The notes below the pieces were generated by a model that did no database searches, was not told where the DNA came from, and saw nothing but the letters and a program-made list of their open reading frames with translations. The position numbers and the translations under genes are program-made. DNA of 64,000 bases from Saccharicrinis sp. (lineage in GTDB: Bacteria > Bacteroidota > Bacteroidia > Bacteroidales > Marinilabiliaceae). Shown here piece after piece: positions 1-64,000 of this stretch. The stretch is taken from positions 1-64,000 of the forward strand of contig JAGXIO010000195.1 of assembly GCA_024635555.1 (NCBI GenBank), written 5' to 3'. The number at the start of each line of letters is the position of its first letter. Positions within the stretch are counted from its first letter, which is position 1.

Positions 1-2
1 GC

Positions 3-845
3 GATTCTGATAGAATTGGGGCAGCTTATTATTGGATAGCTAAAAATATCGTTTACGATACGAAGAGTCACTTTTCTAAGAAAAAAAAGCCCATTTATAA
101 TTTCAGGTATAAAACGCAGGAAGAAAAACAACAGAAGATACTTGAAATAAATATGCGAATTGCCGATGAGGGGTTTAAAGAGCGCAAAGCTGTGTCGAGG
201 GGTTTTTCGATAATGTTTAAACGCTTGTGCAATAATTGTGGTGTTGAGTGCGAAATAGTATCGGGCAGTGTAAAATTAAAGACCAAAGATATAGGAAGGA
301 AACCTGGACGAACAGATTATTTTTGGAATGCAGTAAAGATGGGCGGAAATTGGTATTTGGTAGATGTTGCCATGGGAGCCGGATTGCTCAATGAAAAAAA
401 CCACACTTTTACCCCCGATTACAACGAGACTTTTTATTTGGCCAACCCGGAATTCTTTGCTCTAAATCATTACCCCGATCAGAATGAATGGCTTTTCTGC
501 AATATGACAGATGAAGATTTTGGCTCTTTGCCCCTTTTTTACCCTTCGTATGTGAAATCTGATATATGCTTGCGCAATGGCTTGGAAGGAGTAGTTAATT
601 TTGAGCCGGGTGACTCATTGAAGCTTGTTTTTGTACCAAAAGATGAAGTGTATCCCAAAAGCAAAACAAACACCTTTACCTACGCTTTGGAAGGAGACAA
701 CAAAGTAAAACCACTTGAACCTCAACTTCTCGAAGGTGAAATTATTCTCGAAATTCCTTTAGGCGATAATAGAAATGATTTTTTAAATATCTATTTAGAT
801 AAAGCGCCCTTGCTTACTTTTAAAATAAAAAAGAATGCACGGTAG
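3..845 (+). CDS. Transglutaminase-like (KY/peptidase-like) domain protein, catalytically degenerate, 5' partial
   Basis: The reading frame is open from base 3, so the start lies upstream of the window. The N-terminal visible part (D-S-D-R-I-G-A-A-Y-Y-W-I-A-K-N-I) matches the helix that precedes the core of transglutaminase-like proteins common in Bacteroidota. The usual A-V-C-x-G-Y nucleophile motif reads A-V-S-R-G-F here (Ser codon 195-197). The usual H-A-W-N motif reads Y-F-W-N (Tyr codon 318-320). The third member, Asp in W-Y-L-V-D, is kept. The fold is therefore likely but the Cys-His-Asp triad is not complete. Inference: a non-catalytic binding or scaffold protein, perhaps acting in the envelope; a signal peptide cannot be judged because the 5' end is missing. 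Family is fairly sure, function is not. Confidence 0.7.
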   Translation, partial: DSDRIGAAYYWIAKNIVYDTKSHFSKKKKPIYNFRYKTQEEKQQKILEINMRIADEGFKERKAVSRGFSIMFKRLCNNCGVECEIVSGSVKLKTKDIGRKPGRTDYFWNAVKMGGNWYLVDVAMGAGLLNEKNHTFTPDYNETFYLANPEFFALNHYPDQNEWLFCNMTDEDFGSLPLFYPSYVKSDICLRNGLEGVVNFEPGDSLKLVFVPKDEVYPKSKTNTFTYALEGDNKVKPLEPQLLEGEIILEIPLGDNRNDFLNIYLDKAPLLTFKIKKNAR

Positions 846-884
846 GGTTTAGAGTTTCAGAGTTCAGAGTTAAAAGTTCCCGTT

Positions 885-1022
885 TATTTAAATATTGGGA
901 GCGGGATGTTGCGTGACTCCATGTCTCTTATCTCTTATCTCTTATCTCTTGTCTCTTGTCTTTTATATCAGAATCTCTTCCCGCCCAAATTATATTTGAG
1001 GTGGCGGGATGTCGCGCTACTC
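885..1022 (+). repeat. Two copies of a REP-like hairpin repeat (TGNCGGGATGTCG family)
   Basis: Two related units lie in this gap. Each has a short inverted repeat ending in CGGGA followed by TGT(C/T)GCG and ACTCC. The second is clearest: TCCCGCC and GGCGGGA flank an AT-rich loop and are followed by TGTCGCGCTACTCCAT. Two inverted relatives occur at 2480-2608. Between the two units, 923-962 is a run of a 7-bp unit (TCTCTTA, then TCTCTTG). The tetramer GTCG next to the hairpin recalls REP elements mobilised by RAYT (Y1) transposases, but no such transposase is in the window. Confidence 0.55.
923..962. repeat. 7-bp tandem microsatellite
   Basis: About five tandem units of TCTCTTA or TCTCTTG are visible between the end of the transglutaminase-like gene and the end of the converging tonB-like gene. 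The run is intergenic and shows no coding potential. Confidence 0.75.
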
Positions 1023-1045
1023 CATATCTAAAAGTCTAAAAAAAA

Positions 1046-1984
1046 TCAATTCAACTCAAAATGATAGGTAATGGTTCCTTTTTGGAATGCGGATGCATTG
1101 GGATCAGAATTGAACCTGGCTTTTTCTGCGGCATCTATGGCTGCCTTTATTAAGGTGGAGTTTTGAGAGGTAGAGCCTTTTAATTCATATTCGGCAGCTA
1201 CTACTTTCCCGTATTTATCTACCGTTACGCGAACCACAATAATACCTTCTTCCTGAATGCTATAGCTGGGTTGTGGAAGCGAGCCGTTCAGCGATCGCCC
1301 TGTAAGTGAGAATCCAGAACCTGATTTACCCAATCCGCTACCAGTACGGTTTTTACTATTGGGGTCGCCCGTTACGTAGCCTTGGTTGCCAGAACCGCCT
1401 GCATCGCCTTCCGAGGAGCTGTTGCTGTTTGACTTGCCAAAGGCACTGCCTACTTTGTTACGTGCTTCATCGGATATTCTCTGCTGTTCTTCGCGTTTTT
1501 TCCTTTCCGCCTCAATCTTCTGTTGACGTTCTAGTTCTGCCTGCCTTTTAACTTCAGCTTCGGCCTTTGCTATGCGGTCGTTCTCTTCTTTTATCTTTCG
1601 TTCTTCTGCTAGCTTATTTTGTCGCGCTTCGTCTTCGCGCTGTTTTTTGAGCTTATCTTCCTTTTCTTTTATCTTTTGTTGGGCACTCTTAATTTCTGGA
1701 GCTTCATCAAAATCCTGTGTTTTAACGGTCTCCACCGCTTTAGGTGCAGGTTCGGACTTTACAGCCGGCGGTGGGGGCGTAACCTTGGGCTCTGTGGGTG
1801 TGGGTTCGGCAGTAGCTTTAGGAGGCTCTATTTCACCGAGGCCCGTTTGTACGTTGCCTAGGTTCACCAACACGCCTTCCTCTTCCTGAGGAAGGGATGT
1901 TAAGCCAAAGAAAATTAAAAGTAACAATATCAGCACATGAAAAATTACCGATCCTATTACACCTCGTCTGTTATATTGTTCCAT
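1046..1984 (-). CDS. tonB: TonB-family energy transducer
   Basis: This 312-residue protein links the proton-driven ExbB/ExbD complex to outer-membrane receptors. It has one N-terminal transmembrane helix (about residues 10-30), a Pro/Glu-rich segment (about 55-85), a long charged coiled-coil region (about 95-170), a Ser/Gly-rich spacer (about 180-225) and a C-terminal TonB-like domain of about 80 residues with the pattern G-I-I-V-V-R-V-T-V-D-x-x-G-K-V. It is the last gene of the minus-strand order exbB-exbD-exbD-tonB, so the four proteins probably form one machine. The long charged middle also resembles TolA, so TolA-like work in envelope integrity is an alternative. ATG start at 1984 agrees with the membrane helix. 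Confidence 0.85.
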   Translation of the reverse strand: MEQYNRRGVIGSVIFHVLILLLLIFFGLTSLPQEEEGVLVNLGNVQTGLGEIEPPKATAEPTPTEPKVTPPPPAVKSEPAPKAVETVKTQDFDEAPEIKSAQQKIKEKEDKLKKQREDEARQNKLAEERKIKEENDRIAKAEAEVKRQAELERQQKIEAERKKREEQQRISDEARNKVGSAFGKSNSNSSSEGDAGGSGNQGYVTGDPNSKNRTGSGLGKSGSGFSLTGRSLNGSLPQPSYSIQEEGIIVVRVTVDKYGKVVAAEYELKGSTSQNSTLIKAAIDAAEKARFNSDPNASAFQKGTITYHFELN

Positions 1985-2066
1985 GTATTTTAATAATTAA
2001 ATCAAGATTAAATCAAGATTTTAAGCAAAAGCGCCAACCTTTAGCGCAGAGTGCGATACTTTTTGT

Positions 2067-2462
2067 TTATCGTGATTGAGTGGCCAATATTAACTTGTAT
2101 TTATTGCGCACGGCGATGTCCCTAATTTTGCCCACTACCGAAAATGGGACCGATTCGTCCACATGCAATGCAATGTAAGTTTCGGGCTCGTCCGCTATTA
2201 TCACTTTCAAACGCTGTTCCAAACTCCCAAAAGATATCTCCTCGCTCTCTACAAAGTATTTTAAATCTTTAGTTACCGATACGGTGGTGTTGGGTTTGGC
2301 GGACACTTGATGATCGCTCTTGGGCAAAACCAAATCCTTGCTTGCAGGCGGCGTAACCATGGTAGAGGTGATCATGAAAAATATCAGAAGCAAAAATACA
2401 ATATCGGTCATGCTCGACATGCTAAACCCTGCTTCTACTTTGCTTCTTGTTTTTAATCCCAT
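2067..2462 (-). CDS. exbD: ExbD/TolR-family biopolymer transport protein (second copy)
   Basis: 131 residues with a cytoplasmic N-terminus, a single transmembrane helix near residues 18-38 that carries the conserved membrane Asp (S-S-M-T-D-I-V-F-L-L-L-I-F-F-M), and a periplasmic domain. This is the normal size for ExbD. It lies third in the exbB-exbD-exbD-tonB operon. It shares the membrane segment almost exactly with the other ExbD but differs in the periplasmic part, which fits the paired ExbD proteins usual in Bacteroidota. It should work with ExbB in converting proton motive force into work on TonB-dependent receptors. Confidence 0.9.
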   Translation of the reverse strand: MGLKTRSKVEAGFSMSSMTDIVFLLLIFFMITSTMVTPPASKDLVLPKSDHQVSAKPNTTVSVTKDLKYFVESEEISFGSLEQRLKVIIADEPETYIALHVDESVPFSVVGKIRDIAVRNKYKLILATQSR

Positions 2463-2479
2463 CTTTTTTTAAATAATTC

Positions 2480-2608
2480 CAGTTATCAGTTGGAGTGAAA
2501 CGACATCCCGTCACCTTAATTTCATTTATTCTTTGACGGGAAAACAGTTATCAGTTGGAGTGAAACGACATCCCGTCACCTTAATTTCATTTATTCTTTG
2601 ACGGGAAA
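2480..2608 (-). repeat. Tandem duplication of a 64-65 bp REP-like unit
   Basis: Two almost identical units (2480-2544 and 2545-2608) each contain the inverted repeat TCCCGTCA / TGACGGGA around an AT-rich loop of about 20 bases. Read on the minus strand, the core GGTGACGGGATGTCG followed by ACTCC matches the units at 885-1022, so both places carry one repeat family in opposite orientation. The units also start with CAGTTATCAGT, a word that makes up the tandem repeats at 16851-16934. Located between the two exbD genes; an open frame here on the minus strand is repeat sequence, not a gene. Confidence 0.75.
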
Positions 2609-2732
2609 TCAGTAAATAGTTAACCTTCACTTCACTATCCGCTTTCCGCTGCGCACTCTCCACTTTATGCTTTATGCTGTCCGCTCCAAGCTCCTTGCCC
2701 CAAGCTCCAAGCTCCAAGCCCCAAGCTCCACG

Positions 2733-3122
2733 CTACTTAATATCCAGCACCACTTTTATTTGATGTGTTTCGGCAATATCCAGTACCTTGGCCACTGCTC
2801 CGGTAGGTGCATTTTTATCAGTAGTTAGCTTGATAAATGTTTTGTCGCTCGAATTGTAGGTTTGTAGCAGTTTACTTTCCAAATCTGCATCGCTTACTCT
2901 TCTGTTATCAACAGTAATATTACCCGATGCCGAAACGCTTGCACTAATAAACTTATCGACCACCACTTCTTTTGTGGACTGCTTAGGTATCAGTAGTTTA
3001 ATGGCATTGGGATGCACCATAGTAGATGTTATCATGAAAAAAATGAGCAACAGAAATACAATGTCGGTCATGCTCGACATGCTAAAACTGGCACTTATCT
3101 TTGTTGTTCTTCTTAAAGCCAT
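2733..3122 (-). CDS. exbD: ExbD/TolR-family biopolymer transport protein (first copy)
   Basis: 129 residues, same layout as the neighbouring ExbD: short basic N-terminus, one transmembrane helix with the conserved Asp in S-S-M-T-D-I-V-F-L-L-L-I-F-F-M-I-T-S, then a periplasmic domain. It follows exbB by about 110 bases and should assemble with it as the proton channel. The identical transmembrane segment in the two ExbD copies suggests that they share the same ExbB partner. The periplasmic half is divergent, so they may contact different TonB proteins. Confidence 0.9.
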   Translation of the reverse strand: MALRRTTKISASFSMSSMTDIVFLLLIFFMITSTMVHPNAIKLLIPKQSTKEVVVDKFISASVSASGNITVDNRRVSDADLESKLLQTYNSSDKTFIKLTTDKNAPTGAVAKVLDIAETHQIKVVLDIK

Positions 3123-3232
3123 GTTGTTAATCTCTATTTATCCTACCAAATAACAATTCCGTTTCCTTCTGGGGTGTACAAACTGTAATCGTTGTCGTTT
3201 ATTTCCACGCTCCTTGCCCCAAGCCCAAATCA

Positions 3233-3922
3233 TTACGCTGCAGGCTCATTTAATAAATCCATAAATTCCATGGTGCGAGCTTCCAATTTAAAAACAACTC
3301 TTTCGACCCTAGCCACCAAAAAGTTATAGGCAAAATAGGCAATGATACCCACAACCAAACCTGCCACGGTGGTTACCATAGCCGTATAAATACCCGACGA
3401 CAGCACGGTTACGTTGATGTTGTTGCCCGCATTGGCCATATCGTAAAAAGCTTTTATCATACCTATTACCGTTCCCAGGAAACCAATCATAGGGGCACCC
3501 CCAGCTACGGTTGCCAAAGTAGGTAGTCCTTTTTCGAGGCGGCTAATCTCCAGATTACCCACGTTTTCAATAGCGGTGGTCACATCCTGCAAAGGACGGC
3601 CAATACGGCTTATCCCTTTTTCTATCATCCGGCTTACCGGATTATCTATATGCTGACATAGCGAATAGGCCGATTCTATTTTTCCCTCGTGGATATACTC
3701 TTTTATCTTGTTCATAAAGCTTAAATCTTCCGACGAGGCTTTTTTAATGGCAAAGTATCGCTCAATAAAGATGTAAACAGCCACAAATGAAAGTAGTACA
3801 AGCGGAATCATAATTAATCCGCCCGCTTTGGCCATCTCAAAATAATTCATCTCGTTTTGTACGGCTTCCGCTATTGCTTGCGTGCCTTCCGCTGCACTTT
3901 GTATCAATAATAATGGATTCAT
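3233..3922 (-). CDS. exbB: ExbB/MotA/TolQ-family proton channel protein
   Basis: 229 residues. An N-terminal transmembrane helix (about 35-53), a cytoplasmic loop, and two further helices (about 130-150 and 170-195) give the three-helix ExbB/TolQ plan. The conserved stretch A-P-M-I-G-F-L-G-T-V-I-G-M-I in the second helix and the T-A-M-V-T-T-V-A-G segment in the third are diagnostic for the family. First gene of the minus-strand operon exbB-exbD-exbD-tonB; together these power TonB-dependent receptors such as the SusC protein at the far end of this window. A TAnnTTTG element lies 45 bases upstream of the start. Confidence 0.92.
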   Translation of the reverse strand: MNPLLLIQSAAEGTQAIAEAVQNEMNYFEMAKAGGLIMIPLVLLSFVAVYIFIERYFAIKKASSEDLSFMNKIKEYIHEGKIESAYSLCQHIDNPVSRMIEKGISRIGRPLQDVTTAIENVGNLEISRLEKGLPTLATVAGGAPMIGFLGTVIGMIKAFYDMANAGNNINVTVLSSGIYTAMVTTVAGLVVGIIAYFAYNFLVARVERVVFKLEARTMEFMDLLNEPAA

Positions 3923-3966
3923 GAATATGGGGTATTTTTGTTTTGCGTAAAAATATAAATTGTTTG

Positions 3967-3974
3967 CAAATGTA
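3967..3974 (-). promoter_or_regulatory. Bacteroidetes -7 element (TAnnTTTG) for exbB operon
   Basis: On the minus strand the sequence reads TACATTTG, a perfect match to the TAnnTTTG -7 consensus of Bacteroidetes housekeeping promoters. It sits 45 bases upstream of the exbB start. No clean -33 TTTG is seen; TTTT occurs at about the right distance. Confidence 0.5.
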
Positions 3975-4120
3975 AAACGAATATCTTGTATTAAAAGTAT
4001 GATTAACTACATTTTATAATAAAAACACTTTAGCCTGAACTATTCATAAATTGGCGAAATATGAATTATTTGGGTTAGGTCTTATTTAAATCGGAAAGGC
4101 TTACAACCTCCCTATCCCAA

Positions 4121-4173
4121 ATTACTCACAGGGTGACATGGGCAGCATTTATAAAGTCACCCAGTGAGGTAAT
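4121..4173. repeat. Long imperfect inverted repeat
   Basis: Left arm 4121-4137 and right arm 4156-4173 pair over 17 positions with one bulge and one mismatch around an 18-base loop. It contains GGTGAC/GTCACC and TCAC/GTGA blocks. No T-run follows on either strand, so it is not a standard intrinsic terminator. It sits downstream of ywbE on the minus strand and could be a small mobile hairpin or a 3' end processing site. Confidence 0.65.
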
Positions 4174-4255
4174 ACCGAATACAAGCTAATTGTCACCAGC
4201 TACCAGCCAATAGATACCAGGTATCCGCTACCAGCTATCAGCCAATAGCCAATTG

Positions 4256-4453
4256 CTATCCGCCAATCTTTTTCACCCGTCCCACAATACCTGACTCTAG
4301 CTGTACTTTAATGCCGTGCGGATGGTTTGTTGAGTTGGTCAATATTCTTTTTACAGTTCCGCTTGTCAGTTCGCCTGTGCGCTGATGATGTTTTTGCACA
4401 ACCTCAACCTCGACTCCAATCTGTATTTTTTTTCTATCATTTCCTTGGCTCAT
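4256..4453 (-). CDS. ywbE: YwbE family protein
   Basis: A 65-residue protein with the family pattern I-x-x-G-x-x-V-E-V-V-Q-K-x-x-x-R-T-G-E-L-T-x-G-x-V, followed by I-L-T-N-S-x-x-H-P-H-G-I-K-V and G-x-V-G-R-V. This nearly full-length match to the small YwbE/DUF2196 family is clear; the biochemical role of the family is not known. I chose the ATG at 4453; a TTG nine bases upstream would add three residues that the family lacks. It lies 19 bases downstream of the cyclase gene on the same strand and may be co-transcribed with it. Confidence 0.85.
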   Translation of the reverse strand: MSQGNDRKKIQIGVEVEVVQKHHQRTGELTSGTVKRILTNSTNHPHGIKVQLESGIVGRVKKIGG

Positions 4454-4472
4454 TGTATCCAATTTAGTTTAA

Positions 4473-5591
4473 TTAATACTCAATTTTTTTCTTTCTCTTC
4501 TTTTTTCGTGTTTTTAACTTTACGTTATACAGCAAAACACCTCTTTTTTTACCTCTTAATTGAATGATTCCAACCTCTTTAAAATTCAGTTCTTTTTTGT
4601 CGCTGAGGGCTTCGTAAAGTACCCCCGAAATAAGCAAATTCTGTTTATACTCGTTACATGCCGACTCAATGCGTGCTGCGGTATTAATGGTATCCCCGTT
4701 ATACGAAATATCTCTTCGTATACTACCCACCTGCAACACCATAACCTGGCCCATGTGCAGTCCGGCCTTAAACTGAGGCACTTCGCCATATTTACGACGG
4801 TAATACCAAGAACGCCTTTCTATCACCCTTAAAAAGGCATAGAAGGCTTTGATACAGTTGTTGTCTCTCACACCTTTTCGATACTCCCAGGTAACAATTG
4901 CTCCATCGCCCAAGTATTGATAAATCTCGCCGTGGTAATTGTACAGCACCGACATATCGTTAAAAACATCCTGTACCAAATGGCTAAATTTTTTATGCCC
5001 TAACACCTCTGCCTTTGTTGTGGAAGATTTCATGTCGATGAACATGAATATTTTTTTTTCTTCGGAGGGTTTGTTTAAGCGCCCAAAAAACCAATTGAAA
5101 AAGTTGCCCACCCCAATTTTTTTGTACATCTCCCTAAAAGTACCGTTTGCTATGCATGCCAGATAAAAATATACAAAAAAGCGGATGTGCTGAAGCTCAA
5201 TATCTGGAAGATATTTTAAAAACGTTGGATAATCGATTATGATTCTTAAATCCAGGTTTTTATTGGCGGCTAAAAACAGCAAGGAAAAGCCCAGCCCAAA
5301 ATACAACAGTGAGCGCAAAAAAATCATGTTCCGGATGGGAGACAGGCGCATCATGCGCTCGGAAAAGAATACATCTAAAAATGTAAAAACAAGACTTAAT
5401 ACCAAACTTATAAACAGTGCATTGGTTAAAAGTGCGTCCTGAGGCAGGATGTCGTGGTAATTGACAAAAACGGATTTGTCGCCAGTTAAAAACAAATAGA
5501 AAAATAAGGTTATGTTCCAGAATATCAAGTGATACCTAAATGATTTGAGGGATTGGGCAAACCATATTTTAATTTTTTCTTTCAGAAACAT
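4473..5591 (-). CDS. Membrane-anchored class III adenylate/guanylate cyclase
   Basis: 372 residues. The N-terminal half has about four hydrophobic segments (roughly 20-36, 58-75, 88-108, 135-150). The C-terminal half is a class III nucleotide cyclase domain starting near residue 180. Visible catalytic features are the first metal Asp in F-I-D-M-K-S-S-T, the second metal Asp in Y-L-G-D-G-A-I-V, and the N-T-A-A-R-I-E segment that supplies the Asn and Arg for transition-state binding. The residues that choose ATP or GTP cannot be assigned with certainty. The C-terminus is very Lys/Arg-rich. Likely makes a cyclic nucleotide at the inner membrane; no effector gene is adjacent. ywbE follows after 19 bases. 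Confidence 0.85.
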   Translation of the reverse strand: MFLKEKIKIWFAQSLKSFRYHLIFWNITLFFYLFLTGDKSVFVNYHDILPQDALLTNALFISLVLSLVFTFLDVFFSERMMRLSPIRNMIFLRSLLYFGLGFSLLFLAANKNLDLRIIIDYPTFLKYLPDIELQHIRFFVYFYLACIANGTFREMYKKIGVGNFFNWFFGRLNKPSEEKKIFMFIDMKSSTTKAEVLGHKKFSHLVQDVFNDMSVLYNYHGEIYQYLGDGAIVTWEYRKGVRDNNCIKAFYAFLRVIERRSWYYRRKYGEVPQFKAGLHMGQVMVLQVGSIRRDISYNGDTINTAARIESACNEYKQNLLISGVLYEALSDKKELNFKEVGIIQLRGKKRGVLLYNVKLKTRKKKRKKKIEY

Positions 5592-5710
5592 AAATGCTTG
5601 TTGTGTTTTTTAACCTTTAGTTGGCGAGGTTTAACCGTTGGATGATATGAATGCGTGTACCTGTTGTGAGCTCATTTTGTTACGTTATTTGAATAAGAAT
5701 TTAAAGCAAA

Positions 5711-5750
5711 AAAAGCCGTTTGAAATAAATCAAACGGCTTTAAAATTTTA
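5711..5750 (-). terminator. Intrinsic terminator, bidirectional, after htpG
   Basis: A perfect 12-bp stem (AAAGCCGTTTGA / TCAAACGGCTTT) with a 6-base loop lies just past the htpG stop. On the minus strand it is followed by a run of T (from the A-run at 5708-5714). A shorter T-rich tail exists on the plus strand too. Confidence 0.9.
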
Positions 5751-5763
5751 ATCTGTGTAATGC

Positions 5764-7818
5764 TTAAATCAACTCGATGCTTCGCTTAACAAATTTTGTT
5801 AAAGCTTCACCTTTTAGCATGTTGTTGGCTAGTAAAGCAAGGTCAATTAGTTGCGATACCATTTTGTTGTCGGTACTGAACGAACTTAAAGCTTTATCTT
5901 TTTTCGTGTTCAAATCGCTTATCTTCTTGTCTAGGTCAGTTAGCTCGTCTTTTTGAGCCTGAGGTATTTCTTCATCTTTTTTACCTTCCTTGGCCTTCTC
6001 AATTTCTACACGTTTTTTGTTCAAGCTTTCTATTTTGCCTCTTAGCGAGTCAACTTGCTCACCTACTTTTTCTTTTTTCTCTGCCAAGATACGCTCCACC
6101 AAAGGATGGTTTTCGTTTACCACCAGTTGATAGCTGTCGGGCATTTCGCCATAAAAATTCATACCTCCCCCTTGCATAGCACTCATTTCCTTCATACGAC
6201 GCATAAACTCCTGTTGGGTAATCATGGCCGGATTGGCATTAGCGCCCATCGCCTCGAAAGCAACAATAAAGTTCATTTTATTACCGTTGGGTACTTGTGC
6301 CGAGAATATCTTGGTTAAATCATCCTTATCGCCTTTTGATAGGTTCGATTCAAGGGTGTTTTCTTTAGGAATCAGTTTTTCGGCTACATCCGCATCTACT
6401 CTTACAAAACGAACCTTTTCAAGTTTCTGCTCCAGATGATTGATAAAATGGGTATCCAACTGACCATCCATCATCAACACATCGTAACCTTTTTCTTTGG
6501 CTCCTTCAATAAAGCTATGCTGCTCCAAGGCATTGGTGGTATATAAATAAACTAGCTGCTGATCTTTGTCCGTCTGGTTTTCTTTAATAATATCTTTGTA
6601 CTCATCCAGTGTAAAGTATTGGCCATCGGTGTTTTTTAGCAAAGTAAATTTTTGCGCTTTGTCATAAAACTTCTCCTCGGTCAACATGCCGTACTCAATA
6701 AACATTTTTAGCGAATCCCATTTGGCCTCAAAGGCTTTTCGGTCCTCCTTAAAAATTTCTGACAAACGATCGGCCACTTTTTTGGTGATGTGGTTCGAAA
6801 TCTTTTTTACATTACTATCTGACTGAAGGTAGGAGCGCGACACGTTAAGCGGTATATCTGGTGAATCCAAAACACCGTGCAATAAGGTGAGAAATTCGGG
6901 TACGATATTCTCTACCGAATCAGTAATAAATACCTGATTGCTATAAAGCTGTATCTTGTTTTTTTGAACTTCTACATTGTTCTTGATCTTTGGGAAATAA
7001 AGAACTCCAGTAAGGTTAAAAGGATAATCAACGTTAAGGTGGATGTTGAAAATAGGATCTTCGCTCATGGGATATAAATCCCTGTAAAACTTTCTGTAAT
7101 CCTCATCTTTTAAATCGGCGGGCTTGCGAGTCCAAAGCGGGTTGGTGTCGTTCACCACGTTGTCTTCCTCAAGCTCTACTTCTTTGCCATCTTTCCATTC
7201 TGTTTTTTTGCCAAAAGCAACTTCAATGGGCAAAAAGCGGCAATATTTATTTAGTAGGCGGGTTATCTCGGCTTTTTCGAGGAACTGCTTGTTTTCGTCG
7301 TCGATATGCAAAACGATATCTGTTCCTCGTTCTTCTTTTGTAGTTTCCTCGATGGTGTACTCAGGGCTTCCATCACACGACCATTTAACGGCCTTAGCAC
7401 CTTCTTTATAGGATAAAGTATGGATTTCGACCTGTTTGGCAACCATAAACGAGGAGTAGAAACCTAATCCAAAATGCCCGATGATAGCATGTGCATCCGT
7501 TTTATATTTATCCAGAAACTCCTCAGCACCCGAAAAGGCGATTTGATTAATGTATTTTTCAATTTCTTCGGCCGTCATGCCTACACCTTTATCCGAAATG
7601 GTTAAAGTTTTAGCTTTTGGATCGATGGATATTTTTACTTTTAACTTACCTATCTCGCCTTTAAACTCACCAACGCTCGACAAAGTTTTTAGCTTTTGCG
7701 AAGCATCTACAGCATTTGAAACAAGTTCTCTCAAGAAAATTTCGTGATCTGAATACAGGAATTTTTTAATGATGGGGAAAATATTTTCCGACGATACCCC
7801 AATATTACCTTTTGACAT
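5764..7818 (-). CDS. htpG: Molecular chaperone HtpG (Hsp90 family)
   Basis: 684 residues, close to the usual Bacteroidota HtpG length. The N-terminal GHKL ATPase domain shows F-L-R-E-L-V-S-N-A-V-D-A, S-D-K-G-V-G-M-T and G-H-F-G-L-G-F-Y-S-S-F-M. The middle domain has L-N-V-S-R-S-Y-L-Q, with the conserved Arg that reaches the ATP. A Lys/Glu-rich linker (about residues 590-640) precedes the dimerization domain. It acts in the cytosol as an ATP-dependent folding chaperone dimer. It is monocistronic, ending in a strong terminator. The linker near the C-terminus is longer and more charged than in E. coli HtpG, which is usual in this phylum. Confidence 0.97.
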   Translation of the reverse strand: MSKGNIGVSSENIFPIIKKFLYSDHEIFLRELVSNAVDASQKLKTLSSVGEFKGEIGKLKVKISIDPKAKTLTISDKGVGMTAEEIEKYINQIAFSGAEEFLDKYKTDAHAIIGHFGLGFYSSFMVAKQVEIHTLSYKEGAKAVKWSCDGSPEYTIEETTKEERGTDIVLHIDDENKQFLEKAEITRLLNKYCRFLPIEVAFGKKTEWKDGKEVELEEDNVVNDTNPLWTRKPADLKDEDYRKFYRDLYPMSEDPIFNIHLNVDYPFNLTGVLYFPKIKNNVEVQKNKIQLYSNQVFITDSVENIVPEFLTLLHGVLDSPDIPLNVSRSYLQSDSNVKKISNHITKKVADRLSEIFKEDRKAFEAKWDSLKMFIEYGMLTEEKFYDKAQKFTLLKNTDGQYFTLDEYKDIIKENQTDKDQQLVYLYTTNALEQHSFIEGAKEKGYDVLMMDGQLDTHFINHLEQKLEKVRFVRVDADVAEKLIPKENTLESNLSKGDKDDLTKIFSAQVPNGNKMNFIVAFEAMGANANPAMITQQEFMRRMKEMSAMQGGGMNFYGEMPDSYQLVVNENHPLVERILAEKKEKVGEQVDSLRGKIESLNKKRVEIEKAKEGKKDEEIPQAQKDELTDLDKKISDLNTKKDKALSSFSTDNKMVSQLIDLALLANNMLKGEALTKFVKRSIELI

Positions 7819-7836
7819 AGTATTTTAGTTTTTATG

Positions 7837-7867
7837 ATTATACATATTTAAAGCTGCTTGCAGTCAA
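7837..7867 (-). promoter_or_regulatory. Possible promoter of htpG
   Basis: On the minus strand TTGACT (7862-7867) and TATAAT (7837-7842) lie 19 bases apart, about 20 bases before the htpG start. This resembles a classical sigma70 promoter rather than the phylum consensus and would leave a very short leader. Weakly supported. Confidence 0.3.
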
Positions 7868-7968
7868 ACCCTGTGCCAGCCAAACTGTGGTGACAGATGG
7901 GCAGAAAATATGACAAAACCATCATAAAAAAGGCTATGAAGCGGTGAAATTTGTCAGCATCATTATCT

Positions 7969-8208
7969 TTATTCTACCGTAATACTTTTTTGATATAAAA
8001 TTTCGGGGTCAAAGTCTGCTTGATTAGCCCATTCAATTGTATCGAAACTAGTTTTTACTGTCGAAAATAATTCGATGTCTTTTAACTCTTTGAATATTCC
8101 AATTTCAAGATAAGGTTTCATATCAAATTTTTTTTTCTCTCCATTGTCAAAGGTTAAAAGCAAAAGATAATTATTTAATGGCTCAACATCTTTAATCCCA
8201 ATATACAT
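7969..8208 (-). CDS. DUF2442 family protein
   Basis: 79 residues with the DUF2442 pattern: V-x-P-L-x-N-Y-x-L-x-L-x-F-D-N-G-E near the N-terminus, a middle F-D-x-x-P-Y-L block, then V-x-x-x-F-D-T-I-E-W-x-x-x-x-D-x-x-P-E-x-L-Y near the C-terminus. It starts 6 bases after the end of the DUF4160 gene on the same strand. DUF4160-DUF2442 pairs recur in bacteria and look like small two-gene modules, possibly toxin-antitoxin-like; the function has not been shown to my knowledge. Family assignment is good, role is inference. Confidence 0.8.
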   Translation of the reverse strand: MYIGIKDVEPLNNYLLLLTFDNGEKKKFDMKPYLEIGIFKELKDIELFSTVKTSFDTIEWANQADFDPEILYQKSITVE

Positions 8209-8214
8209 AATAGG

Positions 8215-8418
8215 TTATTTTAAAGGTTCAATTTGAAATGGTTTCTCACCATTTTGGCACAATTCCCAATTGGCAATCAGTTCATCTTTATGTATTTCCA
8301 CCCATGCCAAAGCCAGTCGTAGTTGCCTGGTTGGAATATTTCCTTGCAGCATTTCACAATCTTCTATGCGAATAATGCCTTTGTAATCTTGATAATATAC
8401 AATCTTTTTTGTCAGCAT
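8215..8418 (-). CDS. DUF4160 family protein, N-terminally short
   Basis: 67 residues from the ATG at 8418. The C-terminal half matches DUF4160 well: G-N-I-P-T-R-Q-L-R-L-A-L-A-W-V-E-I-H-K-D-E-L, N-W-E-L and P-F-x-I-E-P-L. The usual N-terminal segment with the P-P-H-F-H motif is missing. A TTG at 8442 would add eight residues but still not supply it. The gene therefore looks truncated at its 5' end, directly where the divergent sulfatase gene begins. It overlaps no gene and is followed by its usual DUF2442 partner after 6 bases. Confidence 0.65.
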   Translation of the reverse strand: MLTKKIVYYQDYKGIIRIEDCEMLQGNIPTRQLRLALAWVEIHKDELIANWELCQNGEKPFQIEPLK

Positions 8419-8452
8419 AATATATTGGGATGGATAGCGCAATAAAATTGTT

Positions 8453-8460
8453 TATTTTTG
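8453..8460 (+). promoter_or_regulatory. TAnnTTTG element upstream of sulfatase
   Basis: TATTTTTG matches the Bacteroidetes -7 consensus and lies 58 bases before the chosen ATG of the sulfatase. No -33 element at the proper spacing is evident. Confidence 0.35.
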
Positions 8461-8517
8461 TTGTTCTATAATTTGGATGAAACTTTTAGTGATAAACAAA
8501 TTAAAAACAACGATCAA

Positions 8518-9942
8518 ATGATTAGAAATTTTTTACTTGCCCTCCTTTTCATAATGGGGCTTGCATCTTGCCAAGGGGTGCAGGAAAAAAAAGAGACGGC
8601 TAAAAAGCCCAATATTATTTATATACTAGCAGATGATTTGGGCTATGGCGATTTAAGCGCTTATGGGCAAACTAAGTTTTCCACACCCAATATCGACAAG
8701 CTGGCCGAAGACGGCATCCGTTTTACCCAACATTATTCTGGCAGCACGGTATGTGCTCCCTCGCGCTCTGCTTTGATGACAGGACAGCACACCGGACATA
8801 CCTATATCCGTGGCAACCGGGAGCATAAGCCCGAAGGACAGGAGCCATTAAAAGGGGATGTGTTAACGGTGGCAGAACTCTTGAAAGAAGTAGGTTATAC
8901 AACAGGAGCTTTCGGGAAATGGGGATTGGGATACCCTGGATCCGAGGGCGACGCCAACAACCAGGGTTTTGATGTGTTTTTTGGTTACAACTGCCAAAAA
9001 CTGGGGCATCATTATTATCCTGACTTTCTGCGTTCCAACCAGGACAGCCTTGTTCTTGAAGCCAATGCCGACGGTAAAACGGGTGTTTATGGTCCTGACC
9101 TTATTCACGAAAAAACGCTAAAGTTTATCGACGACAACAAGGATAAACCCTTCTTTTTGTACGTGCCCTCCATCATACCCCATGCCGAGCTGTTTGCTCC
9201 TGAGGAGTATATGGCCAAATATCGTGGTAAGTTCGATCCTGAGCATGATTTTAAAGGGGTAGATAGTGGGAGTGAATTCCGAAAAGGAGGTTACGGCTCG
9301 CAACCCGAATCACATACCGCTTTTGCTGCTATGATTAATTTGTTAGATACACAGGTTGGCGAAATAGTAGCTAAAGTTAAAGAATTGGGTTTGGCCGATA
9401 ATACCTTGATCATATTTACTTCCGACAATGGACCCCACCTGGAGGGCGGTGCCCAACCTGATTACTTTAACAGTAATGGACCTTTTAAAGGTTATAAACG
9501 CGATTTGTACGAAGGTGGAATCCGTGTTCCTTTTGTAGCCAGCTGGCCAGGAATTATTAAACCGGGAACAACATCTGATCATATTTCGGCGTTTTGGGAT
9601 ATGCTACCCACTTTTACCGAAATAGTAGATGTAGCGAATCCTGATAATATTGATGGTATTTCTTTATTGCCTAGCTTAACAGGCCAGGGTGAGCAAAAAG
9701 AACATGAGTATTTATATTGGGAATATCCTGAAAAGGGTGGACGTAAAGCAGTGCGAATGGGGCAGTGGAAAGCCGTGAAGTACGGTATTTCTAAAAACCC
9801 CGATGCTCCGATAGAACTCTACGATTTGAACAGTGATTTAGGAGAGGAAAACGATGTAGCTACCGAGCATCCTGATATTGTCTCCAAAATGATGGACATC
9901 ATGCAAAAAGCCCATGTAGAATCCGATATATTCAAATTTTAA
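8518..9942 (+). CDS. Lipoprotein sulfatase (family S1, Cys-type)
   Basis: 474 residues from the ATG at 8518, chosen because it gives a clean lipoprotein signal peptide ending in L-A-S-C; an upstream TTG would put 20 polar residues before it. The sulfatase fold begins at P-N-I-I-Y-I-L-A-D-D-L-G-Y-G-D-L, with the two metal-binding Asp. The active-site motif is V-C-A-P-S-R-S-A-L-M-T-G, in which Cys is converted to formylglycine by a maturase not in this window. The second metal site is F-T-S-D-N-G-P-H, and K-G-Y-K-R-D-L-Y-E-G-G-I-R-V-P is typical. It should hydrolyse sulfate esters, likely on a sulfated polysaccharide, at the cell surface or in the periplasm. Substrate not predictable here. Confidence 0.93.
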   Translation: MIRNFLLALLFIMGLASCQGVQEKKETAKKPNIIYILADDLGYGDLSAYGQTKFSTPNIDKLAEDGIRFTQHYSGSTVCAPSRSALMTGQHTGHTYIRGNREHKPEGQEPLKGDVLTVAELLKEVGYTTGAFGKWGLGYPGSEGDANNQGFDVFFGYNCQKLGHHYYPDFLRSNQDSLVLEANADGKTGVYGPDLIHEKTLKFIDDNKDKPFFLYVPSIIPHAELFAPEEYMAKYRGKFDPEHDFKGVDSGSEFRKGGYGSQPESHTAFAAMINLLDTQVGEIVAKVKELGLADNTLIIFTSDNGPHLEGGAQPDYFNSNGPFKGYKRDLYEGGIRVPFVASWPGIIKPGTTSDHISAFWDMLPTFTEIVDVANPDNIDGISLLPSLTGQGEQKEHEYLYWEYPEKGGRKAVRMGQWKAVKYGISKNPDAPIELYDLNSDLGEENDVATEHPDIVSKMMDIMQKAHVESDIFKF

Positions 9943-10023
9943 AAAGGATTAAATGATATTTTAAAGTCGAACGTATTCGAATTTCGATATGCGATCGGCT
10001 TTTTTACTTTCAATAAAAACGAT

Positions 10024-10031
10024 TACTTTTG
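10024..10031 (+). promoter_or_regulatory. TAnnTTTG element for ruvX-def
   Basis: TACTTTTG is a perfect match to the Bacteroidetes -7 consensus, 20 bases upstream of the ruvX GTG start. This implies a very short leader. Confidence 0.45.
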
Positions 10032-10050
10032 TACTTTTAAAATAATATTG

Positions 10051-10470
10051 GTGGGTAGGATTATAGCAATTGATTACGGGCAAAAAAGAGCAGGATTGGC
10101 AGTTACCGATCCCTTGCAAATAATAGCAAACGGTTTGGATACCGTACCTTCTCACACTTTGATAGATTTTTTGGAGAAATACTTCGCTACAGAGCAGGTA
10201 GATTTAATTTTGCTGGGCTACCCCCGGCAAGCTTCGGGCGCTGATTCTGACTCGATGCGTTTTATCCAACCTTTTTTTAATCGTTTAAAAAACAAATTCC
10301 CCCAAATGCCTGTTGAATGGGTGGATGAGCGATATACATCGAAAATAGCGTTTCAGACCATGATTGATGGAGGCCTTAAAAAAAAGGCTAGGCAAAATAA
10401 AGCATTGGTGGATAAAATAAGTGCTACCATTATTTTGCAATCGTATTTAGAACAGAATTATAGATTTTAA
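10051..10470 (+). CDS. ruvX: Putative pre-16S rRNA nuclease / Holliday junction resolvase-like protein RuvX (YqgF)
   Basis: 139 residues with the RNase H-like YqgF fold. The N-terminus G-R-I-I-A-I-D-Y-G-Q-K-R-A-G-L-A-V-T-D contains the first catalytic Asp. The second acidic motif is in V-E-W-V-D-E-R-Y-T-S, and the third in A-L-V-D-K-I-S-A-T-I-I-L-Q. I chose the GTG at 10051 because the family starts with M-G-R-I; a TTG three bases earlier is possible. Members process the 5' end of 16S rRNA in E. coli; the resolvase name is historical. It is followed after 12 bases by def, so the two are probably one operon. Confidence 0.93.
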   Translation: MGRIIAIDYGQKRAGLAVTDPLQIIANGLDTVPSHTLIDFLEKYFATEQVDLILLGYPRQASGADSDSMRFIQPFFNRLKNKFPQMPVEWVDERYTSKIAFQTMIDGGLKKKARQNKALVDKISATIILQSYLEQNYRF

Positions 10471-10482
10471 AGAAAATTTTAT

Positions 10483-11034
10483 ATGATATTACCGGTAGTT
10501 GTTTATGGGCATCCTGTGCTGCGAAAGATGTCGGACGAAATAGACGAAAATTACGAAGGCTTGGAAAAGCTGATAGAAAATATGTGGGAAACCATGTATG
10601 AATCCGACGGAATTGGACTGGCGGCACCGCAAATAGGTAAAAATATCCGACTCATCGTAATAGATGCTGATCCTTTGTCGGATGAATATCCAGAGCTTGA
10701 AGGCTTTAAGCGCGTGTTGATCAACCCCATTATTATTGATCATGGCAAGGACCAATGTTTGGAATCGGAAGGTTGTTTGAGTTTGCCGGGGATTCGTGAA
10801 GAGGTAAAGAGACCGAAAAAAATAACCGTAGAGTACGAAAATGAAAACTTTGAGCTTCTTACTGAAGAGCTGGAAGGCTTTGCCGCAAGGGTGGTGCAGC
10901 ACGAATACGACCATGTGGAGGGTAAGCTTTTTATTGATCATCTTTCGCCATTAAAAAAACGGCTTATCAAAGGTAAGTTGAACGATATTTCAAAGGGCAA
11001 GGTGGATGTTACTTATCGAATAAAAACGGCATGA
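10483..11034 (+). CDS. def: Peptide deformylase
   Basis: 183 residues. All three metalloprotease motifs are present: [10 protein letters not shown] (motif 1), E-G-C-L-S-L-P-G with the metal Cys (motif 2), and H-E-Y-D-H with the two metal His and catalytic Glu (motif 3). It removes the formyl group from the initiating methionine of new proteins. Its place behind ruvX is common in Bacteroidota. It ends with a strong terminator at 11085. Confidence 0.97.
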
Positions 11035-11084
11035 TATGTCGGTTAAAAGAAACAATGTTATTATTTAAAAAGATTTAAATTATC

Positions 11085-11116
11085 AGGTATCGTTATTTTT
11101 ACGATACCTTTTTTTG
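11085..11116 (+). terminator. Intrinsic terminator after def
   Basis: A perfect 9-bp stem (AGGTATCGT / ACGATACCT) with a 7-base loop is followed by a T-run. It closes the ruvX-def transcript before the polysaccharide cluster. Confidence 0.9.
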
Positions 11117-11282
11117 TTTTTTTGATATGTCATACGCCAATTCCTTTTAAGTTACGGTTTTATCAACTTTCTATGATTGTAAACATATTGGCAATGGAAA
11201 TGGTTAGTTTCGTAAAAAAAAAAGTATTTATTGCGAAATATTAAATATTTTCGACCTTCTAATTAAATAAAAACACAACGTT

Positions 11283-12044
11283 ATGAGGAATATTTCCTTA
11301 TTTATTATTGCCATATTATTTGTAACCGGCTGCGTTTCGCAAAAGGAAAGTATTTATCTGCAAGATGCGAAAAAGGATTCGGGCGATAAATCGTTTTCTA
11401 ACATAAAGTCTGTGAACACTATACGGGTATTCGATCAAATTTACATTCAGGTATCCAGTTTCGACGATGGGAATATTAACTTTATGAGTAACGATCCCAA
11501 TAGATACGGTGGAGGAAGAACCGAGGCCGATTTGGCGATGGTTTCCTATACCGTGAATAAAGATGGAGAAGTGAAATTGCCTATTGTGGGTGCAAGTAAA
11601 GTGGTAGGACTAACCACCGATCAGGCTGCTGAAGAAATCAGGAAGCAGTTGGAGAATTATCTGAACACCCCTTCCATCAAAGTTACCTTTGTAAATAAAA
11701 GCATTACCGTTTTGGGCAGTGTAAGCCATCCTGGACGGTATTTTTATGCTTCCGAATATTTAAATGTTTTTCAGGCTCTGGGAATGGCCGGCGACATAAC
11801 GGAATATGGCAATCGAAAAGAAGTGGTGATTGTTAGGGACGTTAACAATGAGGTAGTGCGAAAAAGAGTTAACCTTACTGAGCTGGCACTTTTGGGGCAA
11901 GACGAACTTTACATCCAGGCCGATGACGTTTTGTACATAGAGCCGTTGAAACGACGTCAATGGGGTTTTGAAGCTTTTCCGTGGGCACTTGTCTTAAGTT
12001 CAATCACAACCATTGTTTTAGTGGCTAATTACGTAGGTAAATGA
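11283..12044 (+). CDS. wza: Wza-like polysaccharide export lipoprotein
   Basis: 253 residues. A lipoprotein signal peptide ends in V-T-G-C. It is followed by a polysaccharide biosynthesis/export domain (about 45-130), with the pattern I-R-V-F-D-Q-I-Y-I-Q-V, and an SLBB domain (about 135-215; V-L-G-S-V-S-H-P-G-R-Y). A transmembrane stretch closes the protein (about 232-250). It forms the outer-membrane side of the channel for capsular or exopolysaccharide. It overlaps the Wzc-like gene by 4 bases (ATGA), the usual tight coupling. First gene of the 11283-20390 cluster; about 170 bases after the upstream terminator leave room for its own promoter. Confidence 0.92.
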   Translation: MRNISLFIIAILFVTGCVSQKESIYLQDAKKDSGDKSFSNIKSVNTIRVFDQIYIQVSSFDDGNINFMSNDPNRYGGGRTEADLAMVSYTVNKDGEVKLPIVGASKVVGLTTDQAAEEIRKQLENYLNTPSIKVTFVNKSITVLGSVSHPGRYFYASEYLNVFQALGMAGDITEYGNRKEVVIVRDVNNEVVRKRVNLTELALLGQDELYIQADDVLYIEPLKRRQWGFEAFPWALVLSSITTIVLVANYVGK

Positions 12045-14407
12045 GTATAAAAAATAACGTAGATAACGATAGCTTTCTGGATTTAAGAAGAGTATTTGGG
12101 CATTTGTTGAAAAATTGGATGTGGTTTGCCGTGTCCTTAATTTTCTTATCCTTACTGGCGGCGGCATCTTTAAAGGTGTTGAAGCCAAAGTATTTGGTTT
12201 CGTCCAGTGTTTACATTAAGGACGATAACCGTATGGGTGGACAAAAAGCAGTGGAGTTTATGCAGAGTTTTAGCATGTTCGACCAAAAAAGCAATTTTAA
12301 AAATGAAATGCTCATTCTCAATTCCTCCCCCTTGATTCGTCAAGCCATTAAAATTCTTAATCTTGAAACAGAATATTATATGGTGGGCAACTTTATGAAT
12401 CACGAGATTTATAAAGATTCGCCATTTGTGGTTGTTATTGATTCGCTGCACAACCAAATTGCAGATGTAAATTTTGAGCTAGTTTTTAAAGAGGACGGAA
12501 AGTTTATGCTAACGTTAAACGAAAAAGACTATAAAATATTTAATTATGAGCTGGGTAAGGGATATTCTACCACTAAGCAAATTGAAATAAACGAAGAGTT
12601 TTTTCAATCTTCCGTAATCGAAGGCGAAGATTATAAATTTAAAATTTACATGAACTCCGATGTTAATTTAAAAAATATTGCCGGAAAAGTATATTCTTTT
12701 AAATTTTTAGATACCGAAAAGTTGGTGAGGCAATACCAAACCAATTTAAAAGTTAATCCAGTAAACCTGGAAGTTAGCGTGGTTCAATTATCATTAAAAC
12801 TTGAATCGCCCGCAAAAGGTGTCGATTTTATTCGTGCTCTCACCGATTTGTATTTAGAAAAGAATCTTGAACGAAAAAATCATTTGGCTTCAAATACGAT
12901 TGCTTTTATCAATCGCCAGTTGGAGGAGATATCGGATTCCTTGAGCTTTGCCGAGAGTAATCTAGAAGAGTTTAGATCAACCAACCAGGTGATGGACATC
13001 AACACCAAAGCCATGCGGGTTTTGGAGCGCTTGCAGCAATTAGAAATACAAAAAAGTAGCACCGAACGAGCTTTTAATTACTATGAGTACCTCGACGATT
13101 ACTTTAAGCAGGATGATGATTACAGTAAAATTGTAGTCCCCTCATCTATAGGTCTTACCAATACAACCATCAATGAGTTTATTAGGGACTTATTAATACT
13201 GTCGAATCAGCGTAATGATTTAGTTTCCAGAAATCAGCAAAAAGGTCCTTTCTTTGAGAATCTGCAAATTAAAATTGAAAATCTGCGAAATAGTATCATG
13301 GACAATATATCTTTTTCGAAAGAATCGCTGAAGCGTGAAGTGGCGAAGTTTGGGGATCAGATTAAGGAATTAGAAAAACAGGTAGAATCGTTACCAAAAA
13401 CAGAACGTGCCTTAGTGGGCATGGAGCGTAAATTTAAATTAAATGATGCCATTTACACTTTTTTACTCGAAAAACGTGCTGAAGCGCAAATTGCTAAGGC
13501 CGGTAACCTGCCCGAGCACGAAATAGTAGAACCTGCCCGTTTACTCGAAAAAGTCTTTCCGAATACGCAGATACATTTTCTGATGGCTATATTTTTGGGT
13601 TTGTTGCTGCCAACCGTTGTGTTAGTTATTGCTAGCGTGGCCGATGATAGAGTGAGGAATGAACAAGATCTTACAGATAGATTCAACGACACACCCTTTG
13701 TGGGTACCGTGGTTAAGCGCGACGATAAGGACAGTAACCTTGTTGTCCATAATAATCCATCATCCATTATAGCCGAAACGTTTAGATCTATCCGCACCAA
13801 CTTGACCTTTTTTAACGAAGGAGGAAAACAAAAAGTAATATTGGTTACCTCATGTGTGGCTGGCGAAGGCAAAAGTTTTGTGGCCAACAACCTAGCTGTG
13901 TCCATGGCCAATATGGGTAAAAAAACAGTGGTTATTGGGTACGATTTACGAAAGTTGGGTCAGTTTGCGGATTTCAAACATGATACAAAAATAGGTTTGA
14001 GTTCGTATTACCTAAAAGATAAATCGCTAGAGGAGATATTGAATGTGTCCGATATCGAAAACCTGCATTTTATTTCTCCAGGACTTGTACCGCCAAATCC
14101 ATTGGAATTAATAGGAAGTAACCTGACAGCCGAGTTGTTTGAACGTTTGCGCGAGATGTACGATTGTATTATCGTGGATACACCCCCCATTGGTGTTTTA
14201 AGCGATGGTTATATGCTAATGAAATATGCCGATGTGAATTTATTTGTAGTACGCGAAAAGTTTACCAATCAAAAAGTATTGAGTACAGTTATTAATGAGG
14301 TAAGACAAAAAGGTTTTTCTAATTTAGGACTTGTATTAAACGCAAGTAAGCTCGAAGGAAAAAAATATCGTTACGATTATTATACCAGCTACAATAAGCC
14401 CAAGTAG
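12041..14407 (+). CDS. wzc: Wzc-like polysaccharide co-polymerase / tyrosine autokinase
   Basis: 788 residues. The Wzz domain is flanked by transmembrane helices near 28-46 and 510-530, with a long coiled coil between (about 275-470). The C-terminal cytoplasmic P-loop domain has Walker A (A-G-E-G-K-S-F), a Walker A-prime V-V-I-G-Y-D-L-R-K, and Walker B D-C-I-I-V-D-T-P-P. The tail ends in a Tyr cluster (Y-R-Y-D-Y-Y-T-S-Y) suited for autophosphorylation. In Walker A-prime the first Asp of the usual D-x-D-x-R is Gly; similar G-x-D-x-R forms are, from memory, common in this phylum. It controls chain length and export together with Wza. It starts inside the last codons of the wza-like gene. Confidence 0.92.
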   Translation: MSIKNNVDNDSFLDLRRVFGHLLKNWMWFAVSLIFLSLLAAASLKVLKPKYLVSSSVYIKDDNRMGGQKAVEFMQSFSMFDQKSNFKNEMLILNSSPLIRQAIKILNLETEYYMVGNFMNHEIYKDSPFVVVIDSLHNQIADVNFELVFKEDGKFMLTLNEKDYKIFNYELGKGYSTTKQIEINEEFFQSSVIEGEDYKFKIYMNSDVNLKNIAGKVYSFKFLDTEKLVRQYQTNLKVNPVNLEVSVVQLSLKLESPAKGVDFIRALTDLYLEKNLERKNHLASNTIAFINRQLEEISDSLSFAESNLEEFRSTNQVMDINTKAMRVLERLQQLEIQKSSTERAFNYYEYLDDYFKQDDDYSKIVVPSSIGLTNTTINEFIRDLLILSNQRNDLVSRNQQKGPFFENLQIKIENLRNSIMDNISFSKESLKREVAKFGDQIKELEKQVESLPKTERALVGMERKFKLNDAIYTFLLEKRAEAQIAKAGNLPEHEIVEPARLLEKVFPNTQIHFLMAIFLGLLLPTVVLVIASVADDRVRNEQDLTDRFNDTPFVGTVVKRDDKDSNLVVHNNPSSIIAETFRSIRTNLTFFNEGGKQKVILVTSCVAGEGKSFVANNLAVSMANMGKKTVVIGYDLRKLGQFADFKHDTKIGLSSYYLKDKSLEEILNVSDIENLHFISPGLVPPNPLELIGSNLTAELFERLREMYDCIIVDTPPIGVLSDGYMLMKYADVNLFVVREKFTNQKVLSTVINEVRQKGFSNLGLVLNASKLEGKKYRYDYYTSYNKPK

Positions 14408-14430
14408 TGGGTTTAAGAAAACTAAGCTCT

Positions 14431-15552
14431 ATGAGCCCGAATGAAAAAAGCATATGTTTTGTGATACCGCACTTTGTAACCTTCAGCACTGGTGGTGCCG
14501 AAATACAGGTTCATTACCTAACACAAGCATTTTTGCAACGAGGTTGGAAAGTAGAGTTAGTTTGTGCAGGGGTAGGTAAGGAGCAGCAGATGGAATCATC
14601 TGTCTATTATAATAAAAATATAAAATACCATTATTATCGCAAAAGAACCATCCGCACACTCGAGTTTTTTGATGTGCTAAGGATTTTGAAAAATACGAAT
14701 TCAAAGTATTACTATCAGCGAACCGATTTTGCGCTTACAGCATCTACCTATTTATTTGCTAAAAAGAATAAGCGTAAAATGATATACGCACTGGCCGGCG
14801 ATGAGGATACGAAAAAAAATAAATATACGGATACCCTAAAAAATACGGCCTATTCGAGCATTGTTAAAAAGTGGATACGAGGTGTTGATTTATTTTTGCT
14901 GGACGGACTGATTGAATTCACAAAAAGGAAAGTGAAATACGTGGTTTGCCAAAACCAATATCAGTTCGATGCATATAAAGCTAATTTTGGTGTTCTTCCC
15001 AAGCTCATTCCCAATTCGTTTATAGGGGATGGTAGCATGGCTGTTGAAAAGCAGAATGTGGTTTTATGGGTAGGTAATAATCATCCTACAAAGCAACCCG
15101 GGTTATTTGTTGAATTGGCCAAACAGATGTTAGGCTCCAGATGGGATTTTGTGATGTTGGGTTCTGCATGTAATGAGATTGTTCAGGATATAGTCCCTGA
15201 AAATTTAACTGCGTTGGGGCCAGTGGCTTATGAGCAAGCAAACGAATGGTTCGCAAAAGCCAAAGTATTTGTAAATACCAGCTTAAGCGAGGGAATGCCA
15301 AATACTTTTATTCAAAGTTGGTACTTTAATACCGTGGTGATGAGCCTGCATGTGGATCCAGATGCGGTGTTTACCGAAACCAAAGCCGGATATTGCTTTG
15401 CTGGCGACCTGAATAAAATGCAAGAAGAATTGCAACGCCTGATGGAAGGGGAGGATAGGAGTGAGATATTAAGAAATGGTGAAGAATATTTTAAAGAAAA
15501 GTTTGATATAAATAGAAATGTGGATGTGCTGTTGGAATACATTCAAACGTAG
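14431..15552 (+). CDS. Glycosyltransferase, GT4-like (GT-B fold)
   Basis: 373 residues from the ATG at 14431; a GTG at 14407 that overlaps the wzc stop would add eight residues. N-terminal acceptor domain begins I-C-F-V-I-P-H-F-V-T-F-S-T-G-G-A-E. The C-terminal donor domain has V-L-W-V-G-N-N-H-P-T-K-Q-P, then S-L-S-E-G-M-P-N-T-F-I-Q-S-W, where Glu-Gly-Met-Pro is the expected nucleotide-sugar site. It should add one sugar to the lipid-linked repeat unit in the cytoplasm. Donor and acceptor cannot be told. Follows the wzc-like gene by 23 bases. Confidence 0.85.
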   Translation: MSPNEKSICFVIPHFVTFSTGGAEIQVHYLTQAFLQRGWKVELVCAGVGKEQQMESSVYYNKNIKYHYYRKRTIRTLEFFDVLRILKNTNSKYYYQRTDFALTASTYLFAKKNKRKMIYALAGDEDTKKNKYTDTLKNTAYSSIVKKWIRGVDLFLLDGLIEFTKRKVKYVVCQNQYQFDAYKANFGVLPKLIPNSFIGDGSMAVEKQNVVLWVGNNHPTKQPGLFVELAKQMLGSRWDFVMLGSACNEIVQDIVPENLTALGPVAYEQANEWFAKAKVFVNTSLSEGMPNTFIQSWYFNTVVMSLHVDPDAVFTETKAGYCFAGDLNKMQEELQRLMEGEDRSEILRNGEEYFKEKFDINRNVDVLLEYIQT

Positions 15553-15636
15553 TAAAATGAATAGAGCTTAAAATTAAAAAGATATAATTTAACGAAATAC
15601 AATATTAATACATCACCTGTAACACGAGTAAAACCA

Positions 15637-16893
15637 ATGAAGATACTCCAACTCTGTGGAAAAGATTTTTTTGGTGCCGGAAGGGCAGCCTACCGTCTTC
15701 ATCAAGGCTTGAGCAATGCTGGTGTTGAGTGCGAAATGTGGGTGGGCGCCAAACGTACCAACGACGCTACGGTGGTTGATGTTTATCCCGGCGGACTAAA
15801 TAAAAGATGGACCAAGGTATTTGTGAAGCTCGAAAAGCTTAAAATAAAACTTTATGCTGGGGGAGCCAACAATATGTTTTCTTTAGGAAGTCCAGCCCAT
15901 TCTATTCGTAAAAAAATAGAAAAGGCAAAACCCGACCTTATTCATCTGCATTGGACCAACAGAGGTTTTATGGATTTGAATGCGCTAAAGGGAATCAAGA
16001 TACCAGTGGTTGTCTCGTTGCATGACATGTGGTGGTTTACAGGAGGTTGCCATTACGATGGGGAATGTGGTAGGTATGTTGAGGCATGTGGCCATTGTCC
16101 CATTTTAAAAAACGATGGAGAGCATGGATTAAGCTTCAAACATTTGCAGACTAAAAAAGAAGTTTTGGCCACTGTGAATAATCTTACTTTTATAGGCTTA
16201 AGCACCTGGATGAGAGATTGTGTAGCCAAAAGTGCCATTGCTCAAGGTCATAAGGTGGTAAATTTGCCCAATGGAATCAACACCGAACAATTTGCCCCAC
16301 TTAATGCTTTGGAAAGCAGAAAAAAACTGGGATTACCTACAGATAAAAAGCTTATTTTATTTGCTGCCGTAGGTGTGATGTCGGAGCCCCGTAAAGGTTA
16401 TAAATACATTAGCCAGGCCTTGAGGCAATGCAATCCTGAGGAGTATGAGCTGGTGGTAATGGGCGAGAAAAGTACCGAGGATTCGGTAGGCGGTTTGAAA
16501 ACTTATTTTTTGGGCGAGATAAATAACGATGCATTATTAATTGAATATATATCGGCGGTCGATATATCGGTGGTGCCTTCGTTACAGGAAAATTTGTCGA
16601 ACCTGATTATGGAAAGTTTAGCTTGCGCCACACCTGTGGTGGCTTTTGAAATTGGAGGCAATTCAGATATGATAACCCATCGTAAAAATGGTTTCTTGGC
16701 AAAGGATAGAGATGTGGATGACTTGGCCCGTGGAATAAAGTTTTGCTGCGATACCGAAAATAACAGTGAGTTGTCGCAACAGGCGCAGCAATCTGTAAAA
16801 AATAAATTTAACATTGAAGATGTTTCAAAACAGTATATTGAGCTGTATAAAACAGTTATCAGTGAACAGTTACCAGTGAGCAGTTATCAGTAA
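15637..16893 (+). CDS. Glycosyltransferase family 4 protein with repeat-derived C-terminus
   Basis: 418 residues. N-terminal motif K-I-L-Q-L-C-G-K-D-F-F-G-A-G-R-A-A-Y-R-L, an H-W-T-N-R-G segment, and a donor domain with A-A-V-G-V-M-S-E-P-R-K-G and S-L-Q-E-N-L-S-N-L-I-M-E-S-L-A-C-A-T-P-V-V-A-F are clear GT4 features. Four Cys (C-H-Y-D-G-E-C, C-G-H-C-P) near residue 135-155 match the clustered Cys of a known GT4 subgroup. The last 13 or so residues are encoded by the 14-bp tandem repeat at 16851-16934, which also supplies the stop codon. The protein would otherwise end at the helix before residue 405. Part of the polysaccharide cluster. Confidence 0.88.
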   Translation: MKILQLCGKDFFGAGRAAYRLHQGLSNAGVECEMWVGAKRTNDATVVDVYPGGLNKRWTKVFVKLEKLKIKLYAGGANNMFSLGSPAHSIRKKIEKAKPDLIHLHWTNRGFMDLNALKGIKIPVVVSLHDMWWFTGGCHYDGECGRYVEACGHCPILKNDGEHGLSFKHLQTKKEVLATVNNLTFIGLSTWMRDCVAKSAIAQGHKVVNLPNGINTEQFAPLNALESRKKLGLPTDKKLILFAAVGVMSEPRKGYKYISQALRQCNPEEYELVVMGEKSTEDSVGGLKTYFLGEINNDALLIEYISAVDISVVPSLQENLSNLIMESLACATPVVAFEIGGNSDMITHRKNGFLAKDRDVDDLARGIKFCCDTENNSELSQQAQQSVKNKFNIEDVSKQYIELYKTVISEQLPVSSYQ

Positions 16894-16934
16894 ACAGTTA
16901 TCAGTAAACAGTTATCAGTAAACAGTTATCAGTA
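16851..16934 (+). repeat. Six tandem copies of a 14-bp repeat
   Basis: Unit AACAGTTATCAGTA, six head-to-tail copies with one or two mismatches in the first three. The first three units form the C-terminal codons and the stop of the upstream glycosyltransferase; the others are intergenic. The last three are perfect, so copy number could vary by slippage. Confidence 0.95.
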
Positions 16935-17007
16935 AACAGAAAGGAGAGTCTTTAAGCCCCTCGCTCCATGCCCTTAGCCTAAAACTTAAAACAACTATTA
17001 TAATACG

Positions 17008-18228
17008 ATGCTCAATCTAAGTAAAATAACGAATTACACACTTGTATATTTGCTCATTGCATTTTCGGGAGTTCCTTTCTTTTACAGGGCGCACATCGCT
17101 GTGATGATTGTTTTTTTGGCGTTTCCGGCAACGGTTTTCATTCTCCGCAAACGAAAACTAGATCGTTTTTTTGTTTATTATTTAGTGTTCGTACTTGTTA
17201 TTCAGATGGGACAGATGCTGAAGTTTTATGAGTTGCCGGCAAAAACATTTTTAGGAATGCATGCGCGTCTGCTGTTTGCCTATCTAACCATAAGGGCGGT
17301 GGGTAGGAAAACACCTGAATACTATATCAATATCCTGATATTTTCAGTGTTGACAAGTTTGGTATTTTATTTGGCCTCGTATAATGGAGCATTAGAGCGC
17401 TTTATGGAAAATACCATAGCGCCCATCTTCGATAACCCATTTATAGAAGACGAAGGTTATAAGTATTGGCCTAGCATTATCATTTATACTTTTAATGCAA
17501 AGGGCGAAGGTCTGATTTGGCTCAAACGAAACTCTGGACCGTTTTGGGAGCCGGGGGCTTTTTCGGGCTTTCTGATAATTGCTCTGTTGTTCAATATAAT
17601 CATCACAGGTAAACTGAATAACAAAAAAAATAGGATACTCATGCTTGGTGTGGTATCCACTTTCTCTACCTCAGGACTATTAGTTTTGGCATGTCTCGTT
17701 GTTTTTTACCTGCTGCTAAATCGCGATAGAGGAACCAAATACATTTTGGTGCCTTTTGTTTTGGTTGCGGGTATTTATGGTTTTTTCAGCTTCGATTTTA
17801 TGGGTAATAAGGTTATTAGTACGATGAACTATACTGACCAGACTTACAATACACGATTTAAAAGTGGAATGATCGATTTTATGGATTTTACGAACCATCC
17901 CTTTTTTGGCATGGGAAGATCGCAGAGTACCCGGTACGACGGAGAAAAGGACGCGCGCGCAATGCATCGCAACAATGGAGTTAGCAATCAGTTGGTTATG
18001 TATGGCGGTATTGCCTTTGTATTGTATTTTTATTTGGTGTACCTTAGTTTTTATCGCATGTGTATCGCCTATGGGGTGAATAAAAGAATGGCCTTGTTTG
18101 CCTTGCTTACTATAGCTTTGATTGGTTTTTCGCAAATATATTTCACCAAGGTTTTTTTTATATCACTAACAATGATGAGTATTTTATTTGCAGGCGGTAA
18201 TCAGTCCACAGTTAACAGTCAACAGTAA
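17008..18228 (+). CDS. Wzy-like O-antigen/exopolysaccharide polymerase or ligase
   Basis: 406 residues with about ten hydrophobic segments spread along the chain and a long soluble loop in the middle (about 130-185). The loop is followed by N-S-G-P-F-W-E-P-G-A-F-S-G-F, a segment typical of Wzy/WaaL-like proteins. A second loop holds N-H-P-F-F-G-M-G. This is the expected polymerase of a Wzx/Wzy-type pathway and it sits between the glycosyltransferases. No flippase gene is visible in the cluster. The final 11 residues (G-G-N-Q-S-T-V-N-S-Q-Q) are encoded by the CAGT-rich repeat that begins near 18200. Confidence 0.8.
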   Translation: MLNLSKITNYTLVYLLIAFSGVPFFYRAHIAVMIVFLAFPATVFILRKRKLDRFFVYYLVFVLVIQMGQMLKFYELPAKTFLGMHARLLFAYLTIRAVGRKTPEYYINILIFSVLTSLVFYLASYNGALERFMENTIAPIFDNPFIEDEGYKYWPSIIIYTFNAKGEGLIWLKRNSGPFWEPGAFSGFLIIALLFNIIITGKLNNKKNRILMLGVVSTFSTSGLLVLACLVVFYLLLNRDRGTKYILVPFVLVAGIYGFFSFDFMGNKVISTMNYTDQTYNTRFKSGMIDFMDFTNHPFFGMGRSQSTRYDGEKDARAMHRNNGVSNQLVMYGGIAFVLYFYLVYLSFYRMCIAYGVNKRMALFALLTIALIGFSQIYFTKVFFISLTMMSILFAGGNQSTVNSQQ

Positions 18229-18280
18229 TCAGTTATCGGTAATCAGTTATCGGTAATCAGTGGACAGTTAGCAATACTCA
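18200..18280 (+). repeat. CAGT-type degenerate tandem repeat
   Basis: Variants of CAGTTATCGGTAAT and CAGTTAACAGT run head to tail from the last codons of the polymerase gene into the gap before the next glycosyltransferase. Closely related to the repeats at 16851 and 19217. Confidence 0.85.
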
Positions 18281-18345
18281 GTAGCCCAAAACTTTTAACT
18301 CGTAATTTAGAAACTCTGAACTCTAAACTTTAACCTTAAAAGAGA

Positions 18346-19218
18346 ATGAAAATATTTGTTGTAATAGCTGTTTTTAACCGCAAAGCATACACTATTCAGT
18401 GCTTGCAACAGCTTCAAAAACAAACGTATAAAAACATGGGTGTAGTATTGGTGGATGATGGATCTAGCGATGGTACTTATGAATATGTGCAGCAAAACTT
18501 TCCCGAAGTTATTCTTGTTAAGGGTACCGGTGATTGGTGGTGGACAAAATCGATGAACCAAGGTTGTTATGCCGCCATCGAAAAAGGGGCAGAGTTGATA
18601 CTTACCCTAAACGACGACACGCTGTTTGATTCTACGCTGGTTGAACGCATGGTTGAACTTCATAAACAAAACCCAGATGCAACTATCGGCACTTTAAATT
18701 TGATAAAAAAACAAAAGGATTATATCTTTTTTTCGGGTATCAAGAATATTGCATGGTGGAAGGCCAAGGAGATAAAATATCATAAAGCTTTTAGCCCTTT
18801 GCCAGATGGGCTTAGTGGTCTGCATGCTACCAAATGCTTAAACGGCAGGGGAACATTGATTCCTGTATCTATTTTTGAAGAGGTAGGCGGTTATAATGAG
18901 CAGTTTGTTCAATATGCTTCGGATTTCGATTTGGCGCTGAGGATACAAAAGGCAGGCTATCGTTGCCTTATAAGCTATGATGTTGTGGTGTATTCGTTTG
19001 TTGAAGATACAGGTGGGGGAAAGAGTTTTATAAAGCAATCGAGCCGTACCTTTTTTAAATCGTTTTTTAACCCGTATTCGCAAACGAGTTTAAAAATGAC
19101 CTATCATTATTATAAATCACACGCACCTAAATTGGTTTTTATACCTGCAATAGGACTTCAAATATTACGTACGGTGTTTGCTTTTTATAGAAAACGTAAC
19201 CTCGTATCTAAACTCTAA
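18346..19218 (+). CDS. Glycosyltransferase family 2 protein
   Basis: 290 residues, GT-A fold. V-V-I-A-V-F-N-R-K-A-Y-T at the N-terminus, V-L-V-D-D-G-S-S-D-G-T with the first Asp pair, L-T-L-N-D-D-T-L as the DxD-like metal site, and a G-G-Y-N-E-Q-F acceptor-side motif. The C-terminal part is amphipathic and may lie on the membrane. Resembles rhamnosyl- or other GT2 enzymes that build the repeat unit. Gene ends directly at the start of the next repeat block. Confidence 0.88.
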   Translation: MKIFVVIAVFNRKAYTIQCLQQLQKQTYKNMGVVLVDDGSSDGTYEYVQQNFPEVILVKGTGDWWWTKSMNQGCYAAIEKGAELILTLNDDTLFDSTLVERMVELHKQNPDATIGTLNLIKKQKDYIFFSGIKNIAWWKAKEIKYHKAFSPLPDGLSGLHATKCLNGRGTLIPVSIFEEVGGYNEQFVQYASDFDLALRIQKAGYRCLISYDVVVYSFVEDTGGGKSFIKQSSRTFFKSFFNPYSQTSLKMTYHYYKSHAPKLVFIPAIGLQILRTVFAFYRKRNLVSKL

Positions 19219-19306
19219 TCAGTTAACAGGGATCAGTTAACAGTAATCAGTTAACAGTAATCAGTTAACAGGGATCAGTTAACAGTTAACAGTTAACAGT
19301 AAATCA
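19217..19306 (+). repeat. 15-bp degenerate tandem repeat
   Basis: Five or more units like ATCAGTTAACAGTA or ATCAGTTAACAGGG, then AGTTAAC triplets, lie in the gap between the two GT2 genes. They are followed by a short AATCCTTT repeat (about 19310-19340). Confidence 0.9.
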
Positions 19307-19361
19307 GTATTAATCCTTTAATCCTTTAATCCCTTAATCTTCATCAAATTATAAATCTAAG

Positions 19362-20390
19362 ATGTTAATAAACGATCAAAAATCAAATATAGAGATTGAT
19401 ACCAAGGCTGTAACAGTTTCATTTATTATTATAGGTCGCAACGAGGGCTGGCGTTTAAAGTTATGTTTAAAAAGCACGGTAAAGGCCATAAAAGAATGTG
19501 GATTACAGGCAGAGATTATTTATGTGGATTCGCAATCGACCGATGATAGTTTAAATGTTGCCAAGCAGTTTGATTTGGTAAAATGTTTTTTGATAACCGG
19601 AATATGCAATGCGGCCATAGCTCGTAACATTGGCGTTAAAGAAGCACAAGGCCAAAGTCTGATATTTTTGGATGGCGACATGGAAATTAATCCTGATTTT
19701 CTGAATTTGATTCTTGACAAAAACGGTGAACTAAAGCATGAGTTTGTTTCGGGTAATTTTATGAATTATTATTACGATAATGATGGTGTTTTTTTAAGAA
19801 AGGACTTTTATCGTAAAATTTACGTCGAAAAGGATACCATTCAATATACTACAGGTGGACTGTTTGCCATAAAGCGTACACATTGGGAAAGTGTGGGTGG
19901 AATGCGCAACAAATACAAAAAGGGTCAGGATTTGGATTTGGGCTACCGTTTGGCTAAAAATGGCATTCCCCTACTCCGAAAAAAAGAACTCATGGCCAAT
20001 CATCATACCATTGATTACAAGGATAAAAAGCGCTTATGGCGTTCTGTTTTTGATGGTTCGCAAGTGTATCCGCGCGTTATTTTGTACCGCGACAACATTT
20101 TTAATAAATATGTGCGCAAACGTATGCTTACAAGCGACCCAACTTTGATATTTCTAATTGCCTCTATTCTACTTTCTGTTTTACTAAAATGTGCTGCACC
20201 TATGCTTGTATATGTTTTGTTAGCCGCCATGGGGGTGGCTTATGCTATGTATAAAACTTCATTTAAAGGGTATTTAAACAGGCTGGGCAATCATGTGTTA
20301 AAAGACATTGTTAACGTATTTGCTTTGTTGTTTTATTATCCAAGCAACAATATTGAGCTTAAATATGAACGGATAATGCAGAACAAATAA
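19362..20390 (+). CDS. Glycosyltransferase family 2 protein with C-terminal membrane segments
   Basis: 342 residues. GT-A motifs: S-F-I-I-I-G-R-N-E-G-W-R-L, I-I-Y-V-D-S-Q-S-T-D-D-S, I-F-L-D-G-D-M-E with the DxD, and G-Q-D-L-D-L-G-Y. Two or three hydrophobic segments near residues 258-300 anchor it to the inner membrane. It is the last recognisable sugar transferase of the cluster. A terminator is not evident after it. Confidence 0.87.
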   Translation: MLINDQKSNIEIDTKAVTVSFIIIGRNEGWRLKLCLKSTVKAIKECGLQAEIIYVDSQSTDDSLNVAKQFDLVKCFLITGICNAAIARNIGVKEAQGQSLIFLDGDMEINPDFLNLILDKNGELKHEFVSGNFMNYYYDNDGVFLRKDFYRKIYVEKDTIQYTTGGLFAIKRTHWESVGGMRNKYKKGQDLDLGYRLAKNGIPLLRKKELMANHHTIDYKDKKRLWRSVFDGSQVYPRVILYRDNIFNKYVRKRMLTSDPTLIFLIASILLSVLLKCAAPMLVYVLLAAMGVAYAMYKTSFKGYLNRLGNHVLKDIVNVFALLFYYPSNNIELKYERIMQNK

Positions 20391-20412
20391 AGGCGCGGTG
20401 TTTTCAAAAATG

Positions 20413-20420
20413 TATTTTTG
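20413..20420 (+). promoter_or_regulatory. TAnnTTTG element upstream of the MFS gene
   Basis: TATTTTTG matches the Bacteroidetes -7 consensus. It lies about 117 bases before the MFS start and 19 bases before the short glycosyltransferase-like remnant at 20439, so it may have served that older gene. Confidence 0.35.
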
Positions 20421-20438
20421 GCATTTTGATTTAAAACG

Positions 20439-20486
20439 ATGGCAAGGGTACTTTTTGTGCTTAATGTTGCTCCATATCTTTTTTAA
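20439..20486 (+). pseudogene. Possible N-terminal remnant of a glycosyltransferase
   Basis: Fifteen codons read M-A-R-V-L-F-V-L-N-V-A-P-Y-L-F and then stop. This is what the first strand of a GT4 enzyme looks like. Nothing after the stop continues the homology in any frame. It is too short to be sure, but its place at the end of the glycosyltransferase cluster makes a deletion remnant reasonable. Confidence 0.3.
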
Positions 20487-20536
20487 ACACCCAAGCGTTC
20501 TTGCTGCGTAATCACTACTGCTTTTTGATCTGTTCT

Positions 20537-21745
20537 ATGCAAAATATACATACTAAACGTCCGCTTTTATTAATGGTGCTTTTGGCGGCACTGGTTACCA
20601 TGTCACCTTTTGCCATCGACTCGTATTTGGCCGCTATGCCATTGATGGCTACATTTTTTGGGGTTAGTATGGGCGTGGTTGAACTCACCATTACCTTGTA
20701 TTTTTTAGGCTTTGCCGTGGGTAATTTTTTTGGCGGTCCCTTGTCCGATTCCTTTGGTCGGAAGCCAATTGCCTTAACAGGTGTGGCTCTTTACGGTTTA
20801 TCATCGTCCATTATTCCTTTTTGCGATAGCATTGAATTGTTGTTGATTTTTAGAGTGACTCAGGCCTTTGGAGGCGGTTTTGCTACCGTTACGGCCAATG
20901 TTTTTATACGCGATTGGTATTCGGGTAAGCAGGTGGCTAAATTTGTTACCATTATTAGCATGATGATGATGCTTGCTCCGTTGCTTGCTCCAGTAATTGG
21001 TGCTGTACTCATCCATCACAAGGGATGGCAAGGTGTTTTCTTTTTTATGTTTGCTTTCGCAATAGTATTGTTTATCGCATTTTTCATCCTTATTCCCGAG
21101 TCTAGGGATAAAGCCTTGATAACCCGAAAAATATCCACTCAGCAGATATTAAGAAAATATAAAGTATTTTTTAGCGACAGTCAATCCGTTATCATGTTGT
21201 TTGCCATCAGCTTTTCCATGGCCGGTATGTATATTTTCCTCACGGGAGCATCATTTATTTACCTCGGATATTTTAATATCGAAGCGAGTAAGTTCCCACT
21301 TCTGTTCGGTTCTAATGTTGTGCTTAATATCCTGTTGTCGTTTTTAAACACGCAGTTGTTAAAACGTTACGAGCCCAAGTATATGCTTCGGGTTGGTTTG
21401 GTTATCCAATTAATTGGGGGTATTATTTTACTTTTTTCAGTTCTTCAACCCGATCCATCTTTTTGGGCTGTATTTATAGGTGTCGTATTATTTGTGGGTA
21501 GCCTGGGCTTGATATTTGGAAACGGAACGGCAACAATACTCAATATTAATCCTAAGGTAAGCGGGTCGGCCAATGCTACCATAGGCATCATGCGTTTCCT
21601 ACTCAGCTTTATTATTGGCAGTGTTATGGCGCTTTTCCATACCGGAGATTTAATACCCACAGGCATTACCATGTTTTGCTGTACTGTAGTAGCAAATGTC
21701 TTTTTTGTGGTGGCCATGCGTAAGATGAGGCCAAGTGTAGGTTAG
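20537..21745 (+). CDS. MFS transporter, Bcr/CflA drug-resistance family
   Basis: 402 residues from the ATG at 20537 (a TTG at 20501 would add a poor 12-residue extension). Twelve transmembrane segments are expected. The N-terminal P-F-A-I-D-S-Y-L-A-A-M-P pattern and loop motif G-P-L-S-D-S-F-G-R-K-P are typical of Bcr/CflA multidrug exporters, which use the proton gradient. F-G-N-G-T-A in the C-terminal half and an S-G-S-A-N-A stretch also fit. Not related to the polysaccharide genes by sequence; it does not look like a Wzx flippase. Confidence 0.88.
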   Translation: MQNIHTKRPLLLMVLLAALVTMSPFAIDSYLAAMPLMATFFGVSMGVVELTITLYFLGFAVGNFFGGPLSDSFGRKPIALTGVALYGLSSSIIPFCDSIELLLIFRVTQAFGGGFATVTANVFIRDWYSGKQVAKFVTIISMMMMLAPLLAPVIGAVLIHHKGWQGVFFFMFAFAIVLFIAFFILIPESRDKALITRKISTQQILRKYKVFFSDSQSVIMLFAISFSMAGMYIFLTGASFIYLGYFNIEASKFPLLFGSNVVLNILLSFLNTQLLKRYEPKYMLRVGLVIQLIGGIILLFSVLQPDPSFWAVFIGVVLFVGSLGLIFGNGTATILNINPKVSGSANATIGIMRFLLSFIIGSVMALFHTGDLIPTGITMFCCTVVANVFFVVAMRKMRPSVG

Positions 21746-21781
21746 CTTAAATTTGCCTTTACTCTTTTTAATAAAATAGAT

Positions 21782-22030
21782 ATGCCACGATTAGACAAAA
21801 CAGGACCCGAAGGTAAAGGGTCGCAAACAGAACGTAGGATGGGTACATGTAACCCCGAAGGGCAAGGTAGAAATAGGACTGAGGAAGCCGATAATTCTAC
21901 TGGTACACGCAGAAGAGATGGCTCAGGACAAGGGGCTGGAGGTGGACAGGGAGTTGGCTCCGGGCGCGGAAAAGGAAACAAAAAGAGAGGCCTAGGTCGG
22001 TTCTTTGGTCTGGGAAAAGGAAACGTGTAA
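21782..22030 (+). CDS. Small Gly/Arg-rich protein, DUF5320-like
   Basis: 82 residues starting M-P-R-L-D-K-T-G-P-E-G-K-G, close to the M-P-x-x-D-x-T-G-P-x-G-x-G start of DUF5320-type small proteins. The rest is rich in Gly, Arg, Lys and Asn with a basic C-terminus (R-G-L-G-R-F-F-G-L-G-K-G). Such proteins are predicted to be disordered and have no assigned role; in other genomes they often sit near metal or iron-sulfur cofactor genes. Here it is followed after 15 bases by the remnant of cobO. Confidence 0.6.
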   Translation: MPRLDKTGPEGKGSQTERRMGTCNPEGQGRNRTEEADNSTGTRRRDGSGQGAGGGQGVGSGRGKGNKKRGLGRFFGLGKGNV

Positions 22031-22045
22031 TAGTTCAGCTCTGAG

Positions 22046-22230
22046 GTGAAAGGATATATTCAAGTTTATACCGGCGATGGTAAAGGCAAAACAACAGCTG
22101 CAATCGGTTTGGCTTTTCGTGCCTTGGGCGCAGGTAAAAAAGTATTTTTGAAGAATTACTGAAAGTAGCAGATTGGATAACTGAAATGAAAGAATTCAAA
22201 CACTATTACCACACAATAAAACAAAAAAAC
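22046..22230 (+). pseudogene. cobO: cobO (corrinoid adenosyltransferase) remnant with large internal deletion
   Basis: From the GTG at 22046, 38 codons read K-G-Y-I-Q-V-Y-T-G-D-G-K-G-K-T-T-A-A and so on to G-K-K-V-F, the exact N-terminal P-loop region of CobO/BtuR. The frame then stops at 22160. In the next frame, from about 22150, L-L-K-V-A-D-W-I-T-E-M-K-E-F-K-H-Y-Y matches the C-terminal end of the same enzyme. So roughly 120 middle codons were lost and the ends joined out of frame. The intact enzyme adenosylates cobalamin; this copy cannot. The terminator at 22227 would have served either this gene or the RNA gene on the other strand. Confidence 0.8.
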
Positions 22231-22260
22231 CACTCCTTTTTTAAGAGTGGTTTTTTTGTT
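22227..22260. terminator. Bidirectional intrinsic terminator
   Basis: A 9-bp stem AAACCACTC / GAGTGGTTT with a 9-base loop; T-rich tails occur on both strands. On the plus strand it ends the cobO remnant, on the minus strand it lies directly after the RNA 3' end at 22266-22290. Confidence 0.88.
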
Positions 22261-22265
22261 TTCCG

Positions 22266-22290
22266 TGGAGCTGCAGGGTTTCGAACCCTG
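22266..22290 (-). ncRNA. Displaced 3' end of a tmRNA-like (or tRNA) gene, attachment-site scar
   Basis: On the minus strand there is a perfect T arm: stem CAGGG, loop TTCGAAA, stem CCCTG, followed by the 7-base acceptor strand CAGCTCC and discriminator A, then directly the terminator at 22227-22260. The acceptor strand would pair with GGGGCTG, the 5' end typical of tmRNA, allowing one G-U pair. No anticodon arm, D arm or tmRNA body lies upstream on the minus strand. This is the picture left when an island inserts into the 3' end of an RNA gene. Which RNA it was is not certain; ssrA is my best guess. No second copy is found to the right in the window. Confidence 0.6.
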
Positions 22291-22714
22291 GTCTGATAGT
22301 GTCTTTATTTCCAGATTGTTATGTCGCAAATATAATGTTTTGTATAAACGATTGTTAAACTTTTTTGTTTTTATAATTATAATAATATAACTACATTAAA
22401 ATACTATGTAATTTGTACTACTGTACTGGGTGTTGCTATTTTATTCAATATCAAGACATTAAATTAGTTCAATGTTAGTGCATTTAAAGTTCAATAGTTC
22501 ATTTGACTAATTGGCAATTTCTTTGTTTTCAATTCTGTATTTTTTCCCTTATGCCTTTTTTAACATAACTAAATAGGCATAAGGGAAAAAATGTAATCCA
22601 ATTATATATCTTTTTAATAAACTAAGCTTCTGAGCTTAAATCTCCTATTTGAAAATTACGCGGAAAATTTCTGCTGCTACATCGTACGTATAACGTTGTA
22701 TATAATCATAAGCT
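22291..22714. other. Left flank of the mobile module
   Basis: AT-rich gap between the RNA scar and the end of the XRE gene. The only clear feature is the 18-bp inverted repeat at 22539-22592. No coding frame is convincing. Confidence 0.6.
22539..22592. repeat. Perfect 18-bp inverted repeat
   Basis: Arms 22539-22556 and 22575-22592 (core TTTTTTCCCTTATGCCT) pair perfectly around an 18-base loop. The left arm plus part of the loop, TTCCCTTATGCCTTTTTTA (22544-22562), occurs again as a direct repeat at 29354-29372. The flanking U-rich tail would also let it work as a terminator for the XRE gene at 22715. Confidence 0.9.
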
Positions 22715-23689
22715 TTAGTGAATATTTAAAAAACTCTTTAATTTCGCAGAGTCAATATTAATATTTCTATCATCAACACCTCTTATAGTATACCACTTTG
22801 GCGAACTGAATTTTTTCGAAGATTCTGATTTGACAAAAGAAACATTCAAAATGCCTTCCGAGAAATAGGATAATTCTACCCATATAAAGTCATGCACGGA
22901 CAATTTATAATCAAGTAAATATTTTTGATATACTCTATTTGCAACATCTTCAATATTAACTTGAATTGGTTTTGAATGATTAGGATAATTAGAAAGAAAC
23001 ACCACAGGTAGATTGACATTCTTACAAACTATATGTACTGGAAAATTCGATATGTCTGCAAAATTTTCAATTAATTCGATATACTCTGAATCCAATATTG
23101 TTAAGTTATGCTTCTTGGGGAATATAGAATTAATAGTGTCAATTAAATATATTTTTATCTGAAGGGCTTCATTCCAAAAATTAACCAGCCTCTGTGATCT
23201 TCCTATTAATGCATTGTGGTTAATGTAATCGCCTGCCTTGATATTTTTATAGTCAATTTTATATTGCTCTTTGTAAAATATATCTGTTGGGATCTTAAAG
23301 AAACTGCAAACACTTCTTAATTGCATGATTCCAAAAGAGGTAGAATTTACAAATGAAAATAAATCTTTCATAGAAACCTTTAAGAATAAAGCCAAGTCAG
23401 ATTCTTCATAATTATGAATGTTCAGTACTCCTGATAAATAACGCAATTGAGTTCTATCAACAATGTCATTACTATGTATTGTGTGATTATCAATCCCTAA
23501 TGCTTCATTTATTTCAATATTCAATTGAGAACATAACTCCATAAATACCGAAAGTTTAATGGATGATGGATTATCCAATAATTTGTACAATCCACTGCGA
23601 CTTATCCCTATAGACTTTGAAAGATCCTCGGTAGATATATTACGTTTCCTAATCTTCTCTAATATGAATTCATTAAAATTTTCAAGCAT
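22715..23689 (-). CDS. XRE-family transcriptional regulator
   Basis: 324 residues. The N-terminal helix-turn-helix is S-T-E-D-L-S-K-S-I-G-I-S-R-S-G-L-Y-K-L-L (about residues 19-38). The remaining 250 residues have no domain I recognise; a second weak HTH-like stretch occurs near 82-115. It is transcribed away from the excisionase-primase operon with 141 bases between the starts, the layout of an element repressor controlling its own and the divergent promoter. Strongly AT-rich codon use, like the rest of the module. Confidence 0.75.
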   Translation of the reverse strand: MLENFNEFILEKIRKRNISTEDLSKSIGISRSGLYKLLDNPSSIKLSVFMELCSQLNIEINEALGIDNHTIHSNDIVDRTQLRYLSGVLNIHNYEESDLALFLKVSMKDLFSFVNSTSFGIMQLRSVCSFFKIPTDIFYKEQYKIDYKNIKAGDYINHNALIGRSQRLVNFWNEALQIKIYLIDTINSIFPKKHNLTILDSEYIELIENFADISNFPVHIVCKNVNLPVVFLSNYPNHSKPIQVNIEDVANRVYQKYLLDYKLSVHDFIWVELSYFSEGILNVSFVKSESSKKFSSPKWYTIRGVDDRNINIDSAKLKSFLNIH

Positions 23690-23758
23690 ATTGATTATGT
23701 CTAAATCTAAAATTTTTAAAGTAATAACATTATGAAAGTGTATATTTAAATTATTTTC

Positions 23759-23766
23759 TATATTTG
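23759..23766 (+). promoter_or_regulatory. TAnnTTTG element for the excisionase-primase operon
   Basis: TATATTTG matches the Bacteroidetes -7 consensus and lies in the divergent gap between the XRE repressor and the excisionase-like gene, 64 bases before the chosen start. Confidence 0.45.
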
Positions 23767-23830
23767 TGGAATAATCTATATTTATGACATGCTGCTAATC
23801 ATTATTATTTCAAATATAATCAATATTCAT

Positions 23831-24100
23831 ATGGAAAAAGAAAAAATTGAATTTGTTAATATTCCACGATATCAGTTGGAAAGTATTCTTTTGAATACAT
23901 TAAGAAAATATGAAAGGATTAAAGCGATAGAACAACCCAAAGAAGACACCTTATTATCAAAAAAAGAGGCTGCTAAATTATTAGGAGTTTGTTACAATAC
24001 TTTGATGCGCTTAATTAAAACAGGTTCAATCTCAACTACATTAGATGGATCAAGAGTTCCGAAGTCATCTATAGATGAATATGTTAAAAGAAAGAAGTAA
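23831..24100 (+). CDS. Excisionase-like helix-turn-helix protein
   Basis: 89 residues from the ATG at 23831 (an upstream ATG at 23789 would add a 14-residue Ile/Asn tail). The C-terminal half is a MerR-like HTH_17 domain: L-L-S-K-K-E-A-A-K-L-L-G-V-C-Y-N-T-L-M-R, then the wing with S-R-V-P-K-S-S-I-D-E-Y. Proteins of this type act as recombination directionality factors or regulators in Bacteroidetes elements. One base separates it from the primase gene, so the two are co-translated. Confidence 0.75.
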   Translation: MEKEKIEFVNIPRYQLESILLNTLRKYERIKAIEQPKEDTLLSKKEAAKLLGVCYNTLMRLIKTGSISTTLDGSRVPKSSIDEYVKRKK

Positions 24101-24101
24101 T

Positions 24102-26132
24102 ATGTCTGATTTTAAGTTAGATTCCGCCATAGACGATCAAGGCTATTTATTACATGAATTTAATCGAATAAGACATATAAGTAAGAAACCTTTAAAAATA
24201 ATAGTAAAAGCGGAAAGGGGAATCTTAGGCTTCAATCAATTGCCGAATTTCGCTCAAGAAATACTAATCACATTTCAAGAAATCGATGTTAGGTTTTTGA
24301 GAGCAAAGGGATATTATGCAGTAGGACTTACTGAAGATCTATCAAAGTTAACTCAAGAGCAAATAAGTAAACTTAAAGCTCGGTGTAGTAATCTTCTATT
24401 GGTTGGTGATAGTGAAGAATTAGATAAAAATAAAATTGGTGAATTCTTATACAACTACCCATTTATTAAGCATATTATATTACCAAAAAAATTGAAAAGT
24501 AAAACAGGTTCAAATAGTAAAATATGCAAAGGGATTTCTTGTTACTTCAACCATTATACAATTCAACAATTTGAATGTCTGATTGACCAAGCTATAACAC
24601 AGAATAGAATTGCTATTAATGTTGAAAATATTGTTATGACTAGCGGTGAAAAAAAGAAAGTGATTTTTTCAAATCTTTATTCGTCATTAAATCAAGCTGG
24701 CATTTTCAAATATAAAATTGAAGGGCAAGAAAAATATATTCGAATTAGAAAAGGATCTATTATTGAGGAGCTTAGTTCTAATGATATTAAGGATATAGTC
24801 ATTAATGAAATGAAGAAACGTGGATTAGCGGATGATTTGGAAAAGATATATCAAGGATCAAATTATTATTTTAGTCAGTCTACGTTTTCTAATCTGGAGC
24901 AAAAAAGGAAACTCCAGGAGTTTAATGGAGAGTTGGGAGTAGAGTATTTCTTTTTTAATGGGAAAGTCTGGAGGATTAATCAGGTAAATATTGAGGAAAT
25001 AAGCTATGAAAATTTTTCTTCTTACATATGGGATACTAACACAATTGATTGGTTCCCTGTTCTTGAAAAGGACTATTTTGCAATCGCCGAGACTGATTCT
25101 AGTCGTCTACATGTATCTTTTAATAAAGGATATTGCGATTTTTTAGACTTTGTATTTGCCACCTCTAACGTTCATTGGCGACTACCTCAAGAAAGCTTAA
25201 CAGAAGAACAGAAAATTGAAATTGATCAGCATGTGATAAATAAAATTACCGGAATAGGATATTTATTACATACGTTTCGTGAAAATAGCGAAAGGAAAGC
25301 CGTTATTGCTACTGATTTTATTGAAAGAAATAAACAAGAAGAACATGGAGGTACCGGAAAATCATTGTTAGGAACAGCCTTAATCGAAATGTTATCTACC
25401 TATTATAGGGGGGCAAGACAGAAGGATTTCCTGCACGATAAACATTTGTTAGGTGGAATGAATCAGACAACTAGACTGGTTTTCTTTGATGATGCATCAA
25501 AGTATTTTGATTTTGGACAACTATACACATGGATAACCGGAAAAATCGATATCAATAAAAAATTCCAGGATGTAAATGTTCTTGATAAGGATCGGTCTGT
25601 TAAATTCTATGTTACAACCAATTATGCTATGTTGGATCCTTCGTTTTCAAAAGATAGAAGGTATTTTTATATGTGTTTTTCAGATTACTATGGGCCACAT
25701 AGAAAGCCAACCGATGATTTCGATCAGGAATTATTGTGTAAGAATTGGAGTTGGGAACAGAAAAATCGATTTTACAATTTTATGGCTCAATGTGTAAAGG
25801 CTTATTTGAAGTTTGGGTTAATTGAAGCGCCTAAACAAAATATAAGACGAAATCAACTACGAGCATCTATCAATGAATCATTTTTAGAATGGGCAGAAGA
25901 AAATTGTCATGATTTTATTGACAAAGAAATATCTAGGAAGACCCTCTATAATTTATTTCAATCGTCTTTGTCTGAGCTAGAAAAAAGAAAATTCTCACCT
26001 ACGGCATTTAAAAAATACATGAAAGATTTCTGCAAATTAAAGGGGTTTCTTTTTAATCCATCTAAAGAAGGAAAAGACATAAAAAGAAATAGCAATGAAT
26101 ACTTTGAAATAATGTCTACTGAAGAAGTTTAA
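24102..26132 (+). CDS. Element primase-helicase (SF3/DUF5906-like)
   Basis: 676 residues from the ATG at 24102, just after the previous stop; in-frame ATG codons at 24075 and 24081 overlap that gene and are less likely. The C-terminal half has a Walker A in G-G-T-G-K-S-L-L-G-T-A (about residue 423), Walker B-like L-V-F-F-D-D-A-S, and the sensor stretch F-Y-V-T-T-N-Y, as in phage and plasmid superfamily 3 helicases. The N-terminal half should hold the primase-like part but I see no sure motif. Role: replication of the element in circular form. Ends 175 bases before the mobilization genes. Confidence 0.78.
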   Translation: MSDFKLDSAIDDQGYLLHEFNRIRHISKKPLKIIVKAERGILGFNQLPNFAQEILITFQEIDVRFLRAKGYYAVGLTEDLSKLTQEQISKLKARCSNLLLVGDSEELDKNKIGEFLYNYPFIKHIILPKKLKSKTGSNSKICKGISCYFNHYTIQQFECLIDQAITQNRIAINVENIVMTSGEKKKVIFSNLYSSLNQAGIFKYKIEGQEKYIRIRKGSIIEELSSNDIKDIVINEMKKRGLADDLEKIYQGSNYYFSQSTFSNLEQKRKLQEFNGELGVEYFFFNGKVWRINQVNIEEISYENFSSYIWDTNTIDWFPVLEKDYFAIAETDSSRLHVSFNKGYCDFLDFVFATSNVHWRLPQESLTEEQKIEIDQHVINKITGIGYLLHTFRENSERKAVIATDFIERNKQEEHGGTGKSLLGTALIEMLSTYYRGARQKDFLHDKHLLGGMNQTTRLVFFDDASKYFDFGQLYTWITGKIDINKKFQDVNVLDKDRSVKFYVTTNYAMLDPSFSKDRRYFYMCFSDYYGPHRKPTDDFDQELLCKNWSWEQKNRFYNFMAQCVKAYLKFGLIEAPKQNIRRNQLRASINESFLEWAEENCHDFIDKEISRKTLYNLFQSSLSELEKRKFSPTAFKKYMKDFCKLKGFLFNPSKEGKDIKRNSNEYFEIMSTEEV

Positions 26133-26139
26133 GTTAGGC

Positions 26140-26270
26140 AAGCGGGAACAGAAAGTGTTCTGTTTTATTGGAAGGCTTTACTGCGTAAAGAGTTGAAATA
26201 CAGCTGTATAAATGTTTTAATATATATTATTCAGTTTTCTTAGAATATTAAATAGAACGTTAACGTACTA
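26140..26270. promoter_or_regulatory. Candidate origin of transfer (oriT) and mob operator
   Basis: Three inverted repeats stand in a row before the mobilization genes: AACAGAA/TTCTGTT (26147-26164), CTTTAC/GTAAAG with a 3-base loop (26176-26190), and the palindrome ATACAGCTGTAT (26198-26209). A further palindrome ACGTTAACGT is at 26257-26266. A cluster of short inverted repeats directly upstream of btgA-like and relaxase genes is the usual place and shape of oriT in Bacteroides mobilizable elements. The first hairpin may also end the primase transcript. Confidence 0.55.
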
Positions 26271-26306
26271 ACATTCAAAAGTTTAAATAATATTTAAGTA
26301 TATTAA

Positions 26307-26897
26307 ATGGGACAGACTATAACAACAACCAATATTGGAATTCAGGAGCGATCATCATTAAAACGATTAGCCTCCCGCCATGGATTAAAGCAAGTAGAAT
26401 TTGTCAACTATGCTATTGAATACTTCAAAAAGACTGGCATAAATCCTTCCGAACCTATATTCTCACCGAGGGAAGAAATTGCAAAACTCACTAAACGAGT
26501 TGACCAGGTGATCCAATTTATCGCGAATAATGAAAAGAATAAGTTGAATCCATTACTTGATGAGCTTATTATAATATCTAAAAAGATAGATGAGCAGTTA
26601 GGGAACCAAGCTAAACTTTCAGATTTTAAGGAATTAACGTCTTACCTGAATAACGTTTTTTCATTTATGGTAAAAAGTCAAAAAGCAATGTTGAAAAGCA
26701 TGCAAGAAAAGGATGAAGCCGAAGGAAAAAGCGCATTTAAGATATCAGAATTAGAACAACAATTAGTAATTGTGACAAATATGCTAATCGTGATGTATAG
26801 ATCCATGGAAAACAAATCTGCAATGTCATCAGGATTTAAGAGTGAAGATGTGGAGAGATTTAATCACTTAATAAGCCGGAAGAATGCCATACATTAA
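26307..26897 (+). CDS. BfmA/BtgA family mobilization protein
   Basis: 196 residues. The start I-G-I-Q-E-R-S-S-L-K-R-L-A-S-R-H-G-L-K-Q is the ribbon-helix-helix-like region of BfmA/BtgA proteins, which bind oriT and assist the relaxase. The remainder is helical with a coiled-coil tendency (about 60-180). It overlaps the relaxase gene by 14 bases, so both belong to one operon. Start codon ATG at 26307 follows the oriT candidate by about 100 bases. Confidence 0.82.
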   Translation: MGQTITTTNIGIQERSSLKRLASRHGLKQVEFVNYAIEYFKKTGINPSEPIFSPREEIAKLTKRVDQVIQFIANNEKNKLNPLLDELIIISKKIDEQLGNQAKLSDFKELTSYLNNVFSFMVKSQKAMLKSMQEKDEAEGKSAFKISELEQQLVIVTNMLIVMYRSMENKSAMSSGFKSEDVERFNHLISRKNAIH

Positions 26898-28293
26898 GTT
26901 TGATGCGGTATCCTCAAAAAACTCCGGTTCTGCGAATGGTTTCCTCGAATATATGGGTAAAGAGGATTTGATAAAAGGAATGGATAAAGAATTTTGGTTT
27001 AATGAAAGGCAAGATTTTATTCCGGATTATAAGGTACTTGAAAATATTGATTATGACCAAAAAGGTATCGCTAAAGGTGATTATAGATACTATACAGGAT
27101 CATTAAATTTTTCGGAAAGCGAACTTAAGTTTTTAAATAAGGATGAAAAGCAACTAAAGAAATATAGCAGAGCTGTTTTTGAAATTTATGCAGAAAATTT
27201 TAATAAGGGACTATCAAGTTCGGATGTAAGGTGGTTTGCGAAATTAGAATCGGATAGATACTATAAAGGCACAGATGATGAAGTAAAAAAAGGTAAGGTT
27301 AAATCAGGAGATAAAAAGCCAGGCATAAACACCCATTTACATTTTATAGTTGGTCGTAAAACAGCAGATAACAAAAGAAAAATCTCACCAATAACAAAAC
27401 ATATACAAACTAACGACGGGGCTGTTAAAGGTGGTTTTTCGAGAGATATGTTTAAACATAAAATTGAGCAGGAATTTGACCACATGTTTACATACAATCG
27501 TCCTATTGAGGAAAGTTATAGGTATTTGAACAATATGTCTAAAAATGATTCGAGGTCGGTGCGAAATCAGGCGATCAGTAATGTAAGTGCAAAGAGCAAG
27601 TCAACTCTTAAGTACGATCTTCTTTCGGATAATGAAAAGCATAAAAAGCTGGAAGTGCTTATGAATTACATACAATATGGAGGAGCAAAAAATAATCGAT
27701 TGCAACTTGATGTTAATGAGATTTTTACCGCAGCAAAAAAGAATTGTTATAATGGGAATGTCTATAAAAGCCTTCTAAACCTAAATTATAAACTAAAAGA
27801 TGGGTTTGATCCGGCAAATGAAAATATGACCGCATATGTCTTGAATTATGCAAGATTTATTAACTCAACATACAAAGAATTGCCGGATAATTTAAAAGAG
27901 GATCGATTGTATAGATTCGCCTTATTGGTAAACAAAAGGTTGCCCGATAATAATAAGCTTAAAATTCAAGAGATTATGAATTATGAGCAAGCAAATAAAT
28001 ACAATGGTTCGGCATTTTATGGTTTAAAGAGCTTAAGCGGATTAATACTAGCTGGTAAAGAGGTAAGTTCTGATAGTACTAGGTATGTTTTGCATCATGA
28101 TAAGAGAACCGAAATACTAAGCACTAAAATGGGTGTAAACGAAGATGAAATGGCAAATAATGAGTCTACAATAGATTTAAATAAACTATCCTCATATCTC
28201 GACTCTGGCTCCCTAAATATCTCAAACGGCGGCTCCGGCTATATAGAAGAACCTCCAAAAAAAAGAAAAATAAAACGAGGAAGAAGAATTTAG
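26884..28293 (+). CDS. DUF5712 family relaxase (MobB/BtgB-like)
   Basis: 469 residues. N-terminal M-P-Y-I-K-F-D-A-V-S-S-K-N-S-G-S-A, a conserved Y-Y-x-G block, and the HUH-type metal motif T-H-L-H-F-I-V-G-R-K (about residues 157-166) define the Bacteroidetes DUF5712 mobilization family. The catalytic Tyr is probably one of those near the N-terminus or in the middle Y-R-Y-Y-T-G. It nicks oriT and leads the strand into a helper conjugation channel. The basic C-terminus (K-K-R-K-I-K-R-G-R-R) fits DNA contact. Continuous with the BtgA-like gene. Confidence 0.82.
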   Translation: MPYIKFDAVSSKNSGSANGFLEYMGKEDLIKGMDKEFWFNERQDFIPDYKVLENIDYDQKGIAKGDYRYYTGSLNFSESELKFLNKDEKQLKKYSRAVFEIYAENFNKGLSSSDVRWFAKLESDRYYKGTDDEVKKGKVKSGDKKPGINTHLHFIVGRKTADNKRKISPITKHIQTNDGAVKGGFSRDMFKHKIEQEFDHMFTYNRPIEESYRYLNNMSKNDSRSVRNQAISNVSAKSKSTLKYDLLSDNEKHKKLEVLMNYIQYGGAKNNRLQLDVNEIFTAAKKNCYNGNVYKSLLNLNYKLKDGFDPANENMTAYVLNYARFINSTYKELPDNLKEDRLYRFALLVNKRLPDNNKLKIQEIMNYEQANKYNGSAFYGLKSLSGLILAGKEVSSDSTRYVLHHDKRTEILSTKMGVNEDEMANNESTIDLNKLSSYLDSGSLNISNGGSGYIEEPPKKRKIKRGRRI

Positions 28294-28320
28294 TTGGTAA
28301 CGAAAATACAATATAACACA

Positions 28321-29067
28321 ATGGCAAAGATAGTTTCATTTATTAACCAAAAAGGTGGTGTCGGAAAGACAACAACAGCAGTAAGCGTTGCTGCAGCTCT
28401 TAGCAACAATAGTTACCGAGTTTTATTAATAGATCTGGATGCGCAATGTAATGCCGGCACTTCATTAGGTATTTCAAATGCCGCAGTAAATACCTATTCT
28501 GTTTTTAAAGGTGATCCAATAAAAGTCGTTCAGGTGAATGAGAATTTATTTATGCTTCCATCATCGCTAAATGTGAGCACGTTGGATTTAGAATTAGTAA
28601 ATGAACCAGGTAAAGAGCAACTTCTTGTGGAAATTCTCGCCCCTATTCAGGATCATTTTGATTTCATACTTTTAGATTGTAGTCCTAACCTTGGTTTAAT
28701 TTCAATAAATGCGCTTGTAGTTAGCAACTATTATATCATTCCGTTATTACCGCACCACCTAAGTATTCAAGGTATTTCAAAGCTACTGGAAGTTGTAGAT
28801 AAGGTGAGGAGGAGAATCAATAATAAAATTGAATTAGGAGGGATAGTACTATGCCAATATGGCGAGAGAAAAGTACTGCATCAGGATACTTCTGAAGTTA
28901 TTAAATCTCATTTTGGCGATAAGTTATTTTCAACTGTAATACGTGAGAATATAAGTCTGGCAGAAGCTCCTTCTGTTGGTAAGTCAATTTTTGAATATGC
29001 TCCAAAATCAAATGGAGCAGTTGATTATATGAATTTGACACAAGAAATATTGCAAAAACTAAAGTAA
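28321..29067 (+). CDS. parA: ParA-family partition ATPase
   Basis: 248 residues from the ATG at 28321, chosen because the protein then starts M-A-K-I-V-S-F-I-N-Q-K-G-G-V-G-K-T-T-T, the standard ParA deviant Walker A. Walker A-prime L-L-I-D-L-D-A-Q and Walker B I-L-L-D-C-S-P-N follow. In plasmids and ICEs it segregates the DNA with a centromere-binding partner; the small gene after it is the likely partner. Its presence suggests a circular replicating phase or plasmid ancestry. Confidence 0.92.
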   Translation: MAKIVSFINQKGGVGKTTTAVSVAAALSNNSYRVLLIDLDAQCNAGTSLGISNAAVNTYSVFKGDPIKVVQVNENLFMLPSSLNVSTLDLELVNEPGKEQLLVEILAPIQDHFDFILLDCSPNLGLISINALVVSNYYIIPLLPHHLSIQGISKLLEVVDKVRRRINNKIELGGIVLCQYGERKVLHQDTSEVIKSHFGDKLFSTVIRENISLAEAPSVGKSIFEYAPKSNGAVDYMNLTQEILQKLK

Positions 29068-29073
29068 TCTATC

Positions 29074-29349
29074 ATGAGCAAGAAAAATTTTAAATCGGGT
29101 ATAGACTTTTTGATTCAGGATACCAAAAATAATATTGAAGAAGAGAAAATAGCTGATAAAGAAAAAAACAGACATCAAAAAATAAAAGGCACCTATTATT
29201 TTGAAACAGGTTTATTAAATGATGCCAAATCGGTAGCCTACTATGCAAGGATTCCGATAGGTGAAGTTTTGAACCAAGCCTTAAAATTATATTTAAAAAG
29301 CTATGGTGAACTTGATAAGGCAAGAGATTTCTACAATCAAAAAGCTTAA
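29074..29349 (+). CDS. Small ParA-partner-like protein
   Basis: 91 residues, basic and helical. The middle G-T-Y-Y-F-E-T-G-L-L-N-D-A-K-S-V-A-Y-Y-A-R-I-P-I-G-E can be read as a ribbon-helix-helix: a beta strand followed by two helices, with E-V-L-N-Q-A-L-K-L-Y-L as helix 2. It starts 6 bases after parA and ends just before the second 19-bp direct repeat. By position it is the centromere-binding partner of ParA; sequence alone does not prove this. Confidence 0.6.
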   Translation: MSKKNFKSGIDFLIQDTKNNIEEEKIADKEKNRHQKIKGTYYFETGLLNDAKSVAYYARIPIGEVLNQALKLYLKSYGELDKARDFYNQKA

Positions 29350-29353
29350 TTTC

Positions 29354-29372
29354 TTCCCTTATGCCTTTTTTA
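29354..29372 (+). repeat. Second copy of the 19-bp direct repeat
   Basis: TTCCCTTATGCCTTTTTTA is identical to 22544-22562. Here the inverted partner arm is absent. It lies 5 bases after the last mobile-module gene and about 120 bases before hsdM, so it divides the module from the defence run. Confidence 0.85.
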
Positions 29373-29494
29373 CCCTAATTACCATACATGCCACACATAA
29401 AGGTAATGCCATAAGGTATGGTACTTTGTGCTATTATGTTTATATTTAGCATCGTTTTTACAATTAACCAAGGAATAAAATATTTTATATATAA

Positions 29495-31069
29495 ATGGCA
29501 ACAAAAACAAACCCAAAAACCAAGCAAAAATCAATGGAAGAAACCCTGTGGGATTCGGCCAATAAGTTAAGAGGTACAGTAGAGAGCAGCGAATACAAAC
29601 ATGTGGTATTGGGATTGATCTTCCTAAAATTTGTGAGTGATAAGTTTGAGGAGCGCAAAAAAGAGCTTGTTGAGGAAGGGAAAGAGAAATATGTAGAGAT
29701 GAAAGAGTTCTACAATATGAAAAATATTTTCTTTCTGCCTGAGGAATCACGTTGGAGCCATATTATTGCCAATGCCAAACAAGACAACATAGCGTTAATC
29801 ATTGACACCTCCTTAAATACCATCGAGAAAAGCAACCCATCGTTAAAGGGTGCTTTGCCCGATAATTATTTCTCACGATTAGGTCTGGATGCCAGTAAGC
29901 TTTCCTCGTTACTGGATGCCATCAATAACATCAACACCATTGCCGACAAGCAAGAAGATGTGGTGGGGCGTGTGTACGAGTATTTCCTTGGTAAGTTTGC
30001 AGCAGCCGAAGGTAAGGGTGGTGGCGAATTCTATACCCCTAAGTGTATTGTGAATCTGCTGGCCGAAATGATAGAACCATACAAAGGCAAAATATACGAT
30101 CCCTGTTGTGGTTCGGGTGGTATGTTTGTGCAATCCATCAAGTTTGTAGAAAGCCACCATGGTAATACAAAGGATATTTCTATTTACGGGCAGGAATATA
30201 CGGCTACTACCTACAAGCTGGCAAAAATGAATCTGGCTATCAGGGGAATTGCAGGTAACTTGGGCGATGTGCCGGCCGATACTTTTTTTAAGGATCAGCA
30301 CCAAGATTTAAAAGCCGATTACATCTTGGCTAATCCGCCCTTTAACCAAAAGGACTGGCGTGGTGCCGATGAGCTCACCACCGATGGCCGTTGGAATGGT
30401 TACGAAGTGCCACCCACCGGTAATGCCAATTATGCATGGATTATGCATATGGTAAGCAAGCTCTCCGAAAATGGAACAGCAGGTTTTGTATTAGCTAATG
30501 GCTCCATGAGTTCCAACACCACAGGCGAAGGTGCCATACGCCAAAAGATGATTGAAAACGATTTGGTGGATTGCATGATTTCCCTGCCCGGACAATTGTT
30601 TTACACCACACAAATACCTGTTTGCCTTTGGTTTTTAACCAAGAATAAAAAGGCCGATAACGAACGTGGCTACCGTAACCGACAAGGCGAAACCCTTTTT
30701 ATTGATGCCCGCAACATGGGCTCCATGACCGACCGGACCCACAAAGAATTGACCGAAGAAGATATTGCAGTAATATCGCAAACCTACCACGCTTGGCGCG
30801 AAGGTAAGGACGCCCTTGATGGCATCTCTGTAAACTACGAAGACAAACCCGGTTATTGCAAAGCAGCCACCAAAGCCGATATGGCCAAGCACGATTATGT
30901 GTTAACACCTGGCCGTTATGTGGGAGCTGCCGATGTTGAAGACGATGGCATCCCCTTCGAAACCAAAATGACCGAGTTGACTCAAACCCTGTATAAACAA
31001 ATGAATCAATCAGCTGATTTGGATGAGGTGATTCGTAAAAATATGGAGGTGCTGGGTTATGGTGAGTGA
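29495..31069 (+). CDS. hsdM: Type I restriction-modification system DNA methyltransferase subunit
   Basis: 524 residues. The N-terminal HsdM domain begins E-E-T-L-W-D-S-A-N-K-L-R-G. Methylase motif I is D-P-C-C-G-S-G-G-M-F, and motif IV is N-P-P-F, the sign of N6-adenine methylation. With HsdS it methylates the target; with HsdS and HsdR it cuts unmodified DNA. It overlaps hsdS by 11 bases. It opens a co-directional run that reaches 46716 with no gap larger than about 150 bases. Base composition is closer to the host than to the mob module. Confidence 0.96.
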   Translation: MATKTNPKTKQKSMEETLWDSANKLRGTVESSEYKHVVLGLIFLKFVSDKFEERKKELVEEGKEKYVEMKEFYNMKNIFFLPEESRWSHIIANAKQDNIALIIDTSLNTIEKSNPSLKGALPDNYFSRLGLDASKLSSLLDAINNINTIADKQEDVVGRVYEYFLGKFAAAEGKGGGEFYTPKCIVNLLAEMIEPYKGKIYDPCCGSGGMFVQSIKFVESHHGNTKDISIYGQEYTATTYKLAKMNLAIRGIAGNLGDVPADTFFKDQHQDLKADYILANPPFNQKDWRGADELTTDGRWNGYEVPPTGNANYAWIMHMVSKLSENGTAGFVLANGSMSSNTTGEGAIRQKMIENDLVDCMISLPGQLFYTTQIPVCLWFLTKNKKADNERGYRNRQGETLFIDARNMGSMTDRTHKELTEEDIAVISQTYHAWREGKDALDGISVNYEDKPGYCKAATKADMAKHDYVLTPGRYVGAADVEDDGIPFETKMTELTQTLYKQMNQSADLDEVIRKNMEVLGYGE

Positions 31070-32435
31070 GTGGGAAGAGGTCTGTATAGGTGATGTTGCG
31101 AAATTGCAAGGAGGGTACGCGTTTAAAAGCAAAGACTTTTCTATCTCGGGAGTGCCAGTTGTTAAGATTAAAAACATTCAAAATGGTAATGTTAGATTTC
31201 ATGATTCACAACATTTCCCTACAGATATGGTTGATGCAAAATTAGACCGTTTCTTTGTAAACAAGGGGGATGTGTTGATTGCAATGACAGGGCAAGGTAG
31301 CGTTGGGAGAGTTGGCCGAGTTGTTTGTATGGAAGATGATTCTGCATTGTTAAATCAACGAGTTGGTAAATTCATACCTGATGAAACAAAAGTAGATTTA
31401 AACTACTTGTATTATGTTATTTCTGAACCAAACTATGAAAACGCTTTATTTATGGCAGGTTCTGGCAGTGGCCAGCCAAATTTGAGTCCTTCTCAAATAG
31501 AGTCCTTTACTTTAAATCTCCCCCCTCTCCCCGAACAAAAAGCCATTGCACACATCCTTGGTTCTTTAGACGATAAAATAGAGCTCAATCGCCAAATGAA
31601 CCAAACGCTTGAGCAAATGGCACAAGCCCTGTTTAAAAGTTGGTTTGTCGATTTTGATCCGGTACTAGATAATGCCCTGGCTGCCGGCAATGCAATACCC
31701 GAAGAGTTGCAAGATAGAGCCAATAGCCGTATAGCCCTTGGTGCTAAGCGTAAGCCTTTGCCTGAGGCTATTCAAAAGCTATTTCCCGCTGCCTTTGTGT
31801 TTAATGAGGAGTTGGATAAATGGGTGCCGGAGGGGTGGAGAGTAAGTTCTGTTGAGGATTCGCTTTCTGTCAACCCCAGAGTTAAATTGCCCAAAGGGAG
31901 TATGGCAAAATTTGCGGATATGAAAGCGTTACCTACAAGTGGTTTCTCAATTGATGGAGTAATTATAAAAGAATTGACAAGTGGTGGATCTAAGTTTGAA
32001 CAAGGTGATATTTTACTTGCTCGTATTACTCCTTGTTTAGAGAATGGCAAAACAGGTATTGTAGATTTTTTAAATCATGGAGAATCTGGATTTGGATCTA
32101 CTGAATTTATAGTATTAAGAGGAAAAGGGGCAATAAAAACTCCTTTTGTTGCATGTCTGTCACGAGAGAGTAGTTTTCGAGATCATTGCATACTAAATAT
32201 GGTAGGGTCATCAGGTAGGCAAAGGGTTCAGAATGCAGCTTTTAATAATTACTATATAGCTCTACCTAAAGATGAGCTTCTATTGAAATTTAATGAGTTG
32301 TCTGAAGTGCAATTTAAGAAGATTACAAAACAAGATAAAGAAATTAATTCCCTAACCAATCTCCGCGCTACCCTTTTGCCAAAATTGATAAGTGGAGAAG
32401 TGAGGGTGAAGGATGTGGAGCAAACCCTAAAGTAA
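31059..32435 (+). CDS. hsdS: Type I restriction-modification system specificity subunit
   Basis: 458 residues with two target recognition domains (about 1-145 and 240-400). The conserved spacer after the first has L-P-P-L-P-E-Q-K-A-I-A-H-I-L-G-S-L-D-D-K and a helix ending in A-L-F-K-S-W-F-V-D-F-D-P-V. The C-terminal conserved region ends L-L-P-K-L-I-S-G-E-V-R-V. The recognition sequence cannot be derived. It starts within the last codons of hsdM and ends 6 bases before the PrrC/RloC-like gene, so all are translated from one message. Confidence 0.95.
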   Translation: MVSEWEEVCIGDVAKLQGGYAFKSKDFSISGVPVVKIKNIQNGNVRFHDSQHFPTDMVDAKLDRFFVNKGDVLIAMTGQGSVGRVGRVVCMEDDSALLNQRVGKFIPDETKVDLNYLYYVISEPNYENALFMAGSGSGQPNLSPSQIESFTLNLPPLPEQKAIAHILGSLDDKIELNRQMNQTLEQMAQALFKSWFVDFDPVLDNALAAGNAIPEELQDRANSRIALGAKRKPLPEAIQKLFPAAFVFNEELDKWVPEGWRVSSVEDSLSVNPRVKLPKGSMAKFADMKALPTSGFSIDGVIIKELTSGGSKFEQGDILLARITPCLENGKTGIVDFLNHGESGFGSTEFIVLRGKGAIKTPFVACLSRESSFRDHCILNMVGSSGRQRVQNAAFNNYYIALPKDELLLKFNELSEVQFKKITKQDKEINSLTNLRATLLPKLISGEVRVKDVEQTLK

Positions 32436-32441
32436 CTAAAT

Positions 32442-34670
32442 ATGATAGATTCTCTGCTTATAAAAAACATTGCCACTTACGATGAAGCTGGAATTGAATT
32501 AGAAAACCTTAAGAAGGTCAACTTTATTTATGGTTCAAACGGAACTGGGAAAACGACCCTTTCGAACTATATTAAAGAACCAGATAATGAGGCTTTTGAG
32601 GGTTGTAAACTGAGTTGGTCATATAATCAACCATTACAAACGCTTGTTTACAACAAAAGATTTAGAGAAGATAATTTTGGTAAAGCTGATATTGAAGGGG
32701 TTTTTACATTGGGGCATGCTACTAAAGAGCAAATAGAGCTGATTAAAGCCAAAGGTATATTACTTAAGGATATTGCAGATAAAGGGAAGCAGAGTAGGGA
32801 GTCACTTAAGCAAAGGGAAGAGGTGAAAGAAGGCCTAGAAACTCAGTATAAAGAAGCTTTATGGAAGCATGTTTATAAAAAGCATGTTGATCAATTGGGT
32901 AGTACCTTAACTGGCCATAAACTCAAGGAAACTTTTAAGGAACATGTTATTGCTATTGATACAAGTTTATTTATTAAGCCAAATTATGATGAATTAGTCT
33001 CAAAAGTAAACTCACTTTTTAAAAAGAATCCGGAAGAAATTAATCCCATACCAACATTTGATTTTTCTACCTTATTATCTCTAGAGACAGAAGATATTTG
33101 GCAACAAAAAATTATTGGAAAAAAGGATGTTGGAATTGCGCCACTTATCGAAAAGCTAAATAATAGCGATTGGGTAAATCAGGGTAAATCATTTCTACCC
33201 GATGATGAAACCTGCCCATTTTGTCAACAGCAAACGATAACTCCTGCATTCCGTCAAATGCTTGAACAATACTTTGATGAATTGTACATAGCGGCTCTTG
33301 ATAAATTAAAAAGCACAAAGAGCAAATTTGAGTTATACACTAGTGCCACACTTTCGTATTTAGAATCGGTTTTAGTTGCAGAACAGGCTAAGAAAGAACC
33401 CAATATAAATATTGATACACTTCCCCAGTTAATGCGCGAATTAGAAAGTTATATTGTTGCAAATCGAGAAGTAATAATTGGAAAAGAGAAAGAGCCAAGC
33501 CGTAGTGTTGCATTAATTACTATTGAAGATGTTATTCAGCGTATAATTGAAGAAATTAAGCAATCAAATATAAAGATTGAATCACATAATGTATTAGTAA
33601 GAAATCTGAGAACGGAAAAGGGAAAAGTAATCAAAGAAGCACAAGTGTTTTTAGCTTTTGAGGCAAAAGATATAGTTGATGAATACAGTGGTAAATTAAG
33701 TGCGCTCAAAAAAGGGATTGAGGGTATTAATAAACAATTACAAGAAAAAAGACAGGTCTACCTAAAGCTCGAAAATGAGATAAAGGAGCTAAACAAGCAT
33801 ACCACAAGCGTACAGCCTGCAGTTGATGAGATAAATAGAATTTTGGGGCGCTATGGTTTTAATAACTTTCGGATTGAAGCCTCTCTTGCTATGCCAAACC
33901 ACTACCAGATACAACGTGAAGATGGTTCGTTAGCTCAGTCAACATTAAGCGAGGGAGAGATAACCTTTATAACGTTTCTGTATTATTTGCAACTGGTTAA
34001 AGGTTCAACAGATAAAACCAATATTTCTGAAGAACGAATTGTTGTTGTGGATGATCCTATATCTAGTTTGGACAGTAATGTTCTTTTTGTGGTAAGTTCA
34101 TTATTAAAAGAAGTAATAAAGAATGTACGCAATGGCATTGGTAATGTAAATCAGATAATTGTTTTTACCCATAATGTATATTTTCATAAGGAGGTATCTT
34201 ATAGTGACATAAGAAAGCAAGATCAATCGGATACCGAGTTTTGGATATTAAGAAAGGTGGATAAAGTTACTTCAATTCATTCATACGGAAACAGAAATCC
34301 TATCCATTCGTCATATGAACTATTATGGCAGGAAGTTAAAGACTGGAGGCGTAATTCAGGTATCACACTTCAAAATACCATGAGACGAATTATTGAAAAC
34401 TACTTTAAGATTTTAGGTGGCTACAAGGATGATGATCTTATTGAGAAGTTTGCAACTCATGAGGAGCAGGAAATCTGTAGATCTCTTTTATGTTGGGTAA
34501 ACGACGGTTCTCATTTTATGTCTGATGATTTATTCATTGAACATCCCGACGATATTTCAGCTAAGTATCTTGAGGTTTTCAAGCGGGTATTTGAGGAGAC
34601 TAATCATTTGGAACATTATAAGATGATGATGGGCGAAGGGGCTATTGAGTTAGAGTCAATAATGTCCTAA
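32442..34670 (+). CDS. PrrC/RloC-like AAA_13 ATPase, putative anticodon nuclease
   Basis: 742 residues. ABC/SMC-type ATPase: Walker A G-S-N-G-T-G-K-T-T (about 30-38), coiled coil (about 380-460), signature-like T-L-S-E-G-E-I-T-F (about 500), and Walker B V-V-V-D-D-P-I-S-S-L-D-S-N (about 533-545). A C-P-F-C pair lies near 257-260. The C-terminus carries M-R-R-I-I-E-N (Arg 648, Glu 652) and N-D-G-S-H (His 691), which matches the Arg-x3-Glu...His triad of PrrC-type tRNA anticodon nucleases. In the E. coli prr locus the nuclease gene also sits between hsdS and hsdR. It is longer than PrrC (about 400) and lacks the long zinc hook of RloC. Likely a phage-triggered tRNA-cutting effector kept quiet by the Hsd complex. 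Activity is inferred. Confidence 0.75.
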   Translation: MIDSLLIKNIATYDEAGIELENLKKVNFIYGSNGTGKTTLSNYIKEPDNEAFEGCKLSWSYNQPLQTLVYNKRFREDNFGKADIEGVFTLGHATKEQIELIKAKGILLKDIADKGKQSRESLKQREEVKEGLETQYKEALWKHVYKKHVDQLGSTLTGHKLKETFKEHVIAIDTSLFIKPNYDELVSKVNSLFKKNPEEINPIPTFDFSTLLSLETEDIWQQKIIGKKDVGIAPLIEKLNNSDWVNQGKSFLPDDETCPFCQQQTITPAFRQMLEQYFDELYIAALDKLKSTKSKFELYTSATLSYLESVLVAEQAKKEPNINIDTLPQLMRELESYIVANREVIIGKEKEPSRSVALITIEDVIQRIIEEIKQSNIKIESHNVLVRNLRTEKGKVIKEAQVFLAFEAKDIVDEYSGKLSALKKGIEGINKQLQEKRQVYLKLENEIKELNKHTTSVQPAVDEINRILGRYGFNNFRIEASLAMPNHYQIQREDGSLAQSTLSEGEITFITFLYYLQLVKGSTDKTNISEERIVVVDDPISSLDSNVLFVVSSLLKEVIKNVRNGIGNVNQIIVFTHNVYFHKEVSYSDIRKQDQSDTEFWILRKVDKVTSIHSYGNRNPIHSSYELLWQEVKDWRRNSGITLQNTMRRIIENYFKILGGYKDDDLIEKFATHEEQEICRSLLCWVNDGSHFMSDDLFIEHPDDISAKYLEVFKRVFEETNHLEHYKMMMGEGAIELESIMS

Positions 34671-34730
34671 ATAATAGAACTCAATATTTTAGTATCTTGC
34701 ATTTTAATTGCAATAAAAAATGATAAAAGC

Positions 34731-35090
34731 ATGAGTATGTTCCATAATATTAATAGAGATATCATTATTATCACACCAAAGCTTGAATTGTTAGATTGGG
34801 TAAATGAAATATTTCCTGATGTACCAAAATCGTCTATTAAAGATATAACAGGCCATGATAAATCAAATGTTTATTTAGTTGAAGAATTAGATTATCCTGA
34901 GGAAACAGTAGCGTATTTACAGCAAAATATTGAAAAATATTTAGAATATGAATTGATGGATTGGTGTATTGATAAAAGTCTGTGGCCAAGAAAATTGGAT
35001 TGGCAACTTTTTACAAGCTGGTTTGATTTCTCCATTCAAACTGTTGTCATGGATACATTAAAAAAGCCAGTTTTAAAGAGCAAGATTTAA
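34731..35090 (+). CDS. Unknown acidic protein within the type I RM run
   Basis: 119 residues, acidic, with many Trp and Asp (L-L-D-W-V-N-E-I-F-P-D-V-P near the start; E-L-M-D-W-C-I-D-K-S-L-W-P-R near the middle). The start I-N-R-D-I-I-I-I-T-P-K may be a beta strand. I do not recognise the family. It lies 60 bases after the PrrC/RloC-like gene and 11 bases before the AlbA_2 gene, so it belongs to the operon. Its small size and acidity would suit an inhibitor or adaptor of a neighbour, but this is only position-based. Confidence 0.6.
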   Translation: MSMFHNINRDIIIITPKLELLDWVNEIFPDVPKSSIKDITGHDKSNVYLVEELDYPEETVAYLQQNIEKYLEYELMDWCIDKSLWPRKLDWQLFTSWFDFSIQTVVMDTLKKPVLKSKI

Positions 35091-35101
35091 TATCCTATTT
35101 T

Positions 35102-36637
35102 ATGAGCATCCTAATCAGCATAGAAGACCTCCTTTCTGGCAAAATAGTAGAAGGCAGCAGAATGGAGTTTAAAGAAAATTGGAACCCAACTACAATTATG
35201 CGAACGGTGTGCGCATTTGCCAATGATTTTGAAAACGAAGGCAGCGGATATATTGTAGTCGGTGTAAAAGAAGAGAATGGAAAACCTGTTCGTCCAGTTA
35301 AGGGTTTTAACCCGGATTCACTGGAAAAGGTAGAAAAGGAAATGATTGGATATAGTAAGCTAATTCAACCAAGCTATATGCCTCGTTTATCATTAGAGGA
35401 AATTGATAATAAACAGGTATTGGTTATTTGGGTTCCGGCCGGTAGCAATCGTCCTTATAAAGTACCTGATGATGTAAAGGTAAAAAAGAACAAGACATAT
35501 AATTATCGTATTCGGATGTATTCCAATACGGTAATTCCCAATGACGAACAAGAAGCAGAGTTAATTCAGTTAACGGCTAAGATACCCTATGATGATAGGG
35601 TAAATACACATGCCAGTGTTAAAGAGTTAAACTTTGGGCTAATGCGTGAGCATTTGTATGAAACCAAAAGCAAACTCTATACGGAGAGTGCCAGTATGTC
35701 GGTTGAAGAACTGGCCGAGGCTATGAACTTATGCCAGGGAGCAGAAGAACATCGTTTCCCTAAAAACGTAGGTTTATTAATGTTCTCAGATAACCCCAAG
35801 AAGTTTTTTCCGGCTGTTCAAATTGATGTGGTAGTATTCCCGGAAGGAGCCGGTGCCAAACAATTTAATGAAAAGACTTTTGATGGTCCTATTCAAAAGC
35901 AATTAATCGATGCCCTATCCTTCTTAAAGACCAATGTGGTCAAAGGCAAGGTAATAAAATATGCTGATCGCGAAAAAGCAGACAATATCGACAACTATCC
36001 TTATGATGCGCTAGAAGAAGCTTTGGCTAATGCTGTTTACCATCGTAACTACGAATTAAGGGAACCTATTGAAGTTCGTGTTCTACCAACAACCATTGAG
36101 ATTATCAGTTACAACGGTGTGGATCCTTCCCTAAAACAAGCTGATTTTGAAAAGGGAATCATTAGAACCAGACGTTACCGAAACAGAAGGATTGGTGAAT
36201 TCTTAAAGGAACTGGAATTAACGGAAGGACGAGGAACGGGCTTACCAACTATTTATAGAGCTATGGAAAATAACGGCTCTCCAAAACCACTATTCGATAC
36301 TGACGATCCTGATAGAAGACATTTTGTATGCGAATTACCCATCCATCAAGTTTTTATTGAAGAAAGTGACCAAGTGACTGACCAAGTTGAAAAAATTAAA
36401 ACAGGTGGGTCAATAGGTGGGTCAATAGGTGGGTCAATAGAAATAACACCTCGGCAGTTAGATGTATTAAAATTAATTGAACAAAACAATAAAATATCGA
36501 TAAAGCAGATTGCTAAGGAGTTGGATATTAATAGTTCCGCGGTGGGTAAGCATATCGAAGCATTAAAGTCAAAAGGCATTATCGAAAGAAAAAAAGGAAC
36601 CCGTGGTTACTGGCATATTGCCCTACCTAAGAAATAA
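35102..36637 (+). CDS. AlbA_2 (Schlafen-like) / HATPase_c_4 / winged-helix protein
   Basis: 511 residues. N-terminal AlbA_2 domain (about 5-140) with G-S-R-M-E-F-K-E and G-G/Y-I-V-V-G-V type strands; then a C-terminal ATPase domain of the HATPase_c_4 type (about 290-400) with E-E-A-L-A-N-A-V-Y-H-R-N and G-R-G-T-G-L-P-T-I. A linker contains three G-G-S-I repeats coded by a 12-bp tandem repeat (36403-36438). A winged helix-turn-helix closes the protein (about 445-505). Such proteins are annotated as transcriptional regulators and often lie inside type I RM loci; AlbA_2 is related to the nuclease domain of Schlafen proteins. Regulator or tRNA/RNA-acting effector are both possible. Confidence 0.78.
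   Translation: MSILISIEDLLSGKIVEGSRMEFKENWNPTTIMRTVCAFANDFENEGSGYIVVGVKEENGKPVRPVKGFNPDSLEKVEKEMIGYSKLIQPSYMPRLSLEEIDNKQVLVIWVPAGSNRPYKVPDDVKVKKNKTYNYRIRMYSNTVIPNDEQEAELIQLTAKIPYDDRVNTHASVKELNFGLMREHLYETKSKLYTESASMSVEELAEAMNLCQGAEEHRFPKNVGLLMFSDNPKKFFPAVQIDVVVFPEGAGAKQFNEKTFDGPIQKQLIDALSFLKTNVVKGKVIKYADREKADNIDNYPYDALEEALANAVYHRNYELREPIEVRVLPTTIEIISYNGVDPSLKQADFEKGIIRTRRYRNRRIGEFLKELELTEGRGTGLPTIYRAMENNGSPKPLFDTDDPDRRHFVCELPIHQVFIEESDQVTDQVEKIKTGGSIGGSIGGSIEITPRQLDVLKLIEQNNKISIKQIAKELDINSSAVGKHIEALKSKGIIERKKGTRGYWHIALPKK
36403..36438 (+). repeat. Three tandem 12-bp units inside the AlbA_2 gene
   Basis: GGTGGGTCAATA is repeated three times in frame and codes for the G-G-S-I repeats of the linker before the winged helix. 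The perfect identity suggests recent slippage. Confidence 0.9.
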
Positions 36638-36675
36638 TAACGTTGTTAACCAATACCAAACTTGTCAGATATAAA

Positions 36676-39600
36676 ATGGATGCATTTATTGTTGGACTCC
36701 TAGTAAACTTAGCTACTGAAGGCGGAAAGTCTATTCTGAAAGAAATATCGGGAAATGAAACTATTGTCGATAAGATTGAAGAAGCTTTTGAGAGAGCATT
36801 AAAAAAGTGGACGGTCAATGGAGATATTCGGCGTAAAGAATTAGTTAGATTATCTGCACGAACTGAGCAAATTATTCAAGTAGTTCTTAATCAATCTCTC
36901 AACAAAGAAATTGATGGTAATATAAAAGCTCTCCTTAATCTCTTTAAGATCGAGTTAATGACCTGTAGTGTCGCCAATAACCTATTAACCGACAGCTATC
37001 TAAATCATCTAGTACTTCAATCATTCATACTACAAAAAGATATTGAATCATTAAAAAATGGGCAAGAGCAAATGCATATCGCTATTACTAATTCCATCAG
37101 TGAGTTATCGTCAAATTTATCAAAAAGATTTACACCATTTTCAGAAATAACTGATAAGCCTGTTTCGTATTTGTTGCCAACAGATTGTTTTATTAAAAAA
37201 ATCAACAAAGCAAAACTTTATATCCCACGAAGCATAACAGATGTTAAGGGGTTAAAGGATATTCCAATAAATAGAGAGAATAGACAACGGATTACTTTGC
37301 AAGAGTTAATTAATAAAGAGACTCACATTGTGTTATTGGCTAGTGCTGGAATGGGTAAATCCATTGAACTAAAAGAGACCGCAATATCAATAGCATATTC
37401 GGGAGAATGTTACACTATCTTCAAGACCTTAAATACATATACTCCAGAGGACACTATTGAAAGCATATTACCCGACCAATGGATTTCGATTCCAAAAAAT
37501 AAGGTTGTTTTATTTCTCGATGGTTTTGACGAAATTGAGCCGTCAGCGCTAAATAGAGCAAAACGAAGAATAGCCCAATTCACAGAAAAACACAAAGAAG
37601 TAAAAATAGTTATTAGTTGCAGAACAAACTTCTATGACCTTTCTATTAATCGTGGTGAAGGAACAATAAAAGGATTTAAAGAGTTTTTTCTACAAGAGCT
37701 TAGCGTAAAAGATGTCAGTGATTTCGTTTCTAAAGAGTATTCTTTTAAGGGAGAAGATTTCATTCAATCTATTTTCTCGAACAAGTTAGAAGATATAGCT
37801 TTTAACCCATTCTTTTTGCAACTTATAATCAAGAAATACAATCCGGATAATCCCAAACAAATATTAAAAAGAACGGACCTATTCAAAGAGTTTATTGAAT
37901 CCAGATTTAATTTGGATAGTGTACATTTTGAAGAAACAATAAATCTTAGAGATGAAAAGTTCAAAGCCTTATCCTTACTGCGAATGACTGCATTGGCAAT
38001 GGAAACTATTGGAATAAGAGTTATTGAAGAGAAATGGTTAAGGGAATTAATATGTGATATTGAGGAGTTTAAGCTAATTAAATACTGCACTGTATTTATG
38101 AAGGATGAAGGCAATGGAGATAATTGGAAGTTTGAGCATAATTATTTTCAAGAATTTCTATGTGCAGAGCTGTTATCTCAACAAGATTTTAAAATAGTTA
38201 AATCATTTATTTCTCACGAAAAATATGATAAAGTATTGCCAACTTGGTTTAATACTGTTGCTCAATTAATAAGTATTCTGGATACCGAAAGTACATTGTT
38301 TAATGAGTTAACCAGTTGGATAATAGAGCATGATTCGGAAGTTTTGGTCAATGTTGAAAAAGAGAAGTTACCCCTTTCAGTGAGAAAAGAAATATTTATT
38401 CAAATATTTGAGCACTACAGAAATAAGAAAATATGGATTGATTCCAATAAATTTAGTGATGCCGATCTTGCTTATTTTGGACAATCATCGGAGGCTATTG
38501 ACTACATATTGGATATTGCTAAAAGCAGTTCTGAGGATAGAATAAATAGACTGAACGCACTCCATGTTTTGAGAGGATTTACATTGGGGGAATATTTCAA
38601 AATTAATGCAATTAAAGAATCTCTCATTTCTATTGTACAGGAGAATGTAGATGACCATCATTTTGTGTCTTTGGTGATACGAACAATCTCCGATCTAAAG
38701 TTTGACGATTTAACTGCCGAAAAAAAGGTTTTCAATATTGTCAGCCATAAAAAATCTAGGAACATTCGTGCAGCAATGTATGCCTACCTATTGGAGAGTA
38801 GAGAATTTGAGAGTTATATTGAATACTACCTTGATGGGTGCACCTTGCTTAAAAAAGGCCATCCTATAAGAGGAAGAGTTACCTTAATTGACGAAGGTTG
38901 GAATTTGAACAATGGATTAAAACAATTCAAATCACCTAAAGCCCTAATCGCTATAATTAGCTATTTTATAGAGAATGATTATTTTGAAAATTCCAGCGAA
39001 AGTGAGGATGTGTACCAATGTATAATAACAAATTGTATAGATGCATTTATCCCCGACCCTGAAATATACAAAAATGTTTTTCGTCTGATGAGGCATCATT
39101 CAAAGCATTATCATTCTGGCTACTTCAATATTACCGTAGACTTTTTTGTTAAAACGGACACAAGAGCAAAGGCTTTTAATGAAGTTCTGGATTCATTTAC
39201 AATTGAAGAGGATAAATATGCTCAATATATCCAGCTTGCAGGCCTTATTGATGAAGCTGATTTTGAAAAAACTATTAACAAGAATCTTGGGGATGATTTT
39301 ATTGATAGACTTTATCGGGATATTAATGATATAAATATCCCTCTTGCAGAATCATATAAAACTAAAGTTAAAGAAATCAGTAGTCACGAAATATTAATCC
39401 CTAAACGTATAGATTGGAATTCAATAAACGAAAAACGCGTACAGGATTCATTTAATCTTCTTTTTGATTTAGATGCTTTTAGGGCAGAAGCATTAAGAGT
39501 GTTTGGTAACAAGGAAGCTTTATCAGAAGAAGAACTTTGGGAGGTAAGAAAAAACAATAGAAGGGTGTATTTAGAAGAACTGTATATAGGGTCGGCATTG

Positions 39601-40794
39601 GATTTTATTAGAGAATTTAATTCCCCTGTTAGTAAAAAAGAGATTGAAGATTGGTTTCCAAAACAGAAAGATATTTATAGCAATGCAGTAATTGGCCAAC
39701 TGTATCAATACATTAAGAATCATAAAACTTTAGAAATAGATGAACATCAGCTTGCCTTTATAAAAAAATGGTATGATAAGTATATTGAGCGTGTTAATTT
39801 TAAAAACGCACTAACGAATGAAAACGATGACAATTTTTCAATAGATAGCCATGCCTGCTACCTAACCCTATTTATGCGTAAGTTTTCTTTTGACTGTAAT
39901 AAAAATGTATTACTTGACATGCTGTCTTTTACTCTTGGGGATACAATCGGTCTTGAAACAATTTCAATAGAATATATTATTGAAAAGGTTAATGATAAAG
40001 CCAGTATTGATAATCGAATTATCTATAACTTAATTAATCACACAATTGATGATTTTTCGACCTATAAGACCCATATTGAGTACGCTCTGAAAAATAATCT
40101 GGTTGTTTGTTATAAGGTTATAATTGATGACTTGGTAACCAGGCCAGATGCATATTATCAAAAGAATAACATCGTTGATATATTAACTGATTCTAAGGTA
40201 GATATTTCGTTATTAGAAAATATCAGTCCAGATTTAAAAATAGATTTGCGCCTTCACTTGTTTCGGAAATTATTGTTGCTAAACAAGAAGGATTTTGTAG
40301 TTGATCAATTATTGAAACTCAATACATCTGTGTATTCCCCAGATGTTCAAAACGAGATAAATAAACTTCTGGTTTCTTCGGGTCATATAGAAGGCTTAAA
40401 ACGGTCCGTAGAATGGATAAAAGAAAATAAGAAACATACTTTTAGTCAAAATGGACAGGGACTATCTCACTATTCAGATATAACTGTATTGCCTCTATTC
40501 ATGGAGTTATTAGAATTGTCGTACGATCAAAATATTACTTCGAATCATGAATTCGATAAGCTTTTGCGGTTTGTAGTTAATGGTATGGAAGAGCTTGCAT
40601 TGGTCTCGGAAGAACACTTTGTAGCTATAATGGAGAGTATGAAAAATTTTATTCGCAAAAACAATGGATTTTATAAGGATGTAGAATTCCTAAACACATC
40701 AATTGAAGTTATTAAAAGAAAATTTTATGAAACATTAGTGGTTAATTACGATATGGTTTCAGCTAAAACAAAAATAAAAGAGCTTATAAAATAA
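36676..40794 (+). CDS. NACHT-domain STAND NTPase, putative antiphage sensor
   Basis: 1372 residues from the ATG at 36676 (a TTG at 36643 would add 11 residues). The N-terminal 200 residues are helical with no domain I recognise. The NACHT NTPase follows: Walker A L-L-A-S-A-G-M-G-K-S (about 220-229), Walker B V-V-L-F-L-D-G-F-D-E-I-E-P (about 277-289), then the winged and helical parts with N-P-F-F-L-Q-L and F-E-H-N-Y-F-Q-E-F-L-C-A-E-L-L. The long rest (about 520-1372) is mostly helical and could be a HEAT/TPR-like sensor. This matches the general build of bacterial NACHT and Avs defence proteins. It lies 6 bases before hsdR, inside the type I RM operon. No clear nuclease or membrane effector domain is seen. 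Confidence 0.8.
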   Translation: MDAFIVGLLVNLATEGGKSILKEISGNETIVDKIEEAFERALKKWTVNGDIRRKELVRLSARTEQIIQVVLNQSLNKEIDGNIKALLNLFKIELMTCSVANNLLTDSYLNHLVLQSFILQKDIESLKNGQEQMHIAITNSISELSSNLSKRFTPFSEITDKPVSYLLPTDCFIKKINKAKLYIPRSITDVKGLKDIPINRENRQRITLQELINKETHIVLLASAGMGKSIELKETAISIAYSGECYTIFKTLNTYTPEDTIESILPDQWISIPKNKVVLFLDGFDEIEPSALNRAKRRIAQFTEKHKEVKIVISCRTNFYDLSINRGEGTIKGFKEFFLQELSVKDVSDFVSKEYSFKGEDFIQSIFSNKLEDIAFNPFFLQLIIKKYNPDNPKQILKRTDLFKEFIESRFNLDSVHFEETINLRDEKFKALSLLRMTALAMETIGIRVIEEKWLRELICDIEEFKLIKYCTVFMKDEGNGDNWKFEHNYFQEFLCAELLSQQDFKIVKSFISHEKYDKVLPTWFNTVAQLISILDTESTLFNELTSWIIEHDSEVLVNVEKEKLPLSVRKEIFIQIFEHYRNKKIWIDSNKFSDADLAYFGQSSEAIDYILDIAKSSSEDRINRLNALHVLRGFTLGEYFKINAIKESLISIVQENVDDHHFVSLVIRTISDLKFDDLTAEKKVFNIVSHKKSRNIRAAMYAYLLESREFESYIEYYLDGCTLLKKGHPIRGRVTLIDEGWNLNNGLKQFKSPKALIAIISYFIENDYFENSSESEDVYQCIITNCIDAFIPDPEIYKNVFRLMRHHSKHYHSGYFNITVDFFVKTDTRAKAFNEVLDSFTIEEDKYAQYIQLAGLIDEADFEKTINKNLGDDFIDRLYRDINDINIPLAESYKTKVKEISSHEILIPKRIDWNSINEKRVQDSFNLLFDLDAFRAEALRVFGNKEALSEEELWEVRKNNRRVYLEELYIGSALDFIREFNSPVSKKEIEDWFPKQKDIYSNAVIGQLYQYIKNHKTLEIDEHQLAFIKKWYDKYIERVNFKNALTNENDDNFSIDSHACYLTLFMRKFSFDCNKNVLLDMLSFTLGDTIGLETISIEYIIEKVNDKASIDNRIIYNLINHTIDDFSTYKTHIEYALKNNLVVCYKVIIDDLVTRPDAYYQKNNIVDILTDSKVDISLLENISPDLKIDLRLHLFRKLLLLNKKDFVVDQLLKLNTSVYSPDVQNEINKLLVSSGHIEGLKRSVEWIKENKKHTFSQNGQGLSHYSDITVLPLFMELLELSYDQNITSNHEFDKLLRFVVNGMEELALVSEEHFVAIMESMKNFIRKNNGFYKDVEFLNTSIEVIKRKFYETLVVNYDMVSAKTKIKELIK

Positions 40795-40800
40795 TCTGAA

Positions 40801-43800
40801 ATGAAATTTACCGAAGCCAAATTAGAACAAGTATTTATTGAACTATTACAAGAAGAAGGTTATGCCTATTTATCAGGTGATAAGATAGACAGAGCAGAGG
40901 AAGAGGTTTTAATTACAGAAGATTTAAAAGCCTTTCTGCAATATCAATATAATGCTGAAGGAATCACAGAATCGGAGATTGATTCCATTATCCGTGATTT
41001 AGAAAAACTACCGGCTTCGGATATCTACGAGACCAATAAAACTATCATGAAATGGATTTCCGATGGTTTCCTTCTAAAACGTGAAGATCATACTCAGAAA
41101 GACATCTATATTCAATTATTTGATTACACCTCCATCAATAAAAGCGAAGAAGCCTCGCCCCTACTATCGGGAGATGTGGCTATGGCTGCCGAACTACAAA
41201 CAAAATACAAAAAGAGCAACAATATTTTTAAGATTGTCACTCAACTTAAAATTCAAGGATATGAAAAACGAATTCCTGATGCCATATTATATATTAACGG
41301 AATTCCCTTAGTTGTTTTTGAGTTTAAAAGTGCTATTCGAGAAAACACCACCATTCACGATGCGTATGTTCAAATAATTACACGATACAAAAGAGATATA
41401 CCCGAACTCTTTAAATACAACGTATTTTGTGTGATTAGTGATGGTGTAAACAACAAGGCCGGATCTTTTTTTGCTCCTTATGAGTTCTTTTATGCGTGGC
41501 GATTTGTTGGCATTAATGGCAATGCTGGCAGTAATGGTGCTACTGGTAATGCTGGCATATATGGCAATACTGGCAAGGCTGTCAATGATGGTATTAACAG
41601 CATGTATTCCATGGTTCACGGTATGTTCAATAAAACAGACCTGTTGAATATTGTGCGAAACTTTATATATGTGCCAGACACTTCCCGAAAAGAGGAAAAG
41701 ATTGTTTGTCGTTATCCACAATATTATGCAGCTACCAAGCTATATGAAAATATAAAAAAAGAAATGCGCCCCTTAGGTTCCGGTAAAGGAGGTACTTACT
41801 TTGGAGCTACCGGTTGTGGCAAGAGCTATACCATGCTTTTCCTGACTCGGTTATTAATGAAAAGTAAGTTCTTCTCCAGTCCTACAATTGTATTAATTAC
41901 CGACCGAACTGATTTAGATGACCAATTATCATCTCAATTTACCAATGCCAAAGGGTATATAGGTGATAATACAGTTGTGAGCGTAGAAAGTCGGGCTGAT
42001 TTAAGAGAAAAGCTTCAGGGCAGAAATAGCGGTGGGGTCTTTCTTACAACCATCCATAAATTCACCGAAGATATTGAATTGCTTACAGAGCGAAGCAATG
42101 TCATTTGCATTTCGGATGAAGCACACCGAAGCCAGACTAACCTGAATCAGAAAATCAAGATTACTGATAAAGGACTAAAAAAGACTTATGGTTTTGCAAA
42201 GTATTTGCACGATTCCTTACCCAACGCAACCTATGTCGGTTTTACAGGAACTCCGGTTGATGCAACCTTGGATGTGTTTGGAGGAGTAGTTGATGCCTAT
42301 ACCATGACAGAATCGGTAGAGGATGAAATTACAGTTCGTTTAGTTTATGAAGGTCGCGCTGCTAAAATACTATTGGACAATAGAAAACTCCAAGAGATTG
42401 AAGATTATTACTCCAAATGTGCTGAGGATGGAGCAAATGAGCACCAAATAGAAGAGAGCAAAAAGGCTACTTCAAATATGAATTCCATTATTGGTGATCC
42501 TGACCGATTAAAAGCCCTGGCCGAAGATTTCGTTGTCCATTACGAAAAACGTGTTGAAGAAGGCGCAACGGTAAAAGGCAAAGCCATGTTTGTTTGTAGC
42601 AGTCGTGCCATTGCATTTGCCTTATATCAAAACATAATCGACCTTCGACCGGAATGGAACGAGATATTAACACATGCTCAAGGGGAAGAACTAACGGATA
42701 GGGAGCAAAAAGAAATAAAACCGATTGAGCGAGTTAAAAATATTATGACCCGGGGCAAGGATGATGAAAAAGACTTATACAATTTGTTGGGTTCCAAAGA
42801 GTATCGTAAAGAACTCGACCGGCAATTTAAAAATCCAAAATCCAACTTTAAAATTGCCATGGTCGTTGATATGTGGCTTACAGGTTTTGATGTTCCGTTT
42901 CTGGATACTATCTATATTGATAAACCGATTCAGCGTCACAATCTAATCCAGACCATTTCACGAGTAAACCGTAAATTTAAAGGCAAAGAAAAAGGTTTGG
43001 TAGTTGATTACATTGGAATCAAAAAGCAAATGAACCTGGCTCTGGCGCATTACAATAAAAAGGATAGTGAGAACTTCGAAGATATTGAACAATCCATTGT
43101 TGTGGTGAAAGATCATTTAGATTTGCTCGCGAAGATTTTCCATCAATTCGATACTACCCAATACTTTAATGGAACAGGCATTGAACAACTAAACACCTTG
43201 AATATGGCAGCTGAGTATGCCCAGGCTACACAAGAGCTTGAAAAGCGATTTATGTACCTGGTAAAACGCTTAAAAGCAGCATTTGATATTTGTTCCGGCA
43301 GCGAAGCCTTTTCAGAAAAAGAGAAAGACTTTATTCATTTCTATATCGCAGTTCGTTCCATTGTTTTTAAACTCACTAAAGGCGAAGCTCCTGATATTGA
43401 TCAGATGAATGCTAAAGTCCGGGAAATGATAAAAGATGCCATTGAAAGCGATGGTGTTGAAGAAATCTTTAAGTTGGGCGATGATAATAATTCAGAAGTG
43501 GATATTTTTAGTGATGATTACCTGGAAAAACTGAGTAAAATAAAACTGCCCAACACCAAGATCAAGTTACTTCAGAAACTATTGGCTAAAGCCATTGAAG
43601 ATTTTAAAAAGATTAATAAAATACAAGGAGTTAACTTCTCAAAGAAAATGCAAGTCTTGGTGGAACGCTACAATGAACGTAAAGAATCGGATGTCCTTCA
43701 AAGTGAGGTTCTGGAAGATTTTACGGATGAAATTATCGACTTATACCATGCCCTCCGAAAAGAAAAAGAATCCTATGGCGAACTGGGAATAGACTTCGAA

Positions 43801-44076
43801 GAAAAGGCATTTTACGACATTCTTAAGGCATTAGCTGTTAAGTATGATTTCAAATATCCAGAAGACAAACTATTACTACTCGCCAAAGAAGTTAAGACAG
43901 TAGTGGATGACAAAGCCAAATATACCGACTGGAGTAAACGTGATGATATCAAAGCAGAACTAAAAGTGGACCTAATCATCCTCCTTGCCGAAAATGACTA
44001 TCCTCCTGTAGATCGCGATGAAGTGTACAAAGAGATATTTGAACAGGCCGAGAATTTTAAGAAGAATCAGAGATAA
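40801..44076 (+). CDS. hsdR: Type I restriction-modification system endonuclease/translocase subunit
   Basis: 1091 residues. The PD-(D/E)xK nuclease core is I-P-D-A-I-L-Y-I-N-G-I-P-L-V-V-F-E-F-K (about 158-176). The SF2 helicase has Walker A G-A-T-G-C-G-K-S (about 334-341), I-S-D-E-A-H-R-S-Q (about 436-444) and V-G-F-T-G-T-P. The C-terminal helical part binds HsdM. Between nuclease and helicase, about residues 236-267 are a Gly/Asn/Ala-rich insertion coded by a degenerate repeat (41509-41600). All catalytic motifs are kept, so the enzyme is probably active. It follows the NACHT gene by 6 bases. Confidence 0.95.
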   Translation: MKFTEAKLEQVFIELLQEEGYAYLSGDKIDRAEEEVLITEDLKAFLQYQYNAEGITESEIDSIIRDLEKLPASDIYETNKTIMKWISDGFLLKREDHTQKDIYIQLFDYTSINKSEEASPLLSGDVAMAAELQTKYKKSNNIFKIVTQLKIQGYEKRIPDAILYINGIPLVVFEFKSAIRENTTIHDAYVQIITRYKRDIPELFKYNVFCVISDGVNNKAGSFFAPYEFFYAWRFVGINGNAGSNGATGNAGIYGNTGKAVNDGINSMYSMVHGMFNKTDLLNIVRNFIYVPDTSRKEEKIVCRYPQYYAATKLYENIKKEMRPLGSGKGGTYFGATGCGKSYTMLFLTRLLMKSKFFSSPTIVLITDRTDLDDQLSSQFTNAKGYIGDNTVVSVESRADLREKLQGRNSGGVFLTTIHKFTEDIELLTERSNVICISDEAHRSQTNLNQKIKITDKGLKKTYGFAKYLHDSLPNATYVGFTGTPVDATLDVFGGVVDAYTMTESVEDEITVRLVYEGRAAKILLDNRKLQEIEDYYSKCAEDGANEHQIEESKKATSNMNSIIGDPDRLKALAEDFVVHYEKRVEEGATVKGKAMFVCSSRAIAFALYQNIIDLRPEWNEILTHAQGEELTDREQKEIKPIERVKNIMTRGKDDEKDLYNLLGSKEYRKELDRQFKNPKSNFKIAMVVDMWLTGFDVPFLDTIYIDKPIQRHNLIQTISRVNRKFKGKEKGLVVDYIGIKKQMNLALAHYNKKDSENFEDIEQSIVVVKDHLDLLAKIFHQFDTTQYFNGTGIEQLNTLNMAAEYAQATQELEKRFMYLVKRLKAAFDICSGSEAFSEKEKDFIHFYIAVRSIVFKLTKGEAPDIDQMNAKVREMIKDAIESDGVEEIFKLGDDNNSEVDIFSDDYLEKLSKIKLPNTKIKLLQKLLAKAIEDFKKINKIQGVNFSKKMQVLVERYNERKESDVLQSEVLEDFTDEIIDLYHALRKEKESYGELGIDFEEKAFYDILKALAVKYDFKYPEDKLLLLAKEVKTVVDDKAKYTDWSKRDDIKAELKVDLIILLAENDYPPVDRDEVYKEIFEQAENFKKNQR
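41509..41600 (+). repeat. Degenerate GGCAATACTGGC-type repeat inside hsdR
   Basis: In-frame run of GGNAAT/GCTGGN words that gives the peptide pattern G-N-A-G-S-N-G-A-T-G-N-A-G. It sits in the loop between the nuclease and helicase domains, where HsdR proteins normally have a short acidic stretch. Confidence 0.85.
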
Positions 44077-44094
44077 ATATTTTTTTAAAAAAAA

Positions 44095-45572
44095 ATGAGT
44101 TTAATTTCCGATTATACAGACAAATTAAATAATTCTCACAAATATGATGTTCAATATGAATATCGGGAAGAAGAGTATTGGAATGAAGTGGATATAAGAA
44201 TCAGGACTGCCTCAGATAATGGCGAAGAACCATTCTCAGATATCTATGATTTAATTTCTGTAATGAAGAAATATAGAAGTTTTAATATTCCTTGTACTTT
44301 TCACATTTGTTCCGAAATAAACCATGTTGAGGATATTGATATTCCATTAGAGTTTTTCAACTGTATTTTTGTAAGTTATTGCTCATTTACAAATATTTCT
44401 TTTAAAAAATCAGTTGCTTTTTTAGAAAAGTAATATTTACATCAGGAGTAAGCTTTCAAGAAAGTACATTCTTAGACTCATTTATAATAAAAAAATGTGT
44501 TTTTAAAGAATCTGTCATATTTTGGAAATCGATCTTTATCAAAGAGGTGACATTAGAATTAAATAACTTTGAAAAGAAAGTATCTTTTAAAAAAGTAACC
44601 TTTAATGAATTAAGCTTTAGTAGTTTGTTGTTTAAAGATCTTGCTGTATTTTCATATTCAGATTTTAACACAATTAATAGGTTTGAAAATGTATCATTTG
44701 AGGGAAAAACAGAAGGGTATCAATTAAATTTTAATTGTCCATCCAAATTATCAAATGTTCAATTTCACAAACTTGTAGATTTTAACAACTCAAATTTTAA
44801 TGAAAATATATTATTTCACCGAATAGATTTTTTAGATCGTTCTTTTTTTTCAGGTTCAATTTTTAATAAGCAAGTATCTTTTCTGCACTGTAGAGTAAAC
44901 AGCAATACGGTTATTGACTTTGAGTCGGTTACATTTAATAATTCATTAGATATTTCAAGAGCAAACTTTGCATGCGTCATAAATTTCTGGAATATTAAGC
45001 TAAAGGAAGTAAATATTATCCCTTCGGAATTTAGCCTCTATCTAAATGATGATTTAATTGAAAGTTCACAAACTATAGCTGTTATAAATAAAGAAACACT
45101 TCAGAAAATAAGGGAGTCATATCGTATAATAAAGAAATCACTTCGTGATGCAGGAAATGAAATAAATGCGCTGAAATTCAAAGGTTACGAAATGACTGTT
45201 TATGAGAAAGAACTTTCCAATGGTGAAAAGGGGAAAACTATATTGTTTTTCAGTAAATGGTCTAACAAACATGGCTTAAGCTGGGGACGGGGAGTTGTAT
45301 TTACATTGTTATTTACCGCTGTTACATTGTATATATTTATGCTTTTCGCACAAAATATGCTTGTGTGGGAATGGTCTCCAGAATCTAGAAATCAGACCCT
45401 AACAGCTTTTGTCCAATTTTTAAACATTACTAATTGGAGCTTTAAACCATGGAGTATTGATTTAAGTAATGAATATCCTTGGGGATATTTAATTTTATTA
45501 GTAGGTAGAATATTCATAGGTTATGGATATTATCAAACAATCTCTGCTTTTAGAAGATTTGGAAAGAATTAA
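44095..45572 (+). pseudogene. Pentapeptide-like repeat protein with C-terminal membrane anchor, one frameshift
   Basis: The first part (44095-44433) ends in N-C-I-F-V-S-Y-C-S-F-T-N-I-S-F-K-K-S-V-A-F. The same pattern continues without a break in the next frame from about 44421 (V-I-F-T-S-G-V-S-F-Q-E-S-T-F-L-D-S-F) to 45572. Adding one T to the six-T run at about 44418-44423 restores a single frame of about 492 codons. The middle has F-x-x-x-x/F-N-N-S-x pentapeptide-like coils, and the C-terminal part has two transmembrane segments (V-V-F-T-L-L-F-T-A-V-T-L-Y-I-F and Y-L-I-L-L-V-G-R-I-F-I-G). It could be a membrane effector. The frameshift could be real, phase-variable or an assembly error. An internal ATG at 44547 might still give a shorter protein. 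18 bases after hsdR. Confidence 0.75.
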
Positions 45573-45583
45573 AGTAAAGCTGA

Positions 45584-46216
45584 ATGGAAAATAAATTAGC
45601 TGTAAAAAAATATAAGTCAATTGTAGAACGAGGCTTTAAAAGCTTTTTAGAACTGTTTTTAGTTTGTTGTTACTGGAATGATAAAACGTTAGTTAACTCA
45701 ACGATAATTGATTTTAAAATATTTAATTTTCAGTCACGTGGAATTGAAGAATGTTTAGAAGCATTTCAGTTAACGAAAGATTCAGATGATTTTTGCGGTA
45801 AACCGATAAGCGAGTTAGATTGTGCTTTAAAAACATGGTACAAAAACAATAATTTTGAACCTTATAAGAAATGGTTTATTGAAAACTTTGTAATTTCAAA
45901 AGAAGAGTTTGTGCTATGGTATAAAAATGACAAACATGATAGGCAATGTCATTATTGTAAGATAAAAGAAAGTGAAATTGCTAGGTTAATTGAAGCAAAT
46001 AGAATTAGTACTAAACGGTTAAGTACAAGAGGAAAGTATATAGAAGTAGATCGTCTTCAAGTAAACAAAGGATATGTAAAAGATAATATAGCTTTTTGTT
46101 GTTATTGGTGTAACAATGCCAAAACAGATGAATTTACAGAAAAGGAATTTAAAACTATTGGAAAAATAATAGGTGAAACGTTTAGGATCAGATTAGCCCA
46201 AATCGATAAAGAATAA
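45584..46216 (+). CDS. HNH endonuclease-like protein
   Basis: 210 residues. The C-terminal half has the HNH zinc layout: C-H-Y-C (about 122-125), then Y-I-E-V-D-R-L with the acidic metal site, N-K-G-Y-V-K-D-N-I-A-F-C-C-Y-W-C-N-N-A-K-T-D. The two C-x2-C pairs should bind the structural zinc. The N-terminal half is unknown. It starts 11 bases after the pentapeptide-like gene and ends 3 bases before the McrB-like stub, so it belongs to the defence run. Probably a DNA nuclease, either a modified-DNA restriction enzyme or the partner of its neighbour. Confidence 0.78.
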   Translation: MENKLAVKKYKSIVERGFKSFLELFLVCCYWNDKTLVNSTIIDFKIFNFQSRGIEECLEAFQLTKDSDDFCGKPISELDCALKTWYKNNNFEPYKKWFIENFVISKEEFVLWYKNDKHDRQCHYCKIKESEIARLIEANRISTKRLSTRGKYIEVDRLQVNKGYVKDNIAFCCYWCNNAKTDEFTEKEFKTIGKIIGETFRIRLAQIDKE

Positions 46217-46219
46217 GCT

Positions 46220-46716
46220 ATGCAAAACGAATCTAACATACAAGAACAATTTCTTCAAGAATGGCCTATTGAAAGGCTTAAAAAATGCGTCTAGAGGAGT
46301 ATTCAAACCTAGATAAATCAACATCTTTTTGTTATTGGTTAGAGTCAAAAACCATTGAACTAGGCGGAATTGGAGGAGGTTCAGCCTATAAGTTTGGTAT
46401 TTACAAACGACAATGGGATAAGGATGATAAACGTGAGGCCTATTCAACAGATGGGGAATATAGCTGGGTTAAAAAATATGGGAATAGTAGAGAAACTGCA
46501 TTTGAAATGGTTAGGGAGCTGATATGCAGAGTTGCGGAATATGCCAGTGATGGAAAGTTTAAAAAGATTGATGATATCGATTTAGGAGATGCTTATAAGT
46601 GGAAGATAGCTTTTCTTTATTCTAATGAACGTTTACTTCCTATCTATAAAAAAGAGGCTTTGCAGATTGCAGCTGAATCATTGGGGATTGATAAGGAACA
46701 ATCTTTAGGTGCATAA
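46220..46716 (+). pseudogene. N-terminal stub of a McrB-like AAA protein, frameshifted and truncated
   Basis: From the ATG at 46220, Q-E-Q-F-L-Q-E-W-P-I-E-R-L-K-K runs to a stop; the same protein continues in the next frame from 46285 as M-R-L-E-E-Y-S-N-L-D-K, then F-C-Y-W-L-E-S-K-T-x-E-L-G-G-I-G-G-G and Y-K-F-G-I-Y. This is the N-terminal domain found before the GTPase of some McrB-like restriction proteins. One extra A in the A-run at 46280-46285 would rejoin the frames. The protein then ends at about residue 165 (G-I-D-K-E-Q-S-L-G-A) without any Walker motif, and no McrC follows. So it is both frameshifted and cut off. It is possible that the domain now acts alone. Confidence 0.6.
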
Positions 46717-47402
46717 AGCAATTACGTTTCATATTGCTAGAAAGATATTTTAATGAATAGTTTGATGCTTAGTGCAAACCTTCAAACATTACAAGAAATG
46801 GAAGCTCCCAAAAAACCACAACATTTAAAAAACCACTTAAAATTACAGATGCTATAAAGAGTAAGGTGATGAATGAGACCTGAGATCGAGTATAGTAAAA
46901 TGATTTGTCTTCGTTTCCTTATGTCCCTAATTTAACGGCATATGGGAAAGAAGATGTTATTGGTTATAAGCCAATTGCTATTAGTATTTGACCGATATGA
47001 AAATACGGAATAACAATAGTTCATGAATACGAAACTACAATAAGTCAGAAGTACAAGAGTACAGAGTTACAACAATACAAAAGTCCAAAATTACAATAAT
47101 ACGTAAATACGGAACTACTGAAATATAATACTACAATAATATAGAACTACGGAGGTGGGTGGGCGGATTGGTAAGAAGGGGTGTTGGATAACCTATTAAT
47201 ATCTTCACTTAGACTTTTTACTTCCACATCTTCTTCCATAATAGCATTGGAAATCTTTAATCAACCCTAAAATATGGGTTGGTTCGAATATAATGTTTAG
47301 TTTTACATTTAGAACGAAATCTGATTATAACCTATCATTATGAATAAATACCACAAATACAATCAGGTCAATGGTTAGGTATTCATCAATACTTAACTAA
47401 AA
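46717..47402. other. Decayed gap after the defence run
   Basis: This 686-base region has no convincing gene. A short inverted repeat AGCAAT/ATTGCT (46717-46738) follows the stub. From about 47000 to 47150 there is a run of TACAATAATACGGAACTAC-like words. On the minus strand about 47165-47255 encodes A-I-M-E-E-D-V-E-V-K-S-L-S-E-D-I-N-R-L, which looks like the end of a lost protein. A hairpin CAACCC/GGGTTG lies at 47262-47281. Confidence 0.6.
47000..47155. repeat. Degenerate ~10-bp TACAATAATACGGAAC repeat
   Basis: Words such as ATACGAAACTACAATAA, AGTACAAGAGTACAGAG and AATACGGAACTAC follow each other without a strict period. Similar in style to the CAGT repeats at 16851-19306 but different in sequence. 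Confidence 0.7.
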
Positions 47403-47672
47403 ATGAAACATTTTGAGGAGGATTGTCCTCATAGATTAAAAGTAAAAACGAAGAAAGAATTCCGTCTTAGAAAAGCATTCGGTTACTATTATCCAGGTTT
47501 AGTTGATATTCCTAAGAAATTCAATAATGTAAGAATTTCAAGGATTCAAAACTACATTGAAGTAGGCGGTTGTCAGTTCTGTTATCCACATGGTAGAGAA
47601 ACCCCAAATTCTACTATGTCAAAAAGGCGTAACAGAAACTGGAAAAGGTATCGAAAGACAAGGTGGAAATGA
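47403..47672 (+). CDS. Small basic CxxC protein
   Basis: 89 residues, strongly basic. Contains G-G-C-Q-F-C-Y-P-H-G and a C-terminal K-R-R-N-R-N-W-K-R-Y-R-K-T-R-W-K tail; another Cys/His pair (C-P-H-R) near residue 8. It could bind zinc and nucleic acid. The gene on the minus strand at 47980 has a comparable C-x2-C plus basic tail. I do not recognise a named family. Confidence 0.45.
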   Translation: MKHFEEDCPHRLKVKTKKEFRLRKAFGYYYPGLVDIPKKFNNVRISRIQNYIEVGGCQFCYPHGRETPNSTMSKRRNRNWKRYRKTRWK

Positions 47673-47697
47673 GGAACAAGGCATCAGGTATGGTGCC

Positions 47698-47937
47698 TTA
47701 CTTCTTATTTAAAGCCTTATAATAAGCGCTTTTAAAAGCTTTTGAATTCTTTTCAACTTGATTTTCGGTGAAGACTTTTTCTTTTCTTGACTTATCTATA
47801 GTATAAGTTTTTTCATCCACAGCATAATCTAGATAATATACTTCAATATATTCAACAGTCACTCCTCTAAATTCTTGCTTAATATACTCATGTAATTCAT
47901 CGGTCAAATCACCGTCTCGAGTTATAATTTTTGTCAT
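47698..47937 (-). CDS. Hypothetical protein
   Basis: 79 residues, charged (T-K-I-I-T-R-D-G-D-L-T-D-E-L-H-E-Y-I-K-Q-E-F near the start). No family recognised. ATG start with a compact frame, 42 bases downstream of the small CxxC gene on the same strand. Confidence 0.4.
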   Translation of the reverse strand: MTKIITRDGDLTDELHEYIKQEFRGVTVEYIEVYYLDYAVDEKTYTIDKSRKEKVFTENQVEKNSKAFKSAYYKALNKK

Positions 47938-47979
47938 TGTGTTACTTTTGCGTTATAAGTTTAAGGCTTTAATTATCGA

Positions 47980-48243
47980 TTAATACCACCTAGCTCTTTT
48001 ATATTCCTTATTAATATCTTCAATAGTTGTGTGAGTTTCATTATTTGTCAATGAAAGACGAGCCTTTAATCTATTCTTTTTATTTTCAGACCTTTTATGA
48101 ATCGTTTTTATTCGACACCATTTGCACCCGCAATTTAAGGAGTGGTTTTTACTAAAGTAGTTTGTCCTCTTGTAAACCCAACCAAAAGAATCCCAGAGTT
48201 TCTTTCTTTTCTCAGCAAAATGTCTATCCCGATTTGTTAGCAT
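47980..48243 (-). CDS. Small basic CxxC protein
   Basis: 87 residues, basic. L-N-C-G-C-K-W-C-R-I-K-T is the only striking motif, followed by K-R-S-E-N-K-K-N-R-L-K-A-R. The layout (C-x2-C then K/R-rich helix) is like the plus-strand protein at 47403. Proteins with such a C-G-C-x2-C and Arg-rich tail occur as small hypotheticals in Bacteroidota. Probably binds nucleic acid; unproven. Confidence 0.45.
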   Translation of the reverse strand: MLTNRDRHFAEKRKKLWDSFGWVYKRTNYFSKNHSLNCGCKWCRIKTIHKRSENKKNRLKARLSLTNNETHTTIEDINKEYKRARWY

Positions 48244-48564
48244 TTTTTAAGTGTTTAGTCATGTTATATTTCAAAATACGCAGAGAGTCTGTATTCATGA
48301 TGCTCTCTAAAATGAACATATCCCAGGTTTCATTGATTTCTTTCTGTGTCACATTATCATGATGATGTTTATAAATCCAATAATCAATACTATAAGCTGT
48401 TTTGAGCAAATTCCAAGTGTATATCCGAACAATACTGACACAATCATAAGGGAAATGATAGATTCTTGTTATGTAAAAGAACAAAAGTTGTCAATAATAA
48501 GCAATGATTTATTAAATTTGTAGCTGAAATAATATTATAATTTTATGCGTCACTGACGCTTCTC

Positions 48565-48682
48565 CACAGAAAAACGACCAATTTTTAACTGAGAAGGAGA
48601 AGACAGAAAGTGAACGCACCTGATATGGGTGTGTTCCTTTCGCTTATTTAATCTTCTCGGGTGCTTGGTCGTACCTTCTGTG
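48565..48682 (+). ncRNA. Strongly structured RNA candidate (rod of nested helices)
   Basis: Four helices nest without crossing: CACAGAA (48565-48571) with TTCTGTG (48676-48682); ACGACCAA (48574-48581) with TTGGTCGT (48665-48672); GAGAAGA (48597-48603) with TCTTCTC (48652-48658); GAAAG plus GAACGCACC (48606-48620) with GGTGTGTTC plus CTTTC (48628-48641) and a short loop. One pair is G-U on the plus strand and would be C-A on the minus strand, which favours plus. It ends 70 bases before the zinc-ribbon gene, with another hairpin (48698-48735) in between. It may be a regulatory leader, a stand-alone small RNA, or a DNA hairpin element. No known family recognised. Confidence 0.55.
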
Positions 48683-48697
48683 ATTAGATATAGCAAA

Positions 48698-48735
48698 GGT
48701 TCATGCCCACCTTCATTTTTAGGGTATCGTGAACC
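48698..48735 (+). promoter_or_regulatory. Second hairpin in the leader of the zinc-ribbon gene
   Basis: GGTTCA (48698-48703) pairs with TGAACC (48730-48735), with CCC/GGG inside. It lies 17 bases before the start codon at 48753 and could control translation. Confidence 0.45.
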
Positions 48736-48752
48736 AATAAAGGAACGAGCCT

Positions 48753-49859
48753 ATGACTACTTATCCAATTGTTGAGCCAGAGATTAGTGATTACTTAAAG
48801 TGTCTCTCAAAAGAGAGCATACAGGAAGTTATTGACCTATTTCATGGGAAGGAATATAAGATTCCCCAAATCATTGAGAAGTTTGGACTTGAGAAAATTT
48901 CTGTAAATACATTTGTAAATAAACTACCCCCAGTTCATCATTATGATCTAGTTTGTCCGGAATGTCAAGTTGTTTCCTGGAAAAATCATTTAGCAAGGAA
49001 TAAAAAGTCAGATCCTTTCTGTCCACAATGTGGAGAAGTCTTAATCTATGATTTTGATCCAGAGGAACGTCAGAGACATATTGAATATCAGAAGGAAAGA
49101 GAAGTCTGGTTGCGAATGATGGATCCAGATTATTATGAATATGAAGTTGTTATTAACAGGGCAAGGTATGATACACTTACATTATTCCAAAAGGTGTTCC
49201 TTGGTTGTGCAGTTCAGGCACTTGTTGAAGATGACCTATCTACTGTTAAGGGTAAACTCTTAAAGGAATTTAAATTATTTCCAAATCAAGAGAAATTAAA
49301 TGAGGAACTAAGGGGGTTAGGTATCATTGAAGGAGTAGATTATACAGAATGCAAATACATAATTGATGTGTCTGTCACTAAAGAATTATTGGCCTGTGAA
49401 AATAAATTAGGATCTGTTTTAAAAGATCAATTCAATTTGTGGAAAGTTATTGCCATGGCCGAATCTAAAGAATATTTGATTGGTGAAATGAGTACTAATA
49501 ACTTTAGATATCATCATGACAATAAGTTTAAAGAAGTGTTTAGTAATTTAATTCAGGAACATTCAGTATCACAAACTTTCCATTTGATTAACAAATCAGT
49601 TGCTGATGCATGTAAATTATATGCACAAAGGGGCAACCGGTATTTAGCAGAAAATTCTATTATAGGATTATGTGCTCGAATGGCTGATTATTATCCTACT
49701 AGAGGTTGGCCTATTTTAAAATATGAGAGAAGACGTTTTCATCAATCGTTAATGAGTCAGTACTTTTTTAATAAGCTTCTTAAAATAGGTAAAGTTGGTT
49801 TTGACTACCCACCGTTACTAGAAATACTCATACACAATAATTTAAATAAAAACTATTAA
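48753..49859 (+). CDS. Unknown protein with a zinc ribbon
   Basis: 368 residues. Near residues 69-97 two pairs, V-C-P-E-C and F-C-P-Q-C-G-E, form a zinc ribbon with about 25 residues between them. The rest is mostly helical, with no catalytic motif that I recognise. The conserved-looking parts are E-R-E-V-W-L-R-M-M-D-P-D-Y-Y-E-Y and N-R-Y-L-A-E-N-S-I-I-G-L-C-A-R-M. It follows the structured RNA and precedes a secreted protein by 4 bases. Could be a nucleic-acid-binding regulator. Unknown otherwise. Confidence 0.6.
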   Translation: MTTYPIVEPEISDYLKCLSKESIQEVIDLFHGKEYKIPQIIEKFGLEKISVNTFVNKLPPVHHYDLVCPECQVVSWKNHLARNKKSDPFCPQCGEVLIYDFDPEERQRHIEYQKEREVWLRMMDPDYYEYEVVINRARYDTLTLFQKVFLGCAVQALVEDDLSTVKGKLLKEFKLFPNQEKLNEELRGLGIIEGVDYTECKYIIDVSVTKELLACENKLGSVLKDQFNLWKVIAMAESKEYLIGEMSTNNFRYHHDNKFKEVFSNLIQEHSVSQTFHLINKSVADACKLYAQRGNRYLAENSIIGLCARMADYYPTRGWPILKYERRRFHQSLMSQYFFNKLLKIGKVGFDYPPLLEILIHNNLNKNY

Positions 49860-49863
49860 TTCA

Positions 49864-50928
49864 ATGAAGAAACAAAAACTAACCGGAATTTTAATTGGTA
49901 CATTATTGATGTTACCAGTAATGCTTAATGCGCAAAAATTTACAAAGTCAGTAAAGCCTTTTACTGCATCAAATGGAAAAACTTTTCAAGTAGGAGATAC
50001 CATTATAATTACAAGCCCTACAGATTTTGGAAATATGTTCCATTATTATTATTTCGATAAGAAATTTACTCCACAAAGAGCGTATTATACATCAGAGGTA
50101 GTCAATGAAGGACAATTTGTAGACAATCGTTTTCGCAAGCATATTATTAGGCAATTCCGTGTTTATGAAGATGGAAAAACCATAGCAGTAACAAATAAAA
50201 CATTTGGTTATGGTGTTGACCTTAACAAGGGGTTGGAAATGGGTGAAGTAGCTAATGATAACTTAATGGAGTTGTATAATAAACCGGAAATTTTCAATAA
50301 TGAAAAAGCCTTTCTGGTAACAATGAATGAAGATATTGATAATAATGATGTCAAAGAATTTCTATATCGTTTCAATCATGATGTATATAAACAGAATTAT
50401 CAGGATGAATTCTCTTTTAATGCATTATTATCAAGCAAAAAGAAGGAATTAACAGAAAAGGCAAAGCAATATGATTTGAACAAACCGTTTTTAGCGTATA
50501 CAAAGCAAGGATTTGGTAGCTATAACTTCGATACAAACTCTTTTCCTATTGTGTGGGATGGGAACTATACAAGGTTAATGGATGATCTGACTGAATCTGC
50601 AATTAAAAAAGACATCAATAATGAAGGAATTGATTTTTCAGATATTAGGTTATACTTCGAAAATGCTGAAGAGTTTTCAAGTTTTTCTTTGCCTCAGGAA
50701 CGAGCAAAATTTTTAATAGATTATAGAAAACAACCTAGTGGTAAGGTTGATAGGTCATTGTATGTTGGAGTTCAATTTATAGTGAAAGAAATTGCAGGTG
50801 CAGATTGGATTAAAAATAAAAATTTTACAGATGGTACAGAAAAGGTTCTCATTTGTGAGATTATGCGTTTAGATATGTTTGAAGATAAAGCTTTTGAAGC
50901 CAATTATCTTTCAACTGTTAAGAAGTAA
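49864..50928 (+). CDS. Secreted/periplasmic protein of unknown function
   Basis: 354 residues with a signal peptide (K-K-Q-K-L-T-G-I-L-I-G-T-L-L-M-L-P-V-M-L-N-A, cut before Q-K-F). The mature part has G-D-T-I-I-I-T-S-P and Asp/Lys-rich stretches but no family that I know. It starts 4 bases after the zinc-ribbon gene, so the two are probably one transcript. Ends with a terminator-like hairpin at 50974. Confidence 0.6.
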   Translation: MKKQKLTGILIGTLLMLPVMLNAQKFTKSVKPFTASNGKTFQVGDTIIITSPTDFGNMFHYYYFDKKFTPQRAYYTSEVVNEGQFVDNRFRKHIIRQFRVYEDGKTIAVTNKTFGYGVDLNKGLEMGEVANDNLMELYNKPEIFNNEKAFLVTMNEDIDNNDVKEFLYRFNHDVYKQNYQDEFSFNALLSSKKKELTEKAKQYDLNKPFLAYTKQGFGSYNFDTNSFPIVWDGNYTRLMDDLTESAIKKDINNEGIDFSDIRLYFENAEEFSSFSLPQERAKFLIDYRKQPSGKVDRSLYVGVQFIVKEIAGADWIKNKNFTDGTEKVLICEIMRLDMFEDKAFEANYLSTVKK

Positions 50929-50973
50929 CTTAAATATTTATGAGGGTTTATACTCTCCACTTTTTTGGATTTC

Positions 50974-51000
50974 GGGAGGCAACGGCCTCCCATTTTAATT
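50974..51000 (+). terminator. Intrinsic terminator-like hairpin
   Basis: GGGAGGC / GCCTCCC, a 7-bp GC-rich stem with a 4-base loop (CAAC or similar), followed by ATTTTAATTT. It separates the secreted protein from the AbrB-like gene and begins 45 bases after the stop. Confidence 0.7.
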
Positions 51001-51009
51001 TATATACCT

Positions 51010-51264
51010 ATGAAAAAATATACAGTAAAGTTAGATATTTTGGAAAATGGAGATGGCGTTTTAAAGTTTCCAAATGAAGTTGTTGATAAGTTTCAATTAA
51101 AAGTCGGCGATAAGATTGAGCTGATTCCTCAAAAAGATGGAAGCATCAGGATGAAACCATTAAAGAGCAAACCTAAGCTTGACAACCTTCAGGAGGGAAT
51201 TAACGAAGAAAACCTCGATGATGAGATTGATTTTGGCAGACAGGAAGGTGCGGAGGAGTGGTGA
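51010..51264 (+). CDS. AbrB/MazE-like (SpoVT-AbrB) domain protein
   Basis: 84 residues from the ATG at 51010 (a TTG at 50965 lies inside the terminator region and is unlikely). The swapped-hairpin AbrB pattern is plain: G-D-G-V-L-K-F-P-N-E-V-V-D-K-F-Q-L-K-V-G-D-K-I-E-L. The tail is acidic. Proteins like this bind DNA as dimers and often serve as antitoxins, but no toxin gene follows. So either an orphan antitoxin or a regulator. Confidence 0.7.
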   Translation: MKKYTVKLDILENGDGVLKFPNEVVDKFQLKVGDKIELIPQKDGSIRMKPLKSKPKLDNLQEGINEENLDDEIDFGRQEGAEEW

Positions 51265-51586
51265 ACTGGGGTAAGCATAAGGCTTGCCACGTAATGTAAA
51301 AGTAAGATTTTTTTAATGCAGAGGGTATCGGCCTGAGAATTCGAATTTTCTAAGTTCTACTGGAATCTCTTGGAATTAGTTGGAGTTTTCTGAAAAACTT
51401 TGGCAATGGCTGGATTTTTTTCAATTGTGTGGCAAAAGGTAGGCTAGATCCAAATCGTAGTTGCTGTTGTAGGATCTGTCTGTTGTTTCTTCAAGCGTTT
51501 TCCGAAGACCTTTATATGATGGGTTACCATTAACAAGGTTTTACGAGACTACTTGGTCTTAGAATTCGATTACAAGCTGGCTTTTA
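51265..51586. other. Gap between AbrB-like gene and the serine hydrolase
   Basis: 322 bases without a gene. It holds an inverted repeat AGATCC/GGATCT (51446-51477) and, at 51530-51576, one copy of a degenerate 45-base repeat that recurs at 53546-53592. Confidence 0.55.
51530..51576 (-). repeat. Degenerate 45-bp repeat, copy 1
   Basis: Shares AGGTTTT, GAGACT and GGTCTTAGAATT(C/T)GATTA in order with 53546-53592. Each copy lies just downstream of a minus-strand gene (serine hydrolase here). Confidence 0.55.
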
Positions 51587-53311
51587 TCACTCTTTTTCTA
51601 ATATCAATCCCGACCAGTGCATTTGTATTTTATTATTATTTGTTTTCCAATATATTTTTTCACCCATAAATTGTCCAATACCAGCTATGAATGCCTTTTC
51701 TTTGTTGATAGGTTGTAGAGCTAAATTGAATTTGTAATTGCCAAGAAAGGTATATTTCAAAATAAAGAAATCTTTACTTTTGACAATTTTCACATTTTTA
51801 ACAATTCTTTCGGAATTATCCATGTTTATTACTCTGTACTTCCCTTTATATTCGATAAATTCTTCAGGAATATTGTATGGTTCTATTTTAATATTAGGGT
51901 TGACTAAAGTATTCATTATATTGAAAACTAAATGCTTTTCGTCATCTATTTTCCTAAATTCAGCTTTCATTGCTTGGAGCATTTTTATTGGCAACGGGAT
52001 AAATCCGAATAAATTGACACTCATCGAAAAAGTTGAATCGGCATTAGGAATAAGCTGCAAAGGCATTGGCAGAGCAATCGATTTCAGGAGCAATTTGTTT
52101 TTCCTGGCCTTTACTTTCATTGGTCCAAAATATACGTTGGGATAATAGCCTTCGTGAGCTTTCATTTTACTTAAATCGAAAGTGCCTTTTTCGTTGTAAT
52201 TTTTTATGTTAATTTTTTCTCCCGTCAGATATTCAAACAATTTTCCAATGATGTTGTGTGCCATTTCATCAGGGATTGATGAATCATTGGTGTTGATTGC
52301 AATGTAAACCCCGATTTTTAGTTCAGGCAAAATCACAAGCATCGAATGATAAGGTGGCAGTTCGCCACGATGTGAAGCGTATTTGGTATAATCATTAATT
52401 GGGTTTTGCAAAAACCATGTTAATCCAATGGAGAAACTCTCGTCAAGAGGGACTAAACCGTTTTGTGCGGTCATCATCTGTTTTAGGGTTGCAGTTTTAA
52501 GCAAGGTTGTATTTCCATGATAAGTATTGATTATAGCCTTTAAATATTTTGCGGCATCGATTGCAGTAAGTGCCATTCCTCCGGCAGGAATTCCGAGTTT
52601 CATTGGCATTGTTGAACTTGTCTTTCTATCGTAGCCCAATGCAATTTGGTTTTCGGTTTTTTCGCCTGCAAACATAATGGTGGATTTCATCTCTAAAGGA
52701 TTCAAGATATTTGAACGGACATAATCGACATAAGGTTTGCCACTTACTTTATGGATTAGAACACCAAGCAACGAATAGCCAGAATTGCTGTACGAATATA
52801 TTTTACCTGGAGGAAATACACATCCTTCTTTGTTGATTAAGTCCACAACTTGTTCATAAATCAAAGGATTGTCTGACACATCGGGCAAATACCAATTGTA
52901 CAAAATATCGCCATGAATGCCTGAATGATGAGTTAGCAACATTCTGGTAGTAATAAACTTTTCTTCGCCTCCGGGCAGCGATAATTCTTCAATGTAATCA
53001 CTAATTGGCTTATCTAAATCGATTAGTCCTTTTTCCGTGAGCTGCATTACCGCTATACCTGTAAATGTTTTTGTGATAGATGCAATGGGGAACAATGTTT
53101 CCGAACTCGCCTTAGTTTTATTATCTTTGTTGGCGTAGCCAAATCCATCGGACATTAATACCCCTTCGTCATCGACTATGGCAACTGATAAACCAACTAT
53201 TTTTCGTTGCTTTATTTCATTCTGAATATATTGGTCTATTGTTTTAGCAAGTTCTTTGCGTGATATTTTCATTTTATTAGGTTTTATTTCTTGCGAAAAA
53301 CAACAAATCAT
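51587..53311 (-). CDS. Serine hydrolase, class C beta-lactamase/penicillin-binding protein-like
   Basis: 574 residues. The N-terminal domain has the catalytic S-I-T-K (about residue 77), Y-S-N-S-G-Y as the Y-x-N motif, and H-R-G-E as the third motif. The C-terminal 200 residues are beta-rich with repeated F-x-G-x-Y-Y-x-N-x-Y units (DUF3471-like). The ATG at 53311 gives only a rest of a signal peptide (M-I-C-C-F-S-Q). In the same frame upstream, I-I-R-T-K-G-C-L-I-I-I-L-S-S-F is a perfect signal peptide core but has no ATG, GTG or TTG. The original start may have been mutated. Probably a peptidase/esterase in the periplasm rather than a resistance enzyme. Confidence 0.85.
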   Translation of the reverse strand: MICCFSQEIKPNKMKISRKELAKTIDQYIQNEIKQRKIVGLSVAIVDDEGVLMSDGFGYANKDNKTKASSETLFPIASITKTFTGIAVMQLTEKGLIDLDKPISDYIEELSLPGGEEKFITTRMLLTHHSGIHGDILYNWYLPDVSDNPLIYEQVVDLINKEGCVFPPGKIYSYSNSGYSLLGVLIHKVSGKPYVDYVRSNILNPLEMKSTIMFAGEKTENQIALGYDRKTSSTMPMKLGIPAGGMALTAIDAAKYLKAIINTYHGNTTLLKTATLKQMMTAQNGLVPLDESFSIGLTWFLQNPINDYTKYASHRGELPPYHSMLVILPELKIGVYIAINTNDSSIPDEMAHNIIGKLFEYLTGEKINIKNYNEKGTFDLSKMKAHEGYYPNVYFGPMKVKARKNKLLLKSIALPMPLQLIPNADSTFSMSVNLFGFIPLPIKMLQAMKAEFRKIDDEKHLVFNIMNTLVNPNIKIEPYNIPEEFIEYKGKYRVINMDNSERIVKNVKIVKSKDFFILKYTFLGNYKFNLALQPINKEKAFIAGIGQFMGEKIYWKTNNNKIQMHWSGLILEKE

Positions 53312-53638
53312 GAATGAAGAAAGAATTATGATAAGACATCCTTTTGTTCTTATAATACTCCTATTAGATATTTATTTTGAAACATGCTTATCACAATATT
53401 TCAGAGTTTGATGGCAATTTTATCATTTTTAAACTCTACGTTTTTTTGCATATCGTAAAGTTTTATGGTAATCGTATTTTAAGCTTGCCTGTAACTTCTC
53501 AATAACCTCACCCCATATGCTGTTAATTCGCCTATGTACCAAGTTTAATAGGTTTTGTGAGACTTGTTAGGTCTTAGAATTTGATTAGCGGTTCGGGTAT
53601 TTCATTTTATTCTCTGTTATAAATCATACTCTCTTCTT
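53312..53638. other. Gap between serine hydrolase and barrel protein
   Basis: 327 bases without a gene. It contains the untranslated remains of the hydrolase signal peptide on the minus strand (53312-53360) and the second copy of the degenerate repeat (53546-53592). Confidence 0.55.
53546..53592 (-). repeat. Degenerate 45-bp repeat, copy 2
   Basis: Matches 51530-51576 in about three of four positions. It follows the barrel protein gene in the same relation as copy 1 follows the hydrolase gene. Confidence 0.55.
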
Positions 53639-54469
53639 CTAAAGTTTGTACCCTAAAGAAAAAGAGAAAGTAAGATTATTCATCTTTCCATCAATTTCAA
53701 CATCACTTTTATCAAATGAATTCAAAATATTTTTTAATCCCCAATTACAACCAGAAGTTAAAAACAAATTATTCTGAAAATCATAACCGACAAAAGCAGA
53801 AATGCCTCCGTCTATTCTTTTGATAGATTTATGCCAATATGGTTCGTTAATATAATTTGCAGCTTGATAACTTGACATGCCATCATTAACCCATGTACCT
53901 GTACCAAAATCTATCTCATCTTCCTTGAAAATATTTTTGCTTCCTGTCCAAAATCCAGAAGGAGCTGATGATTTTAATTGTGATTTCATACTTCCCCCGA
54001 TTCCATAAGCAAAATATGGCCCAATACCAGCAATTATCTTCTTAGATTCACCAATATCAAAACTGGTTTTAAGGTATAATGGTAGTTCGATATAGTAAGA
54101 TTTCATTTCTGATATAGCATGAAATTCCCTTGAATTATATCCTGTTGAAGCTGGTCTTTGCTCTGAAATAAAACTCTCATTCCGCATTCCTTTTATTGAA
54201 AATACTATTTCTGGCTGAAATGACAGTTTTTTTGATACCGGAATTTCTATAAAAAAACCTGCATTAAGACCTGCATTGAACTTATAATCTGTATAGTTTT
54301 CTAAATAATTTTTAGAGTTAATATTTGACAAAGAAACCAATGTTGTAGATGTATTAACACCAGCTTTAATACCAAATTCTATTTTATCCTTTAGATCTGC
54401 TGCAAATATCGAAGTCGATATTGAAAAAGTTACGATAAAAACTGAAAAAATAATAATTGAAAATCTCAT
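53639..54469 (-). CDS. Outer-membrane beta-barrel protein (PorT-like)
   Basis: 276 residues from the ATG at 54469, which gives a clean signal peptide (R-F-S-I-I-I-F-S-V-F-I-V-T-F-S-I-S-T, cut near F-A-A). The rest alternates in beta-strand fashion with Gly/Tyr ends: I-E-F-G-I-K-A-G-V-N, F-N-A-G-L-N-A-G-F-F-I-E, L-S-F-Q-P-E-I-V-F-S, and ends in L-T-F-S-F-S-L-G-Y-K-L, a typical barrel closing strand. Function unknown; such barrels are usual in Bacteroidota. A GTG at 54496 would only add nine polar residues. Confidence 0.78.
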   Translation of the reverse strand: MRFSIIIFSVFIVTFSISTSIFAADLKDKIEFGIKAGVNTSTTLVSLSNINSKNYLENYTDYKFNAGLNAGFFIEIPVSKKLSFQPEIVFSIKGMRNESFISEQRPASTGYNSREFHAISEMKSYYIELPLYLKTSFDIGESKKIIAGIGPYFAYGIGGSMKSQLKSSAPSGFWTGSKNIFKEDEIDFGTGTWVNDGMSSYQAANYINEPYWHKSIKRIDGGISAFVGYDFQNNLFLTSGCNWGLKNILNSFDKSDVEIDGKMNNLTFSFSLGYKL

Positions 54470-54630
54470 GTCTACTTCATTATTGTTTAATAACACTTAC
54501 TTTAAAACTGTATCCTATTACCTGACCGCTAACGGCCGTAAGTTGTTGAAGAAGTTTAAAAATACAAACTATTCTCAATAAACCAAGTTTTGTTTATACT
54601 CCCAATTGTGAAGGGTATACGTACCTACTT

Positions 54631-55142
54631 TATTTTTCTTTCTTCCCATTCTCCTCCCTACCATCCGGTAGGCGGGCTTTCACCCAAGCAATATACCTAT
54701 AAAAAGTAGCCCTGCTCACTTTAACGATTTTCAAAACTTCCTATTTTGTTCTGGATTGATCCAGCCATAACTGATAGCATGCATAAGCTACTTTTTTGGT
54801 TTCCGGAGATAATCCTTTTTTGCGGCCTCCTATACGGCCGCCTTCTCGAACTGCTTGCAGACCGGCCATGGTTCGCTCCCGGATTAATTCGCGTTCAAAT
54901 TCGACAAAGCTAGCGAAGATGTTAAAGGTTAACCGACCTGGGACGGTGGTGGTATCGATGCTATTCTTTAGATTGATGAATTCTATCCCCTTTTCCCGAA
55001 AACTGGTAACCAGGTTTAATGAGACTAGTGAAGGAGAAAATTTAAACTCCTTTCTTCTACAGCGGTAGGAAACTTCTATTATCAGGTGTCGATAGAGGAG
55101 AGCAGCCAACTGGTAGCTTCCGGACATAGTATTTGACTGCAA
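54631..55142 (-). pseudogene. Serine recombinase (resolvase/invertase) pseudogene
   Basis: The visible part reads L-V-T-S-F-R-E-K-G-I-E-F-I-N-L, S-I-D-T-T-T-V-P-G-R-L, then E-F-E-R-E-L-I-R-E-R-T-M-A-G-L and G-G-R-K-K-G-L-S, the second half of a resolvase catalytic domain and the E helix. The N-terminal third with the catalytic Ser and first Arg is missing. An in-frame TAG at 54741-54743 then cuts off the DNA-binding tail, but the frame continues past it as E-V-L-K-I-V-K-V-S-R-A-T-F-Y-R-Y-I, the helix-turn-helix. So there is a 5' loss and a nonsense change. It marks old mobile DNA at the right edge of the accessory region. Confidence 0.85.
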
Positions 55143-55391
55143 TAAACTGCAAGAAGATATGCATAAGATGCATAATATGATATTTGGATTAACTATTTGT
55201 ATGACAATTTATAAAGTCAAGACGTCTTATTTTAATCAAAAGAAATCTGTAATAAGAACATTGTGTGAGTAAAAACGATTTATGAGTCAATCTAGGAGTC
55301 AGATAAGATGTTATTGCTTATATTAGAGAAAATATGATAGGAAATAAATAAATATCTAAAATTATTTCAATGTGAGTTTAATCGTTAATAT

Positions 55392-58300
55392 ATGAAATCT
55401 AACTCATTTTTAATAGCAATTATTTTTTCAACAATTGTTGTTTTTGGTAAAGCTAATGAACAAGGTTTAGCGGAACAATCAGATATAAATATTGCAGTAA
55501 TTGACTCTTCCAAACAGACCAATGGCATTATATCCAACAATTTTGAAGTTAAATATTTTGTCAAACAATTAGACAACACGAATGGGCTATCCAATAGTTC
55601 TGTCAATACCATTTTTCAAGACTCCGAAAACTTATTGTGGATAGGCACATGGGATGGATTAAATAGATATGATGGTAATAACTTTAAGATTTTCAGACCA
55701 GAGTTAAACAATAAAAATAGCCTTAGTAATCAGGTTATATTAGATATTGATGAAGGAATCGATGGAAGCATCTGGGTTTTAACAATTCATGGAATTAATA
55801 GGTACGACAAAAAATTGGATACTTTTCAACGCTTTTATTTTTCTAGGGAAAACACACCTCCCCTGTCGGAATCAGAATTTAACATTGCCCTGGATAAATC
55901 AAAAAACGTTTTTTGCGCCGTTAAAGGTTGGGGTATCGGATATTATGATGGTACGATTTTTAAGGCATTTGCAAATGAAGCTGTTCCTTCCCTTGCAGTT
56001 AAAAAGCTAGAATTTTACGGCGATGGAAAATTACTAGTCTTATATGAAAATAATGATTTGTACGTATTTGAAATAAATACTGACAGTGACTCTTCCAAGC
56101 ATATTTCGGCCATAAAGTTATTGTATGGTAATATTAAAGATTTTAGCATTGTTCCTAATCAAAGTATTTATGCTTTTTTTAGATCAGGGCAGACTAAGTT
56201 AATTTCCCTGTTCAATAAACAAACCGAAATAACCCTTTCAAATAACATCCAAAGCATTTTAGGATATACTGCTGACGGAATTTTTATTTCGGTTAAAGCA
56301 ACTTATTTTTTTATAGACAATTTTGGAGATTTCATTGAAAAACCATGGATAAGTCAATTAAAAAATTTAAAAATAACTACACTTAAGCAAGGTAGCGAAA
56401 ATGTAATTTGGGTGGGAACAGATGGAGACGGCCTTTTAAAAATTTACCCATTAAAAAAATCTTTCAATCTGATTACAAAAAAACAAGTCCCTGAACTGGA
56501 GGGGAGCATCGTACGTTCATTCGCAGAAAGCCAAAAATCGCTTTGGGTAGGAACAAAAGGAAAAGGCTTATTTCGTTTTGATTCAGGGTTTTATGAGAAC
56601 CAGGATAAACTACCATCATATCAAGTATTCAACGAATCAAATAGTTCAATAAACAACGCTGTTTTTGCTCTATTTAAAGGTAAGGAAGATTTAATATTTA
56701 TCGGAAGTGACGGTGACGGCATTAATATATACGACTTACGGCAGTCTAAATTAATAAGCTGGTCAGAAGTTATCGGGAACGAAAGGTGTGACTATTTTAA
56801 ATCGGTTTATACAATATATGAGGATAAAAGCGGAATGATATATCTCGGAACCAATGGATATGGAATGATCCGTCTCAAGTTAATAAGAAAGGGTCAGCGA
56901 TTAAAAGTAAGCAGGTTCAAAAGATATATTGCCGAAAGCAACGACGGATCATGTTTAAGCAGTAATATCATCTTTTCTATTGTCCCTAAAAATAGTGACG
57001 AGCTTTGGATTGGGACGAGACTCGGCGGATTAAACCTTTTTAATAAAGAAAATGAAAAATTCGAGATATTTAAAAATGACACAAATAATCCTCAAAGCTT
57101 ATCAAATAACGACATCTTAACTCTGCATAAAGACAAAAACGACCGACTATGGATTGGTACAAGTTTTGGATTAAACGCATTAAAAGATTTAGATGCTAAT
57201 ATAGCTATTTGCGATAACTATACCGTTAAAGATGGATTGCCCAACAATACGATCCATGGTATCGTATCCGATAAGGACAATAATTTATGGATAAGTACAA
57301 ATTTTGGATTGTCGAATTTTATTGTGGAAAATGGTAAATTTATCAATTATTCTATTAGCGAAGGTCTCCAAAATAATGAGTTTGCTGATGGAGCTTTATA
57401 TAAAAGCATTTATTCAAATTATATTTTCGCTGGAGGTATCAAAGGATTTAACTTTTTTTTACCCGCCAAAGTTGAAGAATCTTCAGTTTTTCCGGATCTG
57501 TTTATCAATAAAATAAGCGGTCAAAATAAAATTGAACCATATATTCAAAGTTTGTTAATTTCATCTAAATCAAAAATAAAAGAATCTATTGAATTAACAC
57601 ACGATCAGAATTTTTTATATGTGGAATTAACGGCATTAACCTTTATCAATAGTGAAAAGAACCAATACGCATATAAACTTTCTAATCTAGATCAAGATTG
57701 GAATGAAATTCAAAATCGGAATAACTTTTCTTTTAATAACTTACAGGCTGGAAATTATACATTATGGTTAAAATGGTCCAATAGTGACGGTGTTTGGACA
57801 GAACCAGTTAAAGCTATTTTAATTAAAATTAAACCCATATTTTGGCAGTCGCATTTCGCTTACGTCATATATAGCTTGCTGTTATTGCTGTTATTAATAT
57901 TTGTAATAAGCTATTATAAAAAGCAGAATACGTTAAGGCAAAATTTAATTTTTCAGAAAAGGGAAGAAGAAATTCATCAAAATCGGCTTACATTTTTTAC
58001 CGATATTGCGCATGAGTTTCAAACACCATTAACTTTGATTGTTGGCCCTGTACAAAAGCTCTTGGAATCGGGGGATTTTAATGAAAAAAGCACGAAGCTT
58101 ATTACTATGATTCAGCGAAATTCTTCGCGGCTATTTTTCCTTATCCAACAATTACTGGAATTCAGAAAGGCGGAATACGATTATCTGGAAGTTTCTGTTC
58201 AACCATTTGACCTTACCAACTTAGTGGAACAAATTACAGAATTATTTGACGAATGGGCAATTGAACGTAAAATTGATTATAGCTTAGACTTAGATCCAAA

Positions 58301-59570
58301 GTTAGAAGGGTGGTTTGATAAAGATAAAATAGAAAAGATTATATTTAATCTACTGACCAACGCATTTAAATTTACCCCACCAGCAGGGAAAATAAAAGTT
58401 CATTTTTCTATACAAGATAGAGAAACCAAATTGCTTAAAATTCAAGTTTCAAATTCAGGTAAAGGTATCCCAAAAGAGAAATTAAATGCTTTATTTGATA
58501 GATTTTTTTTAACTGATTCAGTTAAAAAATCTGACAACAATATGTATAGGACTGGTATAGGTTTGTCATATATAAAAAAATTAATCACTGCCTTACGAGG
58601 TCAAATTGAATTGTCGAGCAAAGCAAATAAGAAAACTATTTTTACAATTTTAATTCCATGCGATATATCTTCCTTTGCTGAAAATGAGGTTAATAATGAT
58701 AAAGGTCAGATTTTAATCTCTGACCATCTTAGAAATATACTTGGTGACAATATTCCAAATATTAAGGGAAAAGATCCCACAAAAATAGAAACCCTTGAAA
58801 CGATTTTAGATAGTAGGAAAGTAATTTTAATTGTAGAAGATGAAGAGGAAATAATATTATTTTTGAGTGCTTTGTGTGGCGATAAGTATAAGATTATCAT
58901 TGCAACTAATGGAATAGAGGCTCTTAAGATTATAAATCAGGAATTGCCTGATATTATTATAAGCGATGTAATGATGCCCAAGATGGATGGAATCGAACTG
59001 TGCAAGACTGTCAAAAAAGATCATAAAACCTGTCATATTCCAGTAATACTACTTACAGCCAAAAACTCCATACAACATCGCATCGAAGGTTTGGAGAGTG
59101 GTGCAAATTCGTATATCGCAAAACCTTTTTATCCCGAACATTTATTAGTAAGTGTAGAAAATTTATTAGAAGAAAAAGAATTGTTAATGAAGCATTTGGC
59201 AAAAGATTCTTTTTTAGAGAATCTGACAAATCTTACATTAGAGAACAATGAAAAAAAATTATTAAAAGAAGTAATCGAACTCATAAAAAGCAATATAGAC
59301 AATGAGAATCTGCAAAGCTCATTTATTGAGCAAAAGCTAGGTCTCAGTAGTTCAAATTTATATAGAAAAGTTAAACAAATTTCCGGTTTTTCTCCCGGTG
59401 ATTTAATAAGAACTATCAGGTTAAAATACGCTGCGGATTTATTAATAAATAGCAACTTAACAGTTACCGAAGTTTTTTATAAATCAGGTTTCAACAATCG
59501 TTCCTACTTTTATCGGGAATTTAAAAAAATGTATAAAACTACGCCTAAAAATTATCAACTCCGAAAGTAG
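55392..59570 (+). CDS. Hybrid two-component system sensor histidine kinase/response regulator (HTCS)
   Basis: 1392 residues in one chain. Signal peptide (about 1-20), a two-bladed set of Reg_prop repeats (L-W-I-G-T-W-D-G-L-N-R-Y and at least six relatives, about 75-690), a Y_Y_Y domain (about 720-815), one transmembrane helix (about 823-842), histidine kinase with A-H-E-F-Q-T-P-L-T (His about 873), an HATPase with N-L-L-T-N-A-F-K-F-T-P, a receiver domain with S-D-V-M-M-P-K-M-D-G (Asp about 1190), and an AraC-type HTH (about 1290-1390). The periplasmic propeller senses an oligosaccharide, and the AraC domain switches on the adjacent polysaccharide utilization genes. The SusC/SusD pair begins 457 bases downstream. 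Confidence 0.96.
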   Translation: MKSNSFLIAIIFSTIVVFGKANEQGLAEQSDINIAVIDSSKQTNGIISNNFEVKYFVKQLDNTNGLSNSSVNTIFQDSENLLWIGTWDGLNRYDGNNFKIFRPELNNKNSLSNQVILDIDEGIDGSIWVLTIHGINRYDKKLDTFQRFYFSRENTPPLSESEFNIALDKSKNVFCAVKGWGIGYYDGTIFKAFANEAVPSLAVKKLEFYGDGKLLVLYENNDLYVFEINTDSDSSKHISAIKLLYGNIKDFSIVPNQSIYAFFRSGQTKLISLFNKQTEITLSNNIQSILGYTADGIFISVKATYFFIDNFGDFIEKPWISQLKNLKITTLKQGSENVIWVGTDGDGLLKIYPLKKSFNLITKKQVPELEGSIVRSFAESQKSLWVGTKGKGLFRFDSGFYENQDKLPSYQVFNESNSSINNAVFALFKGKEDLIFIGSDGDGINIYDLRQSKLISWSEVIGNERCDYFKSVYTIYEDKSGMIYLGTNGYGMIRLKLIRKGQRLKVSRFKRYIAESNDGSCLSSNIIFSIVPKNSDELWIGTRLGGLNLFNKENEKFEIFKNDTNNPQSLSNNDILTLHKDKNDRLWIGTSFGLNALKDLDANIAICDNYTVKDGLPNNTIHGIVSDKDNNLWISTNFGLSNFIVENGKFINYSISEGLQNNEFADGALYKSIYSNYIFAGGIKGFNFFLPAKVEESSVFPDLFINKISGQNKIEPYIQSLLISSKSKIKESIELTHDQNFLYVELTALTFINSEKNQYAYKLSNLDQDWNEIQNRNNFSFNNLQAGNYTLWLKWSNSDGVWTEPVKAILIKIKPIFWQSHFAYVIYSLLLLLLLIFVISYYKKQNTLRQNLIFQKREEEIHQNRLTFFTDIAHEFQTPLTLIVGPVQKLLESGDFNEKSTKLITMIQRNSSRLFFLIQQLLEFRKAEYDYLEVSVQPFDLTNLVEQITELFDEWAIERKIDYSLDLDPKLEGWFDKDKIEKIIFNLLTNAFKFTPPAGKIKVHFSIQDRETKLLKIQVSNSGKGIPKEKLNALFDRFFLTDSVKKSDNNMYRTGIGLSYIKKLITALRGQIELSSKANKKTIFTILIPCDISSFAENEVNNDKGQILISDHLRNILGDNIPNIKGKDPTKIETLETILDSRKVILIVEDEEEIILFLSALCGDKYKIIIATNGIEALKIINQELPDIIISDVMMPKMDGIELCKTVKKDHKTCHIPVILLTAKNSIQHRIEGLESGANSYIAKPFYPEHLLVSVENLLEEKELLMKHLAKDSFLENLTNLTLENNEKKLLKEVIELIKSNIDNENLQSSFIEQKLGLSSSNLYRKVKQISGFSPGDLIRTIRLKYAADLLINSNLTVTEVFYKSGFNNRSYFYREFKKMYKTTPKNYQLRK

Positions 59571-59893
59571 CCTCTACAGATTACCACCTTAAGATTGTTC
59601 AAGTGTCTTTTGAGCTCTTTCGAATTGGCGTCGCCAATTATCGACAGATTGAGCCAAGAAAAAAGGTTGACATATTTGCTTAAAGCACCTTGAGGCCCAT
59701 CAAGTAGGTCTGTAAGCCAAGGCCAAGATCCGAAAGCCTTTTCCCACTTAATGGCCTCGTAGACGACATTTTCCATTCTGACAGCGAAACTCACAGTGCC
59801 CAGACGCCGAAAAATATTTTTTTCAATATCCAAGCTTCTTGATTTAGCATAGTCAGTTTCGGCCAGTGTACACTTTTGAAGAAATAGTACATA
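59555..59893 (-). pseudogene. Fragment of an unrecognised protein
   Basis: An open frame without a good start codon runs from 59893 to a stop at 59555 and overlaps the last codons of the HTCS gene. It reads E-T-D-Y-A-K-S-R-S-L-D-I-E-K-N-I-F-R-R-L-G, then K-W-E-K-A-F-G-S-W-P-W-L-T-D-L-L, L-S-K-Y-V-N-L-F-S-W-L-N-L and L-K-R-H-L-N-N-L-K. The composition looks like real protein, not antisense noise. Only the C-terminal part seems present. I cannot name the family. Confidence 0.45.
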
Positions 59894-60027
59894 CTATTTG
59901 GTTCGCCTTGCCCTTACCTTTAAGCAACGTTAAATATTATAAATATTCCCTTATAAAAACTAATTTATATATAAATGGAAATTGCAAAAAACTAATCAAT
60001 CTATGAATTATTAAAAAAATCTCTATT
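59894..60027 (+). promoter_or_regulatory. Upstream region of susC
   Basis: AT-rich leader of the SusC gene that should carry the promoter and the binding site of the HTCS regulator. No exact TAnnTTTG element is seen; TACCTTTA near 59917 is the nearest match. Confidence 0.3.
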
Positions 60028-63000
60028 ATGAAAACAAAAATTCTTTATTACATCTTATTTATGCTTGTTGTAGCATTCGGGAGTGTACATGCTCAAACAG
60101 TTAGCGGTGTTGTAACAGATGCCTATGGAGCTTTGCCCGGGGTAAATGTGTCTATAAAAGGAACTGGTATCGGCACGGCAACCGATTTTGACGGAAAGTA
60201 CAGCATAGACCTAATTGACGATAACGCTATTTTGGTTTTTAGCATGGTAGGTTTCGTTACTAAAGAGGAATCGGTAAATGGTCGAAGTCAAATTGATATT
60301 CAACTAACGGAGGATGTACAACTATTGGACGAAGTGGTTTTGATTGGGTACTCTACCTTAAAAAAATCGACTTTAACAGGTGCGGTATCCGTGGTAGATA
60401 TGGATGACCTTGAAAGAACAAGGGTGGCAAACGTAACGCAAGCTTTGCAAGGGCAAATTGCCGGGGTGCAAGTAACTTCTAGCTCAGGGGCACCCGGCGA
60501 CCCCATTGAAGTACGTATTCGTGGAGAAGGGACTATAGGGAACAATAACCCCTTATATGTGGTGGACGGTATCCCCACACGAGACATTAGTTTTTTAAAT
60601 CAAGCTGATATTAAGACGATGTCAATTTTAAAAGATGCATCTGCTGCGGCTATTTATGGATCAAGAGCTTCGGGTGGTGTGGTATTGATTACAACCAAAA
60701 GTGGACAGAAAGGGAAAACAAGTTTTGATGTAAATTACTATGCAGGTTTACACTATGCCGCCAACCTTCCAGACATGTTAAATACGGAACAGTACATGAA
60801 TACCGCTGAAAAGGCTTGGAACAATTCCGATAGATCAGGCACAAACCCTTATACTGCGGATAAAGGCAGAGCTGATTTTTCAGATACCGATTGGCTGGAA
60901 GAATTATTTGAAGCCGGAAGATCGCACAACTTCCAGTTTACGGCAAGCGGAGGAAGCGATAAATCCCAGTTTTTAATTTCATTGGGTTATTATGGCCAGG
61001 ATGGTATTGTAATATTCGACAATGATAGATACAAGAGGTTAAACTACAGAACTAATCTAAATGTTAATCTAACCGAACGTTTAAAAATCGGTACCAATCT
61101 TCAATTAACGTATGCAACACAAGACAAATTAGCTTCAAAAGGCGAAAGTGTTATCCGGTTTGCTTTAATACGACCTCCGGTTGGTGCTGTATATAAAGAT
61201 ATAAATGATCCTACTTATTCTGAAAGCAGCCCATTTACCGATTTGCCTTTTTATAAACATAACGACCTAGGCACCGGTGGCTGGGAAAGCGATAAATACG
61301 AATGGGGCACCAACCCGATTGCCTGGGCCTATTTTACAGACGACGTAAGAAAGGATTACAAAACGTTTGGGAATTTTTATGCCGAGTATTCATTTTTAAA
61401 AAATAAAGAATTGACCTTTAGAACGAATGTCGGCATAGATCTATCATTTATTCACAATAAAGCATTTGGGGTAAATTATGGCGACGACGATGGGGGCGGA
61501 AATGAAACTGACCAGGGATTGGGAAGGCAGAACCGTCCCAATAATTTAAACGAAGAACGAGGCGAATCACGAACCGTTACATTTAACAATACACTTAACT
61601 ATGTAAAAACTTTAAACGACAAACATGACATCAGCGTGTTGATTGGCACCGAGTATATCGATAATTTCGACTCGTCGATCGGGGCGAGTAGATCACGATT
61701 CGATATCACCGACGATACTTTTAGATATATGGATTACGGCGGTACCGAAGCTGATTTGTGGAATGGAGGAAGTGCTTCTGAATGGGCATTGTTTTCATTG
61801 TTTGGTTCGGGATCTTACGTATTGGAAAACAAATATATGCTTACAGCAAACATTAGAGCTGACGCATCATCAAGGTTTTCAGATAATAATAGATGGGGAT
61901 ATTTCCCGTCCATTTCGGCAGGTTGGAAATTGTCGGATGAAAATTTCTTAAAAAATGTAACATGGCTTTCTAATTTAAAGTTAAGAGCCGGCTGGGGTAA
62001 ATTAGGAAACCAGGAGATTGACAACTATGCCTATTTAACATTAATAAGTCAGATAGACGGTAAAGTAGTTGTTAACCGCTATGGAAATCCAGATTTAAAA
62101 TGGGAAAGCTCTGAATCGACAAATATTGGTTTTGATGCAGGATTCTTGAAGAACAAACTGATTTTTTCTGCCGAGTATTTTGTAAAAAACACATCAGATA
62201 TACTATTACCTATTGGACTGCCCAATATTGTTGGAGACGTTTCGCCCACAATTGTAAACGCCGGTGAAGTAAGCAATAAAGGGTTTGAGTTTTCATTAAA
62301 CGTACGCAATTCAAATAACGAATTCAAATACAACTTTAATGCAACGTTAGGAACAATTACAAACAATGTTGAAAAACTGCACCCCAATGTGCCAAGGCTG
62401 GTTGGGCAGGTTACAAGAACCGAGGTAGGCGAAGCGCTTAATTCCTATTATGGATTTAAAATGGTAGGTATTTATCAAAATCAGGCCGAGATCGACAGTC
62501 ACCTAAGCGGAACGCTAAACCCCAGCGTTAAACCTGGCGACATAAAATTTCAGGATATAACGAAAGACGGAATCATTGACGCCGACGACAGAAAGTTCCT
62601 TGGTAGTTCAATACCGGATTTAACGTATGGAATTTCGCTCTCATCATCGTATAAAAACTTTGACTTCTCATTCCTTTTTCAAGGCGTTGAAGGAGTGGAT
62701 AGATATAACGATTCGAAAAAGATATTGGATTACGACACACGCCCATTTAACTATACAACCAACATACTGGGTGCATGGGATGGCGAAGGAACTAGCAATT
62801 CCATACCAAGAGTTGCATTTGAGGATAACGGAAGCAGTAGAGTGTCGAGCATTTTTGTTGAAGACGCTTCGTACCTACGCCTTAAAAATGTTGAGTTGGG
62901 ATATACCATAAATAAAATAAAAGGCATACAAAACTTACGTGTTTATGTATCTGCCCAAAATTTATTTACAGTAACCGACTATACGGGAATGGATCCTGAA

Positions 63001-63075
63001 TCTACCGATTTAATGGATAAAGGAACGTATCCATCATCGTCTTCCGTTTTATTCGGCTTGCAAGTTAAATTTTAA
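60028..63075 (+). CDS. susC: SusC/RagA-family TonB-dependent outer-membrane transporter
   Basis: 1015 residues. Signal peptide (about 1-22), a CarboxypepD_reg-like domain (T-V-S-G-V-V-T-D-A-Y-G-A-L-P-G-V-N-V), then the plug with L-I-G-Y-S-T-L-K-K-S-T-L-T-G-A-V, P-L-Y-V-V-D-G-I-P-T, and I-L-K-D-A-S-A-A-A-I-Y-G-S-R-A-S-G-G-V, all SusC hallmarks. The remaining 800 residues form the 22-strand barrel, ending in V-L-F-G-L-Q-V-K-F. It imports glycan pieces that the SusD partner delivers, driven by a TonB/ExbBD complex such as that at 1046-3922. It is followed after 11 bases by susD. Confidence 0.97.
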   Translation: MKTKILYYILFMLVVAFGSVHAQTVSGVVTDAYGALPGVNVSIKGTGIGTATDFDGKYSIDLIDDNAILVFSMVGFVTKEESVNGRSQIDIQLTEDVQLLDEVVLIGYSTLKKSTLTGAVSVVDMDDLERTRVANVTQALQGQIAGVQVTSSSGAPGDPIEVRIRGEGTIGNNNPLYVVDGIPTRDISFLNQADIKTMSILKDASAAAIYGSRASGGVVLITTKSGQKGKTSFDVNYYAGLHYAANLPDMLNTEQYMNTAEKAWNNSDRSGTNPYTADKGRADFSDTDWLEELFEAGRSHNFQFTASGGSDKSQFLISLGYYGQDGIVIFDNDRYKRLNYRTNLNVNLTERLKIGTNLQLTYATQDKLASKGESVIRFALIRPPVGAVYKDINDPTYSESSPFTDLPFYKHNDLGTGGWESDKYEWGTNPIAWAYFTDDVRKDYKTFGNFYAEYSFLKNKELTFRTNVGIDLSFIHNKAFGVNYGDDDGGGNETDQGLGRQNRPNNLNEERGESRTVTFNNTLNYVKTLNDKHDISVLIGTEYIDNFDSSIGASRSRFDITDDTFRYMDYGGTEADLWNGGSASEWALFSLFGSGSYVLENKYMLTANIRADASSRFSDNNRWGYFPSISAGWKLSDENFLKNVTWLSNLKLRAGWGKLGNQEIDNYAYLTLISQIDGKVVVNRYGNPDLKWESSESTNIGFDAGFLKNKLIFSAEYFVKNTSDILLPIGLPNIVGDVSPTIVNAGEVSNKGFEFSLNVRNSNNEFKYNFNATLGTITNNVEKLHPNVPRLVGQVTRTEVGEALNSYYGFKMVGIYQNQAEIDSHLSGTLNPSVKPGDIKFQDITKDGIIDADDRKFLGSSIPDLTYGISLSSSYKNFDFSFLFQGVEGVDRYNDSKKILDYDTRPFNYTTNILGAWDGEGTSNSIPRVAFEDNGSSRVSSIFVEDASYLRLKNVELGYTINKIKGIQNLRVYVSAQNLFTVTDYTGMDPESTDLMDKGTYPSSSSVLFGLQVKF

Positions 63076-63086
63076 AATAAATTATT

Positions 63087-64000
63087 ATGAAAACTATATA
63101 TAAAAGTTTAATAGCAATTTGCATCTTCGCTACATTGGTAGGTTGCGACGACGAGTTGTCGAAAGAGCCGATTGGTCTTCTTACTTTGGATCAGATAGAC
63201 ACAAGCCCTACAATAGGCACCTTAGAATCCTCGGTAAGTTCATCTTATCAACTCCTCTCAAGTTCGTTAAACATTATCGGCGAATGGGAATGGGATGACG
63301 GGACTGTGCTTAGGAACGATTTCATCTTACAGGATATCGCGTCGAATGACATGAATAAAAAATGGAATCCGGATGGCGATCAGGCCTGGATGGACGAGAT
63401 AAGCACTTTTAGCTTTACCCCGGACAACGGTGCTTTTAATGGAATTTGGCTTTATGATTACGAGGGCATTAACAGAATAAACCTCGCTATAAGTTATTTG
63501 GCAAATGCAGAAATAACACAATCCGTTGGTATCACTGACGCACGTAAAAATCAATTGTTAGGGGAAGCCTATTTCCTGAGAGCTTTCTACTATTTTGATT
63601 TGGTAAATAATTTTGGTGATGTACCTCTTTTAACAATTCCATTAGAATCATTTGATCAAGCATTTGATGTTGCAGTGCGGGTTCCTGCTACTGAAATACG
63701 GGGACAGATAAATTCTGATTTATCAGAAGCAAAAGGATTACTGCCAAATTCTAAATATCCATCGGCCGATGAACCATGGAGAGCTTCAAAAGGGGCAGTT
63801 ATAGCATTGCAGGCCAAGGTAGCTTTGTTTAATGAAGATTGGAGTGCCGTCATAAGCCTGGTATCCGAACTGGACGATCTTGGTTATTATAGTTTAAACG
63901 CCAATTATTTCGACAGTTTTGACGTAACAAAGGAGTTTGCTGAAAATGAAGTGATTTTTGCTTACGATCATATATCAGATCAGGTTCCTAGAAAAGGAAA
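63087..64000 (+). CDS. susD: SusD/RagB-family nutrient-binding lipoprotein, 3' partial
   Basis: The first 304 codons are in the window; the stop is beyond the edge. The lipoprotein signal peptide ends A-T-L-V-G-C. The SusD pattern L-L-G-E-A-Y-F-L-R-A-F-Y-Y-F-D-L-V and F-G-D-V-P-L is clear, and A-V-I-A-L-Q-A-K-V-A-L-F gives a TPR-like helix. It sits on the outer surface and feeds the SusC channel. The pair defines the start of a polysaccharide utilization locus; enzymes that would reveal the glycan lie outside the window. Confidence 0.96.
   Translation, partial: MKTIYKSLIAICIFATLVGCDDELSKEPIGLLTLDQIDTSPTIGTLESSVSSSYQLLSSSLNIIGEWEWDDGTVLRNDFILQDIASNDMNKKWNPDGDQAWMDEISTFSFTPDNGAFNGIWLYDYEGINRINLAISYLANAEITQSVGITDARKNQLLGEAYFLRAFYYFDLVNNFGDVPLLTIPLESFDQAFDVAVRVPATEIRGQINSDLSEAKGLLPNSKYPSADEPWRASKGAVIALQAKVALFNEDWSAVISLVSELDDLGYYSLNANYFDSFDVTKEFAENEVIFAYDHISDQVPRKG

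Follow-up and report, generated by a model that had tools for sequence, protein, structure and literature searches.

Transcription-attenuating leaders and riboswitches such as the T-box, the trp leader and SAM-I act through platforms of terminators and antiterminators. Contacts between hairpin loops are known from other RNAs. In CopA-CopT of plasmid R1, antisense hairpins with complementary loops kiss, and the pairing spreads via a four-way junction to an extended duplex. In the guanidine-II riboswitch, which has a known ligand, two hairpins meet via their loops in a gene leader. To our knowledge, few regulatory RNAs are understood in Bacteroidota, the phylum that dominates the human gut. Two papers describe the Bacteroidetes motifs Bacteroidales-1, Bacteroides-1, Bacteroides-2, Flavo-1 and GUCCY-hairpin, found by comparative genomics (Weinberg 2010, PMC2864571), and terminator-like palindromic RNAs from Bacteroidetes, e.g., HMP2_4205 (PMC8040213).

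The window analyzed here is a stretch of 64,000 nucleotides from Saccharicrinis sp. (contig JAGXIO010000195.1, positions 1 to 64,000). A first-pass annotation had pointed to a highly structured RNA on the plus strand at 48546-48735, in front of a zinc-ribbon gene, and our folding bears this out. The minimum free energy (MFE) is -73 kcal/mol, compared to -44.2 ± 4.1 kcal/mol in 200 dinucleotide shuffles, none of which was as stable (z -7.03). The parts lie where they had been placed: in the MFE fold a GCGTC-act-GACGC hairpin occupies 48547-48559, a rod of nested helices spans 48561-48688, with its main part at 48565-48682 being the 118 bases described before, and a second hairpin lies 5' of the ATG of the zinc-ribbon gene at 48753. 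What had been missed is that the rod has a competitor in another conserved fold, that the RNA stretch ending at about 48720 contains a stem and U-run resembling an intrinsic terminator, and that the RNA belongs to a multi-locus family not tied to the zinc-ribbon gene. Sequence and modeling make it likely, in our judgment, that the RNA is a 5' leader controlling the gene behind it through transcription attenuation.

The comparison of copies rests on three alignments. A1 contains 17 close copies and served to build covariance model R1, and A3 contains 50 copies and served to build R2. A4 contains 103 copies, mostly the best-scoring ones; many weaker matches from the order, class and phylum, ten close family copies (L003, L005, L006, L009-L012 and L016-L018) and loci repeating a place stand outside it. 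A4 was fitted to helices A, B and F, and C and D were left unfitted. A duplex-energy test compared each copy's own arms with arms from other copies; it needs no fine alignment and covers helices E and P4 as well. The tests on 99 copies dropped 4 of the 103 (L067, L089, L075:4648 and L092:2780). For A and B jointly the duplex energies give z -22 (99 copies), where all duplex z values rest on random re-matching among related sequences and, because some windows overlap, are not independent of each other. The features of the RNA, with these measures, are the following.

48513..48520 (+): putative promoter element TAnnTTTG (TAAATTTG), 26 nt 5' of the first conserved base of the RNA, read from the sequence; we take this motif to be the Bacteroidota -7 element
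48547..48720 (+): structured leader RNA with U-rich tail; covariance-model matches of 184.6 bits (R1) and 165 bits (R2); model positions 1-164 correspond to 48547-48712
48547..48554 (+): 5' arm of helix A, partner A' at 48609-48617; 100% of cells paired in A1, with no two-sided changes; z -10 for cognate against non-cognate arms (99 copies)
48558..48564 (+): 5' arm of helix B, partner B' at 48597-48603; 95% of cells paired and two-sided changes in 7 of 7 pairs (103 copies); z -17.4 for cognate against non-cognate arms (99 copies)
48566..48570 (+): 5' arm of helix C, part of the rod, partner C' at 48677-48681; z -34, with 91 of 99 copies in the best 5%
48574..48581 (+): 5' arm of helix or loop D, partner D' at 48665-48672; z -18, with 97% of cells paired in the 6-pair part; flanked by AAAA and UUUU, both conserved
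48589..48597 (+): 5' arm of helix E, part of the rod, partner E' at 48652-48660; from the MFE fold, z -29, with 81 of 99 copies in the best 5%
48597..48603 (+): B', partner of B in the terminator state (z -17.4) or of distal F in the rod state (z -12.7)
48609..48617 (+): A', partner of A in the terminator state (z -10) or of the foot of F in P4, the antiterminator (z -13)
48606..48641 (+): P4, predicted antiterminator hairpin capping the rod; from the MFE fold, z -13
48626..48653 (+): F, 5' strand of the terminator stem; z -19 for the distal part and -7 for the foot, and covariation in the alignment
48660..48675 (+): mini-stem GGUGC-[UUGGUC]-GUACC with D' in its loop; z -12
48682..48709 (+): F', 3' strand of the terminator stem; covariation in the alignment
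48712..48720 (+): U-rich tract (TTCATTTTT) 3' of the terminator stem; T-run counts over the copies
48698..48735 (+): second hairpin, F' with a downstream strand; from the MFE fold

The leader RNA has two mutually exclusive folds, rod and terminator, with covariation in each (99 to 103 copies). RNAalifold on A1 returned two hairpins, A/A' with B/B' and F/F', instead of the rod, which is composed of C/C', D/D', E/E' and P4. In A1, 97.6% of the pairs in helices A, B, C, D and F are standard compared to 35-46% when the arms are slid. Of the five covariation measures, three exceed every one of the 500 shuffles, and the other two have no clear excess (14/500 and 256/500). In A4, across the same five helices 90.1% of 5,033 cells are paired, two-sided changes amount to 1,089 cells versus 335 ± 18 after shuffling and 83-298 when slid, and five of five measures beat all shuffles. 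The first-pass annotation had held that an RNA without covariation among homologs would be doubtful; two-sided changes occur in 50 of the 52 modeled pairs. Helix C has 72% of its cells paired in A4, an alignment made without fitting to C, and D/D' shows two-sided changes in 5 of its 6 pairs (103 copies). The AAAA/UUUU mini-stem around D has no covariation signal (z -0.7). All five pairs of the D' mini-stem are possible in 94 of 99 copies, taking the best of nine registers. Pairings that exchange strands between the two folds covary too (B'/F distal, z -12.7; B/F' distal, z -5.1), and four control pairings from the same sequences give z values of -0.9, 0.0, 0.7 and 1.9. An attenuator requires a conserved antiterminator that excludes the terminator, and P4 together with B'/F has this property; with F' kept free, at least half of the 5' strand of the F foot is paired upstream in all 99 copies.

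The RNA is widespread. With R1, matches occur in 18 of 71 genomes from the window's family and in 54 of 295 from the order (E ≤ 0.001). With R2, they occur in 83 of 395 genomes from the class (E ≤ 1e-4) and in 21 of 296 from the phylum, where 9 carriers lie outside the class and a single genome has up to 7 matches. Carriers include Saccharicrinis aurantiacus (L070) and, with weaker matches, plasmid records of Parabacteroides distasonis and Phocaeicola massiliensis (52.8 and 41.5 bits). Judging from these carriers, the order, class and phylum are presumably Bacteroidales, Bacteroidia and Bacteroidota. The RNA of the window has no DNA match in the plasmid and phage collections; another copy, used as a query on the plasmid collection, had two partial DNA matches there. 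Second copies, decayed or complete, lie about 100 nt to 2 kb from the first at L092:2780-2918, L090:2371-2450 and L075.

Could such a scattered family be a mobile DNA element or recombination site (a MITE, an attC-like site or a REP) whose inverted arms act as DNA? The first-pass annotation had named MITE ends at many unrelated sites as the outcome that would count against an RNA. Many unrelated sites were indeed found, with several copies per genome, some of them near contig ends, and the RNA also occurs on phage and provirus contigs in IMG/VR. However, the copies are diverged and keep one orientation to the gene, the promoter motif and terminator are conserved, and the window's own genome has a single copy. 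Moreover, the 52 modeled pairs contain 561 G-U cells against 87 A-C cells (103 copies), an excess which marks both the plus strand, as first proposed, and selection at the level of RNA. Finally, the outer flanks of copies from the same genome are near background (0.74-0.75 versus 0.71-0.72 when shuffled, by a lenient measure), compared to 0.80 versus 0.73 for the promoter stretch at -60..-1 and 0.81 versus 0.71 for the RNA by the same lenient measure. We set the MITE aside on the G-U asymmetry, the single copy and the flanks, and regard a mobile element of any such kind as very improbable.

The surroundings of the copies fit the leader reading. A T-run of at least 5 stands at the 3' end of the RNA in 79 of 103 copies (24 are without it) compared to 8 of 102 further downstream; together with the covariation of F/F', this matches the intrinsic terminator before the gene that an attenuator requires. 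TAnnTTTG occurs in the -100..-1 stretch of 65 of 99 copies (34 are without it), versus 10 of 99 in -200..-101 and 8 of 99 for the antisense strand. Where a start codon follows within 90 nt, 42 of 57 copies have the motif 5' of the RNA, and 1 of 58 has it between the RNA and the gene; as far as the motif alone tells, this is the promoter placement that an attenuator requires. Because it is found 5' of the RNA and almost never before the gene, the gene is probably read through the RNA. Counting only open reading frames (ORFs) of at least 100 amino acids within 700 nt, the next ORF is codirectional in 87 of 93 copies, at a median distance of 53 nt (binomial 1.7e-19), and antisense in 6; 10 of the 103 copies have no ORF within 700 nt, partly through contig ends. 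The upstream ORF is codirectional in 54 of 83 copies and antisense in 29. In L093, L095, L096 and L097 (genomes G211 and G289), the ATG of a protein of 66-75 amino acids, which by eye resembles a helix-turn-helix regulator, lies 2-5 nt past the U-run.

These counts also bear on two other readings. The terminator-like stem and U-run at the end of the RNA could belong to the 3' terminator region of the upstream gene, but that gene is antisense in more than a third of the copies counted and promoter motifs stand directly 5' of the RNA; we rejected this reading on the orientation of the neighboring genes and consider it the least probable of all. A free-standing small RNA that acts in trans, for instance via the D/D' loops or a bound protein, with the gene behind it being incidental, is more probable than this and still unlikely. 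Such an RNA would have its own promoter and terminator, as the motif and the stem suggest; the D loop is alike in many unrelated copies, often, not always, among copies of one genome, and some copies have no close gene. Against it stand the near-constant orientation and short distance of the next gene, with the upstream gene far less constant, and the single case of a promoter motif between RNA and gene. A terminated leader could additionally act in trans. Our preferred reading, attenuation of the gene behind the RNA, is the one for which the first-pass annotation's suggestion of a new cis-regulator had left room, and it gains from the covariation, the promoter motif, the terminator and the codirectional gene, with no match in Rfam.

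A further hint at a leader position comes from the DUF805 RNA (Rfam RF03081, cis-regulatory, 68 nt). It lies 3' of the leader RNA on the same strand, at a distance of 27-45 nt, at three loci from two genomes, so that two leader elements stand in tandem (Rfam scan).

L087:3090-3158 (-): DUF805 RNA, between the leader RNA and a codirectional gene
L089:3472-3540 (+): DUF805 RNA; the contig ends soon after
L131:1701-1767 (+): DUF805 RNA, between the leader RNA and a codirectional gene

The DUF805 RNA is thus placed much as the leader RNA is; the literature searched gave no function for it. From the sequence, the whole anatomy (promoter motif, U-run, codirectional gene and tandem with the DUF805 RNA) looks like that of a leader with a conditional terminator.

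In the window the leader is followed by two genes.

48753..49859 (+): 368-amino-acid protein with a CxxC...CxxC zinc-ribbon-like motif, the first gene behind the leader (ORF, domain scan)
49864..50928 (+): DUF4852 protein, exported-looking, 4 nt behind the zinc-ribbon gene and probably on the same transcript

A gene resembling the DUF4852 gene follows in L004, L010, L017 and L019 (by eye). Cysteines 68, 71, 90 and 93 are invariant in the 14 aligned relatives of the 368-amino-acid protein, the window's included. The protein has no Pfam match above the curated cutoff or at E ≤ 0.001 and none in NCBIfam or PADLOC, and its predicted fold (pLDDT 88, 14 sequences) has no PDB match at E ≤ 0.001. It or its relatives occur at 18 places in 15 of the 198 genomes searched, the window's own among them; searches of IMG/VR with 6 peptide patterns and of the phage collection gave none, and 3 weak relatives are encoded in plasmids. 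Behind the two-gene unit, at 50965-51264 (+), lies the gene of a small protein with a weak AbrB/MazE-like match below the curated cutoff, with a counterpart in L015 (by eye).

The first-pass annotation had suggested that the RNA is a small RNA bound by the zinc-ribbon protein or half of a two-component RNA-protein element, and had asked whether it always precedes homologs of this protein. Within the window's family this nearly holds: the RNA stands directly 5' of the protein gene at 17 of 18 places, the window included, and the exception, L014, is a broken gene fragment. It does not extend to H1 and H3, two of the three distant relatives in Bacillota plasmids: in the 1.5 kb around them, RNA matches do not improve on E 0.3. 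Outside the family, most copies of the RNA precede genes unrelated to the zinc-ribbon gene. An RNA that binds the protein encoded behind it, in a toxin-antitoxin-like pair or for autoregulation, fits the arrangement within the family but neither the unrelated genes across the phylum nor the relatives in Bacillota. On the gene contexts of the other copies we rejected an RNA partner specific to the zinc-ribbon protein, and we give the two-component element hardly any credence.

The genes behind the other copies are diverse. We scanned 82 of the 87 codirectional downstream genes, leaving out four relatives of the zinc-ribbon gene and one repeat. Their products, the window's included, match 53 Pfam families, the commonest being the response-regulator domain with 5, and no shared function or pathway is apparent among the best 25 of these families. 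By a crude rule, 45 of the 82 downstream proteins look exported compared to 17 of 82 upstream proteins, and DNA methyltransferases or restriction proteins make up a minority. On IMG/VR contigs the RNA precedes a restriction-like gene behind a lysis module (L149; gene names by eye) and, in L148 and L150, an exported protein and a DUF262-like gene (by eye).

The upstream genes, of which 82 of 83 were scanned with one repeat left out, are diverse as well (Metallophos 5, PDDEXK_2 4 and PIN 3 of 82, among the best 25 of 136 families). PDDEXK_2/Rpn-like genes lie 5' of four copies and PIN toxin-like genes 5' of three (loci L077, L075, L078, L079 and L081), and a DUF6934 gene lies at equal distance 5' of both L077 copies. 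These companions recur as if the upstream gene and the RNA were reused with other genes behind. In the window, a remnant of a metallophosphoesterase gene is present at 48267-48443 (-), of which only residues 2-18 and 207-253 are matched (tblastn); of the 17 other loci compared by eye, 11 have a divergent metallophosphoesterase gene 5' of the RNA, and so do L040 and L047. Further upstream lies a stretch resembling a defense island (40801-46716).

40801-44076: type I restriction subunit R
45584-46216: weak HNH protein
46285-46716: PD-T4-1-like protein, partial

How might the leader choose between its two folds? Zero or one base separates B from C, E from B', F from E' and C' from F', and with arms this close B/B', C/C', E/E' and F/F' would meet as a four-way junction. 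D lies between AAAA and UUUU, D' is in the mini-stem's loop, and the two loops are complementary. This anatomy suggests that the loops kiss at D/D', that pairing spreads into C and E, and that B/B' and F/F' are then exchanged for B/F' and B'/F plus P4. In the mechanism we propose, transcription would begin at the promoter just 5' of the RNA, and A/A' with B/B' would be the first hairpin to form. Once the 3' half is made, the D' loop could kiss the D loop of the first hairpin, which would start the exchange, and pairing would spread via C/C' and E/E' through the four-way junction until a single long rod with P4 at its tip is formed. In this state A' and B' would hold F, F' would be free and RNA polymerase would continue into the gene. 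Should the first hairpin persist, F and F' would pair into an intrinsic terminator, and polymerase would stop at the U-run before the gene. We hypothesize that a cell-wide signal, which may be a metabolite, a protein or an RNA, sets the balance between terminator and rod. The computation itself provides the folds with their covariation, the promoter motif, the terminator features, the position and orientation of the gene and the distribution of the family.

Energies agree with parts of this order. In a nested energy model of partial folding, B/B' is probable in 90 of 99 copies once A' is made, and the rod (C and D) in 93 of 99 once C' is made and F' is still absent. For the finished RNA, the same kind of model puts the rod below the terminator by a mean of 6.8 kcal/mol, with the terminator being the lower of the two in only 18 of 99 copies and having a probability above 0.5 in only 7 of 99. 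Since nested energies favor the rod, the model alone predicts read-through and does not settle the direction of control. Two earlier readings were set aside: that the alternative helices are sterically exclusive, and then that they form a single four-way junction. The exchange model was kept because it fits both the nested energies and the covariation of B'/F.

The RNA was found in about a fifth of the genomes of the class, at up to seven places per genome, before exported, DNA methyltransferase and phage-borne genes, which implies a common signal gating variable genes. We advance only tentatively the broader idea of a leader class spread through the Bacteroidota, in which intramolecular loop kissing and four-way helix exchange would choose between terminator and read-through, and which could serve as a portable expression gate for surface-protein, DNA-modification and phage-borne genes under one shared signal. 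With base-by-base maps of the competing folds, direct tests of the switch and its signal become feasible.

The family appears to be large and undescribed in Bacteroidota. As the first-pass annotation had surmised, it matches no known family: in Rfam 15 none reaches its gathering score anywhere in the window, and in 100 related loci (8 of them repeats) there is no match on the RNA, the matches there being tRNAs and the DUF805 RNA beside it. At loose thresholds the matches are far below gathering score, and one of them overlaps the RNA (SNORD36, E 2.9; 48400-48800). We found no description of the RNA in the literature, including the consulted portions of PMC8040213, PMC2864571, PMC7366714, PMC2965389 and PMC11109978; those of PMC2965389 contain nothing on Bacteroidetes, and in those of PMC11109978 the phylum's names are absent. 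The core sequences used as a literature query returned no paper. The RNA is possibly listed under a number in a supplementary list of candidate RNAs, such as that of PMC8040213.

Attenuators as such are known, and what would be new here is a phylum-wide one with a helix-exchange design and no visible pathway. The motifs of Weinberg 2010 (PMC2864571) share with the leader RNA their phylum and their discovery by comparative genomics; those with an Rfam number have no match on it, and Bacteroides-2 and GUCCY-hairpin, which have no Rfam number in the table of that paper, fall outside the Rfam comparison. The DUF805 RNA occupies the same kind of place as the leader RNA and is a separate 68-nt element beside it, without overlap. 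Like attenuators and riboswitches, the leader has a promoter, a structured leader, an exclusive antiterminator and terminator with a U-run, and a gene directly behind. Like second-messenger riboswitches, it places one type of leader before many kinds of genes. Unlike the T-box, the trp leader and SAM-I, it is an RNA without an Rfam match that combines two competing folds with loop-loop complementarity, and no pathway is seen to unite the genes behind it, so that no ligand is obvious. The guanidine-II riboswitch is far smaller and unrelated in sequence. As in CopA-CopT, the leader RNA has two hairpins with complementary loops, D/D' being 97% paired and the D' mini-stem covarying (z -12). In contrast to CopA-CopT, both hairpins are part of one predicted transcript, and the outcome of their meeting would be antitermination.
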